NCBI GenBank assembly: GCA_026014565.1
Contig: JAOZIB010000015.1
Span: forward strand, 1 to 54,600
Reading direction: 5' to 3'
Source: Candidatus Bathyarchaeum sp.
GTDB lineage: Archaea; Thermoproteota; Bathyarchaeia; Bathyarchaeales; Bathyarchaeaceae
DNA: 54,600 nt
Of this stretch, positions 1-54,600 are shown piece after piece. Made by a program: the position numbers and the translations under genes. The notes beneath the pieces are model-generated. The model saw nothing but the letters and a program-made list of their open reading frames with translations. It was not told where the DNA came from and ran no database searches. Each line of letters starts with the position of its first letter. The stretch's first letter is position 1.

Positions 1-2
1 TG

Positions 3-128
3 GAAGAGTTTGATGTTTCATATATTGTTTGCAGGGATTCAGATGTTTACATGAAGTTTGCTCAGGACGCTAATTACAGATTGGTGTTGAAGGGCGGGCA
101 TGTGGCTGTTTTCGAAGTTACAAAATGA
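3..128 (+). CDS. C-terminal end of a protein, possibly a membrane glycosyltransferase-like protein (partial)
   Basis: An open frame enters from the left edge and ends at a TGA, giving the last 41 residues of a protein. The tail ends in a short alternating hydrophobic pattern (HVAVFEVTK) that resembles the last residues of the membrane protein encoded at 724-3021 (ASIYITK). Archaeal GT-C type membrane proteins often end in such a small soluble beta domain, so this may be a neighbouring paralogue. Too little is visible to name it. Confidence 0.45.
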   Translation, partial: EEFDVSYIVCRDSDVYMKFAQDANYRLVLKGGHVAVFEVTK

Positions 129-135
129 AACGGCT

Positions 136-258
136 CTAACTCCTAGCAGATTTAAGATTTGTGCGAGCGATGATTTCGACTAGTTCGTCTAGTTCGTTCA
201 TGCTCACATGTTTTATCGAACACAACACCACATGCACCCCATTCCAGCTATACTGTAT
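136..258 (-). other. Short protein-like reading frame, possible remnant
   Basis: A 40-codon frame lies between two stops on the minus strand, convergent with the partial gene at the left edge. Its C-terminal half (MNELDELVEIIARTN) looks like a real amphipathic helix. The only ATG in frame is at 201, which would give 21 residues. A TATA-like ACTATATC lies near 268-275, upstream of it. It may be a remnant of a larger gene or simply chance; no family is recognised. Confidence 0.2.
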
Positions 259-284
259 CTAAGCATGATATAGTTCCATGGATT

Positions 285-333
285 AGAACAGTTTGTTCTG
301 CACCCTGAACAGTTAGTCAAGATTTATTGACTA
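285..333. promoter_or_regulatory. Two adjacent perfect palindromes in a long intergenic gap
   Basis: Positions 285-299 read AGAACA-GTT-TGTTCT, a perfect 6-bp-arm dyad. Positions 314-333 read TAGTCAA-GATTTA-TTGACTA, a perfect 7-bp-arm dyad. The second belongs to a TCAAGA/TTGA family that recurs at 5124-5137, 5165-5186, 53941-53970 and 53983-53998. They sit in the otherwise largely uncharacterised 129-723 gap, about 30 bases beyond the end of the cysteine-rich frame at 363-566. They could be operators or, less likely, terminator hairpins. Confidence 0.4.
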
Positions 334-362
334 GCTTTCTTGTTTCGTTTTGATAGTTTGAA

Positions 363-566
363 CTAGATTTGGGAAACCAACCGCTTCAGTTTGAAGTTAA
401 TGCTTAAGGTTCCGTCGTCCATACAATCCAAACAAATGTTAAAATCACAGGTTAATTTGTCATGAAACATAAAATGGCACGGGTAAACCGCTTTTACCGC
501 ATCCCCGCAACAATCACAAAACAGATGATTATGACTTTTACCTCACTCTAAAAAGATCCAAAGCAT
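363..566 (-). pseudogene. Small cysteine-rich (zinc-finger-like) protein, interrupted by an in-frame TGA
   Basis: Reading the minus strand from 542 to the TAG at 363-365 gives 59 residues with a treble-clef-like pattern. It contains FCDCCGD, then YPC, then TC-x4-CLDC followed by a short basic tail. Immediately upstream in the same frame is TGA (543-545), preceded by an ATG at 564-566 and six more codons. No ATG, GTG or TTG lies between the TGA and the first cysteines. The gene is therefore either inactivated by a nonsense change or translated from a non-standard start. The dense metal-ligand pattern argues that this was a real gene. A TATA-like element (GATATATTC, 628-636 on the plus strand) could serve it. 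Confidence 0.4.
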
Positions 567-665
567 TAAAAAGCAAAGTATCCCAGAGCCCACTATTAAA
601 AAATCTGAACAGTTTATGTAACCCGATATATTCCCAAACAAAGCCTGTTTCCCAAGGATTGGATG

Positions 666-716
666 TTTTTATATTCTAAACCAGCCTACACAATATCACC
701 ACAAGTGCTGTGGAGG
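666..716 (+). promoter_or_regulatory. TATA box and Shine-Dalgarno of the membrane protein gene
   Basis: A TATA-like TTTTTATATTCT lies at 666-677. A GGAGG at 712-716 sits seven bases before the GTG start at 724. The distance implies a leader of roughly 25 bases. Confidence 0.5.
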
Positions 717-723
717 ATAATTA

Positions 724-3021
724 GTGGAAAAACCAAAACTTTCTACAATTGAACTGGTTTTCGTTCTAATCGCGGCCATAACACTGTTTACAGTAACAGC
801 ATACGAACTGTCCACAACAGGCGTCCTCCCCGGAAATGACCCCTCCGTGCATCTGGCAAAATCCAAACAAATAATACTAGACGAAAAAATCAGCTACAGC
901 GAAATCGCATGGTACCCACCCTTTTTTCACACTATACTTGCAATCATGCAAATTTTCGCCGGCACCATGGACGTTATGGTCGCAGCCTTCATACTAAAAC
1001 TGTTGATCGCAACTTTCAACGTGTTGGCTTTGTTGTCGGTTTACTTGTTGACCAGAAAAATTTTTGGAATCGGCACTGCTGTAGCCTCAACTATTTTTGT
1101 GATTTTGTCTGTTCCTTTGTCTGAAATGGTGTACTGGGGAGGATACCCCAACCTCATGGGACTAGCATACATTGCCTTTATTTTCTTTGTAATGACCAAA
1201 GAAATCAAAACCAAACCTAAACTGTTCTTGCTGTTTTTAGGAGCATTCACCCTCGGGTTAGCCCACCAACTAACCACCTTCGTGTTTGTTTTCATGTTTG
1301 TTCCAGTTTTTCTGCTTAACTCCATTGGCTCAAAAAAACGGTTTCTCACATTTTTTGCAGTAATCATAGGCGGCGGACTGGCCTTACTTGCGTGGTATGC
1401 CCAAATCATAATCGACTACGCCGACATCATAATCGATTACATACTTTACTCATCAACAGAAAACTACTACCAAATCCCCTCCGTGGGACTAGATAACTTA
1501 CTAAAAAAATTCGGAACATCCCTCCCCCTCGCAGCCATTGCTATTCCCATCATGTTTTTTGTGCTGTGGAAAAAAAAGTCCCTCAAAGAATCCGTGATGC
1601 TGGTTTTCTGGCTTGCAGTTCCAGTTTTTTGGTCCCAATCCTTCCTTGTTGGAATACAACTACCTTACGCTAGATTCATTTACTTTTTTGCCACACCAGT
1701 AGCAATTCTTTGCGGAATCGCAACATATTTTCTTATCAAAAAAATTCCCACGTTACTGGAAACTTTTGTTTTATCAAAATACGTAAAAAACCTTCAAGCA
1801 ATCGACGTAACAAAAATCGTTGTTATTGCCGCGATTTGTTCTTTGATGGTTGTTCAGGGAACCCTTTTTGTTCAAAGCATCGAAACATTTCCTGAATATT
1901 ACCAACGAGCTTCCATCCCCAGCTACAAGGCGGGAATGTGGGTAAACGAGCACACAAACATACAAGAAGGCAGAGCGGTAACTTCACGCAGCCCCGGAAG
2001 CTGGTTCTACGCATTCACGGATATTTCCACAATTCAAGAGACCGACCCTATGTCGTCTCGGTCGGCTGTTGCAGAATCTGTGCTGTATAGTTTTTATGAA
2101 ATGGAAAACTCGGTTACTTCAACCCGAGAATTTGATAATGTAAGCCCCAGCGCAGGGCAAGAAATCCATGTTTCATACTACAACATCTGGAAAAGAATCC
2201 TGCAAATGCCCAACACAAAAGAAGAATTCAGGTACATGAACAGCGCACAACAATGGGTGACGATTCCTCTTTCTGAATGTCAGATTACAGTTTACTGGAC
2301 CCAAAACACCACAGAGCAAGCCCAACTGGTCACAGAATATGAGCATGAACTGTTCACAATAACCAAAACAGTTACAGTTCAAAGCAACACCACCTTAATT
2401 GACATGAAATGGAAACTTGTAACCCACCAAGACTTTGAAAAATCTAGGCTGGAGGTTGCACACTTTTTTGACATGTCCCTTGACTTTAAAGAAGTTCTAG
2501 TCCCTGACGTTATCGAATGGGAAAACCCATGGGATTTTCCTGAGTTTGTCGACCCTGAAAAAAACTTTGCAACAGTAGAAGGCCCGAACATACTAAGCAA
2601 AAACAGGCTGGCAGTTTTGGACCCAACAAACGAGATACTTGTAGGTTTTGAAATCACCCAACAATCTCCAAACTGGTGCAATATTGGGTCGTTGGAAAGC
2701 AGGTTTATCGACGCCGTGCGCCTCACGTATTATTACGACAACATTGCACAAAACGAAACCAAAGAAGCAGGGTATACAATTTTTGTTCATGCGTTTCAAG
2801 ATAACGAAATGATAAGATGGCCCCATGAAATTCTCATAAACAGGTTTGATGACCAAACTAATCTTCCGGTTTATGCCCGAGACTTTCTATCATACATTGA
2901 GCAAAACGACGTAAAAATAGTGGCAGTAGACACCCAACGAGTAGTCTCCACAATTCCTGCAACCCCGGCACTGGACAAAATCTACTGCAACAACGGAGCT
3001 AGCATATACATAACAAAATAA
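724..3021 (+). CDS. Polytopic membrane protein, GT-C glycosyltransferase-like
   Basis: A 765-residue protein starting at GTG, with a GGAGG seven bases upstream. The first ~400 residues hold about ten or more hydrophobic segments; the last ~370 are a soluble, beta-rich domain that should face outside. After the first membrane segment comes a loop with acidic residues (GNDPSVHLAKS), the position where GT-C glycosyltransferases and oligosaccharyltransferases keep a catalytic Asp. This architecture is common for archaeal lipid-linked sugar transferases. The family cannot be fixed by eye, and a sugar-transfer role is an inference. It appears monocistronic, with its own TATA box. Confidence 0.6.
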   Translation: MEKPKLSTIELVFVLIAAITLFTVTAYELSTTGVLPGNDPSVHLAKSKQIILDEKISYSEIAWYPPFFHTILAIMQIFAGTMDVMVAAFILKLLIATFNVLALLSVYLLTRKIFGIGTAVASTIFVILSVPLSEMVYWGGYPNLMGLAYIAFIFFVMTKEIKTKPKLFLLFLGAFTLGLAHQLTTFVFVFMFVPVFLLNSIGSKKRFLTFFAVIIGGGLALLAWYAQIIIDYADIIIDYILYSSTENYYQIPSVGLDNLLKKFGTSLPLAAIAIPIMFFVLWKKKSLKESVMLVFWLAVPVFWSQSFLVGIQLPYARFIYFFATPVAILCGIATYFLIKKIPTLLETFVLSKYVKNLQAIDVTKIVVIAAICSLMVVQGTLFVQSIETFPEYYQRASIPSYKAGMWVNEHTNIQEGRAVTSRSPGSWFYAFTDISTIQETDPMSSRSAVAESVLYSFYEMENSVTSTREFDNVSPSAGQEIHVSYYNIWKRILQMPNTKEEFRYMNSAQQWVTIPLSECQITVYWTQNTTEQAQLVTEYEHELFTITKTVTVQSNTTLIDMKWKLVTHQDFEKSRLEVAHFFDMSLDFKEVLVPDVIEWENPWDFPEFVDPEKNFATVEGPNILSKNRLAVLDPTNEILVGFEITQQSPNWCNIGSLESRFIDAVRLTYYYDNIAQNETKEAGYTIFVHAFQDNEMIRWPHEILINRFDDQTNLPVYARDFLSYIEQNDVKIVAVDTQRVVSTIPATPALDKIYCNNGASIYITK

Positions 3022-3043
3022 CAACTAGCACCGAAAAATTATG

Positions 3044-3835
3044 CTAGTTGACTGTTATTTTTGTTAGTTCTTTTTTTAAGATGTTACGTAACCTGCCTTT
3101 GCTGATGGGCGTACCTGCAACTACTTTTCCGTTATACACCACACAAAAAACGCCAAAAGGACAGGGACTGTTTTGGGCTTCTTCACACGTTTTTAGTTCA
3201 ACCAGATTAGCAGTTACATTGAACTCTTTTTCTGCAGTTTCAGCTAGCTCTTCTGCGTAATTTGAAGGATAAGGACACTGCCCCGACCAAATAATCGTTA
3301 AGCCATCAGAGTATTGTTTAAAGGTTTGTTCCCAGTTTCCCTTGAACTTTGGGTCGGGTGCATCTTTATTGAATTTTTTAACAAGCAAATCAAAATCTGG
3401 AGCAGCAGAGTCCACAACTTCGAAGCCTTTCTTGAAAAATATTCTGTTATCTGCCATCCAGCCACTTTTACGGGTAACCACTGCGACGCCTTGCATGTGT
3501 TGTTGTTTTGCGTCTTTGATACATTCATCAATTAACATGGACCCATACCCGTGTCTTTTGTACACCTTTTTAAAACCCGAAAAAATGCAGTGAATAAACA
3601 TGTAACCCTTTGCGTTAACAGGTCGCCAGCAGTATTCTCCGGGAATGTATTCAATTAGCCCTTGGGAGCCATCATTTTCTGTAATTATAGTTTTGATTTT
3701 CATGCCTTCAGAAAAACGGTTTTTGAGCCACTCAACTTTTCGTTGCAGACCCTTGTTTTTTCTGTTCTTGTAACCACAAACGCCGTAATCAAAAACATTG
3801 TCTAACGTAATGTCAACTAGTTTAACGTCTTCCAT
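3044..3835 (-). CDS. GNAT acetyltransferase with C-terminal YoaP-like domain
   Basis: The N-terminal ~150 residues form a GNAT-type fold: the segment around KRHGYGSMLIDECIKDA matches the acetyl-CoA-binding loop and helix. The C-terminal ~80 residues contain a short cysteine motif (SGQCPYP) and a second one (CPFGVFCVVYNGKVV), matching the YoaP-like domain often fused to GNATs. The start is taken as the ATG at 3835; a TTG 12 bases upstream is possible but less likely. It follows the radical SAM gene at 3860-4930 by about 24 bases and is probably co-transcribed, which hints that it acylates or processes something linked to that enzyme. The substrate is unknown. Confidence 0.75.
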   Translation of the reverse strand: MEDVKLVDITLDNVFDYGVCGYKNRKNKGLQRKVEWLKNRFSEGMKIKTIITENDGSQGLIEYIPGEYCWRPVNAKGYMFIHCIFSGFKKVYKRHGYGSMLIDECIKDAKQQHMQGVAVVTRKSGWMADNRIFFKKGFEVVDSAAPDFDLLVKKFNKDAPDPKFKGNWEQTFKQYSDGLTIIWSGQCPYPSNYAEELAETAEKEFNVTANLVELKTCEEAQNSPCPFGVFCVVYNGKVVAGTPISKGRLRNILKKELTKITVN

Positions 3836-3859
3836 AAACAAACCCAAAAAAAATACGGG

Positions 3860-4930
3860 TTATTGTTCCCTTAAAACTTTGGGAATATATGCACATGCTG
3901 GATCAGATTCAAATAAATCGCCAGTGTAGACTTCTGCGCGAGTTCTACAACCACCACAAATGTCACGATATTCGCAAACGCCACATTTGCCTTTCAGGTT
4001 GCTTCGGTCTTTGAGTTTGAGGGTGAAATCAGAAGTTTGCATTTCGGTCCAGATTTCTTTCATGGATTGGTTTTTGATGTTACCCGTGCGGTAACCCTCG
4101 TTAAATCCACAGGGTCTGATGTCACCGTTTTCGAGCAGCCCCATGTATCGGCCGCCAATAAAGCACTGACCCAAGAAAACGTTTTCAAACCAGTAATCAA
4201 AATCAGGCATACCACGCTCTTTTGCGATTCGGGCAAAGAATGGACAATAAACATTGATGCTCATTTTGTTTTGGTATTGTTGCATCAAATCGTAAACGCG
4301 GTTCCAAGTTTCTTCGTATTGTTCGGGGGTAGGCGCCAAATCAAGATGCTCTTGAGCTCTGCCAACTGGAATATAGTTATGGTAAACTACACGAGTGGCA
4401 TTATATTTGTAGCCTAAATCTGCAATGTGCTCAACTTCTGAGCAGTTACGCCTGTTAAGGGTAGAAACAATACAATCAAAAACATTACCATCAGACAAAT
4501 TTTTCATGGCTTCAACAGCGATTTTATAACTGCCTTTTCCCCTAGTCATGTCGTTGGTTTGTTCAGTGCCATCAAGGCTTACAGCGGTCATAACTTCGTT
4601 TCGAATCAGTTTCTCAAGAATGTTGCCTTTAGCAAAATACCCGTTTGTAATCAGACTCACGTTCATTCCAAGGCTTTTGGCGTGCTCGATAATTTCAAAA
4701 ATGTCTTTTCTTACTAAAGGTTCTCCGCCACTGAGGCCAAACCATTTTGCTCCGAGTCCGTAAAGTTCGTCAACTATTTTTTTTCCGCCTTCGGTGTTGA
4801 TTTCGTTTACTGGGTAGGGTTGGGAACCAAAACTGCAGTAAGTACAGTTATAGTTACATGCACGCGTACAGCGCCAAGTCATCATGTAAAGAAGGGGTCG
4901 TTCTTCCATCTTTAGTGCACTCGAACCCAT
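3860..4930 (-). CDS. Radical SAM/SPASM enzyme, AhbC/AhbD/NirJ-like
   Basis: A 356-residue radical SAM enzyme. The [4Fe-4S] motif is C25-x3-C29-x2-C32, followed by the SAM-binding GGEP (LSGGEPLVRKD). The C-terminal SPASM region carries the Cys set KGKCGVCEYRDICGGC and a late DPAC cysteine that bind extra clusters. This ending is typical of AhbC, AhbD and NirJ, which act on siroheme-derived tetrapyrroles, and of related peptide-modifying SPASM enzymes. It is about half identical by eye to the enzyme at 5234-6319, so the two arose by duplication. The ATG start has a GAGGTG six bases upstream. A structured leader precedes it (4962-5087). A tetrapyrrole substrate is plausible next to a corrinoid importer, but not proven. 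Confidence 0.8.
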   Translation of the reverse strand: MGSSALKMEERPLLYMMTWRCTRACNYNCTYCSFGSQPYPVNEINTEGGKKIVDELYGLGAKWFGLSGGEPLVRKDIFEIIEHAKSLGMNVSLITNGYFAKGNILEKLIRNEVMTAVSLDGTEQTNDMTRGKGSYKIAVEAMKNLSDGNVFDCIVSTLNRRNCSEVEHIADLGYKYNATRVVYHNYIPVGRAQEHLDLAPTPEQYEETWNRVYDLMQQYQNKMSINVYCPFFARIAKERGMPDFDYWFENVFLGQCFIGGRYMGLLENGDIRPCGFNEGYRTGNIKNQSMKEIWTEMQTSDFTLKLKDRSNLKGKCGVCEYRDICGGCRTRAEVYTGDLFESDPACAYIPKVLREQ

Positions 4931-4961
4931 TCAGAGCACCTCATACATATTAAAGTTTGGC

Positions 4962-5087
4962 AAAAAAAGGTGGTGCCCCATTGTGAATAAGTTTCAAGTT
5001 GCAGTTTCGGTGATGGCATGCAAAGAGAAACGGAAAGGATGCTGATTGATTGGGACAAGTTATCCTTCATAATGGGGCGCCAGCATC
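4962..5087 (-). ncRNA. Structured leader, attenuator-like, upstream of the radical SAM gene
   Basis: A long inverted repeat pairs 4969-4987 with 5066-5084 (19 positions, one mismatch, two that are G-U wobbles only in plus-strand RNA). On the minus strand the 3' arm is followed directly by a T7 run (4962-4968), like an intrinsic terminator. A second, mutually exclusive pairing exists: GATGCTG (5038-5044) with CAGCATC (5081-5087), overlapping the long arm. The inner ~78 bases also hold a GTTTC/GAAAC pair (5013-5017 with 5026-5030). Alternative hairpins ahead of a gene suggest attenuation or a riboswitch. No known riboswitch consensus was recognised. Transcription from the plus strand as a separate small RNA is the main alternative. 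Confidence 0.45.
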
Positions 5088-5106
5088 TAGTTTATTAAAT
5101 AAAAAT

Positions 5107-5137
5107 GGATAAAAGGATTTTTATCAAGAATTCTTGA
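5107..5137 (-). promoter_or_regulatory. TATA-like box with adjoining palindromic operator candidate
   Basis: On the minus strand CCTTTTATCC (about 5109-5118) could be a TATA box placing the transcript start near 5087, the 5' end of the structured leader. Directly upstream is the perfect palindrome TCAAGAATTCTTGA (5124-5137). The same arrangement, palindrome immediately upstream of TATA, occurs at 53924-53970. Confidence 0.4.
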
Positions 5138-5164
5138 CAAAAAAAGCCTCGTTTCAACAACAGC

Positions 5165-5186
5165 TTACTCAAGAAAAATTGAGTAA
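5165..5186. promoter_or_regulatory. Second palindrome TTACTCAA-N6-TTGAGTAA
   Basis: Perfect 8-bp arms surround GAAAAA. It belongs to the same TCAAGA/TTGA family as 5124-5137, lying about 40 bases further upstream (four helical turns). It also lies about 50 bases after the stop of the 5234-6319 gene, so a terminator role is the alternative. Confidence 0.4.
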
Positions 5187-5233
5187 AAAATTCAACAACA
5201 AAAAAGGGGAAAAAACGCCCCCTATACAAGGAT

Positions 5234-6319
5234 TTACTTCTTTACCCGCAAAACCTTAGGAACATAAGCACACGCAGGATCAGAAGCAAGATAATCGCCA
5301 GTGTAAATGTACGCTCGGGTTCTGCATCCACCACAGATGTCGCGGTATTCACAGACACCACATTTGCCTTTCAGGTTGTTTCGGTCTTTGAGTTTAACTG
5401 TTAACTCTGAAGTTTGCAGTTCATCCCAGATTTGGTTTAAGGATTTGTCTTGCACGTTTGCCAGTCGGATGTGGTCGTTGAAACTGCAGGGAATAACGTC
5501 ACCGTTTTCGATTACGCTCATGTATTTGCCGGCAATGGAGCATTTGCCCAAGAAGAAATTGTTTAACCAATGATCAAAGTCGGGCAATCCTCGTTGTTTG
5601 GCGATTCGGGCAAAAAAGGGACAGTAAACGTTGACTTCAGGTTTGCCGTTATATTTTAGGCGCAGGTCGTAAACTTCGTTCCAGATTTTTTCGTATTGTT
5701 CAGGAGAAGGCGCATGGGAAAGATGCTCTTTTGTGTTTTTGAAAGGAATAAACCCATGAATAACTACCCAGCGGGCGCCGTATTTTTCAGCCAACTTTAT
5801 GACGTGCTCCATGTCGTCAGAGCTAACATTGTTTCGGGTTGCGTCAACATTTGCAAGAGTGGCAACCAAACAATCCAAAAGACCTGCCTTGGAAGTTTTT
5901 TGTATCGCAGAAAGGGCAGTTTTGTAGGCTCCTTTTCCGCGTAATGCATCATTAATTTCTTCAGGACCATCAATACTAATGGAAACTCGAACCCCATACT
6001 TGACGAGGGCTTCCATCATTTTGTCATCAAGACCCTGCCCGCCAATTATGATGCTGACGTTCATTCCCGTGCCTTTGGCGTACTTGATTATTTCTGGGAG
6101 GTCTTTTCGCAGAAGGGGGTCTCCACCGCTGATTCCAAAATAGGTGGCTCCAAAATCGTGGATTTTGTCTACAATTTTTTTGGTTTCTTCAGTTCCAAGA
6201 GAGGCAGAGGGCTCAGCCATAGACGCAAAACCACAATGCAAACAGTTACTGTTACATGCAGGAGTGCATCGCCAAGGCAAAATGAACAAGGGTCCTTTTT
6301 TGGTCAAAATTTTCACCAT
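5234..6319 (-). CDS. Radical SAM/SPASM enzyme, AhbC/AhbD/NirJ-like (paralogue)
   Basis: A 361-residue paralogue of the 3860-4930 product. It has C22-x3-C26-x2-C29, a GGDP version of the SAM-binding GGE(P) motif (ISGGDPLLRKD), and the same SPASM ending (KGKCGVCEYRDICGGC, then DPAC). The Glu-to-Asp change in GGEP and the different segment around residues 80-90 suggest a different substrate or step from its neighbour. Paired AhbC and AhbD genes carry out the last two steps of the siroheme-to-heme route in archaea, so a division of labour on a tetrapyrrole is possible; no upstream heme genes are visible. The gene lies 67 bases after the ABC ATPase gene and starts at ATG. Confidence 0.8.
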   Translation of the reverse strand: MVKILTKKGPLFILPWRCTPACNSNCLHCGFASMAEPSASLGTEETKKIVDKIHDFGATYFGISGGDPLLRKDLPEIIKYAKGTGMNVSIIIGGQGLDDKMMEALVKYGVRVSISIDGPEEINDALRGKGAYKTALSAIQKTSKAGLLDCLVATLANVDATRNNVSSDDMEHVIKLAEKYGARWVVIHGFIPFKNTKEHLSHAPSPEQYEKIWNEVYDLRLKYNGKPEVNVYCPFFARIAKQRGLPDFDHWLNNFFLGKCSIAGKYMSVIENGDVIPCSFNDHIRLANVQDKSLNQIWDELQTSELTVKLKDRNNLKGKCGVCEYRDICGGCRTRAYIYTGDYLASDPACAYVPKVLRVKK

Positions 6320-6386
6320 TTAATGTTAGTTTCAAGGTTAAAGAAAAAATAAAAGTATTCAATTTTTTCAGAAGCAGTTAGCATAG

Positions 6387-7664
6387 TTATTTGTTCAACT
6401 CAACTGTCTTTGCTTCCAAATCATCAATGAAACTTACCAATTCCTTGACGTTTTTTACTGTTACTGCGCCATTTGCTTTGAGTTTTTCCAAATACAGTGT
6501 AGCCCTACCATTAGTGAAATCCCGTTCACTGATAGCTCCATCTTCAAGAAGCACCACAGGCAATCCTTTTTTCAAAGCTTCATCTGCTGCATCAAGATTA
6601 CGCAAGTTTCCTTCACCAAACTGAGTTGGTGTTACCACCAAAACATCTGCTTTACTAATCATTTTCAAGTTTGCTTCGTGAGCTTCTTTGGTTATGGGCG
6701 AAAAGGGGGCTTCATTTGTTGTTGGAATAGAGAGTAACTGGGCAGTTTCTTGATCTGTATCTAACAGATTTAAAACTCCCGCAGTAACACGATACCCTTC
6801 ATCTAATAACGTTTTCATAATGGGGCTGCCCGTGCCTCCTCCAGAAATTAGGTGAACACTAAGGCTTTTTTGTTGTTGGATTACAGGCATTGAAATGGGA
6901 ATAACATGAAGTTGTCCTGTAATAGGGTGCTTCTTCACGATGGTATTAACACTGAAAACTTTTTTGAGGTTTTCACTTGTTAAAGTTTCATCTGCTTTTC
7001 CAGCAGCAATAATTTTACCCTGTTTCATAAGGATAATAGAGTCACAGTATCGGGCAGCCAAGTTGAAATCATGAAAAACCGCGACAATTAACAATTTTTG
7101 GGTTATACTCAAACGCTTTATCATGTCCATTATTTCTAGTTGGTTGCTGATGTCTAGATGAGTTGTTGGCTCATCGAGCAAAAGGATTTGGGGTTCTTGA
7201 GTTAGTGCACGTGCAATTATTACGCGCTGTATTTCTCCTCCGCTAAGTTCAGTTATTGGACGGTCTGCAAAGTCCCATGTGCGAGTTACTTGCATTGATT
7301 CTTTTGCGGTTTCTAAATCGCTTTTGCCCTCCATCTGGAACCGCTTCATATGTGGGTTGCGACCCATAAGGACCACTTCAAGCGCAGTGAAATCAAAGGA
7401 TATTGGTGAACTCTGTGGAACAACAGCCATTTGTTTTGCAAGCTCTATACTTTTCATGTTGTATATGTTTTGTTCGTCGATGAGAATTGTTCCTTTCTTT
7501 GGTTTGAGTACTCTGCTAATGCTTTTTAACAAAGTAGTTTTTCCTGAACCATTGGGACCCAGAATTCCTAAAAACTCGCCACTTTTTACTTCAAAACTGA
7601 TATCATTTAGAATTTCAACAGATCCATAAGAGCAGTTAACGTCATCTATTGTCAATGTTACCAA
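6387..7664 (-). CDS. Corrinoid/metal-chelate ABC importer ATPase with extra C-terminal domain
   Basis: The first ~260 residues are a FecE/BtuD-type ATPase: Walker A GPNGSGKT (36-43), signature LSGGE, Walker B ILLLDEP with D-loop HLD, and a switch His in VFHD. Residues ~265-425 form an additional Rossmann-like domain beginning with a glycine-rich HLISGGGTGSP. Standard BtuD/FecE proteins are about 250-270 residues, so this is a fusion. The extra domain faces the cytoplasm and could bind a nucleotide or the imported ligand. It is 13 bases downstream of the permease gene in one operon with it and the binding protein. Confidence 0.85.
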   Translation of the reverse strand: MVTLTIDDVNCSYGSVEILNDISFEVKSGEFLGILGPNGSGKTTLLKSISRVLKPKKGTILIDEQNIYNMKSIELAKQMAVVPQSSPISFDFTALEVVLMGRNPHMKRFQMEGKSDLETAKESMQVTRTWDFADRPITELSGGEIQRVIIARALTQEPQILLLDEPTTHLDISNQLEIMDMIKRLSITQKLLIVAVFHDFNLAARYCDSIILMKQGKIIAAGKADETLTSENLKKVFSVNTIVKKHPITGQLHVIPISMPVIQQQKSLSVHLISGGGTGSPIMKTLLDEGYRVTAGVLNLLDTDQETAQLLSIPTTNEAPFSPITKEAHEANLKMISKADVLVVTPTQFGEGNLRNLDAADEALKKGLPVVLLEDGAISERDFTNGRATLYLEKLKANGAVTVKNVKELVSFIDDLEAKTVELNK

Positions 7665-7677
7665 AGCTGTTTTTCAC

Positions 7678-8757
7678 CTATGATGAGTATCCTTTTCTTT
7701 TTCTACGAAGTAGATATATAAAAAATGGAGCACCAGCAACAGCAGTTATTATTCCAACAGGTGCTTCTCCAGAACCCATTATAACTCTAGAAATACCGTC
7801 GCATAACATCAAGAAAGAGGCCCCTACAAGCGCTGAAGTAGGTAGCAGAATTCGGTGATCCGGTCCAATCAAAACTCGTGTAAGATGAGGAATAATCAAA
7901 CCAACAAAACCGATTAAACCGCTAATTGAAACAGCTGCAGCAGTCATGAGTGCTCCCGAAATAAGTAATACTTTTTTCACTTTTTCGATTTCAACCCCTA
8001 AGTGCTGAGCTTGATCTTCTCCTAAAGCGAGGATATTCAAGTCGCGGGAATACAAATAAGATACAAAAATACCCAGGACAACAAAAGGAAGAACGGCGAA
8101 GACGTTATCCCAGCTCTCAGTGGATGAGAGACTTCCGATAAGCCAGTAAGTTAATCCGTGAAGAACTTGATCGCTGGATATAGTTTTTAGATACGTAACT
8201 ATGGCGTTTTGAAATAGGCTTACAGCGATACCTGTTAAAAGCAAAGTTGTAACTGGAACTTTAGAGCCAACTTTTGATAGTGTGTAAACAAAAAGTACAG
8301 TTACCAAGGAGCCAACAAAAGCAAAAACTTGAACAGAGTTCACACCAAAAAGCGCTACACCCATGCCAAGAACAAATACAAGTGCTGAACCCAAAGATGC
8401 ACCTGTAGATGCTCCAATAACGTATGGGTCTGCCATAGGATTTCTGAATATTCCTTGGTATACAACACCTGCAGTTGCCAAAGATGCACCAACTAATGCA
8501 CCACAAATTACACGAGGGAGCCTGATTTGGCTTATTATGACATCATAGGTAACGTTGAGGTTAGAGGAGTCCACTAAATTGCTTACCAACGGAACCTTAT
8601 CGAATAGGATTGCTAAAATGTCTCGAAAGGGGATGGTTGCATAACCCAAGTTGAGTGCCACAACAAAAATGGCTCCAAAGGCAAGTAACAATAAAATTAC
8701 ATAAAGTTTCCAATGTGAAACATGTTTCAAATGAATTGATTTAGCATCTGATTTCAT
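7678..8757 (-). CDS. FecCD/BtuC-family ABC permease
   Basis: A 359-residue polytopic membrane protein with the FecCD hallmarks: RLPRVICGALVGASLA near residue 80, and SGLIGFVGLIIPHLTR, the cytoplasmic loop that contacts the ATPase. About ten membrane segments are expected, forming the translocation path of a type II importer for B12, siderophores or heme. It lies between the binding protein (58-base gap) and the ATPase (13-base gap), forming a complete importer. Confidence 0.9.
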   Translation of the reverse strand: MKSDAKSIHLKHVSHWKLYVILLLLAFGAIFVVALNLGYATIPFRDILAILFDKVPLVSNLVDSSNLNVTYDVIISQIRLPRVICGALVGASLATAGVVYQGIFRNPMADPYVIGASTGASLGSALVFVLGMGVALFGVNSVQVFAFVGSLVTVLFVYTLSKVGSKVPVTTLLLTGIAVSLFQNAIVTYLKTISSDQVLHGLTYWLIGSLSSTESWDNVFAVLPFVVLGIFVSYLYSRDLNILALGEDQAQHLGVEIEKVKKVLLISGALMTAAAVSISGLIGFVGLIIPHLTRVLIGPDHRILLPTSALVGASFLMLCDGISRVIMGSGEAPVGIITAVAGAPFFIYLLRRKRKGYSS

Positions 8758-8815
8758 GAAACATCACACAGGTAAATGTTTAAAAAAAAATAAAAAGAGG
8801 GGGGGTATTTTAGGC

Positions 8816-10000
8816 TTATCCAAAGAGTTCTGGATTAAGCAATTCAGCTATTGTTTCTAGTGCATCAACAATCCTTGGACCTGATCTAACAACGGTATCT
8901 TCAACGATTTCGTATACTGCTTCATTCTGAATGGCAGTTATTACGCTCCATCCAGGACGGTCGTAAACATCATTTATGTCGTAGAGGTTATCTGACATAT
9001 ACGAGTCAGGCATGAGGATTACGTCGGGATTCTTTGAGATAACTTCCTCAGCGCTTACATATGGCCAACTTGCGGTTGCATCACCAAAGATGTTTTCTCC
9101 ACCAGCCAAAGTTATGAGTTCATCAATGTATGTTGATGGACCTGCACTCATGAGTGGTTCGTACCAAAGTTCATAGTAAACTTTTGGAGTAGTTGTTGCA
9201 TCCGCTACTGTTGTGGTCACTGCATCTATTCTTGTTCTTAAATCGGTAACAAGAGCACTGGCTTCACTGTTTTTGTATGTGGCACGTCCTACCAAAAGAA
9301 TATCTTGTAGAACTTCATCAACGGTTTGACCTTCTATGATTAAAACGTTGTAGCCAAGGTTCTGTAGTGTTTCGGCTGCTTCTAAACTCCCAGAGGATGC
9401 AAGGACCAAATCAGGTTCCAATGCAACGATCGGTTCAATAGATGGACCATAATAGCTTCCTATGCTGGTCATGTTGCCGGCTTCAATCCATGCCGTGAAG
9501 TTGTAAGGATAGTTACAGTAATCTGTTATTCCTACAACAGAATCTCCTGCTCCAATTGCGAACACGATTTCAGTGTTACTTGGCGCCAATGATACAATTC
9601 GTTCTGGAGCTGAAGTCAAAGTAACTACATTGCCATAACTATCTACTAGTGTCACTTGTTGATATTCATCGATTTGCTGTTGCTGTTCTTCAATAGTCTG
9701 TTGATACTCATCGATTTTGTCTTGTTGTTCACCAACTTGTGTTTCTAGGTCGGTGATTGCGGTTTGATAGGTGTTGATTGTTTCTTGGATTTCTGTAAGT
9801 TGTCCTTGAAGTGAGTTAACATCACTTTGAAGGGAATTAAGGTCGGAAGTAACATCAACATTTGCTATGCCTGCTTCTAGGTCGTCAATAGCGGTGTTTA
9901 TGTCGCTAATTTGACCTTCAAAATTGACGTATGCAAATGCTGAAACGACTAATGCAATGACAGCTACAATTGCTGTGATGTATGTGATAGTTTTATCCAT
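8816..10000 (-). CDS. BtuF-like substrate-binding protein with membrane anchor and coiled-coil stalk
   Basis: Residues ~7-27 are a membrane anchor. Residues ~30-130 are a Gln/Asp/Leu-rich coiled coil with repeated Q-x-x-I-D-E-Y-Q-Q units. The rest is a BtuF/FhuD-type periplasmic-binding fold starting at PERIVSLAPSNTEIVFAIGAGD and containing a YCNYP motif shared with the second binding protein at 10795-11667. There is no lipobox, so anchoring is by the uncleaved helix, and the stalk would hold the domain away from the membrane, perhaps below an S-layer. The ATG start is preceded by AAGGGTG and a clear TATA box (10041-10050). It is the first gene of the importer operon. Confidence 0.88.
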   Translation of the reverse strand: MDKTITYITAIVAVIALVVSAFAYVNFEGQISDINTAIDDLEAGIANVDVTSDLNSLQSDVNSLQGQLTEIQETINTYQTAITDLETQVGEQQDKIDEYQQTIEEQQQQIDEYQQVTLVDSYGNVVTLTSAPERIVSLAPSNTEIVFAIGAGDSVVGITDYCNYPYNFTAWIEAGNMTSIGSYYGPSIEPIVALEPDLVLASSGSLEAAETLQNLGYNVLIIEGQTVDEVLQDILLVGRATYKNSEASALVTDLRTRIDAVTTTVADATTTPKVYYELWYEPLMSAGPSTYIDELITLAGGENIFGDATASWPYVSAEEVISKNPDVILMPDSYMSDNLYDINDVYDRPGWSVITAIQNEAVYEIVEDTVVRSGPRIVDALETIAELLNPELFG

Positions 10001-10017
10001 TAATATACACCCTTTAG

Positions 10018-10050
10018 GTTGGATAATCCATCCTTAGAAGTATATAAAAG
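10018..10050 (-). promoter_or_regulatory. Promoter of the importer operon with a 17-bp dyad at the start site
   Basis: A TATA box (CTTTTATATA on the minus strand, 10041-10050) predicts a start near 10016-10020. Overlapping that position is the dyad GGnTGGATnATCCAnCC, centred at 10025. A dyad between TATA and start codon is typical of archaeal repressor sites. No cobalamin riboswitch was seen. Confidence 0.5.
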
Positions 10051-10116
10051 TTCCGAAACCCCCCAAAGAAAAACAACACAAAACAGGAAAAATGAAGCAA
10101 AAAACAGGCAAAATGA

Positions 10117-10749
10117 TTAGTCTACTGAAACAATAATGTACGCAATATTGTTTGCAAGCCTATGTTGAGTAGAAGTAACCTTGAATGGGTTCTCATAAAG
10201 GGAACAATCAAGAGTCAAAGTATGAAACTCGCCGTATTCCCCTAAGGGGTCAGCAGATCCAATTTTTTCTAGAAACTGTGCACCAGATTCTTCGCTGATA
10301 ACAAAACCCAACCAGTCTTCTCCCAAATAGTTTAGGTCCACACCCGTAATCAAAGATTTGAAACCTGAACCAAAGATTTCATGGAACAAGTCAGTGGTGT
10401 CCCGGCCGTAGATGGGTTCAAGCAAGTCTAAACCAGTTTTGCTACAGACATCTTTTAGTCCTTGCAGGTGGTCGTCTCCATCGACGTCGCCGGCAATTAG
10501 GGCATCAATATCCAAGGTTTTGAGAGTTTGAATGAAGGCGTTTTCCTTTTTGAAATCAACTATGGTTAACTGTTTGCCCATTGATTTTGCTATCTTTTTT
10601 AGGGCTTCAATGTTTTCTGCATGAGGAGAAGGAATTGGAAGCGTAGTGAGCAAAGTAATTAGATGGTCAACTGTGACTCCTTGTTTTTCAGCAAGATAAA
10701 GAGAATAAAGGGAATCTTTTCCACCAGAAAATAGTGCAGCAGCCTTCAT
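10117..10749 (-). CDS. DUF71/COG2102 ATP-pyrophosphatase, probable B12-associated subgroup
   Basis: A 210-residue PP-loop enzyme with SGGKDS at residues 8-13 and the DUF71-specific EPIYGRDT and GVDLNYLGEDWLG segments. The family (COG2102) splits into diphthine-ammonia ligase (Dph6) and a subgroup predicted from gene clustering to work in B12 salvage. Here it lies between two BtuF-like genes and next to BtuC/BtuD, favouring the B12 subgroup. Against this, dphB occurs elsewhere in the window (26077), so a diphthamide role remains possible. It is 46 bases downstream of the second binding-protein gene. Confidence 0.8.
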   Translation of the reverse strand: MKAAALFSGGKDSLYSLYLAEKQGVTVDHLITLLTTLPIPSPHAENIEALKKIAKSMGKQLTIVDFKKENAFIQTLKTLDIDALIAGDVDGDDHLQGLKDVCSKTGLDLLEPIYGRDTTDLFHEIFGSGFKSLITGVDLNYLGEDWLGFVISEESGAQFLEKIGSADPLGEYGEFHTLTLDCSLYENPFKVTSTQHRLANNIAYIIVSVD

Positions 10750-10794
10750 TGTTAAACAACCTCAGTAACAGCCCAAACAATAACTAAGCAATAT

Positions 10795-11667
10795 TTAAGA
10801 AATTTCATGAAAAATTTTTGAAAGCAACTCCAAAGACTCCACAAGTCTAGGTCCGGGACGAGAGATACAATCACGTAGAAGCGTGTAAAGTTGATTGTTT
10901 TTAATTGCGGTTATGTTTTGCCAGCCTTGGCGGTTTTTTACTGCTTCAAAACTTTCCCAAAAAGGGCGCACATCAGGAATAACAGGAAACAACAAGACAT
11001 CTGGATTCAAATCAACAACATCACCGGGGGCAATCATGGGCCATTCTGAGGGTGCTTGACCAAAAATGTTTTCTCCTCCAGCCAAACTAATCAAGTTACC
11101 AATCCAGTTTTTTGAGTTGACACTAAGGTAAGGGTCGTTCCAGACTTCAAAGTATACTTTTGGTTTTATGATAACTGTTTTTGAGGCTTCAACTACAGAG
11201 TTTATTCTTTGCTTCAAATCGCTCACAATTTCGTTGGCTCGCAAACTGTTGTCAGTAACATCCCCTACAACTGAAATATCATCTAGAACAGTATCCAAAC
11301 CGTGTGGAGATAACCTCAAAACATTGATGCCTAGACCCTGCAGTTTTTTTGCAGCTTTTATTGTTGTTTCACAGCTACGGCTACAGTTGGCTGTGCAGTT
11401 GTTTGTTTGATTAGAACACTTTGCAACTGAAACCAATACTAAATCAGGTTTCAACTTTGCAATGGTTTCAACAGAAGGGTCCCAGTAGCCTCCAATGGTA
11501 ACTGTTTTGTTTGTTTTTAGTTGCTTTCCTAGTTCTGGCGGGTAGTTGCAGTAGTCAGTCACGCCAACAACTTTGTCACCAGCTCCAACAGCAAAGAGTA
11601 TCTCGGTGTTGCTGGGAGAAAGAGAAACTATCCGTTCTGGACAAACTTGACCTTTGTTGTTTACCAT
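10795..11667 (-). CDS. BtuF-like binding protein without signal peptide, with a cysteine-rich insertion
   Basis: A 290-residue BtuF-type domain (ERIVSLSPSNTEILFAVGAGD, YCNYP, GGENIFG) closely related to the 8816-10000 product. It has no signal peptide or membrane segment, and an in-frame TAG seven codons upstream rules out an N-terminal extension. It is therefore predicted to stay in the cytoplasm, which is unusual for this fold. A loop inserted near residues 84-99 carries four cysteines spaced C-x6-C-x3-C-x3-C that could bind a metal. It may be a cytoplasmic corrinoid-handling protein serving the adjacent DUF71 enzyme. Confidence 0.8.
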   Translation of the reverse strand: MVNNKGQVCPERIVSLSPSNTEILFAVGAGDKVVGVTDYCNYPPELGKQLKTNKTVTIGGYWDPSVETIAKLKPDLVLVSVAKCSNQTNNCTANCSRSCETTIKAAKKLQGLGINVLRLSPHGLDTVLDDISVVGDVTDNSLRANEIVSDLKQRINSVVEASKTVIIKPKVYFEVWNDPYLSVNSKNWIGNLISLAGGENIFGQAPSEWPMIAPGDVVDLNPDVLLFPVIPDVRPFWESFEAVKNRQGWQNITAIKNNQLYTLLRDCISRPGPRLVESLELLSKIFHEIS

Positions 11668-11753
11668 CAGCAGCCATTCCGTAATCTACAGACCAAAAAG
11701 TAGAATTGTCCTGTGGCTTTAGAACTTTTTTCTTCACCACAGGAACTAACTTT

Positions 11754-13577
11754 CTATTTCACGGTTACAGACTTGGCTAGGTTTCTGGGTTTGTCGGGGT
11801 CGTTTCCTCGTTCAAGGGACATATAATAAGCAAAAAGCTGCAACGGAATAACAAAGGGAATAGGCGACAGCACCTCAGGCAATCCAGTGTCAATTTCAAT
11901 ATAGTCGTCAGCTAGTTTTTTGATTTCTTCATCATCTTTTTCAATTATGGCAATTATCGAAGCCCCGCGAGCTTTCATTTCCATGATGTTGCCGATAATG
12001 CTTCGTCGAGTAGAATCTCGTGGGCATATGAAAACTATTGGAAAACCACGCTCAACTAAACTAATGGGTCCATGCTTGCTCTCTCCTGCAGGATAAGCCA
12101 TAGAAGGGATGTACGAAATTTCCATAAGTTTTAGTTTGCCTTCAAGAGCCACAGCAGAAGCCATACCCCGACCCAAAAAGAAGAAGCAGTCTTTATTGCC
12201 GTATTTTTTGGCTAACTGTTTTACTTTTTCTTCTTTAGTTTCAATAATCTCTTCAGCAATGTCTGGTATGCGCTCAAGGCTTTCTTCAAGGTCCTCTATT
12301 TCTGTGTGAGAAACTTTGCCACGTTTCTTGGCAAGGCGAATCGCCAATTGAGAAAGCACCGAAATTTGAGAGGTGAAAGTTTTCGTTGCCGCAACTCCAA
12401 TTTCTGGACCAGACTGCTGAACGATATAAACCCGTGAAACCCTCGTGAGAGTAGATCCAACAATGTTTGTTAAGCCCAAAACTGTTGCTGCCCGTAGTCG
12501 TGCGCTTTCAACAGCTTCGAGGGTATCTGCGGTTTCTCCAGATTGGCTTACTACCAGAAGGGTGCTGTCGATGTTTACTGATTTTCCGTGTTGTTCAACA
12601 AACTCAGAAGCGATTACTGGGTGTGTTGCTAAAAAGGACAGTTTAGAGAACAAGTAAGATGCAGCTAAACAAGCATGATATGACGTTCCGCATGCAACTA
12701 AGAATACTTCTCCAGCGCGGTCAAGAAAAGTAGTCATCAATTCAAGGAATTTGTCCTGCAAACGAAGGGTGTCCCGTAATCGGACAGGTTGCTCGTGGAT
12801 TTCTTTTAACATGAAATGTGGGTAACCCTGTTTTTCAGCGGCTTCAGGTTCCCATTCGATAAGCGCAGGCTCTCTGGTTACTGGTTCCCAATCACTAATT
12901 TTGTTGATTTGATAACCACTGTCACTTAATACAATGATTTCTCCGTCTTCAATAACGAGCGACTTGTTTGTTTTCGAAAGAAATGCAGGAATATCCGACG
13001 CAACATACAAACTATCATCCGCTACTCCAACGACAAGAGGGCTTTCTTTTCGGGCGCATACAATCTTATCAGGCTCAGTAACAGAAACAATTGCAGTTGC
13101 ATAAGACCCATCCAACATTTTCACAGTTTCCCGAACGGCTTCAACAAGAGATGAACCTGTTTTGAGTTTTTCTTCAACAAGATGTGCAATTACTTCTGTG
13201 TCAGTTTTTGATGTGAAGACGTGACCTTTCTCTTCAAGTTCTCTTTTAAGTTCTGCAAAATTTTCGATAATTCCGTTGTGGACTACTGCAATTTGGTTTT
13301 TGCAGTCTGTGTGGGGGTGGGCATTCTCTTGGTATGGGGCGCCATGGGTTGCCCATCGGGTGTGACCTATACCCAATCTTCCGGGCATTGCATCAAGGTT
13401 GTGCCATTGATGCACATCATCTATTTTTCCACTGTCTTTTTTTATGGAGAGTTTGCCATCATCAATGGTAGCTATGCCCACTGAGTCATAGCCTCTGTAT
13501 TCTAGTTTTTTTAAGCCGCCATGAATTATAGGTGCAGCTTCGCCTGTTTTTAGGATGCATCCAAATATTCCACACAT
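11754..13577 (-). CDS. glmS: Glutamine-fructose-6-phosphate aminotransferase (isomerizing)
   Basis: Makes glucosamine-6-phosphate from fructose-6-phosphate and glutamine, the entry to UDP-GlcNAc and surface glycans. The N-terminal glutaminase begins MCGIFG with the catalytic Cys2 and contains GHTRWATHG and HNGIIEN. Two SIS sugar-isomerase domains follow (VACGTSYHA, SQSGETADT, PAGESKHGP), and the protein ends with the usual AKSVTVK. At 607 residues it is full length. A TATA-like TTTATTTAAA on the minus strand at about 13638-13647 fits its promoter. Its stop precedes the leaderless BtuF-like gene by 86 bases, so read-through into that gene is possible. Confidence 0.97.
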   Translation of the reverse strand: MCGIFGCILKTGEAAPIIHGGLKKLEYRGYDSVGIATIDDGKLSIKKDSGKIDDVHQWHNLDAMPGRLGIGHTRWATHGAPYQENAHPHTDCKNQIAVVHNGIIENFAELKRELEEKGHVFTSKTDTEVIAHLVEEKLKTGSSLVEAVRETVKMLDGSYATAIVSVTEPDKIVCARKESPLVVGVADDSLYVASDIPAFLSKTNKSLVIEDGEIIVLSDSGYQINKISDWEPVTREPALIEWEPEAAEKQGYPHFMLKEIHEQPVRLRDTLRLQDKFLELMTTFLDRAGEVFLVACGTSYHACLAASYLFSKLSFLATHPVIASEFVEQHGKSVNIDSTLLVVSQSGETADTLEAVESARLRAATVLGLTNIVGSTLTRVSRVYIVQQSGPEIGVAATKTFTSQISVLSQLAIRLAKKRGKVSHTEIEDLEESLERIPDIAEEIIETKEEKVKQLAKKYGNKDCFFFLGRGMASAVALEGKLKLMEISYIPSMAYPAGESKHGPISLVERGFPIVFICPRDSTRRSIIGNIMEMKARGASIIAIIEKDDEEIKKLADDYIEIDTGLPEVLSPIPFVIPLQLFAYYMSLERGNDPDKPRNLAKSVTVK

Positions 13578-13922
13578 AGTTTATTCCACAGTATCATAAA
13601 ATTTGCAGTTACATGCAAACGCAATTTAGTTATCTAGATTTAAATAAACACTAAGAGTGCCTATAAGCATTTTTAGCATTCACATTTTAGTTTTATAACC
13701 AAATTTTTAACGGTCACTAACCAGCACATATACTGTAATAGCACTGTCATTTTTCAACTATAAGTAGTCTTAAGCGCAGGGCAAGTTTTACCAAAAATAA
13801 GGTACTGCAGAAATATGAATCAAAGAAATCAACAGAAACGAGAAGAAAATTTTTGTTCTCTCAGATTTCAGTTCCCCTAACGAAACGATGTTATTCCAAA
13901 GCAAAAAGATTCAAAGTCTTAA
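13578..13922. other. Intergenic region between divergent glmS and the EF-hand regulator
   Basis: The first ~70 bases hold the glmS promoter on the minus strand. Beyond it the stretch is AT-rich. An ATG at about 13814 opens a short frame (MNQRNQQKREENF) that soon stops. Together with the bPH-like fragment that follows at 13923-14060, this looks like decayed coding sequence rather than a regulatory region. Confidence 0.35.
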
Positions 13923-14060
13923 GATAATTTCTTTTTCTACATTACTGATCAACGGATCCGTCATCACAATCGACGAGGAGTCATATTCAAAAAAGACAGA
14001 GTCATCTCAGAAAGACTGGAAAACATCAGCACAATGCAATGCAAAGAAGTGAATCCTTAG
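13923..14060 (+). pseudogene. Remnant of a bacterial-PH-like (bPH/DUF304) domain
   Basis: A 45-codon frame bounded by TAA (13920-13922) and TAG (14058-14060) reads FFYITDQRI, then GVIFKKDRVISERLENIST. This matches the characteristic core of bPH_2 domains, where a Y-x-[IL]-T-[DN]-x-R strand is followed by a G-[IVL]-[FL] strand and an I-x-x-E-R-[IL]-x-x-[IV] motif. It has no start codon near its front and lacks the rest of the protein, so it is probably a degraded gene piece. Confidence 0.4.
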
Positions 14061-14102
14061 AAAAAAGGGAATATTGAGACCGTATATTAACCGTTAAAAA
14101 AA

Positions 14103-14110
14103 TATTTATA
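14103..14110 (+). promoter_or_regulatory. TATA box for the EF-hand regulator (leaderless)
   Basis: TATTTATA lies about 26 bases before the ATG at 14133. That spacing puts transcription start at or next to the start codon, and no Shine-Dalgarno is visible, so the mRNA is probably leaderless. Confidence 0.5.
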
Positions 14111-14132
14111 ATGGTATGATATATTTGCCAGT

Positions 14133-15098
14133 ATGAAACGAAAACTTCTACTCGACAATAGAAAAAATCAAATGAAAACCAAAGACATAGCCATTTTCGA
14201 AGACTCCAAACGACTCAAAACAGTTTTGAATGAACTGAGTTGGAAGATTCTGGAGTTGTTAAGTGAAACAGAAATGTATCCCATACAAATCGCCAAAAAA
14301 TTGGGAGTTCATGAACAAAAAGTGTATTATCATATCAGAAAATTGTCCAAAGCAGGCGTGATAAAAATAGTCAGAGAAGAAGAAAAAAAGGGTGCTGTAG
14401 CAAAATACTACAAAGCTTTGTTTCCGGCCATGGGAATTGAAATGCCCTTTGGTCAACAAGAAATCAATACTTTACCTGTTAGAAACTTAAATGAAAAACT
14501 AAAACAGTTTTTACGTCCTTTCATTAACAGCAACGAGTTCGATGGAAAAATTGTTGTGGGTAGCCCTGACCCTCATGGTCCATTTAAGGCAAAGGCTCGT
14601 GATGGCCATTACGCGGCGTATTTGACCATGTTTTTGGGGCAGTTCATAAAGTTGCCTGACGATTTTGTTGTAAAACTGGACGTAGATGTTAAAGCAGAAA
14701 AAGAAGAAAACAACAATCTCATCCTAGTTGGCGGCCCCGGAACCAACTTAATCACCCAAGAACTCAACGAGTTTTTACCCATACATTTTAACATGATACA
14801 TTCAGAGCATGGTTTTGTTTTAGGGGGACTAGTTTCAAAAAAAACCAAAAAAGTCTACACTGCAGACACAATGGGATTAATCGCAAAAATCCCCAATCCC
14901 TGCAATAAAGAAAAAACCACAATCATTCTCGCGGGGAACAAAGCAGTTGGAACCAAAGCATGCGTTATTGCATTAACCAAATTTTGGGAAAAAACTTTGA
15001 AAGAATTTGACCAACAAGAATTTGCAGCAGTAATCCAAGGCTTTGACCTAGACGGTGACGGCAAAGTCGACTCTATAGAAGTTTTAGAATACCTGTAA
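14133..15098 (+). CDS. Winged-helix regulator fused to an S-layer-like domain and an EF-hand
   Basis: A 321-residue protein. Residues ~30-100 are an ArsR-like winged helix (KTVLNELSWKILELLSE, IAKKLGVHEQKVYYHIRKL). Residues ~120-290 contain VGSPDPHGPF, LVGGPGTNLIT and a late AVGTKACVIAL, a pattern resembling the C-terminal modules of archaeal S-layer proteins. The end holds a textbook EF-hand loop DLDGDGKVDSIE with Asp at 1, 3 and 5, Gly at 6 and Glu at 12. There is no membrane segment, so it should be cytoplasmic. It may be a transcription factor responding to calcium or sensing cell-surface state; this is inference. DUF371 follows 32 bases downstream. Confidence 0.65.
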   Translation: MKRKLLLDNRKNQMKTKDIAIFEDSKRLKTVLNELSWKILELLSETEMYPIQIAKKLGVHEQKVYYHIRKLSKAGVIKIVREEEKKGAVAKYYKALFPAMGIEMPFGQQEINTLPVRNLNEKLKQFLRPFINSNEFDGKIVVGSPDPHGPFKAKARDGHYAAYLTMFLGQFIKLPDDFVVKLDVDVKAEKEENNNLILVGGPGTNLITQELNEFLPIHFNMIHSEHGFVLGGLVSKKTKKVYTADTMGLIAKIPNPCNKEKTTIILAGNKAVGTKACVIALTKFWEKTLKEFDQQEFAAVIQGFDLDGDGKVDSIEVLEYL

Positions 15099-15130
15099 CT
15101 GTTATCTTTGAGTGTCAATATTTTTGTAAT

Positions 15131-15562
15131 ATGAAACAAGTAACAGTAGAATTCCATGCATGTGGACACAAAAACGTTCTTTCTACTCACAAAACTACTT
15201 TTGAAGTTACAAAAGAAACCGAGCTAACAAAAAATGGCAATTGCATCATTGCAGTAAGTTCAACAATGGGCGCAATTGATTTGCCGGACGAGTTCAAAAA
15301 AGCTGCACAAAAAGAAAACTCAAAAATTATGATAACAATTGAAGCCGATAACCAAAAAGAAACCACCACAGCAAAAGGAAGCCCCCGTCTACAACTTACG
15401 CACCCAACAGATTTAGTTGTCAGAAAAAGCAAATTCGTATGCAACAGAACTTTAGCCATTGAAGCAGACAAAGCATCAATTGATTTTTCCAAAAAGCTTG
15501 TGGAAAAACTTCAAGACCCAAATCAAAAAGTAAAGGTTACGTTAACGGTAGAAAATCATTGA
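15131..15562 (+). CDS. DUF371 family protein
   Basis: A 143-residue protein beginning KQVTVEFHACGHKNVLSTHKTT and carrying NGNCIIAVSS, the hallmarks of the conserved archaeal DUF371 family. Its biochemical role is unknown. It is read in the same direction as the regulator 32 bases upstream. Its TGA overlaps the stop of the convergent Trm5-like gene (15556-15562), so the two genes meet tail to tail with no spacer. Confidence 0.85.
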   Translation: MKQVTVEFHACGHKNVLSTHKTTFEVTKETELTKNGNCIIAVSSTMGAIDLPDEFKKAAQKENSKIMITIEADNQKETTTAKGSPRLQLTHPTDLVVRKSKFVCNRTLAIEADKASIDFSKKLVEKLQDPNQKVKVTLTVENH

Positions 15563-16626
15563 ATCTGAGCGTCCACAACAACTTGCCAAGCATAGGGGGC
15601 AACTTCTCGTACTGTTTTTGCAAAAAGAAACTTGGTTACTTGACGATTGTTTTGTTTCACAACTTGCTCCAACTCTGTTTTTGCTGCCTCTAGGGGTTCA
15701 GGAGAATCATAAACAAAACAGTAATAGTGAATAATCCCGCCCTCAGGCTTGATTGCTTCACACGCTACATCAACAAATTCTAGAGCAGTTTCAGGTAGGT
15801 TCATGATGACGCGGTCTGCTTTTTGGGAAAGCTGCTGTTTGACTGCTTTTCGTGCATCACCGACAATGGGTACAACCTGTTTTTCTACTCTGTTGACTTT
15901 GATGTTTTTTTCCAGCAAAGATACGGCTTCGGGGTTGATGTCTATTGAATAAACTTGGGCTGTTTTTTGGTTTTTTGCTATGGGAATAGCAAAGGGTCCA
16001 ACTCCTGCAAACAGGTCAACTACTATTTCGTTTGGAGTTACTTGAGAGGCTATTCTGTTGTGTTCATTTGAAAGCCGTGGAGAAAAATATGCCTTAGCAA
16101 CATCAACATGCAAAGTGTTACCGTATTCTACGTAAACTGTAGCAGTTTTGTTGGTTCCCGCTAAAAATTCAAGGTCCCGTATTCGGTAAACTCCTTTTAC
16201 TGCTCCTGCTTTTGCCAAAACAGTGTTCGTCTGTTTGTGTGCCTTTAGTATTGCCGCACCAATCTGGGTTTTGTATTCTAAAAGTTCGTCAGGAATTTCA
16301 ACAATGGCGATGTCGCCAATAAAATCGATGGCATGAGGAACCAAATCCAAAAGTTCAGCAGGCAGTTTGTCTTTTAGTAAATCAAAGTGCAGTATGTGTG
16401 ATTTTTTTCTTTCAGCAAAATCGTAAACCGAAACTTTGAAGGTTTCCAGTTTCTTTTTCAATTCTTCAAGAGCCACAGGTGAAGGCTTAGAAATCAAGGG
16501 AATTTTCAAGGAGTTTTCTGTTTGTTGAATCTGCAGGTCACGGTTTGAAAGGTCAAGTTCAGTAATTAGACGGATTGCTGTTTCTCCAAGTTTTTTGGGA
16601 ACCGTTAAACATACAGATTCAGGCAC
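15556..16626 (-). CDS. Trm5-family tRNA (guanine37-N1)-methyltransferase
   Basis: A 356-residue class I methyltransferase of the Trm5/COG2520 family, which methylates G37 next to the anticodon, or acts in the related wyosine pathway. The N-terminal ~60 residues form a D1-like domain; the middle has the RIRDLEFLAGTNKTATVYVEYG segment; the SAM-binding site is DLFAGVGPFAIP; the NLPE catalytic motif is at VIMNLPETA. A D1 domain favours a Trm5b-type enzyme. The ATG start has no strong Shine-Dalgarno. Confidence 0.85.
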   Translation of the reverse strand: MPESVCLTVPKKLGETAIRLITELDLSNRDLQIQQTENSLKIPLISKPSPVALEELKKKLETFKVSVYDFAERKKSHILHFDLLKDKLPAELLDLVPHAIDFIGDIAIVEIPDELLEYKTQIGAAILKAHKQTNTVLAKAGAVKGVYRIRDLEFLAGTNKTATVYVEYGNTLHVDVAKAYFSPRLSNEHNRIASQVTPNEIVVDLFAGVGPFAIPIAKNQKTAQVYSIDINPEAVSLLEKNIKVNRVEKQVVPIVGDARKAVKQQLSQKADRVIMNLPETALEFVDVACEAIKPEGGIIHYYCFVYDSPEPLEAAKTELEQVVKQNNRQVTKFLFAKTVREVAPYAWQVVVDAQIQ

Positions 16627-16684
16627 TTTTGTTCACCAAACAATAGGCAAAGGGCATTTAAATTCGTAGAGTAACCAATCGCCG

Positions 16685-18310
16685 TTAGTTAGTGCGTTTA
16701 AGGGTGTAAAACGCCAAGGCTAATTCTGAAAATGCTACTGCACCCATGGATAAAACTCCGATAAGGTGGTTTGAAGAAACAACGTAAGCAACTGTATAAA
16801 CGAGTAACGGGACAACTAAAGTTGTAATTCCAACTACCAATTTTTTCAAATCATGGATTAGAGCAGAAATTTTGCCTTTCGTTACTATGCTCAGGAAAAG
16901 TTGAATTTCAAAAATGCTTGCCGAAGCAATTGATAGAATCGAAAAGAAGGGAATCAATATTATCAAGGGGGAAGTTACGGGTTTAAGAACTGTCAAAACA
17001 AGCAAAATCAAAGGTACAGGAAAAAAAGTTAATGTGGATACCAACGTTTTTGATGTTACTATTCTGTTGAGGCTTAAAGGTAATGTTTTGGCGTATTCTA
17101 GGCCTTTGCCTTCGGAGTTTAACAATGCAAGGGGCATGAGTAATACAAAAATGCCGCCCATCAAGGTTGAAACAAGTAAGGTGGAAGCCCGTAAAACTTC
17201 GAAACTTGCCAGCATGGATGATATGATTACTGTTTCCAGAACAGGCAACGCAAAAAAGAAGGCAGTTGCAGGGTTTCTTGAACAGCTTTTCAAATCTTTT
17301 ATGACAGATCCAAACAGTGGACTACGTAGTTTAATGGACAAATCTGTTGCTGTTTCTCGGGTCATTTGTATGTCCGCGCCTGTGGATATTTTTTTGACGG
17401 TTTTTAGTATCCAGCTACCTGCAAATCCGGCAACTCCAAAGTAACCTACCATACTTACTGCTGCAACTATAGTCGTGGACGAGGCTACAATTGTGCTAGT
17501 TGCGCTTGTTACGGTTATTCCAGCAGCAAAGGGATGAAGTAAACAAAACAGCAGGTTAGAAAGCGAGTTGGGTTCAAGTAGCATAGTTTCCAAAGAGGGC
17601 ACAATATACCAAGGCAAACTAATCAACAGGCTAACGCCCATTAGCAATGTGCCCCACATGAAAATGAAAACTAACCGCAAAAGGGTACGGCTTTTTGAGC
17701 GACCGCCACGGGACAGATTTTTTGTGAAGACCCGGGAAAACCATAAGGAGACTGCAACGGCTAAAACTGCGTTCATTATTGAGGCTGCAAGCATTACCAG
17801 AACCGCTAGGGGCGAGCTGGTGTAGTAGGCGACCATTATTACTTGGCTGAGTATGGAACCCACAACAATGTAGTCCACCGACCGAATAAAAGAGAACAAA
17901 GTAATTAACGAAAAATCCTTTTTTTCCATAGGTAAAACGGACAGCAATGCTGAAGATTCGGCGCCAACAAAAGAAGACATAGTTTGAATTGCATACAAAG
18001 CCATGAATCCAAAAGTTACTGCTAAACTTAAGGCAACTGCGCTGGTTAAACCAACAAAGGGGGAACCGAAAAACTGGGCTGTAAAGGGCATAACTGTAGC
18101 CAAAACATTAAACACGGCAACCAAGAATTTATCCCATTTTGCGATTCTAAGGGCTTTTTTTGTAACTTCTAAGTTGTCTGGGGAGTCTGCTCCAAGTTGT
18201 CCTTTGCCAAATCCACCCCACCACATTCTTCCTTTTTCTTCAGCGATAGAACGGTACACAACCTCCTTGTAGGGCGACCTGCTTTGGCGCCAAGCTTCAA
18301 TTAGTTTCAT
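16685..18310 (-). CDS. ABC exporter membrane subunit
   Basis: A highly hydrophobic protein of about 540 residues with a dozen or so membrane segments and a basic N-terminal region. It is read directly after the ATPase at 18297-19094, overlapping it by 14 bases, and so is the membrane partner of that ATPase. The start is placed at the ATG at 18310 because GGGAGAGGAG lies ten bases upstream; the frame stays open 19 codons further. No substrate can be inferred; bacterial relatives of this arrangement export lipids, peptides or drugs. Confidence 0.75.
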   Translation of the reverse strand: MKLIEAWRQSRSPYKEVVYRSIAEEKGRMWWGGFGKGQLGADSPDNLEVTKKALRIAKWDKFLVAVFNVLATVMPFTAQFFGSPFVGLTSAVALSLAVTFGFMALYAIQTMSSFVGAESSALLSVLPMEKKDFSLITLFSFIRSVDYIVVGSILSQVIMVAYYTSSPLAVLVMLAASIMNAVLAVAVSLWFSRVFTKNLSRGGRSKSRTLLRLVFIFMWGTLLMGVSLLISLPWYIVPSLETMLLEPNSLSNLLFCLLHPFAAGITVTSATSTIVASSTTIVAAVSMVGYFGVAGFAGSWILKTVKKISTGADIQMTRETATDLSIKLRSPLFGSVIKDLKSCSRNPATAFFFALPVLETVIISSMLASFEVLRASTLLVSTLMGGIFVLLMPLALLNSEGKGLEYAKTLPLSLNRIVTSKTLVSTLTFFPVPLILLVLTVLKPVTSPLIILIPFFSILSIASASIFEIQLFLSIVTKGKISALIHDLKKLVVGITTLVVPLLVYTVAYVVSSNHLIGVLSMGAVAFSELALAFYTLKRTN

Positions 18311-19094
18311 GCTGAAAAAACTCCTCTCCCAAGAGTCGAGTTTTGTTGGCAATCTCATGTTCTTCATTAGTCAGTTTCAAAAATACTTCTTCGAGGGTTT
18401 TACTCGGGTTTCCAGTTTGGGTCTTTAGCTGATCAAGGGTTCCTTCTGCAACAATTTTTCCCTGATAAATGATTCCGATTCTTGTACAGATGTTTTCAGC
18501 AACTTCCATGATGTGGGTACTAAACAGAACTGCCCCACCTTTTTTTGCATGCAACAACAACAAATCCTTTACTAACCGGCTGGTTTTTGCATCTATACCG
18601 TTCAGGGGTTCATCCAGCAAAAGAACAGGAGGTTGATGAATAAACGCAGCAATCAGGGCTACCTTTTGTTTCATTCCCGTTGACAGGGCAGCAATTGGAG
18701 TGTCAAAATAGTTTGAGATACCAAAAGCGTCCCCTAACTGTGAGAATATACGGTTGACTGAGGTTTGGTCGATTTTTCGTATAGAGGCTATGAACTCAAA
18801 AAAGTCACGAACAGACAAAGACTCATATAATATTGGTTTTTCAGCGACATATCCTATTCTAGATTTAACTTCAATAGGGTTTGTTACAGGATTATAGCCT
18901 TCAACTCTAACCCATCCAGATGTTGGCTCAACCAGTCCCATGATTGCTTTGATGCTGGTGGTTTTGCCTGCACCATTTGGACCTAAAAGACCATAGATTT
19001 CTCCAGGCAGGACTTTGAAGTGTAATCCAGTTAAGGCATGAACATCCCCGAATTGTTTTGTTAACTCAGTTGCTTGGATTAATGGCGCCGACAC
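18297..19094 (-). CDS. ABC transporter ATPase (exporter type)
   Basis: A CcmA/NatA-type ATPase with Walker A GPNGAGKT, Walker B VLLLDEPLNGID and the H-loop FSTHIMEVAE. The signature reads LSTGMKQKVAL, the variant common in this subfamily. The GTG at 19094 is preferred as start because AAGGTG lies seven bases upstream, whereas the ATG at 19115 has none. It forms a two-gene transporter with the overlapping membrane subunit. Confidence 0.88.
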   Translation of the reverse strand: MSAPLIQATELTKQFGDVHALTGLHFKVLPGEIYGLLGPNGAGKTTSIKAIMGLVEPTSGWVRVEGYNPVTNPIEVKSRIGYVAEKPILYESLSVRDFFEFIASIRKIDQTSVNRIFSQLGDAFGISNYFDTPIAALSTGMKQKVALIAAFIHQPPVLLLDEPLNGIDAKTSRLVKDLLLLHAKKGGAVLFSTHIMEVAENICTRIGIIYQGKIVAEGTLDQLKTQTGNPSKTLEEVFLKLTNEEHEIANKTRLLGEEFFQHETN

Positions 19095-19278
19095 ATTGTT
19101 ACACCTTAGATACATTAAGCGTTGTAAGTGTGCTATTCCTGAAAGTAATGTTTTGTTAAGTCAGAATACGGATTTGTGGTTTGAATAATTATATTACGTT
19201 AGCAGGATAACTAAAAAAAAATAAATAACTCCAAAACCAAGATATACTGTAACTTTTTGCTTTAGAAAAAGGGGGTGA

Positions 19279-19701
19279 ATGAAAATTAAAGACATTGTAG
19301 ACACTGCATTGGATTCTGATTCTTTTACCACTCTTTGTAAGGCGGTAATTGCTGCAGGTCTTGTTGATGCTTTGCGGGCTCCGGGTCCGTTTACTGTTTT
19401 TGCTCCAACTGATGATGCGTTTGCAAAACTTCCAAAAGGGACAGTTGAAGGTTTACTGAAGGATAAAGAAAAGTTGACATCAATTTTGACGTATCATGTA
19501 GTTCCAGAAAAATTGATGATTTCCGCGTTTAAGACTCCAAAGAAATTCAAAACACTACAAGGACAAGAAATCAATGTTGACGGTTTATTGTGGCACCTTA
19601 ACAAGAAAATTAAGGTTAATGACGCAAAAACTGTGATGACCGACATCAAAGCAACTAACGGTGTTATTCATGCAATAGACTCAGTATTAATGCCAAAATA
19701 G
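19279..19701 (+). CDS. Fasciclin (FAS1) domain protein
   Basis: A single 140-residue FAS1 domain: GPFTVFAPTDDAFAKLPKGTVE, YHVVPEKL and the final NGVIHAIDSVLMPK are the family's H1 and H2 regions. There is no signal peptide or anchor, so unlike most fasciclins it should be cytoplasmic or leave the cell by an unrecognised route. A strong AGGGGGTGA precedes the ATG. The heliorhodopsin gene follows 128 bases downstream on the same strand but has its own promoter elements. Confidence 0.92.
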   Translation: MKIKDIVDTALDSDSFTTLCKAVIAAGLVDALRAPGPFTVFAPTDDAFAKLPKGTVEGLLKDKEKLTSILTYHVVPEKLMISAFKTPKKFKTLQGQEINVDGLLWHLNKKIKVNDAKTVMTDIKATNGVIHAIDSVLMPK

Positions 19702-19803
19702 ATAACTTGCATGTTTAACAGTTCAATCTTTTCTCCATTTTTTTATGTAATTTTTATTAAGTTTTCAGTTATAATGTATGGTTTACAATGTAGACAAATG
19801 TTA

Positions 19804-19825
19804 AATTTAATTGTTACATATGTAA
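19804..19825 (+). promoter_or_regulatory. Promoter and palindrome at the heliorhodopsin start
   Basis: An AATTTAAT-type TATA-like element (about 19803-19811) lies about 25 bases before the ATG at 19830, implying a nearly leaderless mRNA. Between them is the perfect 12-bp palindrome TTACATATGTAA (19814-19825), at the predicted transcription start. This would suit a repressor site. Confidence 0.4.
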
Positions 19826-19829
19826 TATC

Positions 19830-20639
19830 ATGAATTCTGAAGAAAGAAAAAGGATTATTGCAAAATCACCAATTTCTTTCAAGTACCTCAAGCGCTTCAA
19901 CACTGCCGCGGGCATTTTGCATCTGATTCAAGGAATCATAATGCTGGCCCTTGGACTTCAACTAGAGTGGTCCCGAGACATCTACACCTTTTACATGAAA
20001 TTTGACATCACAAATTTCACTGCAGTTCCTGACCCACAAATTTTTTTTAGCATAAGCTATTTGGGAGCGATTCTGGCTTCGTTTCCATTGATTTCTGCTA
20101 TAGCTCATTTTATTATTGCTTATCCTAAAAACAAAAGCTACAACGAAAACCTTACAAAAGGCATGAATCCCTACAGGTGGTACGAATACGCTTTTAGCAG
20201 CTCCATAATGATCACCCTGATTTCGCTGTTTTTGGGCATCTGGGACTTTTGGTCGCTGGTTATGATTTTTGTCCTGAACGCCATGATGATAATGTTTGGT
20301 TACCTTATGGAAGTAATCAACCAAAAAACCGAAAAAACAAGCTGGTCCGCCTTCATTTTAGGAACCATCTCAGGATTCACTCCATGGGTTGTACTTTACG
20401 CATATTTCATCGCAGCCATCAACTCCGCGGGCGTAGAACCTCCAACCTTTGTTTACATGATACTTTTCATCTACTTCTTTGTCTTCAACATTTTCGCCGT
20501 CAACATGGTCCTGCAATACAAAGGCGTCGGAAAATGGAAAGACTACCTCTACGGAGAGCGATTCTACATAATACTTAGTTTCATAGCCAAAACAATCCTG
20601 TCCTGGCTAGTATTCATCGGAATCTTTGCACCATTCTAA
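19830..20639 (+). CDS. Heliorhodopsin
   Basis: A 269-residue seven-helix protein with the heliorhodopsin hallmarks. Lys254 in SFIAK is the retinal Schiff-base lysine, with the S-x-x-x-K spacing of the family. Glu119 in RWYEYAFSSS is the single carboxylate counterion. His31 (GILHLIQG) and His93 (IAHF) match the histidines near the retinal pocket. The long polar segment between the first two helices is also typical. Heliorhodopsins are light sensors or enzymatic partners inserted with inverted topology rather than ion pumps. No retinal or carotene cleavage gene is visible in this window, so retinal may be made elsewhere or taken up. The neighbours give no clear partner. Confidence 0.9.
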   Translation: MNSEERKRIIAKSPISFKYLKRFNTAAGILHLIQGIIMLALGLQLEWSRDIYTFYMKFDITNFTAVPDPQIFFSISYLGAILASFPLISAIAHFIIAYPKNKSYNENLTKGMNPYRWYEYAFSSSIMITLISLFLGIWDFWSLVMIFVLNAMMIMFGYLMEVINQKTEKTSWSAFILGTISGFTPWVVLYAYFIAAINSAGVEPPTFVYMILFIYFFVFNIFAVNMVLQYKGVGKWKDYLYGERFYIILSFIAKTILSWLVFIGIFAPF

Positions 20640-20690
20640 CAAAAAATATGCTTCAGAAAACTGAAGCACCCCCAATTTTTTGGCAACAAA

Positions 20691-21143
20691 CTAAGGAGAC
20701 TTAAGTCCAATTTCTTGCGTTATGTTTTCCAGTTTTATTGCAACTAATGATTTGTTATCCGGAGTTAATGATTCCCATCCGTCTTGTTTTGTGAATCCGT
20801 GAGCAGGTAAAAAATTTGGTGAAAGTTTTTGTTCCCCTTCTGTTCTGAGTTGGTTTATTGCGTTTGCTCGTTCTGTTGAGTCAGTTACGACTTTGAGGGT
20901 ACCATGGAAAACAACAAAGCTGTATTCACTGAGGTCTTCGCGGTATTCTTCGATTTCCACGCAGACGTGTTTGTCGTTTTCGATGAATTTCATCTTTTTT
21001 CCGTAATCCGTGAAATGAAAATACAAAGAACCATCGATTACTGCGTACTGAAAGGGCGCAATGTATGGGTATGTGCTTCCCTTGAAGGCAATTCTGCACA
21101 GGCGCTGTCTGCGGATAAGTTTCCACATTTCTTGTTTAGTCAT
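20691..21143 (-). CDS. Pyridoxamine 5'-phosphate oxidase-fold flavin-binding protein
   Basis: About 150 residues of the split-barrel PNPOx-like family: an N-terminal MTKQEMWKLIRRQRLCRIAF helix and strand, then YPYIAPFQYAVIDGSLYFH. Members bind FMN, F420 or heme and act as small reductases or in metabolite repair. The ATG at 21143 is preferred; a TTG 24 bases upstream keeps the frame open. It is convergent with the heliorhodopsin gene, 51 bases from it. The substrate is unknown. Confidence 0.8.
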   Translation of the reverse strand: MTKQEMWKLIRRQRLCRIAFKGSTYPYIAPFQYAVIDGSLYFHFTDYGKKMKFIENDKHVCVEIEEYREDLSEYSFVVFHGTLKVVTDSTERANAINQLRTEGEQKLSPNFLPAHGFTKQDGWESLTPDNKSLVAIKLENITQEIGLKSP

Positions 21144-21253
21144 TTTAGGTAACTTAAAAACAACCAAAAATAAACCCCAACATCAATTATGGTTTACCGA
21201 GTACTTGAATTTTATCACCCAAAATTAGGAATTATTAACCAACAACTTCAACT

Positions 21254-21976
21254 TTATTTTCTTTCTGCTTGATCCCAGTAATAAAGGAAGAGGTCTTTAA
21301 TCCAGTTCAGAAACATAGGATCAGTTCCAGAAAAACTGGCATAATCCACTCGCCCTTCAATAAAACGAAAACTAAGGGAGGCTTCTTTTTCTGTGACAAC
21401 CAAAATCAAGGGAACTTCGTTGTGGTTTCTGATTTCTAGGTTTGACAGTTTTGTTGGGGGTTGGGGAGAAATGATTCTGTAGTTTACTCCTTTGGGAATC
21501 TGTTGGGACAAAACCTCTGCAGAGTCTTTGAGGGGTTCAGGGGAAATTCCCCACATGAACTGTTGGGCTTCTCCGATAAGTTTTGAGGAGTTGGTGGTGC
21601 TTTCTATCATGCCCATTAGCAGGGTAGATTTTGAAAGTTCTCCTATGCGGTTTATGAACTGCTTGGGGAGGTTCTGAACTGTGTGAGCCAAGAAGTATTG
21701 TTTGTTTTTGAAAACAAAATCCAAGGAAGAAGAAAGCTCCAAAACTAACGCCCCATAAGGAGATATTGTATATTTGCCGTCTGGCTGTTTTTGAACAAGC
21801 AGAGCTTCAGTTAAGCGTTGTAGTTGCCTGAAGGTTTCTGTTGTGGTCAGGTCTAGTTTGCGGGCGAGACTGTTCATTTTCCAGCTTTTTTTGTTTAACT
21901 CCCGCAGGATGCTGACTCTGGTTTCGCTTGCGAGTTCATAGAAAAGTTTGTCAATTGTTTCTTCGGAGTTTTCCAA
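21254..21976 (-). CDS. Winged-helix regulator with FilR1-like (DUF1724) sensor domain
   Basis: Residues ~8-75 form a winged helix (FYELASETRVSILRELN, MNSLARKLDLTTTETFRQLQRL). The remaining ~160 residues match the middle and C-terminal domain of methanogen FilR1-type regulators. The start is a TTG with GGTGAG five bases upstream. It is divergent from the operon at 22087-23398, about 110 bases away, and is the obvious candidate to control it. Confidence 0.75.
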   Translation of the reverse strand: MENSEETIDKLFYELASETRVSILRELNKKSWKMNSLARKLDLTTTETFRQLQRLTEALLVQKQPDGKYTISPYGALVLELSSSLDFVFKNKQYFLAHTVQNLPKQFINRIGELSKSTLLMGMIESTTNSSKLIGEAQQFMWGISPEPLKDSAEVLSQQIPKGVNYRIISPQPPTKLSNLEIRNHNEVPLILVVTEKEASLSFRFIEGRVDYASFSGTDPMFLNWIKDLFLYYWDQAERK

Positions 21977-22086
21977 GCTTTCTCACCGTTGTTAAAGTTT
22001 TCACAGTGTTGTGTATAGTTTCACAATCTGCGCAAATAAAGGTAATCAGATTTTGTTGCCCTCATGGTTTTTGTGAGGAAACAACC

Positions 22087-22341
22087 ATGAAAAACAACAC
22101 CAAAAAAACTGAACGGTTCTTCTCGGTGGAGCTGGACTCCAAAACGAGCATCAAAAACGTTACCATGACCAACGGCTCCAACGAAAACGTGCTCATAGAA
22201 GGAACCCTTGGCAAACTGGTTCAAGCAGCCTTTGTGGAAGGCGTGATTTTGGAAGTCATTGGCGAGAAAGGTGTTCTGAGAATTAACTTGGAACAATCCG
22301 AATTATCCAAAAAAGCCGTGGAGGTGAAAAGAACAAAATGA
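22087..22341 (+). CDS. Small protein of unknown function
   Basis: An 84-residue soluble protein, ATG start preceded by GAGGAAAC. The middle looks like a small beta sandwich (ENVLIEGTLGKLVQAAFVEGVILEV) ending in a basic tail. Its last bases overlap the next start (ATGA-type), so it is translationally coupled to the membrane protein and EFR1 genes that follow. No family is recognised. Confidence 0.65.
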   Translation: MKNNTKKTERFFSVELDSKTSIKNVTMTNGSNENVLIEGTLGKLVQAAFVEGVILEVIGEKGVLRINLEQSELSKKAVEVKRTK

Positions 22342-22541
22342 ACAGCAAAATAATCGTAATAGTTGTTATTGCCCTTTGGGTTATCTGTGCAGTTAAAACA
22401 GTCATACCCAACGCAGAGGCAAGCAAAGTCTGTAGACTCGGATACTATGCTGCGTGCTCGTTTACTCCCATAAGCACGATGCTTTGTTTAATAGGAGCAG
22501 CAGTAACTTTTGTAGTAACAAAAAGGTTGATGATACTATGA
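22338..22541 (+). CDS. Small membrane protein
   Basis: A 67-residue protein with a membrane helix at residues 4-22 and a second hydrophobic segment at about 43-62, with a short loop holding Cys between them. Its ATG overlaps the previous stop and its TGA overlaps the next ATG, so it is translationally coupled on both sides. It could anchor the EFR1 protein at the membrane. No family recognised. Confidence 0.65.
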   Translation: MNSKIIVIVVIALWVICAVKTVIPNAEASKVCRLGYYAACSFTPISTMLCLIGAAVTFVVTKRLMIL

Positions 22542-23398
22542 GCACCAAATCAACCACCATCTTTTATTTTTCCGCCAGCGGCAACTCATTGGCACTGGCA
22601 AAAGATATTGCACAAAAAACTAACGCAGAACTGGTTTCCATCCCTTCTGTAATGAACCAAACAAGTGTACAACCTCAAACTGAGGCAGTTGGAATTGTAT
22701 TCCCAGTTTATTATGCCTCTAACGGTTATGGCATACCTTTGATAGTAGAACGGTTTGTCAACAAACTAGAAGGAATTAGTTCAAAGTACATTTTTGCAGT
22801 TTGCACCCACTCGGGCATGGCAGGACAAACAATCGCTAAACTCCGAAAACAAATCAAATCCATGGGAGGCGACATTGTCGCAGGTTTTTCTTTGAACATG
22901 GGTAGCACCGATATGCCTGAAGAAAAACAGCAAAAACTGCTAGTGAACCAAAAACAAAAAGCAGAGCTAATCAGCAAATATGTTAATGCTCAAAAAAGGG
23001 GCAGATATGAGACCCGTGGGTTGCTACGCAAGATTGCGTATGCAGTTCCGTTGTATACTTTTATCAAACCCATTTTTTGGAGAAGATACCGCAAACTGTC
23101 AAAATCGAAACAGTATCCAGCTTTCCAAAAACTCATACCAACAGCAGATAATAGTTACCAATGTGACACAACCAAATGTAACGGATGTGGGACTTGCGTA
23201 AAGGTTTGTCCAGTAAACAACATCAAAATAGTCAATGGAAGTCCCCAGTGGCAAAACCACTGCGAGACTTGTTATGCTTGTTTCTTGTGGTGTCCAAAGG
23301 AGGCAATCTTTGGGGATATTGTATCATACAACGACAGACGGCATCATCCTGAAGTTAGACTGGTTGACATCATCAAAGCGAACAGTCAAGCCAATTGA
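22538..23398 (+). CDS. EFR1-type flavodoxin-ferredoxin fusion
   Basis: A 286-residue protein. The N-terminal ~170 residues are a flavodoxin-like domain with FYFSASGNSLALAKDIA (phosphate-binding loop), VFPVYYASNGYGIP and a GMAGQT loop. The C-terminal part has two [4Fe-4S] motifs, CNGCGTCVKVCP and CETCYACFLWCP. Such EFR1 proteins pass electrons between flavin and iron-sulfur partners. The start at 22538 overlaps the upstream TGA. The gene ends 13 bases inside the convergent ABC permease gene. Confidence 0.88.
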   Translation: MSTKSTTIFYFSASGNSLALAKDIAQKTNAELVSIPSVMNQTSVQPQTEAVGIVFPVYYASNGYGIPLIVERFVNKLEGISSKYIFAVCTHSGMAGQTIAKLRKQIKSMGGDIVAGFSLNMGSTDMPEEKQQKLLVNQKQKAELISKYVNAQKRGRYETRGLLRKIAYAVPLYTFIKPIFWRRYRKLSKSKQYPAFQKLIPTADNSYQCDTTKCNGCGTCVKVCPVNNIKIVNGSPQWQNHCETCYACFLWCPKEAIFGDIVSYNDRRHHPEVRLVDIIKANSQAN

Positions 23399-24210
23399 GC
23401 CAAGATTTCTTCCCGTTTGAACATTTTTACTCCAATCCGGAAAACCACAAAATCCAAGGCAACAAACAGTGCCGCTAAGACTGCGATTACTAAGGGCCCA
23501 AAGATTAAGGCACCCGAGATTTGTCCGAACACTAACCCAAGGATTGGGAGTAACAGGATTACGCTGATTTGTTGGGCTTCTTTGAACCCTTTGACTTTTG
23601 CAGATATGATTACAGTTAATCCGATGCTGGCCAGAGCCACGGTTGGAGCTAAACCAAAGATTAGCAAAATCCAATCAAGATTTGGCAGTAGCAGCATTCC
23701 GTTGAATAAACCAAAGGATAGAACATCAAAGATTGCAGTGTACACTACAAAGGAAACAATTGTTACCAGCATTGAAGGAATAAAGGACACAAGCATTTTT
23801 CCAAACAGGAGTTCGCTGTCTGAGATTGGAGTTGCTAGCAGGCCCTCGATGGTTTTTCGTTCTTTTTCTCCTGCGAAGCTATCAGATGCAATAACGCTTG
23901 ACGTCATCAGGGGTATAATTAGGAAGAACGGCGCAAAGAAGTAAATTGCCATTACATAGATCATTACTTGGAGTTCAGTCATTCCTGCTAGTTGGTCCTG
24001 CACAGAAAGAGGCAAATTTTGTACCAAAGGAACAAAACCTCCCAAATCTGCTTCAGAACCAGAGACCACATTGGGAATCAGGGTTAAAATTACGGGAATG
24101 AACACTGAAATCATGAGGGGAACGATAACTATGGGCAAAATTACTTGCCAGTTACGTTTGATTTCAAGCCAATCTTTTCGGAAAACCAGTTTTGCTTTTT
24201 CTAGTCTCAT
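23386..24210 (-). CDS. ABC-2 type exporter permease
   Basis: A 274-residue membrane protein: KDWLEIKRNWQVILPIVIVP at the N-terminus, then a large extracellular loop and four to five helices. The short motif AGEKERKTIEGLLATPISD is the classic ABC-2 family signature after the second helix. It overlaps the ATPase gene by four bases (ATGA), forming a NatAB-like exporter. Confidence 0.88.
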   Translation of the reverse strand: MRLEKAKLVFRKDWLEIKRNWQVILPIVIVPLMISVFIPVILTLIPNVVSGSEADLGGFVPLVQNLPLSVQDQLAGMTELQVMIYVMAIYFFAPFFLIIPLMTSSVIASDSFAGEKERKTIEGLLATPISDSELLFGKMLVSFIPSMLVTIVSFVVYTAIFDVLSFGLFNGMLLLPNLDWILLIFGLAPTVALASIGLTVIISAKVKGFKEAQQISVILLLPILGLVFGQISGALIFGPLVIAVLAALFVALDFVVFRIGVKMFKREEILAQLA

Positions 24211-25151
24211 TTTTGTTCCTCCTTAATCAATTTCAAATAAGCTTCTTCCAAAGATGCTCGAACAACTTTAACTCCAAGAATCAAACCCCCAGATTCAACA
24301 AGGTTTTTGACGATTTTTGGAGTACCAGATTGGGTGTCGTCCACTGTTACTGTGATTTTGTGGGACTCTTCGTCAATAGTTACTTGTTTTACTCCACTGA
24401 CCTGTTTTGTTGCTTCAACAAGTTTAGGACTAACTGATTCTAAAGTAATCTCAACAGTTGGGGTTCCACTTATTTTGTTTCGAAGCTCGTCAGGGGTTCC
24501 CACAATCACGCTTGTGCCTTTGTTGATTATCATTACTCGGCTGCAGAGTTTTTCTGCGTCTTCAAGGTGATGGGTACACAACAAAATCGTGCTTTTTTCG
24601 TGATGACTCAGTTTTCCGATAAGGTCTCGAACTTCTTTAGAGGATTCTGGGTCTAAACCTGAGGTTGGTTCGTCCAAGAAAATAATTGAGGGCTTGTGAA
24701 CTAATGCTCGGGCTATTGCGAGTTTTTGTTTCATTCCTTTGGAAAAGGTTGCTACTTTGTCGTTTCGGCGTTCCCATAAACCAAAAAACTGAAGCATTTC
24801 CTGTATTCGTTGGGTTTTCTGGACAGATTCTGTTAACCCGTAGGCTTGTGCAAAAAAGTCCATGTTCTCGTAAGCAGTGAGTTTCTCGTAAAGGCTGGGG
24901 TTCTCAGTTAAAATGCCAACAGTTTCCCGAACCTTCAAAGAATCACTGTTAATCACGTAACCTTTCACTTTGGCAGAACCTTCAGAACTAGAAATCAGTC
25001 CCGCCAACATACGAACAGTTGTAGTTTTTCCTGCACCATTAGGACCTAAAAGACCAAAAACTTCCCCTTCTCTGATACTAAAGTTCAGGTGGTTAACTGC
25101 AACAAAGGAACCAAACTTTTTGGTTAAGTTTTCAACTTCAATTGCTTGCAT
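24207..25151 (-). CDS. ABC-2 type exporter ATPase
   Basis: A 314-residue ATPase with Walker A GPNGAGKT, a signature reading FSKGMKQKLAIA (Lys in place of Gly), Walker B IIFLDEPTSGLDPE and the H-loop THHLEDAE. The C-terminal ~85 residues form a small beta domain typical of NatA/CcmA-like subunits. Coupled to the permease at 23386-24210. Substrate unknown. Confidence 0.9.
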   Translation of the reverse strand: MQAIEVENLTKKFGSFVAVNHLNFSIREGEVFGLLGPNGAGKTTTVRMLAGLISSSEGSAKVKGYVINSDSLKVRETVGILTENPSLYEKLTAYENMDFFAQAYGLTESVQKTQRIQEMLQFFGLWERRNDKVATFSKGMKQKLAIARALVHKPSIIFLDEPTSGLDPESSKEVRDLIGKLSHHEKSTILLCTHHLEDAEKLCSRVMIINKGTSVIVGTPDELRNKISGTPTVEITLESVSPKLVEATKQVSGVKQVTIDEESHKITVTVDDTQSGTPKIVKNLVESGGLILGVKVVRASLEEAYLKLIKEEQK

Positions 25152-25178
25152 TATTTATCATCCCCTGGGTTACCAATT

Positions 25179-25772
25179 TTAATCGTTAACTGACCTCATT
25201 TTTTGTAAGGTAGAAAACCAATCTTGGTTTTTGTTTCCTCGACTGACTCTGCTAAAGTCAATAAAAGAATAAACAGTCTGGACAGAATTTCCGTCCCGAT
25301 AATCTATTCGTAGCGGTGCTTCGTTGACAGAGCCGCTTCGGCTTTCTCTGCGCTTGTATGTATCGTCAAAGCCCAAGCAAAGGTCGGTGATGTTTTGGAA
25401 CGGAATGGAAACAATATTTACTTCACCAGTTTTTGCATTTTTGCCATGAAAAACTATGGCATCATCAAACAGGTGCATTTCTCCTTTGTATCGGTGAATA
25501 GGCAACATGAAACTAGTGTAAGCCGCAAACCAATCCGTAAAATCCTTGTGTCCAATTTCTTCTTTGAAAATCCAAAGGCTCTGAATCCCTTTACTTTGAA
25601 CGGGACCAATGAGTTCTAGTCCTGCTCGGAAGTGCTTAACTGCATCACGGATAACATCTGCGGAGTTGACGTATTCTCCGTCTTCCACTAGTTTGTTAAT
25701 AAAGTAATAGTCCCGTTTTGGCAATCGCAGAGTAACGCGCCAGTCTTCCTTAGGGTTTTCATCTTTTTCCAT
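25179..25772 (-). CDS. Ribbon-helix-helix protein with PH/GRAM-like C-terminal domain
   Basis: The N-terminal ~55 residues match a CopG-like ribbon-helix-helix (WRVTLRLPKRDYYFINKLVEDGEY, then NSADVIRDAVKHF). The rest is a beta-rich domain (GEMHLFDDAIVFHGKN) resembling PH/GRAM-like lipid-binding folds. The start is the ATG at 25772 after GGTG. It lies directly upstream of the ABC exporter genes in the same direction and may regulate them, perhaps in response to membrane lipids; this is inference. Confidence 0.6.
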   Translation of the reverse strand: MEKDENPKEDWRVTLRLPKRDYYFINKLVEDGEYVNSADVIRDAVKHFRAGLELIGPVQSKGIQSLWIFKEEIGHKDFTDWFAAYTSFMLPIHRYKGEMHLFDDAIVFHGKNAKTGEVNIVSIPFQNITDLCLGFDDTYKRRESRSGSVNEAPLRIDYRDGNSVQTVYSFIDFSRVSRGNKNQDWFSTLQKMRSVND

Positions 25773-25891
25773 TGAAAGCACCACATATTGCTCAGTTTAA
25801 GCGAGAAATAAGCATTCTCTGTCATCCAGAGATGCCAGCAGATGACAACAAGTGTTTTTTGTATGTTAATAACAAAACATAGAAGTTGTGG

Positions 25892-25990
25892 CGGGCCCGA
25901 GGGGAATTGAACCCCTGACCTACGGATTAAGAGTTTCGGCTTAGTCCCAAAGGACCAGTCCGCCGCTCTGCCTTGCTGAGCTACGGGCCC
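25892..25990 (-). tRNA. tRNA-Lys (CUU) with a 25-base intron in the anticodon loop
   Basis: Folding the minus strand gives acceptor GGGCCCG/CGGGCCC, D-arm GCTC/GAGC, anticodon stem GCGGA/TCCGT and T-arm AGGGG/CCCCT with TTCAATT. The discriminator is G and CCA is not encoded. The anticodon loop is 32 bases; removing 25932-25956 (or a register one or two bases away, since CT repeats at both ends) leaves CTCTTAA with anticodon CTT. The intron is at a non-canonical position, before base 34 rather than 37/38. Within it GGTCC can pair with GGACT. Acceptor and discriminator agree with archaeal lysine tRNA. Confidence 0.93.
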
Positions 25991-26076
25991 ACAAACTTAT
26001 ACTCTCACTACAAGGAAACAGGTACCCATATATTTTTTGTTCTTAAAGAACGTAAAGGAAACAGAGGAAAAATACA

Positions 26077-26880
26077 ATGAAGGAACTTGTGTTTGTCGGA
26101 TTAGGACTTTACGACGAAAAAGACATCTCATTACGAGGACTGAAAGAACTTAAAGAGGCCGACACAGTTTTTGCTGAAACATACACTAGTTTGATGCCTG
26201 GACTGTCAATTAAGAAACTTGAAGAAATGATTGGAAAACAAATCGTTATTGTTCCACGAAGAGTCTTGGAAGAAGAAGACGGCGAACAAATTTTTGAAGC
26301 CACAAAAAAAGGCAAAGCAGCGATTATTGTTCAAGGAGACCCCATGATTGCAACCACCCATGTGGATTTGCTGATAACTGCAAAAAAGCTTGGAATAAAA
26401 ACCACTGTAGTACATAACGCATCTGCTGTTTCTGCAGTTAGAGGATTGTCAGGATTACAAAATTACAAGTTTGGAAAATCAGTTACAATACCCTTCCCTG
26501 ACCGAGGAATTGCACCCGAGACACCCTATAACGTTATTCAGGAAAACAAGAAAATGGGGCTGCACACCATGTGTTATTTGGACATAAAAGCGACAGAACA
26601 AAGATACTTGACAGTGAATGATGCTTTAAAGTCCCTTTTGGAGTTGGAGAAACAAAAAAAGGAGCAAGTTGTTACGCCAAAAACTTTAGTTGTGGGCATT
26701 GCACGTGCGGGTTCGCCTGAACCTACTATGAACGCAGGTTTTATTGAAGAAGTTGTGGAATTTGATTTCGGGGCGCCTCCTCATACGTTGATTTTTCCAG
26801 GGAAGCTTCATTTTATGGAGGCAGAAGCCCTTGTGGAGTTGGGGGATGCTCCTAAACAGGTTTTGGAGGTGGCTCAATGA
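26077..26880 (+). CDS. dphB: Diphthine synthase
   Basis: Methylates the modified histidine of elongation factor 2 in diphthamide biosynthesis. A 267-residue SAM-dependent enzyme of the tetrapyrrole-methylase fold: ELVFVGLGLYDEKDISLRGL at the start, VQGDPMIATTH, HNASAVSAV and the PFPDRGIAPETPY segment are diagnostic. GAGG precedes the ATG by nine bases, and a TATA-like CATATATTT lies at about 26029. Its TGA overlaps the DUF357 ATG, so dphB, DUF357 and ribL form one coupled unit. Confidence 0.96.
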   Translation: MKELVFVGLGLYDEKDISLRGLKELKEADTVFAETYTSLMPGLSIKKLEEMIGKQIVIVPRRVLEEEDGEQIFEATKKGKAAIIVQGDPMIATTHVDLLITAKKLGIKTTVVHNASAVSAVRGLSGLQNYKFGKSVTIPFPDRGIAPETPYNVIQENKKMGLHTMCYLDIKATEQRYLTVNDALKSLLELEKQKKEQVVTPKTLVVGIARAGSPEPTMNAGFIEEVVEFDFGAPPHTLIFPGKLHFMEAEALVELGDAPKQVLEVAQ

Positions 26881-27134
26881 AAATTGATGATTTGATTACA
26901 AAGTATATTCGGGGCGCGGACCGCGTTATCCAAGAGATTAAAGAAATTCCAGATGAGGTGAACCTTAACAGCAAAGAGGCAAAAACAGTGTTTGATTGGG
27001 CGAAACGTTATTTGTCAGACGCTAAATACTACCAAGAGCAAGGCAAACTGGAAACCAGTCTTACTTCCGTTGCTTACTGTGAGGGGCTGTTGGATGCCTT
27101 GCGGTTGTTAGGAGCTGTCGAGTTCAAATGGTAA
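26877..27134 (+). CDS. DUF357 family protein
   Basis: An 85-residue helical protein with RYLSDAKYYQEQGKLETSLTSVAYCEGLLDALRLLG, the signature of archaeal DUF357, a small helical bundle of unknown function. It overlaps dphB by four bases and ribL by seven. In many archaea it sits in this same neighbourhood. Confidence 0.88.
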   Translation: MKIDDLITKYIRGADRVIQEIKEIPDEVNLNSKEAKTVFDWAKRYLSDAKYYQEQGKLETSLTSVAYCEGLLDALRLLGAVEFKW

Positions 27135-27583
27135 CCAAAACAAAAAAAACTGTTCTAGCATCCGGAACCTTTGATTTATTGCACTTAGGTCATGTGCGGT
27201 TCTTAGAAGAGGCAAAAAAAGCGGGTGGCAAAAACGCGAAACTAGTTGTTGTAGTTGCCAGGGACAGCACCGTTGAAGCCCAAAAAGGGAAAATCCCCGT
27301 AATGCCGGCAGACCAACGCCGTGCTCTTGTTGAGTCCCTCAAAGTAGTGGATGAAGCAATACTAGGTCAAGAAGGGGTTAGCATCGAAAAAACAATCGAA
27401 CGAATCAGACCCGACATAATCGCTGTTGGTCACGACCAATACGGCACAGAAAAACAAGTTTTGAAAGCCATAAATGAAAAAGGCCTCAAAATTCAAGTTG
27501 CCAAGATTGGAAAATTCGGTAAGCAGGAACTGGACAGTTCTTCAAAGATTGTAAGAAAAATCATTGAATCAGTAAAAAAGTAA
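27128..27583 (+). CDS. ribL: Archaeal FAD synthetase (RibL)
   Basis: A 151-residue nucleotidyltransferase that joins FMN and CTP/ATP to make FAD. It has the catalytic GTFDLLHLGH (HxGH) near the start and the IPVMPADQRRALVESLK, DEAILG and SSSKIVRKI segments of the family. It overlaps DUF357 and ends five bases before the convergent riboflavin kinase. The alternative in this fold, glycerol-3-phosphate cytidylyltransferase, is less likely given the ribK neighbour. Confidence 0.9.
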   Translation: MVTKTKKTVLASGTFDLLHLGHVRFLEEAKKAGGKNAKLVVVVARDSTVEAQKGKIPVMPADQRRALVESLKVVDEAILGQEGVSIEKTIERIRPDIIAVGHDQYGTEKQVLKAINEKGLKIQVAKIGKFGKQELDSSSKIVRKIIESVKK

Positions 27584-27587
27584 CCCG

Positions 27588-28289
27588 TTACGGATTGATT
27601 AAAATCTCAATTTTTACTTTGTTCCCGTCTTTGAGGTCCAGCTGGCGCCTCAAACAGGTGGGGGCAACAATTTCTAAAACAGAAGCCCCATAATGGCTTC
27701 TCATGGCGTAAATTACTGCCCCTTTGACTTTGTTGTTAATTATTGCCGGATAACATTTTACTGGACCAAATGTTCGGGACTCGGTTTTGAAGCCTTCTAG
27801 TTCGATGGCAGGATAGGCTTCCAGCTCGGACAAGGCTTTGAGGTCGTAATCTGTTGTTATTTTCACGTTAAGGGTTCCTGGATAGGGATCAAACCCAAGC
27901 TTTTCCACGAACTGGTTACGGTAACCATCCTTAGTCACATAATATGCACCCTCACCAAGTCCACTGAACAAAACGCCCTCCATAGTTATTGATGGAGGGT
28001 ATTCAGATTCGAAAATTAGGCGCAGTTCAGAATACAGTTTTTTTAGTTCTGTGATTCCTTGGGGAGTAAGCTTAGTTAAACAACCATCCACTGTTACGGT
28101 TCTTGTTATCCATCCCATTTTTTCCAAGTTAATAAGATGCCTCGAAGCCGTCTGCTGGGAAGCTCCAATTTTTTCTGCAAGATATTCTGTGGAAACCTTA
28201 ACTGTTCTGCTGGATGCCCCTAAATCTGCTAGTTTGTACAAGGTAAAAAAAAATTTCCAAGAACTCAAGTCCAGTTTTAGGTGGTCCAT
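27588..28289 (-). CDS. ribK: CTP-dependent riboflavin kinase with N-terminal HTH
   Basis: A 233-residue archaeal-type RibK. Residues ~20-90 form a winged helix (YLAEKIGASQQTASRHLINLEKMGWI). The C-terminal ~130 residues are the kinase: GLGEGAYYVTKDGY, FGPVKCYPA and the C-terminal RRQLDLKDGNKVKIEI. It makes FMN from riboflavin and CTP and may also repress its own or ribL expression. It is tail to tail with ribL, so FMN and FAD formation sit together. Confidence 0.93.
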   Translation of the reverse strand: MDHLKLDLSSWKFFFTLYKLADLGASSRTVKVSTEYLAEKIGASQQTASRHLINLEKMGWITRTVTVDGCLTKLTPQGITELKKLYSELRLIFESEYPPSITMEGVLFSGLGEGAYYVTKDGYRNQFVEKLGFDPYPGTLNVKITTDYDLKALSELEAYPAIELEGFKTESRTFGPVKCYPAIINNKVKGAVIYAMRSHYGASVLEIVAPTCLRRQLDLKDGNKVKIEILINP

Positions 28290-28344
28290 ATTAGTTTCTC
28301 CTACGTCAAAAAGAGTGATTACTCATTAATAAGTAGCCTGAATT

Positions 28345-29253
28345 CTAAGAACATTCAGAGGCCTGAATCATTGTTTCCACTTCTTTTACTGCCTTGATGG
28401 CGACTTCAAGCATTTTGTCGTCAGGCTGACTGGTAGTAAAGCGTTGAAGAAGTAAACCCGGAGCCACTATGGCTTTAACGATTGCAGAGTCTTTGAATTT
28501 GTCGCTGATTCTCAATACTTCGTAGGATACGGAGCTGATAACGGGAACAAGAAGAACTCTAAGAGAAAGGCGTGTTAGATAATCTGGGCTTGAAACTAAG
28601 GAGAAGAACAAAATGCTGATTACTGTAACGATAAGAAGAAACGAAGTTCCGCATCTTGAATGAAAACGGGAATAATTTCGGACGTTTTCAACATTCATTT
28701 CTACTCCTGCTTCGTAAGCATTGATTGCAGTGTGTTCTGCTCCGTGGTACTGCAGTATTCGTTTGAAGTCTTTTATCTGAGAAACAAAAAACAAATACCC
28801 CAACAAGAAACTAAGGCGCACTATTCCTTCGGCCAGACTGAAAACGAACCCGCTTCCAAGACCCAATAACGAAGTCAAGAAAAATGGCGTAACACTAAAC
28901 AATAAAACTGACAAGCAAAGGGCTACAATGACAATTACTGCGATTTCTTTAGTGCTTAGGTTGACTTCTTCTTCCTCGTCGCCAAAGGCAGCGTTGGCGG
29001 AAAAGTAGATTCCTTTGATTCCGGTATACATGGTTTCAATTAGAGCTACTACTCCTCGTATGAAAGGAAGCTTCAAAAAACTGTATTTTTGAGTAACCGA
29101 GCTAAGTTTTTGCTTTTGGGTTATGATTTCGTCATTGGGTTGCCGCACACATATGACTACGTTGTTTTTGGAGCGCATCATAATGCCTTCCATTACGGCT
29201 TGTCCACCAAAAGCGAGGGACGGTTCTTTGTTGTTTTTGTCGGTTGAGCTCAT
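28345..29253 (-). CDS. DUF1385 (YqhQ-like) membrane protein
   Basis: A 302-residue membrane protein starting with FGGQAVMEGIMMRS, which with RGVVALIETM and the YHGAEHTAINAYE motif is diagnostic of DUF1385. About five membrane segments. The family's role is not established. The HGAEH motif suggests a metal- or cofactor-binding site in the membrane. The TATA-like GCATATAAG lies about 30 bases upstream. Confidence 0.9.
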   Translation of the reverse strand: MSSTDKNNKEPSLAFGGQAVMEGIMMRSKNNVVICVRQPNDEIITQKQKLSSVTQKYSFLKLPFIRGVVALIETMYTGIKGIYFSANAAFGDEEEEVNLSTKEIAVIVIVALCLSVLLFSVTPFFLTSLLGLGSGFVFSLAEGIVRLSFLLGYLFFVSQIKDFKRILQYHGAEHTAINAYEAGVEMNVENVRNYSRFHSRCGTSFLLIVTVISILFFSLVSSPDYLTRLSLRVLLVPVISSVSYEVLRISDKFKDSAIVKAIVAPGLLLQRFTTSQPDDKMLEVAIKAVKEVETMIQASECS

Positions 29254-29275
29254 AACAGAAGGGAATTTGATTGGT

Positions 29276-29320
29276 TCTTATATGCTTTTGTGAAAGATGT
29301 TTGAATAAATAAGCTTTTTA
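29276..29320. promoter_or_regulatory. Divergent promoters for DUF1385 and DUF2153 genes
   Basis: CTTATATGC (29276-29284) reads as a TATA box on the minus strand about 25-30 bases from the DUF1385 start. AATAAATAAGC (29305-29314) could serve the plus-strand gene at 29356. Shared control of the pair is likely. Confidence 0.4.
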
Positions 29321-29355
29321 TGCCTTGAATCGGTAGCTAACGTGTGGTGTAACGC

Positions 29356-29706
29356 ATGGAGGGCAGGTGGGTTAACGATTGTCAGCGGATCTTGAAAGAA
29401 ATTAAAGATTCTGCCAAGGCAGATGGACAGGACCGTCTGGATATGGTTCGAACAATCAGGTTCACGATTCTTGCGTTGCAGCGAAGTGTAACCGGATGGA
29501 TGCAATGGGCAGACAATCCCGACATTATGGCACAGTTTTCACTTGATGAACTCAAAGAAATCAACCAAAACCTCGCCAACCTAGTTTGTGACTTTGTGGA
29601 CTACGACGCAAAAATCACCGGCAGCCAAGAAAAGAAAATCGAAAAAAAGATACGAAAAGACACCATCAAAAAGCCACAAAGAAAAGACATGTTCTACGTC
29701 AAATAG
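29356..29706 (+). CDS. DUF2153 family protein
   Basis: A 116-residue protein with MVRTIRFTILALQRSVTGWMQWADNPDIM, the core of archaeal DUF2153. The N-terminus EGRWVNDCQRILKEI fits family starts, supporting ATG 29356. Helical and soluble; function unknown. It overlaps the stop of the convergent propeller gene by eight bases. Confidence 0.8.
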   Translation: MEGRWVNDCQRILKEIKDSAKADGQDRLDMVRTIRFTILALQRSVTGWMQWADNPDIMAQFSLDELKEINQNLANLVCDFVDYDAKITGSQEKKIEKKIRKDTIKKPQRKDMFYVK

Positions 29707-31942
29707 AACCAATATTTTGTTGATTTTTTGTTCTATAATATTTAGCGATTACTAGGATAATCGCTGCTACCAAAAAAACTACGCTAGTTTCAAAATATGG
29801 AAATTCAAAGGTAGTTTGTGGAATTTCAACTGGAGAACCTTCACCTACTGCGTATACGATATGGTCGTAGGAACCAAAAAAGACAACGCCATTGGTTACT
29901 GCAGGGGAAGAAACTATTTTTTCTAAAGTTTGGTATTTCCAGACCAATTCACCCGTGTGAGAATTCAAGGCGTAAAGGCTACGGTCGTGGGAACCCACAA
30001 AAACTGTGCCATCAGCTACGGCAGGAGATGAAACTACATCACCCCCAGTTTGGTAACTCCAAACTAAGTCACCTGTTTGAGCAAATATTGCGTAGATTTT
30101 ATCGTCGTTTGAGCCCACATAAACAATATCGTCGGTAACTGCAGGAGATGACCCCACCGGACCCCCCGTAACATAGGTCCAAACGATATCACCCGAATAC
30201 GCATCAAGGGCATAAACTGTGCCATCGTACGAACCTACGTAAACGATGCCATCAGAAACTGTAGGTGAAGAAATTACAAAATCGTCAGTAGTGAACTGCC
30301 AACCAACATTGCCGTTTGAAGCGTTTAGACAGTAAATTTTGTGGTCGTTAGAGCCCACATAAACTAATCCGTCTGCTACTGCTGTTGAGGACATGTGAAT
30401 GAAGTTGCCTGTGGTAAAATTCCAGATGTGTTCCCCTGTTTGGGCGTTTAAAGCATATACTTTGTAATCTTCTGAGGCTATATACACCACTCCGTCAACA
30501 ACAACAGGAGAAGAAACCACTGCAAACCCAGTTGTGAAGTTCCAAATTTTTTCACCATTAATGGCATCCAAGGCGTAAACGTTGTAGTCATACGAACCAA
30601 CATAAACCACGCCATCAACTACAGCGGGACCAGACAGCATAATCATGTCATTGGTTTGGTAGTTCCAGATTTCTTCACTGGAAAATTCGTCAAAAGGAAC
30701 GGCCCCAATTTCTGCACTCAAACAATAAACCCTGCCCGTGTAAGAACCAACATATACCCTTTCATCAACAACCGAAGGGGAAGAATCCACAATACCCCCC
30801 GTTACATACTGCCAAACTAACACTCCAGAATTGGCATCCAAAGCATACAATCGTCCATCCCAACCCCCAACATAAACTAGTCCACCAGAAACTGCAGGCA
30901 TAGAAATCACTTTTTCTGCAGTTTTGTAACTCCAAACATAATCTCCTGTGATAGAATCCAAAGCATAAACGTTGTAATCGTCGGAACCAACATAGAGCAA
31001 ACCATCAACCACCGCTGGAGAAGACCCCACAGGACCGTCAGTTTGATAGCTCCAAAGCATTTCCCCACTCGAACATTCAAGAGAGTAAACATTTCCGTCA
31101 GTTGAACCTACAAAAACGGCTCCATCAATGGCTACAGGTCCAGAAAAAATTGCTCCTCCAGTGGTGTAGTTCCATAACAGGGTGCCGGTTAAGGCATCCA
31201 AAGCGTATAGGTTTTTGTCGTCTGAGCCAACATAAACCACGTTGTCTGCGACTGTTGGGGTAGAAACAACAAAATCCGCTGTTGTGAAACTCCATATGTG
31301 TTCTCCAGTGGTGGCGTTTAAAGCGTAAACTTTGTTGTCCAAAGAGCCCACATACACCATGCCCGAAGAAACAACTGGAGAAGATAACATGATAATACTG
31401 CCTGTTGTGTAACGCCACACGAGCTCGCCATTGGAAGCGTTCAAAGCATAAACGTTGGCGTCTTCTGAAGCCACGTAAACCAAACCCTCAAAGTAAGCAA
31501 TTGCGGAGTCAACAAAATATCCTGTTTTGTAGCTCCAAACACAAGTGCCATCAGAAACGTTCAAAGCATAAACAAAAAAGTCTTCAGACCCAACAAAAAC
31601 TAGCCCCTGGGCAACAGCAACAGGAGATAAAACATTACCTCCAGTAGTAAAATACCAAAGTCGCTCTCCAGTCAAAGCATCCAAAGCGTAAACGTTGTCG
31701 TCTAAGGAGCCAAAATAAACCACGTCTTCAGAAACAACTGGAGAATCCACAGGCCCCCCAGTGTTAAACTTCCATAAAGTCTGATTTGTTCTTGGAGCGG
31801 TTGAAACGGATTCACCCGTATGGGCAGGGTTTTGGTGAAACATAGGCCAATCACCCGTTTGCGTAGATTCAGAAAAGGCAACTTGAAGGCTTGAAACTGT
31901 CAAAATCACAAATATAATAAGAAATACGCCTTTTTTGTTCAT
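29699..31942 (-). CDS. Secreted PQQ-type beta-propeller repeat protein with C-terminal anchor
   Basis: A 747-residue surface protein. Residues 1-25 are a signal peptide. About sixteen repeats of ~40 residues follow, each with VYALDA-x-TG-E/D, W-x-Y-x-TGG, SSPAV and VYVGS-x-D, the WD/PQQ-propeller pattern of BamB and pyrroloquinoline enzymes. With more than the usual eight blades it may form two stacked propellers. The last ~30 residues are a membrane helix with a basic end. No PQQ or metal ligands stand out, so it is more likely a structural or binding propeller than an enzyme. Confidence 0.88.
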   Translation of the reverse strand: MNKKGVFLIIFVILTVSSLQVAFSESTQTGDWPMFHQNPAHTGESVSTAPRTNQTLWKFNTGGPVDSPVVSEDVVYFGSLDDNVYALDALTGERLWYFTTGGNVLSPVAVAQGLVFVGSEDFFVYALNVSDGTCVWSYKTGYFVDSAIAYFEGLVYVASEDANVYALNASNGELVWRYTTGSIIMLSSPVVSSGMVYVGSLDNKVYALNATTGEHIWSFTTADFVVSTPTVADNVVYVGSDDKNLYALDALTGTLLWNYTTGGAIFSGPVAIDGAVFVGSTDGNVYSLECSSGEMLWSYQTDGPVGSSPAVVDGLLYVGSDDYNVYALDSITGDYVWSYKTAEKVISMPAVSGGLVYVGGWDGRLYALDANSGVLVWQYVTGGIVDSSPSVVDERVYVGSYTGRVYCLSAEIGAVPFDEFSSEEIWNYQTNDMIMLSGPAVVDGVVYVGSYDYNVYALDAINGEKIWNFTTGFAVVSSPVVVDGVVYIASEDYKVYALNAQTGEHIWNFTTGNFIHMSSTAVADGLVYVGSNDHKIYCLNASNGNVGWQFTTDDFVISSPTVSDGIVYVGSYDGTVYALDAYSGDIVWTYVTGGPVGSSPAVTDDIVYVGSNDDKIYAIFAQTGDLVWSYQTGGDVVSSPAVADGTVFVGSHDRSLYALNSHTGELVWKYQTLEKIVSSPAVTNGVVFFGSYDHIVYAVGEGSPVEIPQTTFEFPYFETSVVFLVAAIILVIAKYYRTKNQQNIGSI

Positions 31943-32105
31943 TACGGGTTACCCCCTCAAGTTGAAGTTTTAATTTGTAACCAAAATTTTTGGGAACTAA
32001 ACAGGCAACTACCTGCCTTTAGTTAACTAAAAGTTTAGTAAACAAATAAAAAGTTACTCAATCTTGGGTGTACCCAAAACAAACAAAAAAGAAGGGAAAA
32101 GGAAG

Positions 32106-33212
32106 CTACTGGTAGCTTCGGATTTTTTTGGCGATTTCGTCGCCGACTTCGCTGGTTTTGGCTTTGCCGCCAAGGTCGTAGGTGAGGATTTTTGCTTCTG
32201 TGATTACTTCGTCGACTGCTTTGTCAATCAGGTCTGCAGCTTGTTTGGCTTTGGGGTCGTTGTGTTGTTGGGCAAGCCAGTCAAGCATCATTTTTGCGGA
32301 TAGAATTGTTGCCATTGGGTTTGCGACGTTTTTGCCGTAATATTTTGGTGCGCTTCCATGGATGGGTCGGAACATTCCATATCGGTCGCCGACTTCGGCG
32401 CTTGGGGCGATTCCTAGTCCGCCTTGGAAGGTTGAGGTCAAATCTGAAATTACATCGCCAAACATGTTTGTTGTAACAATTACGTCGTAATATTCGGGGC
32501 GTCGGATGATCCACTGAGCCCACGCGTCGATTAGAGCAGGGTCTTTTTCGATGTCGGGGTATTCTTTGCCGATTTCATCAAATACTTCACGGAATAATGC
32601 ACAGCTTTTCAGAACGGTGCTTTTGTCGACACAGGTTACGCGTTTCTTTCCGTCAAGGGGTGCGCCTTTGGTTTTGGCTTTGCACATTTCAAAGGCGTAT
32701 CGGATTATGCGTTCTGCGCCTTTGCGTGTGACTATTTTGACGTCGATTCCTACTTCGGTTTGTTCGGAGCGTTCAAGCGTACCTCGAATCGGAGAGTAAA
32801 GGTCTTCGGTGCCTTCTCGTACGATTACTAGGTCGATGTCTCCGGCTTTTTTGCCGCTTAAGGGGCAGGGGATATTGGGTCTTACTTTGCTTGGTCTCAC
32901 GTTTGCGTATAGGTCTAGTTTTTGGCGTAAAATTCTGTGAACATAAACTATGTGTTCAAATCCTGCGACTCCAGGCATTCCTACTGCGCCGAAAAGGATG
33001 GCGTCGGATTCTTTACAAGCAGGGTATGCAGTGTCGGGCCAGGCTTTGCCTGTTTGTTGAAAATATTCAAATCCACATTCGTATTCGCTAAAATCAAAAT
33101 CTAGGTCTTTGACTACGTCTTTTGTAGCTTCAAGGGCTTTGACGGCTTCGGGAATTACTTCTTTGCTGATACCGTCGCCAAGTAAAACAACAATGTTATA
33201 TTTTTTGGACAT
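32106..33212 (-). CDS. Isocitrate/isopropylmalate/tartrate-type dehydrogenase
   Basis: A 368-residue NAD(P)-dependent beta-decarboxylating dehydrogenase. [12 protein letters not shown] opens the cofactor site; [24 protein letters not shown] and [16 protein letters not shown] form the substrate and metal site. The family includes 3-isopropylmalate, homoisocitrate, isocitrate and tartrate dehydrogenases, and the specificity cannot be set by eye. No leucine-pathway genes are beside it. A minus-strand TATA box (CTTATATAG, 33252-33260) lies about 40 bases upstream of the ATG. Confidence 0.85.
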
Positions 33213-33722
33213 GAAACTTCATCTCTTTGTATTTCGAACAGTAACGGCTCTATATAAGCTAAAGCACTATTTCAAAAATTTGACAACCAAGATTAAAGTT
33301 TAACGTTTTATGGTATTCCCTGTGCTCTTTGGATTTTAGCCATGTAATTCTAGTCTACAACAACCAGAAAAGACAAGAGGATAGAAGTTGTTGTTTTTTG
33401 CTACAGGAAATTAACAACAACTACTAGTAGTTCAAAATGGCGTAAAAAATGCTAGGTTTGGCGTCAGAGACACAAAGGGGCAATAACAACAATTGTCTTA
33501 AAGGAAAGATTCGCAGAGTGAAAACACAATTATTGATGATTTATTGCTAGTTTTTAATTGAAGTTCGCAAAGGTTGTCAGTTGGGTTTGAGGTAAAAATT
33601 TAATCTTGTTCTCAAGTAAAAACCACCACAGAATGGACGTGGGGGATGTCTTATCTGTTGCATTATAACAATTCTCGTGAAAAATAATCCTCAAGTATTT
33701 TACTGCAGACAGGCAATTCTGC
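33213..33722. other. Long intergenic gap with promoter and an inverted repeat
   Basis: This 510-base gap holds the dehydrogenase promoter at its left edge and the inverted repeat at 33386-33422. The remainder is AT-rich with short stop-filled frames; no gene is seen. A small hairpin AGGCA-ATTC-TGCCT at 33711-33724 overlaps the stop of the methyltransferase gene. Confidence 0.4.
33386..33422. repeat. Perfect inverted repeat with 10-bp arms
   Basis: AGTTGTTGTT (33386-33395) and AACAACAACT (33413-33422) are perfect complements separated by 17 bases. In RNA this would form a hairpin in the middle of a gene-free stretch; it could be part of a small RNA or a transcription end. It is not followed by a long T run. 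Confidence 0.4.
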
Positions 33723-34475
33723 CTATTGTAATGAATGAGATTTTATGGAAGTGAGGCAGTACATTGCCCATCCTATGTATTGGTGTTGGAACTGTAAATA
33801 ATCGTCTTGGGAAGCCCGAAAATGCTTGAATACTTGTTGGTGGTCTGAGTGGTGGGGGTTTTCTTTAAGCCAGCGTATTAGGGCATGCCAGCAATCTGAA
33901 TTGTACCTTTCCCAGTCGTCGGGGCTGGAGCGGATGATGTATTCAAGTTCAAAGCCTTCGTCCCGGGTAATTTGAGCCAGTTCCAGTTCTGTGTGGGTGC
34001 TTGTCTGTTTTTGGGCATATTCTGGATACACCTGATTAGTAAGCCAGTGGGTTTCACCGATACCAAGGCGTCCATTCTGATGAACAGCCCGCTTCATTGC
34101 CTGGATTGTCTGCTTATAGCCACCCCAAATAAACGTCGCCCCGATACATGTTGCAGCATCGAAGGCTCTTTCTTCAAATACGTAGTCAGCCCCCTTAGCA
34201 CAAACGATTTTGATTTTGTCCGATAACCCTCTCTCAGCCAGCTTTTTCTTAGCACGGTCACAAAAATCCTGGGATATATCAACGCCAACACCAGTAATCC
34301 CGAATTCTTCAGCCCAAAGGATAAGGGACGCAGCACAACCACAACCAAAGTCGATGACCCGGCTTCCTTGTTTCAATTTAAGTAGTTTGCCAAGTTTGAG
34401 GATTTTTTCAGATGTTGAAGGATTTAGTATCTCCATATAGCGATGTGAAATACCCATAAGGTCAAAGAAATCCAT
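33723..34475 (-). CDS. Class I SAM-dependent methyltransferase
   Basis: About 250 residues with SAM-binding motif VIDFGCGCAASL, GVGVDIS (motif II), and AATCIGATFIWGGY after the acidic loop. It resembles methyltransferases of small molecules or lipids with a C-terminal helical cap. The start is the ATG at 34475 (GTGAGG eight bases upstream); a TTG 18 bases further upstream is possible. The substrate is unknown and the flanking gaps give no help. Confidence 0.75.
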   Translation of the reverse strand: MDFFDLMGISHRYMEILNPSTSEKILKLGKLLKLKQGSRVIDFGCGCAASLILWAEEFGITGVGVDISQDFCDRAKKKLAERGLSDKIKIVCAKGADYVFEERAFDAATCIGATFIWGGYKQTIQAMKRAVHQNGRLGIGETHWLTNQVYPEYAQKQTSTHTELELAQITRDEGFELEYIIRSSPDDWERYNSDCWHALIRWLKENPHHSDHQQVFKHFRASQDDYLQFQHQYIGWAMYCLTSIKSHSLQ

Positions 34476-34592
34476 GACACAAGCCTCACGCAAAAAACTG
34501 TAACTTAATCAATAAAGATGTTACGGCTACTTTAGAAACCAATTTCGGACGCATTTTATCAGATTCATCTTATACACAACAGAACAAAAAAA

Positions 34593-34617
34593 CTGGAACT
34601 ATGTTTGTTTTTTCCAG
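34593..34617 (-). terminator. Intrinsic-type terminator candidate
   Basis: On the minus strand CTGGAA (34612-34617) and TTCCAG (34593-34598) form a stem, followed directly by seven T. It lies about 180 bases beyond the end of the 34798-35421 gene, so it may end that transcript. Confidence 0.35.
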
Positions 34618-34626
34618 ACGAATCTA

Positions 34627-34703
34627 CCCTTTACTGCCCTTTTGTGCCATTTTTTACCCTTTTGCGCCCGAATAAACCCGTGACCTAAACCCGTTTCATG
34701 CCC
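34627..34703 (-). repeat. Phased GGG array, G-quadruplex capable
   Basis: On the minus strand GGG triplets occur at forward starts 34627, 34637, 34657, 34667, 34677, 34690 and 34701. Five of them fall on one 10-bp phase. CCCTTTTGTGCC and CCCTTTTGCGCC (forward) are direct repeats 20 bases apart. Loops of 7-10 bases between most triplets would allow a three-tier quadruplex. The 34476-34797 gap otherwise holds no gene. Confidence 0.45.
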
Positions 34704-34797
34704 TATTTTGTAAACTATACCCAAAAATCAAATATCAAAAAAATAATTTTTTCTTTTTTCTGCACCGCACATCTTTTGGCTCGTTATTTAGATAGTA

Positions 34798-35406
34798 TTA
34801 AGCTGATTCCGTGTTGAGCTGTTTTACTCGCTTAACTAATTTGATTGAGGAAAATGCCGCAATTAATGCTAAACCCACCGCTACAACAACCAAAACCGTT
34901 AGGATTTGGATTAAAAAGTGCATGTCCTGTATTTGCGTGTTTAAATCGTCGGGCACGCTGGAACTGTAACTGGCTTCTAGGTCTGTGAGGGTTGAACGTA
35001 TTTCCTGCACTGTTGTTTGAATCTGTGTGATAGATTCTGTGGTTACTGTTTCGTTGCCTGAAACAAGATTAGAATGCAGTTCAGTTGTCAGGTAGTTTAA
35101 GTCTTCCAAGGCGGATATGATGGTTCCAAGTTCTGCTACGGTTACGGTTACGCCGCTGAAATAGTTCAGGGTGGATTCTATTTCGGTTATTGTTTCATTT
35201 AACGAGTCTATCGTTACATTTGTGGCAGTAACGTTTGCTTCCAAGGCATCCAGTTTAGTGTTAAGGGCGTCTAGTTCTGCCAAAACATCGTCAAGGGTTG
35301 CAGGTTGAGCCCAAACCATACCACAAGTTGAGGAGACAGTAACAGCAAAGACTGTTGATACAATAAGCAGTGTTGCAATAACTTTAGAAACCGTTTTGTT
35401 TTGCAC
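34798..35406 (-). CDS. Coiled-coil membrane-anchored secreted protein
   Basis: About 200 residues: a signal peptide ending near AQPA, a coiled-coil region of Leu/Asp/Thr heptads (VLAELDALNTKLDALE), then a C-terminal membrane helix and a short basic tail. Such proteins are envelope spacers or stalks. The start is either the GTG at 35406 (with GAGG nine to ten bases upstream) or a GTG at 35421. It has no recognisable family. It stands alone, 60 bases from the HD protein. Confidence 0.6.
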   Translation of the reverse strand: MQNKTVSKVIATLLIVSTVFAVTVSSTCGMVWAQPATLDDVLAELDALNTKLDALEANVTATNVTIDSLNETITEIESTLNYFSGVTVTVAELGTIISALEDLNYLTTELHSNLVSGNETVTTESITQIQTTVQEIRSTLTDLEASYSSSVPDDLNTQIQDMHFLIQILTVLVVVAVGLALIAAFSSIKLVKRVKQLNTESA

Positions 35407-35482
35407 TATTTGTTGCCTCACCCAGACAGGTTACTAATAGTGTAGCCTGTCAGCACAAAAAATTTGTGCACAAAAAAGCTGT

Positions 35483-35962
35483 TTATTCAGTTCTGCGTTT
35501 TTGCAAAAGCTGTTTAGCGAGCTCTTTGGCGTGAGAATGATAAATCAAATCAATGATTTGGTTCCAGTCAAACTTTGGATGTGACATATAATGAGGATAC
35601 TCTTCGGGAGAGAACATGACAAGTTTGTCTGAGTCGTATAAAATCTTGAAAGCCAAAGGAGGAGAACTTGGGTGGTCGTGATGACTGCGGACAAATTCAC
35701 AAACTTGGTCAACAAAATCTTGGGGGTAACCTAGGTTAGTTAATATTGTTGAGGCGATTTCTGGTCCGTTCTTGTATTGTTTTTCTATGGTGCTTCCGCC
35801 GATGTCATGCATGATTATGGAACAATAAACTAGTTCTTCGATGTCTTTGGGAATGTCAAAGTTCTTTTGTGCAATTTCAAAAACTCGTCTCGTATGGGGC
35901 ATACCAAAATCGTTTTTCTTAAGGTAAGGTTCTGCTAACTCGAAAACTTTTTCGTAGTTCAT
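35483..35962 (-). CDS. HD-domain phosphohydrolase
   Basis: A 159-residue HD-superfamily protein: His23 (MPHTRR), the HD pair in IIMHDIGG and a later SHHDHPSS supply the metal ligands. Short HD proteins of this type hydrolyse nucleotides or small phosphoesters. The N-terminal half is the typical helical bundle; no extra domain. The ATG start has no strong Shine-Dalgarno. Confidence 0.8.
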   Translation of the reverse strand: MNYEKVFELAEPYLKKNDFGMPHTRRVFEIAQKNFDIPKDIEELVYCSIIMHDIGGSTIEKQYKNGPEIASTILTNLGYPQDFVDQVCEFVRSHHDHPSSPPLAFKILYDSDKLVMFSPEEYPHYMSHPKFDWNQIIDLIYHSHAKELAKQLLQKRRTE

Positions 35963-36037
35963 TGTTGCTCAAAAATAGAGTGATTCAGACTGAATTTAAC
36001 ACATTCTCTTTTTACCGGTGATTGAAAGAGATGCATT

Positions 36038-36568
36038 TTATTCGTTGGTGTAAACTTTTACTCCATAGGACTTCAATGATTGAACTACGCTGGAACTACT
36101 CAAGGCTTTGAGTAAGGCATAACCCAATACAGACATAGCAATGATGGTGCTGAGGGTAACACTGACAATCATTCCAACGAGTGGGGAAAGTTGTAATCCA
36201 AAAATGTCGGCCTCAAATCCAAAAAAGAGCGAAAGATAACCGCCAACGATTACTCCGATGGGTAAGGCACCTGCAGTAGATGCAAGTAACTGGCGTTTTC
36301 TGAGCATGAACACTATTATTGCGGCAATGAGGTTTGCGAGGGTTCCAAAGATTACGTCTTGGGGACCTAGCCAAAAGTATGCGTTTCCGATTAAACAACC
36401 CATAGTTACTCCAGTGATTGCAGGCCAACCAAACAAGGCGGCTAAAGGAATTAAACAGTCTGCAACTCGTAATTGTATGGGTCCAAAAGAAATCGGAGCC
36501 AAAACTATGAGCAAAACGGCATACAAACTGGTGAAGACAATTGTTAAAGTAATTTCTGTGGTTTTCAT
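36038..36568 (-). CDS. queT: QueT-family transporter (queuosine precursor ECF-type S component)
   Basis: A 176-residue protein with about five membrane segments and the QueT features FTSLYAVLLIVLAPISFGPIQLRVADCLIPLAALFG and an LGPQD turn. QueT proteins import preQ0/preQ1-type 7-deazaguanines. It is the last gene of a queT-queC-queT unit (18 bases after queC). It is a paralogue of the 37234-37716 protein, so one member may take a different 7-deazaguanine or the two may form a complex. Confidence 0.82.
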   Translation of the reverse strand: MKTTEITLTIVFTSLYAVLLIVLAPISFGPIQLRVADCLIPLAALFGWPAITGVTMGCLIGNAYFWLGPQDVIFGTLANLIAAIIVFMLRKRQLLASTAGALPIGVIVGGYLSLFFGFEADIFGLQLSPLVGMIVSVTLSTIIAMSVLGYALLKALSSSSVVQSLKSYGVKVYTNE

Positions 36569-36586
36569 TTGGTTTTCCCTGCCAAT

Positions 36587-37237
36587 CTATTGTTCATATT
36601 CTGTTGGGTCGGGAATCTGGGCTTCTTCAAAGGCCCGTTTACGGTTCATGCACGACTCGCAGGTTCCACAGTGTTTTTCCCTGCCAAAATAGCACGACCA
36701 CGTTAGCTCAAAAGGCACTCCAAGTTCTGAGCCTTTCTTGATTATTTCCGATTTTGGACCGCCACCAAAGGGAGCATCTACAGTTATGTCTTCGTCGGTT
36801 CCCATTCTTGCTGTTTCTTCAAAAGATTTGTAAAACTGAGGTCTGCAATCAGGATAAAAGGGTTCATCTGACCCGTGGGCGCCATAGAAAATTTTTGTTG
36901 CACCAATTGCAGATGCATAAGCAACTGCAACGGACAAAAATATGGCATTTCTGAAGGGAACAATTATGGGTTGGCTGAAGTCTCCGGTCATGATTATGTT
37001 TTCGTCACAAACCGAAGTTACTCCCATGTAAATTTTTCGCAACGAAGATAAGTCAATTACTTTCAAAGGAATTCCCAGTTTTTCTGCAACAAGTTTGGCG
37101 TGTTCTACTTCTTTTGAAGCAATTTGTCCATACTTGCAAGTTATTGCAGAAACATCATATCCTTGGTTTTTTGCCCAATAAACTGTGGTTACAGAATCGG
37201 GTCCGCCACTTAACACTACTACACATTTTTCGTTCAT
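36587..37237 (-). CDS. queC: 7-cyano-7-deazaguanine (preQ0) synthase
   Basis: Converts 7-carboxy-7-deazaguanine to preQ0, the precursor of archaeosine at tRNA G15. About 216 residues: PP-loop SGGPDSVTT near the start, FRNAIFLSVA, and the zinc site of CYFGREKHCGTCESCMNRKRAF. The usual loop reads SGG-[LM]-DS; Pro replaces that residue here. The ATG at 37237 overlaps the upstream TGA (ATGA), giving coupled translation; an ATG 12 bases upstream is the alternative. It lies between two QueT genes. Confidence 0.93.
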   Translation of the reverse strand: MNEKCVVVLSGGPDSVTTVYWAKNQGYDVSAITCKYGQIASKEVEHAKLVAEKLGIPLKVIDLSSLRKIYMGVTSVCDENIIMTGDFSQPIIVPFRNAIFLSVAVAYASAIGATKIFYGAHGSDEPFYPDCRPQFYKSFEETARMGTDEDITVDAPFGGGPKSEIIKKGSELGVPFELTWSCYFGREKHCGTCESCMNRKRAFEEAQIPDPTEYEQ

Positions 37238-37716
37238 GAATTCCACCATTTAAATCGTTTATCAATTAACATGAACACTACAGCTCCGATTATGCAGGCT
37301 GCCAAATCGGTAACTAGTAACATGGGCAATGCGACTAAAAAGGGTGAAATTGCAAGCTGTTCAAACATGAAACTAAGGCTAAATGCTATGATAACTGCGG
37401 TTACTGTTCCTGAAACAAAATAGTTTTGTTTAAATCGTTTAGCGACTAAAAAACCTGCAAGACCGGCTATTACGCTCATTAATGGCATAAACAGCAGGTC
37501 CCAAGGACCTGCAAAGGGGCTAAAGAAGTTGCCAACCAATACGCCAAGCCCATAACCAAGGGATAGAATCCATTTTTTTGCTATTGCTGGTCGTAGTGCG
37601 CCTGCTATTCGGAATTGAGCTACTCCAAAAGCAATTGGTGTAAAAGCTACAACTAACGCCGCGTATAAGGCGGCGAATATTATGGTTAATGCTAAATCTT
37701 TCGCGTTCACATTCAA
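37234..37716 (-). CDS. queT: QueT-family transporter (first gene of the que operon)
   Basis: About 160 residues with five membrane segments; the start of the fold (LALTIIFAALYAALVVAFTPIAFGVAQFRIAGALRP) aligns with the 36038-36568 paralogue. The start is taken as the TTG at 37716 because it aligns with the paralogue's N-terminus and has GGGAGG nine bases upstream. Reading from a TTG at 37782 would add 22 residues but would pass through the structured leader. Coupled to queC by ATGA. Confidence 0.8.
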   Translation of the reverse strand: MNVNAKDLALTIIFAALYAALVVAFTPIAFGVAQFRIAGALRPAIAKKWILSLGYGLGVLVGNFFSPFAGPWDLLFMPLMSVIAGLAGFLVAKRFKQNYFVSGTVTAVIIAFSLSFMFEQLAISPFLVALPMLLVTDLAACIIGAVVFMLIDKRFKWWNS

Positions 37717-37723
37717 TGATATT

Positions 37724-37812
37724 TTCCTCCCTACTCCGGGATTTTTAATGCGGAACGGGTGGGAGGAACCACCTACCCGCAAGAGAATTGGTCTGCAAGA
37801 ATAGTTTAAAAA
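37724..37812 (-). promoter_or_regulatory. Leader of the queT-queC-queT operon with anti-Shine-Dalgarno hairpin (riboswitch candidate)
   Basis: The Shine-Dalgarno GGGAGGAA (minus strand, 37731 to 37724) is perfectly complementary over eight bases to TTCCTCCC (37768 to 37761) about 30 bases upstream in the same leader. That same stretch lies in the loop and arm of a hairpin made by GCGG/CCGC (37750-37753 with 37777-37780) and GGTGG/CCACC (37758-37762 with 37769-37773). An alternative helix CGGGT/ACCCG (37756-37760 with 37775-37779) excludes the second stem. A TATA-like GTTTTTAAACT (about 37802-37812) predicts a start near 37780, so the hairpin sits at the 5' end. This would let a ligand switch the ribosome site. 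No match to preQ1-I, II or III consensus was recognised. Confidence 0.5.
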
Positions 37813-37904
37813 CCTTTAGCTAAAGCAGAAACTATGAAAACTAGTACATTTGTTTACAAAATATGATAAATATCTAAAAAACTACTTTATTTGGAGGAAC
37901 TGAA

Positions 37905-38522
37905 TTGAAGTGCCCTAAACTAGTTTCCTTGTTCCTGATTTGCATCATAGTTTTCTCATTAATCGTTTTAGTTTACTCAAAAAATAACACAGAACAAGAC
38001 TGGTCCATGTTTAGTTACCAATCCATCTTGCAAGAAATCCCACGAAATGGTTTAGCAGTTTTAAATCAAACAACACGTGTGCAAATCTACAATTTTATAA
38101 CCGACAACCCTGGAGTAAACTTCCGTGGAATCTGCAGTGCCCTTGCCTTACCCATAGGAGTAGTACAGTATCATCTCACAGTTTTAGACAAAGGGAACTT
38201 GATTTCTGATTGTAGGGATGGTCGAAACAAACGGTTCTTCAAATCCAGAAAGTTTTCCGATACAGAAATGAAAATTATTTCTGCCCTGAGGCATGAAACC
38301 GTAGAAAAAATATTGACCATACTCCATGACGAAGAGTCGGAAGCCCATGGAAAATTGGCTCAACGTTTGAATATTTCCTCTCAAGCTCTAACATGGCACA
38401 TGAAACAGTTACAACAAGATGGGCTTGTTACGGGTTTAGCAGAGGGACTGACAATTAAATATTCTCTAGCAGAGGAACAAGTTGACACAATCAAAGAATG
38501 CATTGAATTAGTCTCAAATTAA
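37905..38522 (+). CDS. Membrane-anchored winged-helix regulator
   Basis: A 205-residue protein starting at TTG with GGAGG seven bases upstream. Residues ~5-25 are a membrane helix, followed by a short loop and two winged-helix domains: IYNFITDNPGVNFRGICSALALPIGVVQYHLTVL and KILTILHDEESEAHGKLAQRLNISSQALTWHMKQL. It would hold two DNA-binding domains at the inner face of the membrane. It is divergent from the que operon, and their promoters are adjacent. Confidence 0.75.
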   Translation: MKCPKLVSLFLICIIVFSLIVLVYSKNNTEQDWSMFSYQSILQEIPRNGLAVLNQTTRVQIYNFITDNPGVNFRGICSALALPIGVVQYHLTVLDKGNLISDCRDGRNKRFFKSRKFSDTEMKIISALRHETVEKILTILHDEESEAHGKLAQRLNISSQALTWHMKQLQQDGLVTGLAEGLTIKYSLAEEQVDTIKECIELVSN

Positions 38523-38583
38523 AAAAAGAAAAAAGGAAGGGTGTTTGTCACCCTAGTAGGCATTTTGTTTAGTAAAGTCTTGA

Positions 38584-39225
38584 TTATGTTTCTGGTGGAG
38601 CTGGAGGGGGCGCTACTGTTACGGGTTCGGGTTTGATTGAAAAGAACGCCACAGTGAGCAAGATTAATGCAACCCACAAAATCAAAAGTCCAACTACAAA
38701 TATTGTTAGAACTGCACCAATTAATATGAGCATTCCAGTTGTGCCGAAGAGTCCAACGCCAGTTTTTTCAGAGAGTGTGTTGAGGGATTTTCTGTAAAAG
38801 ATTGCAGAGACTACAAGTAACGCGAAAAGGACAACCAATGCAACAACAATTATTGTGACAAATTCCATGAGTATGTCAAGGGTCAGTGATGCTTCCCAGT
38901 CGACTGCTGAGATGGCTGACGGGTCTGTGCTTAGTGTAGAAATGTCAAGATCCAGTGCAGATAATAGTCCAACACCGCCTACAACAATTGCAGCAACTGA
39001 TGCAACTCCGCCAACGATGGTAAAGATTACACCATACAGGGTGTTGTTAAATATGCTTGAGTCGTTGTAGTTGTCTGCCAATCCTTTAACTGAAATGAGT
39101 ACAAGAATTAATCCAACAAGTCCCAATATTCCGCCAAAGCTGCCTCCAACGTAGCCAGTAAGGGGAGAAATTACCATGAGTAATGAGCCAACGCCGCCTA
39201 ATGTTTTACTTGATTCAAGTGTCAA
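38584..39225 (-). CDS. DUF996 membrane protein
   Basis: A 213-residue protein with four to five membrane segments, an N-terminal ESSKTLGGVGSLL motif, a short periplasmic-type loop and a proline-rich C-terminus (PPPAPPET), matching archaeal/bacterial DUF996. Its role is unknown. The start is a TTG with AAGGTG nine bases upstream. Confidence 0.8.
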   Translation of the reverse strand: MTLESSKTLGGVGSLLMVISPLTGYVGGSFGGILGLVGLILVLISVKGLADNYNDSSIFNNTLYGVIFTIVGGVASVAAIVVGGVGLLSALDLDISTLSTDPSAISAVDWEASLTLDILMEFVTIIVVALVVLFALLVVSAIFYRKSLNTLSEKTGVGLFGTTGMLILIGAVLTIFVVGLLILWVALILLTVAFFSIKPEPVTVAPPPAPPET

Positions 39226-39421
39226 CTAATATTCACCTTCGAATTCAGTTTCTTCCGTTTTAAATAAAAGCTTTGCCAAGCAGCAAATCTATTTTAACAA
39301 AAAATGAATGTAACATACAATTATAAAAAAATATTATCGTTGTTTGCACCCTTTGATGTTATCACTTATCCAATTTGTGAGTTTGGCGCTAGTGATTTAG
39401 TACAACTATAAATAATGGAGA

Positions 39422-39766
39422 TTATCTAGAGGATGATTCACCAATTAGGTCATTCATTACTTCTCTTATTGGCATTTCAAAAAGTTCACGCAGATGGTTT
39501 AACATTTCTGTTCCTTTTGCAGTTGCCGAGTATCGTTTGATGCGCCGTCTGCCCTTTTCAATCCATTTACCTGCCACCATTTCTTTTTCTTCCAGTTCGT
39601 AAAGCAGAGGATAGATTACTCCAGAATGGAATCGTTGTCCCGTTAACCGTTTCATCTCTTTTACAATTGCGTACCCGGACATGGGTTTCTGGGTTACTAA
39701 CCAAAGAATGATTGATCTGCTAAAGCCTCTGATGGTGGATTTGACCAGGTCTTTTTCAGTGTCCAT
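39422..39766 (-). CDS. PadR-family regulator
   Basis: A PadR-type winged helix: SRSIILWLVTQKPMSGYAIVKEMKRLTG, then IYPLLYELEEKEMVAGKW and the basic wing RRIKRYSATAKG. About 114 residues from the ATG at 39766. It is divergent from the paralogous PadR gene at 39889, with 122 bases between them. PadR proteins usually repress nearby stress or efflux genes. Confidence 0.88.
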   Translation of the reverse strand: MDTEKDLVKSTIRGFSRSIILWLVTQKPMSGYAIVKEMKRLTGQRFHSGVIYPLLYELEEKEMVAGKWIEKGRRRIKRYSATAKGTEMLNHLRELFEMPIREVMNDLIGESSSR

Positions 39767-39888
39767 GAATAACACTTCAGTATTAATCAATTAATAATGA
39801 AATTCTCGCTTATTAGGTCCTTTGGAAATTCCTGAATTACAGAAAGTTGATATGTCAGAATTTAAAACATTTTAAATTGAGTGTAACC

Positions 39889-40230
39889 ATGGTTAATCTC
39901 ACGGACTCCTTTATCCATGGCATTGAAAAGCCGCTTGTACTTTGGATGTTATCCCGGCACCCCAGACATGGCTATGAAATTATTAATGAATTTAAAAGAT
40001 TGACAGGGAAAAAATTGAAACCCAGTATGATATATCCGTTTCTTCATGGTTTGGAAGAAGAGGGGTTTGCAGTAAGTGAGTGGGCACGAAAAAGTGGACG
40101 TAGCTTGAGGCGTTATCGTTTAACTGAGAAGGGAGAACAAATGTTTACTAAATTGCGAGGTTTCTTCACTAAACCGATAAAAGAAATTATTTCCGATTTA
40201 TTAGACGAAGACGATAGTTTACACCCTTGA
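39889..40230 (+). CDS. PadR-family regulator (paralogue)
   Basis: About 113 residues, closely similar to the 39422-39766 product: LVLWMLSRHPRHGYEIINEFKRLTG, MIYPFLHGLEEEGF, RRYRLTEKGEQ. The start is the ATG at 39889; a TTG 42 bases upstream keeps the frame open but adds an unlikely tail. The AT-rich TTTAAAACATTTTAAATT (39861-39878) could hold the promoter. Confidence 0.88.
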   Translation: MVNLTDSFIHGIEKPLVLWMLSRHPRHGYEIINEFKRLTGKKLKPSMIYPFLHGLEEEGFAVSEWARKSGRSLRRYRLTEKGEQMFTKLRGFFTKPIKEIISDLLDEDDSLHP

Positions 40231-40235
40231 AAGTG

Positions 40236-40526
40236 TCATGAGTTACGTGATTTCGGTTCATTTTTTGGCAAAAAGGCAGTTTCCAAGTAGGACTCAACAG
40301 TTTCTGTTTTAGGATTAATTTTAATAATGAAAGACTTTTCTTTCTCAAAAAAATGTGCCTTTTTGAATCTCACTTCGCCCAGTATGACCCAAACAGTTCC
40401 TTCATGATAAATTGTTCTAAGAAGAATGTCAACATGTTCATTGTGTTTTTGTTTGATGTACTCAATTGCTGTTGCTTCTGCTTTTCCTCGTTCTTCTCTT
40501 CTTGAAAAATTCGGTTTTTCTATCAT
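40236..40526 (-). CDS. Hypothetical protein
   Basis: A 96-residue soluble alpha/beta protein (AEATAIEYIKQKHNEHVDILL, WVILGEVRF). A clear TATA box (GATATATATAC, 40543-40553) lies upstream, and it starts with ATG. It is convergent with the second PadR gene, six bases apart, and divergent from the B12-radical SAM operon. No family recognised. Confidence 0.55.
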   Translation of the reverse strand: MIEKPNFSRREERGKAEATAIEYIKQKHNEHVDILLRTIYHEGTVWVILGEVRFKKAHFFEKEKSFIIKINPKTETVESYLETAFLPKNEPKSRNS

Positions 40527-40633
40527 ACTAATATCAAAGATATGTATATATATCAGATTTTAAATGTTTTGTAAAATATAAGATAAATCCAGATCTGTCC
40601 GAGTGGGGATTTTGGCAGCTATAGACTAAAAGG

Positions 40634-42232
40634 ATGAACAACATGTCCGACCAGCAAGGAGTAAAAATTGTCTTAACAGCTTCAGCAACTGAAATGAGTG
40701 AATTTGGTAACGTTCAATTCTTTGCATTCGCAGGAGGTTTTCCAAAAGGTCCAATACCATCATGGCTTCTGGCAAAACGGTTATATCCAGAGGCAGACCG
40801 AAACTTCAACGGAACTGTAAAATATGCCCCTTATGGACTTCGAAAAGTGGAATCAGCCCTGCTGAAGAACGGTTTTAACGAGGCAGATATTGCAGTTGTT
40901 CACCCTCGTAATCTTGATGCATTTGTTGGCTTTAACACAAAAGCTGTGGGCATATCCACTATGGACCCACTAGGAATGGGTTATGTCAGTAAAACGTATT
41001 CGTCTTTGCTTGGTGGCGGCAAACCAATGAATTCTATAGAATTCAGAAATTTAATGAAAACTGAAAGCTTCCAAAGATACAAACCAAAAATCATAGTAGG
41101 TGGTGCTGGAGCATGGCAACTGACAAACAAAAACGTGATGGAATCTTATGGAATTAACTGTGTTGTAATCGGCGAAAGCGAAACAATAGTTTCTGAATTG
41201 TTTACAAAAGCAGTTAACAAAAAAGAGTTGCCAAAAGTAGCTCGCGTTAACACAAGCCCAACATGCATTGAAGTTCCCACAATAAAACATGCCTCAATTC
41301 ATGGTTGTGTAGAAATTTCAAGAGGTTGTGGCAGAAACTGTCAGTTTTGTACACCAACTATGCAACAGAAACGAAACTTTCCAATTGATGACATAATGAA
41401 AGAAGTAGAAATCAATATTGCAGAAGGCGTTGAAATGATTACTCTTGCCACTGAAGACCTTTTTCTTTACGGTGCAAAAAACAACGGCTTTATACCTAAC
41501 AAAAAAGCTGTTTTGGAGCTTCTTAAAAAAGTCACATCGTATCCAGGAGTTAACGCCGTTCAGGTGGCTCACATGTCGTTAGCGCCAGTTGTTTATAACC
41601 CCAGTATGATTAAAGAAGCGTCAGAAATGCTGATTGAACATAATTGGTATTACTATCGAGGCAACCCAATTGTTACCGCTGAAACTGGAATAGAGACGGG
41701 AAGCACTAGGCTTATCCGAAAATATATGGCAGGAAAACCTCTTCCATTCAAGCCTGAAGATTGGAAAGAACTTGTTCCTCAAGCCTTTGGAATATTAAAT
41801 GACAATGATTGGTATCCCCTTGCCACATTGATTATTGGGTTACCTGAAGAAACTGAAGATGACGTAAACGAAACTCTTGAGTTGATTGATGCCCTACAAG
41901 ATTACAAATGCTTTTTTGTCCCATTACTTTTTGTTCCATTGGAAAAATGTCATTTAGATGACAAAAAGGGTGCAGAGTTAGACAGCGTTTCAGAGTTACG
42001 CTGGAGCCTTCTTACTAAATGTTGGGAATACAATGTGCGTGTTTGGCGGCCATTCATTCCAGAACAACTGAGCCGTAATCCCTTGGTTTATAGTGCAATC
42101 ACAAAATTTGTTGTTCCTTCAATTGGTCTTTTTGCTGGTCTTTACTATGGGGCAAAACATGGAAAAATTGTGAAAAAATCGATTGGAAACGTGACAAGAT
42201 ACATCGAAACGGAGCGCCAGAATGTCATATAA
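40634..42232 (+). CDS. B12-binding-type radical SAM enzyme
   Basis: A 532-residue enzyme with an N-terminal cobalamin-binding-like Rossmann region (GISTMDPLGM, PKIIVGGAGA) and a radical SAM barrel. The cluster motif is C232-x3-C236-x2-C239 (RGCGRNCQFC). TAETGIETGS and IIGLPEETEDDV are typical of B12-radical SAM proteins such as BchE and HpnJ relatives. Near the C-terminus a hydrophobic segment (FVVPSIGLFAGLYYGAK) may touch the membrane. The first ATG (40634) has no Shine-Dalgarno; the ATG at 40643 has AGGATGA about six bases upstream and may be the real start. Its end overlaps the next gene by 11 bases. Product unknown; a C-methylation or ring chemistry on a lipid-like substrate is the likeliest class. 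Confidence 0.82.
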   Translation: MNNMSDQQGVKIVLTASATEMSEFGNVQFFAFAGGFPKGPIPSWLLAKRLYPEADRNFNGTVKYAPYGLRKVESALLKNGFNEADIAVVHPRNLDAFVGFNTKAVGISTMDPLGMGYVSKTYSSLLGGGKPMNSIEFRNLMKTESFQRYKPKIIVGGAGAWQLTNKNVMESYGINCVVIGESETIVSELFTKAVNKKELPKVARVNTSPTCIEVPTIKHASIHGCVEISRGCGRNCQFCTPTMQQKRNFPIDDIMKEVEINIAEGVEMITLATEDLFLYGAKNNGFIPNKKAVLELLKKVTSYPGVNAVQVAHMSLAPVVYNPSMIKEASEMLIEHNWYYYRGNPIVTAETGIETGSTRLIRKYMAGKPLPFKPEDWKELVPQAFGILNDNDWYPLATLIIGLPEETEDDVNETLELIDALQDYKCFFVPLLFVPLEKCHLDDKKGAELDSVSELRWSLLTKCWEYNVRVWRPFIPEQLSRNPLVYSAITKFVVPSIGLFAGLYYGAKHGKIVKKSIGNVTRYIETERQNVI

Positions 42233-44111
42233 GCGAGTTTTATTGGCAAAGCCAAAAGGAAGAACAGGATTAGGTTTTGCGTCTGACTTAATTCCCATAG
42301 GACTAGAATATCTTGCCTCTTCAATCGAGAATGTTGTTGAAGAAGTCCACATAGTTGATATGGAACTTGAATGTCATTCCTTCAAATATTTTCTTGACCT
42401 TTTTTGCCCAGATTTGGTTGGAATAACAATGTCAGCAACCGACCACAAAGAAGGTTTACGGCTTGCTAAGATTGCAAAAAAACAAGGAATCGACACTATA
42501 CTTGGTGGTTATCATCCAACTCTGGTTCCAAACGAGTTGGTTTCCTATCCACAGGTTGACATGGTAGTTCGTGGTGAAGGGGAAACTGCTCTGAAAGAAT
42601 TGGTGCAAAAAGGTTGTCCCGAAAGAATTCTTGGAATTTCATACAAGAAAAATGGGAGAGTTTTTCACAATGAAGACCATCCAATGATTGAAAACTTGGA
42701 TTCCTTGCCGTTTCCAGCACGCCAGTTAAGAAGACACCAGTACACCCACATGACCGGAAAAGGCAGAGAAATAGATGTAATTTGTATGTCTCGTGGTTGC
42801 TGGGGGCGCTGTAGTTTTTGTTGTGAGCCAATAATGAATAAAAGCCACCAGCGGTTCAGGTCACCCAAAAATGTCATGGCAGAACTGTTAGAAATTGTGC
42901 AACTTCACAAGGAAAAACCACTGCGAATCCTTGTGGTTGACCCAAATTTTATTGGTGATCCAAAAAGAATTGACAAGTTGTGTGACTTGCTAAACGAACA
43001 AAAACTAGACATAACTTTTTCTGTTCTAACCCGAGCTGACAGTATCGCTAAAAATCCTGAACTAATCAAAAAGATGTGTGCAGTTGGCTTTCTTGATTAC
43101 GAAGTGGGAATTGAAAGCCCATACGTGAAGGATTTAAATGATACAAAAAAGGGCATAACTCTTGAGACGCAACGAAAAGCTGCAAAAATATTGCGGGAAA
43201 ATGGTGCTAATCTTTCAGCAACTTTTGTTATTGGGTTACCAAATCAAACTGAAGAAGAGATAAAACAGTTTCCGGTATATGCCAAAGAACTAGGACTAGT
43301 AAATGCAGCCTTTGGAATTGCAACTCCTTTTCCGGGAACCGACTTTTACAAAGATATGGGCAAGCAAGGACTAATCATGGAAGGTGATTGGACAAAATAT
43401 GATGAAATGCATGCATGTCTTCACATAGAGGGCATAAGCAGAAAACGATTAGAAGAACTACAAACCTATTGCATGCTCAGATATTGGACCTTAAACACAC
43501 TTTTAGATCGAGCTAAAGTTTTGAAAAAACGGTCAGGAAAGAAAACTTCACTGCATGAATTTGTCAGTGATAGCGCAGGAAAAATAACCTTTGGTAAAAA
43601 CGCAGGATATGATTTACGGCAGGGAACTTTTGAAACTCATATTAAGGCGATTTTAGAGGCTATCAACGATGCTGAAACTGAAGAACAAACAAGAAAAATA
43701 AACATGCACGAAGTTGTAGAAATGTCAAAATTTCTTGCAGTTTTAGGTTCACAAAAAATACAGTGCACGTTACAATGCGATACTTATCCCCCCGTTAGTT
43801 ACATAATAAAAACTAGGCGCAGTAGCACAGGTATCGTTGAATACATAAAAACAATCTCTGGAAAACAAGATGACGCAACAATTGATTTCACAATAGAACT
43901 AGATGAAGCAATAGAATCAATCAACAATGGAAGTAACCAATTGGTTAGTGGCATGGGATTGTTTACTTTTTTTGTTAAAACTGCACGAAACCCAAAAGGT
44001 GCATGGAACTTGTTCAAGCTGTGTACAGCAGCAAGTGTCGAGTTTGGCGTTACACTTCTTGATGAAAAACTGAGTGAGGTGTTAACAAGTGTTTCCTCAA
44101 TTGCAAAATAG
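42222..44111 (+). CDS. B12-binding-type radical SAM enzyme with C-terminal extra domain
   Basis: A 629-residue enzyme. Residues ~1-130 form a cobalamin-binding-like domain (PIGLEYLASSIE, VGITMSATDHKEG, GGYHPTLVPNE, RGEGETALKEL). The radical SAM motif is C193-x3-C197-x2-C200 (RGCWGRCSFC), with GIESPYVKDLND and VIGLPNQTEEEI following. The last ~170 residues form a separate domain of unknown type. It belongs with HpnJ/BchE-like enzymes. Overlaps with both neighbours show a tight operon with two linked reactions. Confidence 0.82.
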   Translation: MSYKRVLLAKPKGRTGLGFASDLIPIGLEYLASSIENVVEEVHIVDMELECHSFKYFLDLFCPDLVGITMSATDHKEGLRLAKIAKKQGIDTILGGYHPTLVPNELVSYPQVDMVVRGEGETALKELVQKGCPERILGISYKKNGRVFHNEDHPMIENLDSLPFPARQLRRHQYTHMTGKGREIDVICMSRGCWGRCSFCCEPIMNKSHQRFRSPKNVMAELLEIVQLHKEKPLRILVVDPNFIGDPKRIDKLCDLLNEQKLDITFSVLTRADSIAKNPELIKKMCAVGFLDYEVGIESPYVKDLNDTKKGITLETQRKAAKILRENGANLSATFVIGLPNQTEEEIKQFPVYAKELGLVNAAFGIATPFPGTDFYKDMGKQGLIMEGDWTKYDEMHACLHIEGISRKRLEELQTYCMLRYWTLNTLLDRAKVLKKRSGKKTSLHEFVSDSAGKITFGKNAGYDLRQGTFETHIKAILEAINDAETEEQTRKINMHEVVEMSKFLAVLGSQKIQCTLQCDTYPPVSYIIKTRRSSTGIVEYIKTISGKQDDATIDFTIELDEAIESINNGSNQLVSGMGLFTFFVKTARNPKGAWNLFKLCTAASVEFGVTLLDEKLSEVLTSVSSIAK

Positions 44112-45198
44112 ACTGGATGTAGACCATTATAGTGTTATTTTGAAGCTAAAACGCAAAATGAGTAATGCGAAAGGACTCAAAGAAACGTATGGAATAATCC
44201 GAAAACTTGCTTCAATAAACGGACCAGAAGTTGATGATTCTGTATTGGATCGTGTTATGTATAATACAGAAGTTCTGCCTCCCTTAGGTAAAGAGTATTG
44301 GTGGTTTCTTTTCTTGGGTCAAGATGGAGACAAACCAATTCAAATGATGCTTTTATTGTTCAGAAAATATGGGCAAAACATGTTTTTAAATGACAAAAAA
44401 ATGGTAATTAAGCAATTGACTGAAAATAGTTTTCAGGCAATTGCAACGGGTTGGGTATTCGACGGAAAGGAGCTGCATGACCTAGGGGACACAAATTCAG
44501 TTACAACAATTCATCCTGAACGAAAAAGAATTGAGTCTAACATTCAAGGTGATGAACTGGTTCTTCGAGGCGGTTTTCCAAGGTATAACCTAACCTTAGC
44601 AGACAAAATAGATTTAGACATAACAAAAAGCAAACTCGTTGAAGACAAATACGCCCATGGAGTGTTTATTCCTCCCGTTGGAATGGGGTGGGTGGATGGC
44701 TTCTTGGAAGCCAGAGGCACCGTTTTAGGCAAAAAATTCAACGGAATAGCTCATCTTCAAAAAGTGGTTGGAATTACTACCTTTGGTTGTTTTCATTGGG
44801 GACGAATGTTTTTTGTTGATGGGTCGTCTGCTTCGTTTTTTTGTCTTAAGATTGAAAAAAACTCAAAACGATATTTTCACACAGCATTTTCTTTTCAAGA
44901 CTACAAAAAGAAAAAAGTCGTAAAATTCAAAAAGCCAACCCTTAAAATCCATAAAAAAGACGGAGAACCTCTGTTATGGATTGTGGAAGGAAAAGACGCT
45001 GAAAATAACTTCAGAGTTGTCTTAGAAGTTTATGCGACAAAACAGTTCACAATGGACGGCGGAGGTTCACAAACATACATCGAATATGCTGTTATTCCCA
45101 AAGAGTTCAACCTCAAGACCCCTGACCAAACAATTACACTATCTGACGTAGGTAACGGAGTAGGAACCTTTGAAGACGCATACGGGTCATACATCTAA
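44089..45198 (+). CDS. Lipocalin-like protein, possible CrtC/AttH/DUF2804 relative
   Basis: A 369-residue, beta-rich soluble protein of uncertain family. Features such as GVFIPPVGMGWVDGFLEA, FHWGRMFFVDGSSASFF and the long run of strands recall the double lipocalin fold of carotenoid 1,2-hydratase (CrtC) and AttH-like proteins, which act on bulky hydrophobic substrates. The GTG start at 44089 has GAGGTG seven bases upstream inside the preceding gene. It completes a three-gene unit with the two B12-radical SAM enzymes and likely acts on their product. The assignment is tentative. Confidence 0.45.
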   Translation: MFPQLQNRLDVDHYSVILKLKRKMSNAKGLKETYGIIRKLASINGPEVDDSVLDRVMYNTEVLPPLGKEYWWFLFLGQDGDKPIQMMLLLFRKYGQNMFLNDKKMVIKQLTENSFQAIATGWVFDGKELHDLGDTNSVTTIHPERKRIESNIQGDELVLRGGFPRYNLTLADKIDLDITKSKLVEDKYAHGVFIPPVGMGWVDGFLEARGTVLGKKFNGIAHLQKVVGITTFGCFHWGRMFFVDGSSASFFCLKIEKNSKRYFHTAFSFQDYKKKKVVKFKKPTLKIHKKDGEPLLWIVEGKDAENNFRVVLEVYATKQFTMDGGGSQTYIEYAVIPKEFNLKTPDQTITLSDVGNGVGTFEDAYGSYI

Positions 45199-45299
45199 TT
45201 ACTTGCTCTGAACATGAAAACACAGTCATATTAGTTTCCTAATAGCAACAGATTGTTGAAAACAACCCTTCTTCTGAAAAATCTGCACACATAAAATCA

Positions 45300-45317
45300 A
45301 AAACAGTAACCTGTTTT
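45300..45317 (+). terminator. Hairpin after the lipocalin-like gene
   Basis: AAAACAG-TAAC-CTGTTTT is a perfect 7-bp-arm hairpin about 100 bases after the stop at 45198. It is followed by A/T-rich sequence rather than a strong T run, so a termination role is only possible. Confidence 0.25.
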
Positions 45318-45417
45318 CGTAAAACAAAAATCCGTTACACTCAAGGATAGCGCAAAAACTTAAGAAAAAATGACGTTAATGTAATCCCAAAAGGGAAAAA
45401 AGATTGTTAATTTCAAT

Positions 45418-45603
45418 CTATGGTCCGGTGAATCCGCACTTCGGGCATTTGTAGTGTCGTCCGAACTGTCGGCATTTGGCGCATCGCCAGATGAGGATTT
45501 CTCCGCAGTTGGGGCACAGAGTTTTGGTTGAGTCTTCGCCCGGAGGGATAATTCGGTTACATGACATGCATTTAGGCATAACGATGTTAATTTTTTCGCT
45601 CAC
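45418..45603 (-). CDS. HVO_2753-type small zinc-ribbon protein
   Basis: A 61-residue protein with four Cys pairs: CMSC, CPNC, CAKC and CPKC, ending FTGP. This matches the archaeal HVO_2753-like family, a small double zinc ribbon thought to bind RNA or ribosomes. The GTG start is preceded by GAGGTG. A TATA box (ATATATAAGT on the minus strand, 45641-45650) lies about 40 bases upstream. Confidence 0.88.
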   Translation of the reverse strand: MSEKINIVMPKCMSCNRIIPPGEDSTKTLCPNCGEILIWRCAKCRQFGRHYKCPKCGFTGP

Positions 45604-45611
45604 AGCAACAC

Positions 45612-45650
45612 CTCAAGGAAAGTTGAGTAATACACTGCCCACTTATATAT
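45612..45650 (-). promoter_or_regulatory. Zinc-ribbon gene promoter with palindrome
   Basis: The TATA box is at 45641-45650. CTCAA-GGAAAG-TTGAG (45612-45627) is a perfect 5-bp-arm dyad between TATA and the GTG, around the predicted transcription start. It resembles the TCAAGA/TTGA family weakly and also includes the Shine-Dalgarno region, so it may be chance. Confidence 0.3.
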
Positions 45651-45664
45651 GCTATCTTTTAAAA

Positions 45665-45703
45665 CTTCCTCACATATAATATAAACTTCAGTAACTGAGG
45701 AAG
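45665..45703 (+). promoter_or_regulatory. TATA box flanked by an 8-bp inverted repeat before the geranylgeranyl reductase gene
   Basis: CTTCCTCA (45665-45672) and TGAGGAAG (45696-45703) are perfect complements on either side of the TATA-like ATATAATATAAA. TCAG-TAA-CTGA is a smaller dyad inside. The right arm overlaps the GAGGAAG Shine-Dalgarno, five bases before the GTG. A regulator or DNA structure could control access to the promoter. Confidence 0.35.
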
Positions 45704-45707
45704 AAAC

Positions 45708-46925
45708 GTGACAACAAACCCCGATATCGTTGTAGTTGGAGCAGGACCCTGCGGCTCCGTTTCAGCATACACCGCCGCCAAACTAGGCACTAAAGTCCTA
45801 GTCTGCGAAGAACACAACCAAGTCGGAAAACCAAACCACTGCGCCGGACACCTCAGCATATCCAGCCTACAAAAGCTTGCTCTAAAGTTCCCGTCAGATA
45901 TTATCGAAAACAAAATCATGGGCGCAAAATTTTGCTCACCCTCAGGTAATCAGTTCAGTTTACGATGTAAATCCCCCGTCACGTATGTTCTAGACCGAGA
46001 AAAATTCGACAAACACTTAGCCGAACAAGCCATGAATGCAGGAGCAGAATACCGCTTCAGCTCCCGAGTAAAATCGCTGCTCTCGGATTCTGGTTATGTT
46101 AAAGGTGTTGTTCTGAAAAACGGAGAAAAAATCAAATCGAAAATTGTTGTTGATACAGAGGGTTGCTCATCATCTGTTTTGAAGCAGTCAGGGCTAAAAG
46201 GTGTAAGTTCTTCAAGTGTTGTTCGGGGAATTCAAGTAGAAGTTGATTTAGTAGAAAACGTAGGAACCGACATGGTTGAGTTGTATCTGGGGTCAAAGGT
46301 TGCTCCAGATTTTTTTGCATGGATAATTCCGAAAACTGATGGCACAGCAAAGGTTGGTTTGGCAACTTCCAGAGGCAATCCTCAATTGTATCTGAAAAAT
46401 CTTATGCAAAAACATCCAGTAGCATCCAAGAAACTTAAACACAGCAAAATTATCAGGTTGGCTGTTCATCCTATTCCCTTGGCAGGTCCAATTCAGAAAA
46501 CATATTCGAACGGTTTTTTGACAGCTGGTGATGCAGCATCTCAAGTAAAAGCAACCACAGGAGGCGGAGTGGTGTTTGGGGCAACTTGTGCCAAAATCTC
46601 AGGAGAAGTTGCCGCTAAAGCGGTTCAGTGCAACAATTTTTCGGAAGATTTCTTGTCCATCTATGAGAAGCAATGGAAACATGCAGTTGATTTTGAGTTG
46701 AAAACAATGCTTCAGTTACGTAGAATGCTTAACAGTCTTTCTGACAAAAAAACTGACAAGTTGATTGGCTTGTGTAATCGTCTCGGAGTTGACAAGGTTT
46801 TGGAAAAAGTTGGGGACGTGGATTTTCAGGGGCGATCTTTGGTTCCGATGATGCGTTATCCGGGGCCGTTGGCGGTGGTTGGTTTTTTTGTTTGGTCGTG
46901 GTTGACTTCACCTTCTCGCCATTAA
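45708..46925 (+). CDS. Geranylgeranyl reductase family flavoprotein
   Basis: A 405-residue FAD enzyme: GAGPCGSVSA (dinucleotide motif), the GKPNHCAGHLS segment with its cysteine, YVLDREKFD and LTAGDAASQVKATTGGGVVFG. This matches the reductases that saturate archaeal isoprenoid lipids (digeranylgeranylglycerophospholipid reductase) and related prenyl reductases. It starts at GTG and has its own promoter, so it may be monocistronic. Exact substrate is uncertain; a lipid role is most likely. Confidence 0.88.
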   Translation: MTTNPDIVVVGAGPCGSVSAYTAAKLGTKVLVCEEHNQVGKPNHCAGHLSISSLQKLALKFPSDIIENKIMGAKFCSPSGNQFSLRCKSPVTYVLDREKFDKHLAEQAMNAGAEYRFSSRVKSLLSDSGYVKGVVLKNGEKIKSKIVVDTEGCSSSVLKQSGLKGVSSSSVVRGIQVEVDLVENVGTDMVELYLGSKVAPDFFAWIIPKTDGTAKVGLATSRGNPQLYLKNLMQKHPVASKKLKHSKIIRLAVHPIPLAGPIQKTYSNGFLTAGDAASQVKATTGGGVVFGATCAKISGEVAAKAVQCNNFSEDFLSIYEKQWKHAVDFELKTMLQLRRMLNSLSDKKTDKLIGLCNRLGVDKVLEKVGDVDFQGRSLVPMMRYPGPLAVVGFFVWSWLTSPSRH

Positions 46926-46989
46926 AGTTGGGGATGGAAGTATTTTAGAGGAAGAAAACAACACTGTAGTTACTGTTGAGGCTAAATTA

Positions 46990-47376
46990 ATGACTGGGAG
47001 AACAACTGTTGATTCGTCGGCTTTCGATTACAAACTGGTCATAGTAGTAAGAACAGACCTGAAAATGAGCAAGGGCAAAATTGCGGCTCAGGCAGGTCAT
47101 GCTGCGGTTTCTGCATCTGAATATGCACGAAAAAACCGTCCAGAATGGTGGAACCCTTGGATTAACGAGGGACAGCGCAAAATTGCAGTGAAAGCAAAAT
47201 CTGAAGATGAAATGCTTAATCTGGAGCGTCAAGCCCGTAATGCCAAGCTTCCAGTTGCGTTGATTGTGGACCGGGGTTTAACTGAAATTCCCCCTAACAC
47301 TACCACGTGTTTGGGGATTGGTCCGGGTCCTGCCGGTAAGGTGGATGCCATTACTGGAAGATTGAGTTTGCTTTGA
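46990..47376 (+). CDS. pth2: Peptidyl-tRNA hydrolase, archaeal type (Pth2)
   Basis: A 128-residue Pth2: KLVIVVRTDLKMSKGKIAAQAGHAAV at the start and TTCLGIGPGPAGKVDAITGRLSLL at the end are diagnostic. It recycles stalled peptidyl-tRNA. ATG start with a GAGG eight bases upstream. It precedes truD by nine bases and is co-transcribed with it, a common archaeal arrangement. Confidence 0.96.
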   Translation: MTGRTTVDSSAFDYKLVIVVRTDLKMSKGKIAAQAGHAAVSASEYARKNRPEWWNPWINEGQRKIAVKAKSEDEMLNLERQARNAKLPVALIVDRGLTEIPPNTTTCLGIGPGPAGKVDAITGRLSLL

Positions 47377-47385
47377 GGAAAAAAT

Positions 47386-48750
47386 TTGCAGGTTCCACAA
47401 CTAGAACATGACGTAGGCATGCAAGTTTATGCCACCCAGTCGGAGGGGATTGGGGGTAAAATCAAGTATTTTTTAGATGATTTTGTCGTAGAAGAACTAT
47501 TAATTGATGGCACCCTAGCCCAAGTAAGCCCCCCAAAGGAAGAGTGGACACCCACGGGTGAGGGACAAAATCTGATTTGTGTGATGGTTAAGCGCAGATG
47601 GGACACGTTTTTGGCGGTTAAAGAAGTTGCAAAAAAAATGCACATCAGTCAAAAACGAATGAGATTTGCCGGAATCAAAGACACCAACGCCCTTACTGCC
47701 CAGCACATCAGCATAGAAAATGTGACTCCAGAACATGTTTTGGGACTGCAAATCAGGGATATTACGGTTTATCCTCGGTTTTACTCACATGAAAGAATGT
47801 ATTCAGACCTAATCAAAGGCAACAGGTTCCACATCACAATCCGAGATATTAACCATCCAACTTCAGTTATCGAAAAGAACACAAAAAAAGTTACCAAACA
47901 AATCGAAAAAATCGGGGGGGTTCCTAACTTTTTTGGCCATCAACGCTTTGGGACTACACGTCCTAATACTCATCTTATTGGGAAATTCTTAACCCTAAAG
48001 GACTTCAAAGGAGCGGCCCTTGAGTTTTTGGCGACGCCTAGTGTTCATGAGCATTCTGAAGCCCGACAAGCAAGGCAACAATTGCAGGGCACTTTGAACT
48101 TTGAAGAAGCCCAAGAAACTTTTCCACGGTTTTTGCGCTATGAACACCTCATGTTGCGGTATTTGACGAAACATCCTACTGATTTTGTGGGGGCGTTTCG
48201 GGAGTTGCCTAGAAGGCTTCGGAAACTGTTTGTTCAGGCGTATCAGTCGTATCTGTTTAATAGGTTTTTGAGCGAGCGCATACGTCAAAAAACCCCCTTG
48301 GATGAGCCCCAGATGGGAGATTACGCGATTTGGATTGATGAAAAAGGCCTGCCAACCGATAAACATGAACAAGTGAACAAAATTAACATCAAACTCGTCA
48401 AAAACTTCATGAAGCAACAAAAAATGGCCCTTGCCTTGCCCTTGGTGGGTCCAAATCAGCCGCCTTCAAAAGGAGTTCAAGGTGAACTGGAACAAAAGAT
48501 TCTAGATGAAGAAGATGTTTCTCGGGAATCCTTTAAAATTCCCTTAATGCCCGAAGCAACAGCAGAAGGAAAAGTTCGGGCAGTTTTGAATCCAGTCTGG
48601 AATTTAGTTCAAGAAGAACTAACAGAAGACGAGCACAACGAAGACAAACACATGCTAAAGCTTGCTTTCAATTTAAATCGTGGCAGCTATGCAACTGTAG
48701 TTTTGCGAGAATTCATGAAACCCCAAGACGTCATATCAGCAGGATACTAA
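47386..48750 (+). CDS. truD: tRNA pseudouridine(13) synthase
   Basis: Makes pseudouridine 13 in tRNA. A 454-residue TruD: FRFAGIKDTNALTAQ-type motif (MRFAGIKDTNALT) with the catalytic Asp, GGVPNFFGHQRFGTTRPNTHLIG and the C-terminal GSYATVVLREFMKP. The start is a TTG with GAGG upstream. The C-terminal insert domain is present, giving full length. Confidence 0.95.
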   Translation: MQVPQLEHDVGMQVYATQSEGIGGKIKYFLDDFVVEELLIDGTLAQVSPPKEEWTPTGEGQNLICVMVKRRWDTFLAVKEVAKKMHISQKRMRFAGIKDTNALTAQHISIENVTPEHVLGLQIRDITVYPRFYSHERMYSDLIKGNRFHITIRDINHPTSVIEKNTKKVTKQIEKIGGVPNFFGHQRFGTTRPNTHLIGKFLTLKDFKGAALEFLATPSVHEHSEARQARQQLQGTLNFEEAQETFPRFLRYEHLMLRYLTKHPTDFVGAFRELPRRLRKLFVQAYQSYLFNRFLSERIRQKTPLDEPQMGDYAIWIDEKGLPTDKHEQVNKINIKLVKNFMKQQKMALALPLVGPNQPPSKGVQGELEQKILDEEDVSRESFKIPLMPEATAEGKVRAVLNPVWNLVQEELTEDEHNEDKHMLKLAFNLNRGSYATVVLREFMKPQDVISAGY

Positions 48751-48760
48751 TTGTAACGGT

Positions 48761-50080
48761 TTAAGGGGTTAGTCGCATTTGGTCTCTTGGGAATAGTATT
48801 ACTTCGCGGATGTTTTGGACTCCAGTTAACACCATGGTAAACCTTGCCAAACCCAATCCCCATCCAGCGTGAGGAGGCATGCCGTAGTCAAAGTTTTGCA
48901 GGTGGCTTTTGAAGGATTCCGTGCTGAGACCTTGCTCTTCAAGGCGTTTCATTAATAGTTCTTTGTCGTGGATTCGAGCACCACCACTGGACAGTTCCAT
49001 CCAGTGCCACATCAAATCAAAGCCTTCGCTAAGTTCGGGGTTGTCGTCTTTTGGTTTGATGTAAAAGGCTTTGGCTTTTGTTGGCCAATCAGTAATAAAG
49101 TAATAATAAGGATGCAGTTCTCCAAGAACCCTGTAAGCGACTGTTGGGATGTCTTCGCCCCAGTCGATGTGAACGTTGTTTTCTTCCAGTTCTTCTAAAA
49201 TTTCGGAATACGTTAACCGTTTGAAAGGAACCTCAGGAACTACAATTTCGTGTTCTAATAGAGCAAGTTCTCGTTTGCAGTTTTCTGCTACGTACTTGGT
49301 AACATAGTGAATCATGTTCTCCAGAACTTGCATGACGTCTTCATCGTTGGCAAAGGCTTTTTCGATGTCAACGGAAATGAATTCGCTTACGTGACGGCGG
49401 GTGTGGGATTCTTCTGCGCGGAAGAAAGGCCCTATTTCGAAGACTTGTTCAAAGTCTAAACAAAGCTGTTCTTTGTACAGCTGAGGACTCTGTGCCAAGA
49501 ATGCTTCTCGGTCAAAGTATGCCACCGGAAACAGTGCAGCGCCACCTTCTGTTGCGGAAACAATGATTCGGGGGGTGAAAACTTCCATGAAACCGTTCTC
49601 TGAGAAAAAGTTTCGGGCAGCTTGCAAGGCAGCATGTTGAACTCGAAAGATTGCTTGGTTTTCTTCTCGTCTTAGGTCTAAAACACGGGAATCAAGGCGG
49701 ACATCGATTTCGGCTTTGGTTCTGCCGGTAATGTCCAAGGGCAAAGGTTGTTGAGAAACACTGAATATTCGCAGTTCAGTGGGAATTATTTCTGCTCCTC
49801 CGGGAGCGTTTTTCATTTGTTTGACTTTTCCCGTAACGCCGATGCTGTATTGCTTTTGTAGAGAACGCCCTTTTTCGACGATGTCTGCTGCCACTTTGTT
49901 TTTGTGAATTGTAATCTGCAGTTGACCAGTTTTATCTTGCAGAATAACAAAGCGTAAACCACCTAGGTCGCGGATTTCTTGAACCCATCCAAAAACTGTA
50001 ACTTCTTGGCCGTCAACTTCAGGACCAACCTGTGCTGTATAATGGGTTCTTCGCATGTCGCCCATTTTGTCTAGTTCCAT
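48761..50080 (-). CDS. aspS: Aspartyl-tRNA synthetase, archaeal type (AspS)
   Basis: A class IIb synthetase of about 440 residues. The N-terminal OB fold carries GWVQEIRDLGGLRFVILQD; the core has FTPRIIVSATEGGAALFPVAYF, FEIGPFFRAEESHTRRH (motif 2), and GWGLGLARFTMVLTG (motif 3). Its archaeal type charges tRNA-Asp and often tRNA-Asn; non-discrimination would need a GatCAB partner not seen here. The start is placed at ATG 50080; an ATG at 50056 (MRRTHYTAQ) aligns better with family starts. It follows the KH-domain gene, separated by only a few bases. Confidence 0.95.
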   Translation of the reverse strand: MELDKMGDMRRTHYTAQVGPEVDGQEVTVFGWVQEIRDLGGLRFVILQDKTGQLQITIHKNKVAADIVEKGRSLQKQYSIGVTGKVKQMKNAPGGAEIIPTELRIFSVSQQPLPLDITGRTKAEIDVRLDSRVLDLRREENQAIFRVQHAALQAARNFFSENGFMEVFTPRIIVSATEGGAALFPVAYFDREAFLAQSPQLYKEQLCLDFEQVFEIGPFFRAEESHTRRHVSEFISVDIEKAFANDEDVMQVLENMIHYVTKYVAENCKRELALLEHEIVVPEVPFKRLTYSEILEELEENNVHIDWGEDIPTVAYRVLGELHPYYYFITDWPTKAKAFYIKPKDDNPELSEGFDLMWHWMELSSGGARIHDKELLMKRLEEQGLSTESFKSHLQNFDYGMPPHAGWGLGLARFTMVLTGVQNIREVILFPRDQMRLTP

Positions 50081-50094
50081 CGGAATCAACACAG

Positions 50095-50601
50095 TTATTT
50101 AGCGAATTCTACGCGGATGGTCATTCCACGAAGTTTTTCTGCCAGTGCTTTGGCGGCTTTGACGTTTGGAACGCGTTTTCGTCTTCCTCTGTTTAGTATA
50201 ACGCGGGTTTCGGTTGTTCCATCAGGTAACCAAATCTTGTTTATGGTAAGAATACTCATGGGAACAAAAAGGTCTTCTAAGAATTTTCTTTCAGGAACGC
50301 CATATTCTAATACTCTGACAGTTTTTCCGGTTTTTTCACCTATGGCTTTTACTACTTTTCCGCCATGGCTTAACAATCGGGGAACATCGCCTTTGTCAAC
50401 AAGAAGTGCAAGAATTTTGTCGGCTTCTACGGCTTTGTGAAAACGTATTTCCTGAAGGCTAGGATATTCTTCCTCCAGAGACAACAGTAAACGGGCTATT
50501 GTAAAATCTACGTCAGTTACGTCGCCTGACTTAAGTTTGTCTTGGCATTTTGAGCACAGTATTCCGCTTTTCAAGCAGAAATTGCATAGTTCCGTTTTCA
50601 T
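50095..50601 (-). CDS. KH-domain RNA-binding protein with N-terminal zinc-binding cysteines
   Basis: About 168 residues. The N-terminus has C-x2-C and C-x2-C pairs (CNFCLKSGILCSKCQDKL) forming a zinc ribbon. A KH motif (HGGKVVKAIGEKTGK) follows, then a basic segment. This resembles the NusA-like, archaeal transcription/RNA factor family. The ATG at 50601 is chosen; upstream GGAGG is about 12 bases away. It lies in the aspS operon, beneath alba. Confidence 0.75.
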   Translation of the reverse strand: MKTELCNFCLKSGILCSKCQDKLKSGDVTDVDFTIARLLLSLEEEYPSLQEIRFHKAVEADKILALLVDKGDVPRLLSHGGKVVKAIGEKTGKTVRVLEYGVPERKFLEDLFVPMSILTINKIWLPDGTTETRVILNRGRRKRVPNVKAAKALAEKLRGMTIRVEFAK

Positions 50602-50664
50602 GTCGTCTTTTTGCCTCCAAGGGATAAGGAGTTGTAGCGGTGGCACCTTTTAAACTTGCGTTTT

Positions 50665-50940
50665 TTATTTCGCAAACACAATTTCAATAGTGCTAACATT
50701 TAATGGCGAACCACCGTTTTGGTCACGGCTCAACAATTCAGTGCCGATACCAATTTTTTGGATTTTAAGGTTCGGCATGAACCGGTGCCGGGTTACTTCA
50801 GCAACATCAACGGCTCTGTTGATTGCTTTGCCTCTTGCTTTTATGGAGATTTCAGTCGCTCCTCCATGGAAAAGAGACAAACAAGCCAAAACGTAGCTCA
50901 TTACTGGTTTTTGTCCAATCAACACAGAATTGTCATCCAC
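50665..50940 (-). CDS. albA: Alba DNA/RNA-binding chromatin protein
   Basis: A 91-residue Alba: IGQKPVMSYVLACLSLFHGGATEISIKARGKAINRAVDVAEV with the basic KARGKAI loop that contacts DNA and RNA, and a C-terminal IEIVFAK strand. It is at the front of an operon with the KH protein and AspS. The GTG start is preceded by GGCGGGGAAG. A TATA-like GTATTTATT lies inside the dyad at 51003-51020. Confidence 0.93.
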   Translation of the reverse strand: MDDNSVLIGQKPVMSYVLACLSLFHGGATEISIKARGKAINRAVDVAEVTRHRFMPNLKIQKIGIGTELLSRDQNGGSPLNVSTIEIVFAK

Positions 50941-51002
50941 CAGCTTCCCCGCCTCGCTCCTTTGTTTTTGCGTTCACTTGAACTTTCTAAGCTCTTTTGT
51001 AG

Positions 51003-51020
51003 CACAATAAATACATTGTG
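51003..51020 (-). promoter_or_regulatory. Dyad overlapping the alba TATA box
   Basis: CACAAT-AAATAC-ATTGTG is a perfect 6-bp-arm dyad, and its centre holds the AT-rich TATA-like element of the minus-strand alba promoter. Such a layout would suit a repressor or Alba autoregulation. Confidence 0.35.
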
Positions 51021-51200
51021 GTATAAGTCAGTAAGCGGACAAGCAAGCTGGTGTGAAACTTTTCCTCAAAAAAAGCATGGAAAAAACAAAACTATTCAAC
51101 AAACAAACCAGAGCACAACATCAAACTAAAGGAAAACATATTTAGGTCAGGGCTGATTTGATTCGTAACTACAAGCTTACGCTAACGGAGAATACAAGAA

Positions 51201-51362
51201 TTGCCGATAATGGATCCCTTCAAAAAAACTCTCGCCCAAAAACACAGGCTCTACATGAAGATTTGTCGAGAATGTGGAGTAAGAAACTCTTCCGCTGCAG
51301 TCAAGTGCAGAAAATGCAGAAGCAAAAACCTGCGATGGAAGAAACGAGAAGTCATACGCTAA
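51201..51362 (+). CDS. rpl40e: Ribosomal protein eL40
   Basis: A 53-residue zinc-ribbon protein of the large ribosomal subunit: C-x2-C in KICRECGVRN and C-x2-C in KCRKCRSKNLR, followed by a basic tail ending REVIR. The start is the TTG at 51201, giving MPIMDPFKK, which aligns with the MP-x-x-DP start of archaeal L40e; GGAG lies ten bases upstream. An internal ATG at 51210 would lose three residues. A TATA-like ACATATTTA lies at about 51136-51144. It is divergent from alba and followed by a secreted-protein gene on the other strand. Confidence 0.92.
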   Translation: MPIMDPFKKTLAQKHRLYMKICRECGVRNSSAAVKCRKCRSKNLRWKKREVIR

Positions 51363-51426
51363 AACCAGTGCAAACAATAAACGGCTTAACCGCCGTTTAA
51401 ACGCACAACCACTTTTACAGTTTCAA

Positions 51427-52617
51427 TTAGTATCTATTAGTGGACAATTTCTTTTTGAAAAGAATAACAGAAAAACTACAAACCAAAAAGACGGGTAAAA
51501 CTAACCATGAAGAAAATTCTGGAACTACACCGTAATTATCGGTCTGAATAACCCAAAGCATTCCAGCGCCAGTAAACCAATTGAAAATGTCACCCGCTAT
51601 AACATAACCTCCTTCAGATGTTTCAATCACTGAATTCAGTCTTGACCATTCTGTTCCAGGATGACTATTGGTCTCATATTCTATGTTCCATTCAATAATT
51701 CCTTGTGCATCATTTTTAACTAAACCAGAGCCAGAAAGAAAAGCAAATCCTCCATCGGCAGTTTCGACCAAAGAGGTTCCTCCATGGGTTTGGTTCCATT
51801 GTATATTCCCGAAAGAGTCAGTTTTAGTCAAGAATCCACCCCCAGTTAGGGCATACCCTCCATCAGAAGTTTTAACTAAAGACCGAGCACCCCCAACCAA
51901 ATCGTTATGTTCCCATTCTGTGTTTCCCTGAGAATCAAGTTTAATTAACCACGAGTCACCTGCGATAACGTATCCTCCATCATTGGCTTCAACCACAGAA
52001 TAAGCACGTTCATATTCTCTTCCGCCGTATGTTTGGTTCCATTCCATATTCCCCTTTGAGTCAGTTTTAACTACCCAAAAATCAGCACCTCTTTTTATGG
52101 CTACAATGTTATGCTTTATGACATCAGGAATTTTCACGTAACCCACTAACGCGTATCCGCCGTCAGATGTTTCAATTAATGAATACGCCTCTTCAGGGTT
52201 GGGTCCACCATAGGTTTGGTTCCATTGCATGTTTCCATTGGACTCTGTTTTAACCAACCAAAAATCTCTGCTTCCGTCTCCAAAGGATTCAGTAAAACCA
52301 GCTAAGGCATATCCGCCATCTGAAGTTTCAACCAAAGAATACGCCACATCTTGTTGTTTCCCACCAAAAGTCCGGTTCCAAACAATGTTGCCAGATTCGT
52401 CAAGTTTGATTAACCAAAAATCATCCGGAGAATAGAGCCCTCCAGCTACTGCGTATTCTCCATCAGAAGTTTCAATTATTGAATTAGCTTTTACAGCAAA
52501 TTCGGTTTCATGAAGTCTGTTCCACATAGCTGAAGAAGCAAAAACAGCACAGGAGGCAGAGCATAACAAAAAGCAACAAAGAAAAACAGTCAAAAAAATT
52601 GTTGAAAAGATTTTCAC
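51427..52617 (-). CDS. Secreted repeat protein with PEF-type C-terminal sorting signal
   Basis: A 396-residue protein with a signal peptide and six to seven repeats of about 50 residues, each containing ETSDGGYALAG, W-x-x-K-T/L-D and W-N-x-T-x-GG. The last ~30 residues hold PEFSSWLVLPVFLVC followed by basic residues, the PEF-CTERM type signal recognised by archaeosortases. The repeats are of the kind found in lectin- or propeller-like surface proteins. Read one base after the beta-helix gene upstream, so the two are co-transcribed. Confidence 0.85.
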   Translation of the reverse strand: MKIFSTIFLTVFLCCFLLCSASCAVFASSAMWNRLHETEFAVKANSIIETSDGEYAVAGGLYSPDDFWLIKLDESGNIVWNRTFGGKQQDVAYSLVETSDGGYALAGFTESFGDGSRDFWLVKTESNGNMQWNQTYGGPNPEEAYSLIETSDGGYALVGYVKIPDVIKHNIVAIKRGADFWVVKTDSKGNMEWNQTYGGREYERAYSVVEANDGGYVIAGDSWLIKLDSQGNTEWEHNDLVGGARSLVKTSDGGYALTGGGFLTKTDSFGNIQWNQTHGGTSLVETADGGFAFLSGSGLVKNDAQGIIEWNIEYETNSHPGTEWSRLNSVIETSEGGYVIAGDIFNWFTGAGMLWVIQTDNYGVVPEFSSWLVLPVFLVCSFSVILFKKKLSTNRY

Positions 52618-52618
52618 G

Positions 52619-53902
52619 TTAAATCTCCCTGAAAAACGACTTTTTTCGAATAATTACGAAAAGCAGTATCCCTCCAAATAACAGGGGAAGAATAACTAGT
52701 GATGGAAATTCTGGAATGTCATTGATGTCAATGGGATTAATTATTGGATAATTATCTTGTCCGCCGACAAAGCTTACATCGCCACCTACATCGTTATCCC
52801 ATGTAACTGCAATTATAATGTATGGAGAGTCGCCGATGCCGTCTTGGTTATTGTCTGTTCCATCATAATCTCCCCAGTAGTTGCCTATAGTTCCGTTGTC
52901 CCAAGAAGTGCCTTCTACGCCCTCATCAATTCGGACTGTACAAGAACCAGAAGCAAAAAAGTTCCCATAAAAAGTATGGTTTACTGCACCATCTTGAAGA
53001 GTTACAGCAACTGGTGTATCTGCTATGTAGTTTCCATAAAATGTGTTGTTTAAATTGGTAAAAACTGTTCTAATTGCTTGCGCATGAAATCCGGTGATGT
53101 TGTTTCCAAAAAAGATGTTGTTATAGCAGTGGGCAAAAAGTGCTATACCTTCACCACCTTCGAGTGTGTCTCTGCCATCTGAAGTAGGAGGACCTGTAAT
53201 GGTGTTCAATGACACCGCGGTTAAGTTAGCAGCATCCAGTTCCATTGAAAGGACACATGCAAACGTATTATTTGTTATCTTGTTTGATGAGCCCATAATT
53301 TTGATGCCGTATGAGCTACCGCTTATTGTGTTGTTCTGGAAAGTAATTTTTGAGCCACTAATCAAAACAGCAGGGTCTGAAAGGTCTGTTTGGAGGTTTG
53401 TGAAGGTGTTGTTTTCAAGCATCAATTGTGTGGAGGTTTGAAGGTTTATGCCTGTTAAGATTTTGTTACTAAAGGAGTTGCCAACAATGGTGAGGTTTGA
53501 AGAATTTGAAATTCGAATCCCTGTGGCGCCTTGTTCAAAATTTATATTTTTGACAGTCACATTTCTTTGACCGTTTATGATTACGCCGTTGTTTCCGTCG
53601 TCATAGCCCTTGATTCGATCTGCATCACCATAAATTGTGTAACCTGCGCCATCCAAAACAATATTGTCACATTGAATTTCAATGGTATAATGAACTACGT
53701 CAGCAGTTAATCTGTAGACATTACCAGTCTTTTCAATGAGGGAAGTTTCTGGTTGAACATTCCCGTTACGTTGTATGTAAATATGAAGTAGGTCAGGTCC
53801 AGGGTCTGGCCAGTAACTTGCAAAGGCAACATTCACAAATAATGCCCAAGCTGTCAAAAACAACAAAAAGTTTGAAAGCAGTGTAACAGGTTTTCGTTTC
53901 AT
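52619..53902 (-). CDS. Secreted right-handed beta-helix (NosD-like) protein with PEF-type sorting signal
   Basis: A 427-residue protein: signal peptide (1-28), then repeated beta-helix coils with N-N/NNTF ladders, then the NosD/PbH1-like GNYWGDYDG and GIGDSPY segment. The C-terminus has PEFPSLVILPLLFGGILLFV with a basic end, a PEF-CTERM signal. Beta-helix proteins of this class bind or act on polysaccharides or copper-type cofactors. It is the first gene of the two-gene unit with 51427-52617. Confidence 0.85.
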   Translation of the reverse strand: MKRKPVTLLSNFLLFLTAWALFVNVAFASYWPDPGPDLLHIYIQRNGNVQPETSLIEKTGNVYRLTADVVHYTIEIQCDNIVLDGAGYTIYGDADRIKGYDDGNNGVIINGQRNVTVKNINFEQGATGIRISNSSNLTIVGNSFSNKILTGINLQTSTQLMLENNTFTNLQTDLSDPAVLISGSKITFQNNTISGSSYGIKIMGSSNKITNNTFACVLSMELDAANLTAVSLNTITGPPTSDGRDTLEGGEGIALFAHCYNNIFFGNNITGFHAQAIRTVFTNLNNTFYGNYIADTPVAVTLQDGAVNHTFYGNFFASGSCTVRIDEGVEGTSWDNGTIGNYWGDYDGTDNNQDGIGDSPYIIIAVTWDNDVGGDVSFVGGQDNYPIINPIDINDIPEFPSLVILPLLFGGILLFVIIRKKSFFREI

Positions 53903-53923
53903 TTCAACTCATAAAATCTCATA

Positions 53924-53998
53924 CTTAATTTATTAAAGAGGATTTTTGTCAAGAAAAATTGACTAAAATCTGCTTTCAAACAGTCAAGAAACCTTGAC
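53924..53998 (-). promoter_or_regulatory. TATA box with two upstream palindromes (operator candidates)
   Basis: A TATA-like CTTTAATAAATTAAG (53924-53938) lies 22-36 bases before the ATG at 53902. Just upstream is GATTTT-t-GTCAA-GAAAAA-TTGAC-t-AAAATC (53941-53970), a 30-bp dyad with one mismatch. Then comes GTCAAG-AAAC-CTTGAC (53983-53998). The two centres are about 35 bases apart. The first dyad abuts the BRE, a placement used by archaeal activators and repressors. The same motif family is found at 5124-5186. Confidence 0.55.
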
Positions 53999-54048
53999 CA
54001 ATCAATAATCCAAGGTTGTTCAATACGACTTTGATGTTTCTTTGAAGG

Positions 54049-54576
54049 TTAGTCTAAATTTGGTGAACTCAATGTTCCTTTGAGGCGTTTTCTTAACAAA
54101 AATAACAAAACTACTGCAACCAAACCAACAATCAACATGCCGTGGGGGTTATCGGGTCGACTTGTATCAAACTCTTAGAAAGGGGTTAAAACTATCAAAA
54201 ACGTCAAGGCTCCAGCAGATAAAGCAAATTTTTGGTAGAGGCTGTTTTGGGTCCAGTTGTATTTCCGAAGAAAACTAAACACCAAGTAAACTAGACCTGC
54301 TCCAACAATAAGTAAAACCAAGGGGTCATCAATCAGGTTAGGTCCGGCTCCAAAGAAAAGGAAAAACCCCATTCCAGTTACAAAACCCACAACTGCTGCC
54401 TTTTTTGAACTCAAGGTCAGCAGTTTCCCTTTTGCGATGTTGCAGGGAAGTTTCCATGCTGCAACTACCAGAAAGGCAACTACAAAAACAAAAAATCCGT
54501 ACTGCAAAACCGGCACACGATACGGAGTTAAAAACAAATACCCAAAAGCGGTGACTCCAGCCAACAAAACTGCCAA
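54049..54576 (-). pseudogene. Membrane protein gene split by an in-frame TAA
   Basis: The frame from 54576 to 54175 encodes about 133 residues with four membrane segments and ends at TAA (54175-54177). The same frame then continues without interruption for another 41 codons (54174-54049) that include a further membrane helix with a basic end (RPDNPHGMLIVGLVAVV). A TGA also lies three codons upstream of the apparent start (a TTG at 54576), and no Shine-Dalgarno precedes it. The continuous frame around the TAA suggests one longer original protein inactivated by nonsense changes, or read-through. The window edge hides the true beginning. Confidence 0.4.
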
Positions 54577-54600
54577 GCCAGGTCAAAGGCGCAGCCCTGA

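Follow-up and report, generated by a model that had tools for sequence, protein, structure and literature searches.

The queT leader and its operon

The window, i.e. the whole stretch of 54,600 nucleotides analysed, contains on its minus strand an operon whose gene order queT-queC-queT, already proposed by the sequence-only reading, was confirmed by Pfam. The leader of the first gene (reverse of 37724–37780), with a length of 60–65 nt, carries an RNA element. The features of the locus, given in the direction of transcription, are:

37805..37812, minus strand: TATA box TTTTTAAA (from the sequence)
37722..37784, minus strand: whole RNA element, the 5′ leader of the queT-queC-queT mRNA (covariance-model match, positions 1–63 of 63)
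37776..37781, minus strand: 5′ strand of P1, UGCGGG (covarying helix)
37761..37768, minus strand: 5′ strand of P2, the anti-Shine-Dalgarno UUCCUCCC, within the P1 loop
37754..37758, minus strand: conserved core CCGUU, a candidate part of the binding pocket (in alignment A1, CCG and CCGC do not vary)
37749..37754, minus strand: 3′ strand of P1, UCCGCA (outer pair U-A in the window, G-C in most relatives)
37736..37744, minus strand: conserved linker core AAAUCCCGG (AAAnCCCGG), likewise a candidate part of the binding pocket (in A1, AAA and CCC do not vary)
37724..37731, minus strand: 3′ strand of P2, GGGAGGAA, including the Shine-Dalgarno
37234..37716, minus strand: queT1, 7-deazaguanine ECF transporter S component, TTG start (PF06177, E=1.6e-15)
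36587..37249, minus strand: queC, 7-cyano-7-deazaguanine (preQ0) synthase, overlapping queT1 (PF06508, E=4.4e-62; TIGR00364 above cut-off)
36038..36568, minus strand: queT2, a second QueT, 18 nt downstream of queC (PF06177, E=3.7e-27)

Between 37782 and the TTG start (37716), the leader reads UUGCGGGUAGGUGGUUCCUCCCACCCGUUCCGCAUUAAAAAUCCCGGAGUAGGGAGGAAAAUAUCA-UUG in the 5′ to 3′ direction. Judged from the position of the TATA box, transcription of the operon presumably starts at about 37782, on the 5′ boundary of P1. GGAGG constitutes the Shine-Dalgarno of queT1, 9 nt upstream of the start, and the 8-base perfect complement to it that had been noticed earlier is indeed present, UUCCUCCC (37768–37761) facing GGGAGGAA (37731–37724). 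The duplex of these two strands is strong in the window (−13.2 kcal/mol); single-sequence folding of the leader is unremarkable (z = −0.57). No motif was detected upstream of queT2, as the window holds a single match to the covariance model R2 described below.

On the same strand, 75 nt past queT2, lies a gene for an HD-domain protein (35483–35962, minus), which is possibly part of the operon, and a gene for a winged-helix regulator (37905–38522, plus) is oriented divergently from it. Elsewhere in the window, a tRNA whose anticodon loop is interrupted by an intron (25892–25990, minus; Rfam 57.7 bits), which was missed by ARAGORN, was assigned by inspection as tRNA-Lys(CUU).

A conserved H-type pseudoknot

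The architecture conserved among the relatives is an H-type pseudoknot consisting of P1 (N-GCGGG:UCCGC-N) and of P2, in which a strand of the P1 loop pairs with the Shine-Dalgarno. The sequence-only reading had described a hairpin at the 5′ end of the leader with two alternative stems; both of these, CGGGU:ACCCG and GCGGG:UCCGC, are found in the window, but only the latter is conserved, and the hairpin architecture has to be replaced by the pseudoknot with its core of CCG-UU and AAnCCCGG. As a conserved fold the CGGGU:ACCCG hairpin was rejected, since it is disrupted in 29 of the 92 distinct members; in the window it may compete with P1.

P1 is documented by its outer pair, which is retained in 89 of the 92 distinct members and realised by six standard pair types, and by compensatory changes in its core, from G-C to A-U at locus L250 and from G-C to C-G at L240, L252 and L264. 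In P2, double-sided changes occur at all seven counted pairs (88 members), and divergent members have rewritten the helix, as in UUUCCGAC:GUCGGAAA (L191), GCUCCGU:ACGGAGC (L193), ACAUCUC:GAGAUGU (L091), CCUCGCA:UGCGAGG (L218) and CCUCUCA:UGAGAGG (L217). Conservation of the anti-Shine-Dalgarno, the lack of which had been set beforehand as a refutation of the idea, is thereby established at the level of pairing, which is kept through compensatory changes. Over the whole fold, 12 of 15 pairs show double-sided changes in alignment A5 (trimmed segments, 88 members), 90.3% of the cells pair, and the covariation score amounts to 0.480 compared to 0.165 for shuffled alignments and no more than 0.118 when partners are slid. 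Since the P2 register in A5 was chosen per sequence, a permutation test in which each loop was given its best helix with any tail represents the cleaner control for P2; here, the sum for the own partners was 1550.5 versus 1378 ± 23 for swapped ones, with a maximum of 1467.5 in 10,000 permutations. The member counts overstate the number of independent events because many members are related.

The open reading frame of queT1 extends throughout the leader up to a TTG at 37782, and conservation might in principle derive from coding sequence. This explanation is practically negligible, given that the Shine-Dalgarno and the start lie downstream of the element, that the changes are compensatory for base pairs and that the length differences among relatives, with linkers of 11, 12, 13, 14, 16 or 17 nt and loops of 12 to 18 nt, are not divisible by three. 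A TATA-like box whose centre lies ca. 30 nt upstream of GCGG is present in 55 of 91 members, and the element therefore occupies the leader from its first nucleotides.

The unpaired CCG, UU, AAA and CCC are nearly invariant across the members; the last U of the CCGUU core also forms a G·U pair in P1. Such near-invariance of unpaired nucleotides points to a tertiary core or a ligand pocket rather than to a simple occluding helix. A passive or temperature-sensitive structure which merely occludes the Shine-Dalgarno without any ligand would agree with the finding that P2 alone covers it and with the stability of the duplex in the window, but it would leave both the invariant CCGUU and AAnCCCGG and the strict association with one pathway unexplained, and we regard it as highly improbable.

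Distribution and associated genes

QueT was detected by protein search in 41 of 61 genomes, comprising the window's own and those of relatives, and the motif is located directly upstream in 27 of 30 QueT loci read from relatives. Its shared form is GGCGGGUGAGUGG-nn-CCUCCCACCCGUUCCGCC-AUAUAAACCCCGG-nGUA-GGGAGG. Two covariance models were used, R1 and, as a second one built without the window's genus, R2. R1 also matches the element of the window in its own genome, and on the 54.6 kb of the window R2 produced 37784–37722 as sole match (66.7 bits, E=5.3e-18). This score from a model blind to the genus and the 27 occurrences upstream of queT decide the matter in favour of the earlier view that a leader element beyond chance is present.

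Among 398 Thermoproteota genomes, R1 matches 80, mostly with one copy per genome. Of 227 genomes from the phylum to which the Asgard bin LC30 belongs, 16 were matched; 13 of the matches are recognisable members, nine of which are divergent yet sit upstream of QueT, and the other three (G477, G540 and G601) contain no recognisable motif and were discarded. Likewise discarded as chance-level were the R1 matches in 4 of 199 Bacillota genomes (E 0.002 to 0.008). A pattern scan of genome contigs, performed blind to the downstream gene, yielded at least 120 loci, and the archaea among the scan matches listed include Bathyarchaeota, Methanomethylicota, Nitrososphaerota-labelled bins, an Odinarchaeia bin, Njordarchaeum and another Asgard bin. 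The bacterial pattern matches are attributed to chance, as they are mostly GC-rich and show neither a matching Shine-Dalgarno nor a que gene, and a viral match (L232) is a GC-rich chance hit as well. One genome bin (G433) contains three copies of the motif (L206, L213 and L214), two upstream of QueE and one upstream of QueT.

Some QueT genes of relatives lack the motif (L016, L027 and L032). QueT genes lacking it were noted at L032/L265 (G060) and L267 (G040); the leader of L032 keeps UUUCCG, a CUUCUC strand and AAAAAACCGGGAGAAA upstream of the ATG and is perhaps a degenerate relative of the motif. The QueT gene at L016 (1383–1500, plus; G055) is preceded by a different leader, in which GGGCGGGAUGAGUUCCGCCCUAACCCC is followed, close to the start, by a CAGCCUC...GAGGCUG helix; this leader gave a weak match to R2 (E=0.046) and is possibly a rearranged variant.

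The first downstream proteins (n=124) comprise 117 QueT, 5 QueE, 1 QueC and 1 without family (L189), in line with the earlier proposal that the archaeal element controls 7-deazaguanine genes. The five QueE assignments refer to radical-SAM proteins with QueE as best NCBIfam match. Operon mates are QueC, FolE, QueT and Gat-QueC; the QueE copies are followed by QueC (L045), FolE (L213) or a Gat-QueC fusion (L067). Further loci obtained from model matches all precede QueT, with the exception of L240 and L252, where an orphan membrane protein is found. It belongs to a family of ca. 235 amino acids encoded downstream of the motif at L240 (288–983, plus), L252 (316–1017, plus) and L189 (2367–3083, plus), which has no Pfam or NCBIfam match. 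The L240 and L189 proteins are 40% identical, and the L189 gene is followed by QueC. The family is a candidate for a new 7-deazaguanine transporter; a structure model was too poor for a fold search (pLDDT 54.7).

None of the 61 genomes yielded QueF, the enzyme that converts preQ0 to preQ1, while eight control genomes gave matches; TGT is present in 55 of the 61. Because of the absence of QueF, preQ0 appears a likelier ligand than preQ1.

Relation to known riboswitches and proposed mechanism

At gathering as well as permissive cut-offs, Rfam gave only chance matches at the leader; the scans covered the whole window, the leader alone and 20 member loci. The models of preQ1-I (RF00522) and preQ1-II (RF01054) each matched 0 of 61 genomes, and their controls, Bacillus subtilis and Lactococcus lactis, respectively, were positive. 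The element thus corresponds to no known preQ1 class, as had been suspected.

With preQ1-I (types I–III) it shares the H-type pseudoknot, the pairing of an anti-Shine-Dalgarno in the P1 loop with the Shine-Dalgarno, and the genes of the queuosine pathway; type III buries the Shine-Dalgarno fully (PMC11625349). In preQ1-I, the ligand pairs with a C that directly precedes the 3′ strand of P1, in the context UC or AC (PMC11625349). This specificity C is absent from the archaeal element, in which a U precedes CCGC in 92 of 92 members; with the G·U pair included in P1, the position before the strand holds mostly U and sometimes A or C. The archaeal element further differs from preQ1-I by its size of ca. 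60 nt, an extended CCC-containing linker, its occurrence so far in archaea only and the lack of an Rfam match. PreQ1-II likewise occurs upstream of queT and controls translation by burying the Shine-Dalgarno in a pseudoknot, but has an HLout topology with P1–P4 and is restricted to Bacillota (PMC11625349), whereas only P1 and P2 are supported for the archaeal element. With preQ1-III the pathway and the pairing between anti-Shine-Dalgarno and Shine-Dalgarno are shared; preQ1-III is, however, an HLout aptamer with a separate domain (PMC11625349), in contrast to the archaeal element without Rfam match. Comparable as a natural, presumably translational switch of an archaeon is the fluoride riboswitch found in Thermococcus kodakarensis, which differs in ligand and fold; according to a paper of 2021, no other natural riboswitch had been determined experimentally in archaea (PMC8241225). 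By word search, archaea go unmentioned in a 2024 review covering the three preQ1 classes (PMC11625349), and no archaeal preQ1/preQ0 riboswitch was found in the open-licence papers to which our literature search was confined. A putative switch of ca. 60 letters by which many uncultured archaea would govern both the making and the import of a modified tRNA base has apparently not been described before.

That the element is a structured cis-regulatory RNA of 7-deazaguanine genes we consider close to certain. A conserved structure in the 5′ leader, genes of one pathway and an overlap with expression signals, the features by which riboswitches are recognised, are all found here, and it is likely that the element represents a new archaeal riboswitch class, which would hide the Shine-Dalgarno at high levels of a 7-deazaguanine base, probably preQ0. 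In the proposed scenario, the cis-acting RNA of ca. 60 nt, presumably beginning at the transcription start, folds as an H-type pseudoknot, in which the pyrimidine strand of the P1 loop pairs with the Shine-Dalgarno to form P2. The invariant unpaired CCG-UU and AAnCCCGG would build a pocket for a 7-deazaguanine in its free form, most likely preQ0. With ample supply of this base, its binding would stabilise P2, hide the Shine-Dalgarno and reduce translation of queT, queC and queE; under scarcity, P2 would open and the uptake and synthesis genes would be translated. Formation of the pseudoknot should block initiation because the P2 strand holds the Shine-Dalgarno at its short distance from the start, and end-product repression is to be expected because the genes both import and make the 7-deazaguanine precursor. 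Both this OFF direction and the choice of preQ0, our best guess and a rather probable one, follow from pathway logic.

The same genes would also be expected if the pseudoknot were the operator of an RNA-binding protein, e.g. the archaeal TGT or an unknown repressor, sensing 7-deazaguanines or their tRNA, and the conserved unpaired nucleotides could be where the protein binds. Leaders bound by proteins have precedents in archaea. We nevertheless judge a protein operator improbable, since the same compact tertiary-like core recurs across two archaeal phyla, an unsystematic look at the loci read revealed no common regulator gene, and bacterial preQ1-I RNAs act over que genes as H-type pseudoknots that bury the Shine-Dalgarno (PMC11625349).

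A less remote alternative, albeit still an unlikely one, is a riboswitch of the same design for another ligand, such as preQ1 scavenged from bacteria, archaeosine base, guanine or a pterin intermediate; it overlaps with the preferred explanation, in which the ligand is narrowed down no further than to a 7-deazaguanine. The dedication of queC and queE to preQ0 and the predominance of QueT among the first genes argue against it, as does the absence of QueF, due to which production of preQ1 is not expected, although preQ1 could be scavenged as an alternative free base. On the other side, the copy at L213 precedes queE and then folE, which bears on pterins too, and QueT is a predicted preQ1 carrier in bacteria (PMC5372724).

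Returning to the preQ0 switch, we lean towards regarding the element as a fourth structural class of 7-deazaguanine riboswitches, which would be preQ0-selective, confined to archaea (Bathyarchaeia, Methanomethylicia, other Thermoproteota and Asgard lineages) and archaeal-born, and would also flag the unnamed transporter family of L240, L252 and L189. If this is true, a riboswitch class apparently native to archaea exists, which is present in Asgard lineages and represents a pseudoknot solution to the same task that is independent of the bacterial preQ1 switches. The motif makes the regulation of archaeosine precursors directly testable and offers a sequence tag by which new 7-deazaguanine genes can be found.
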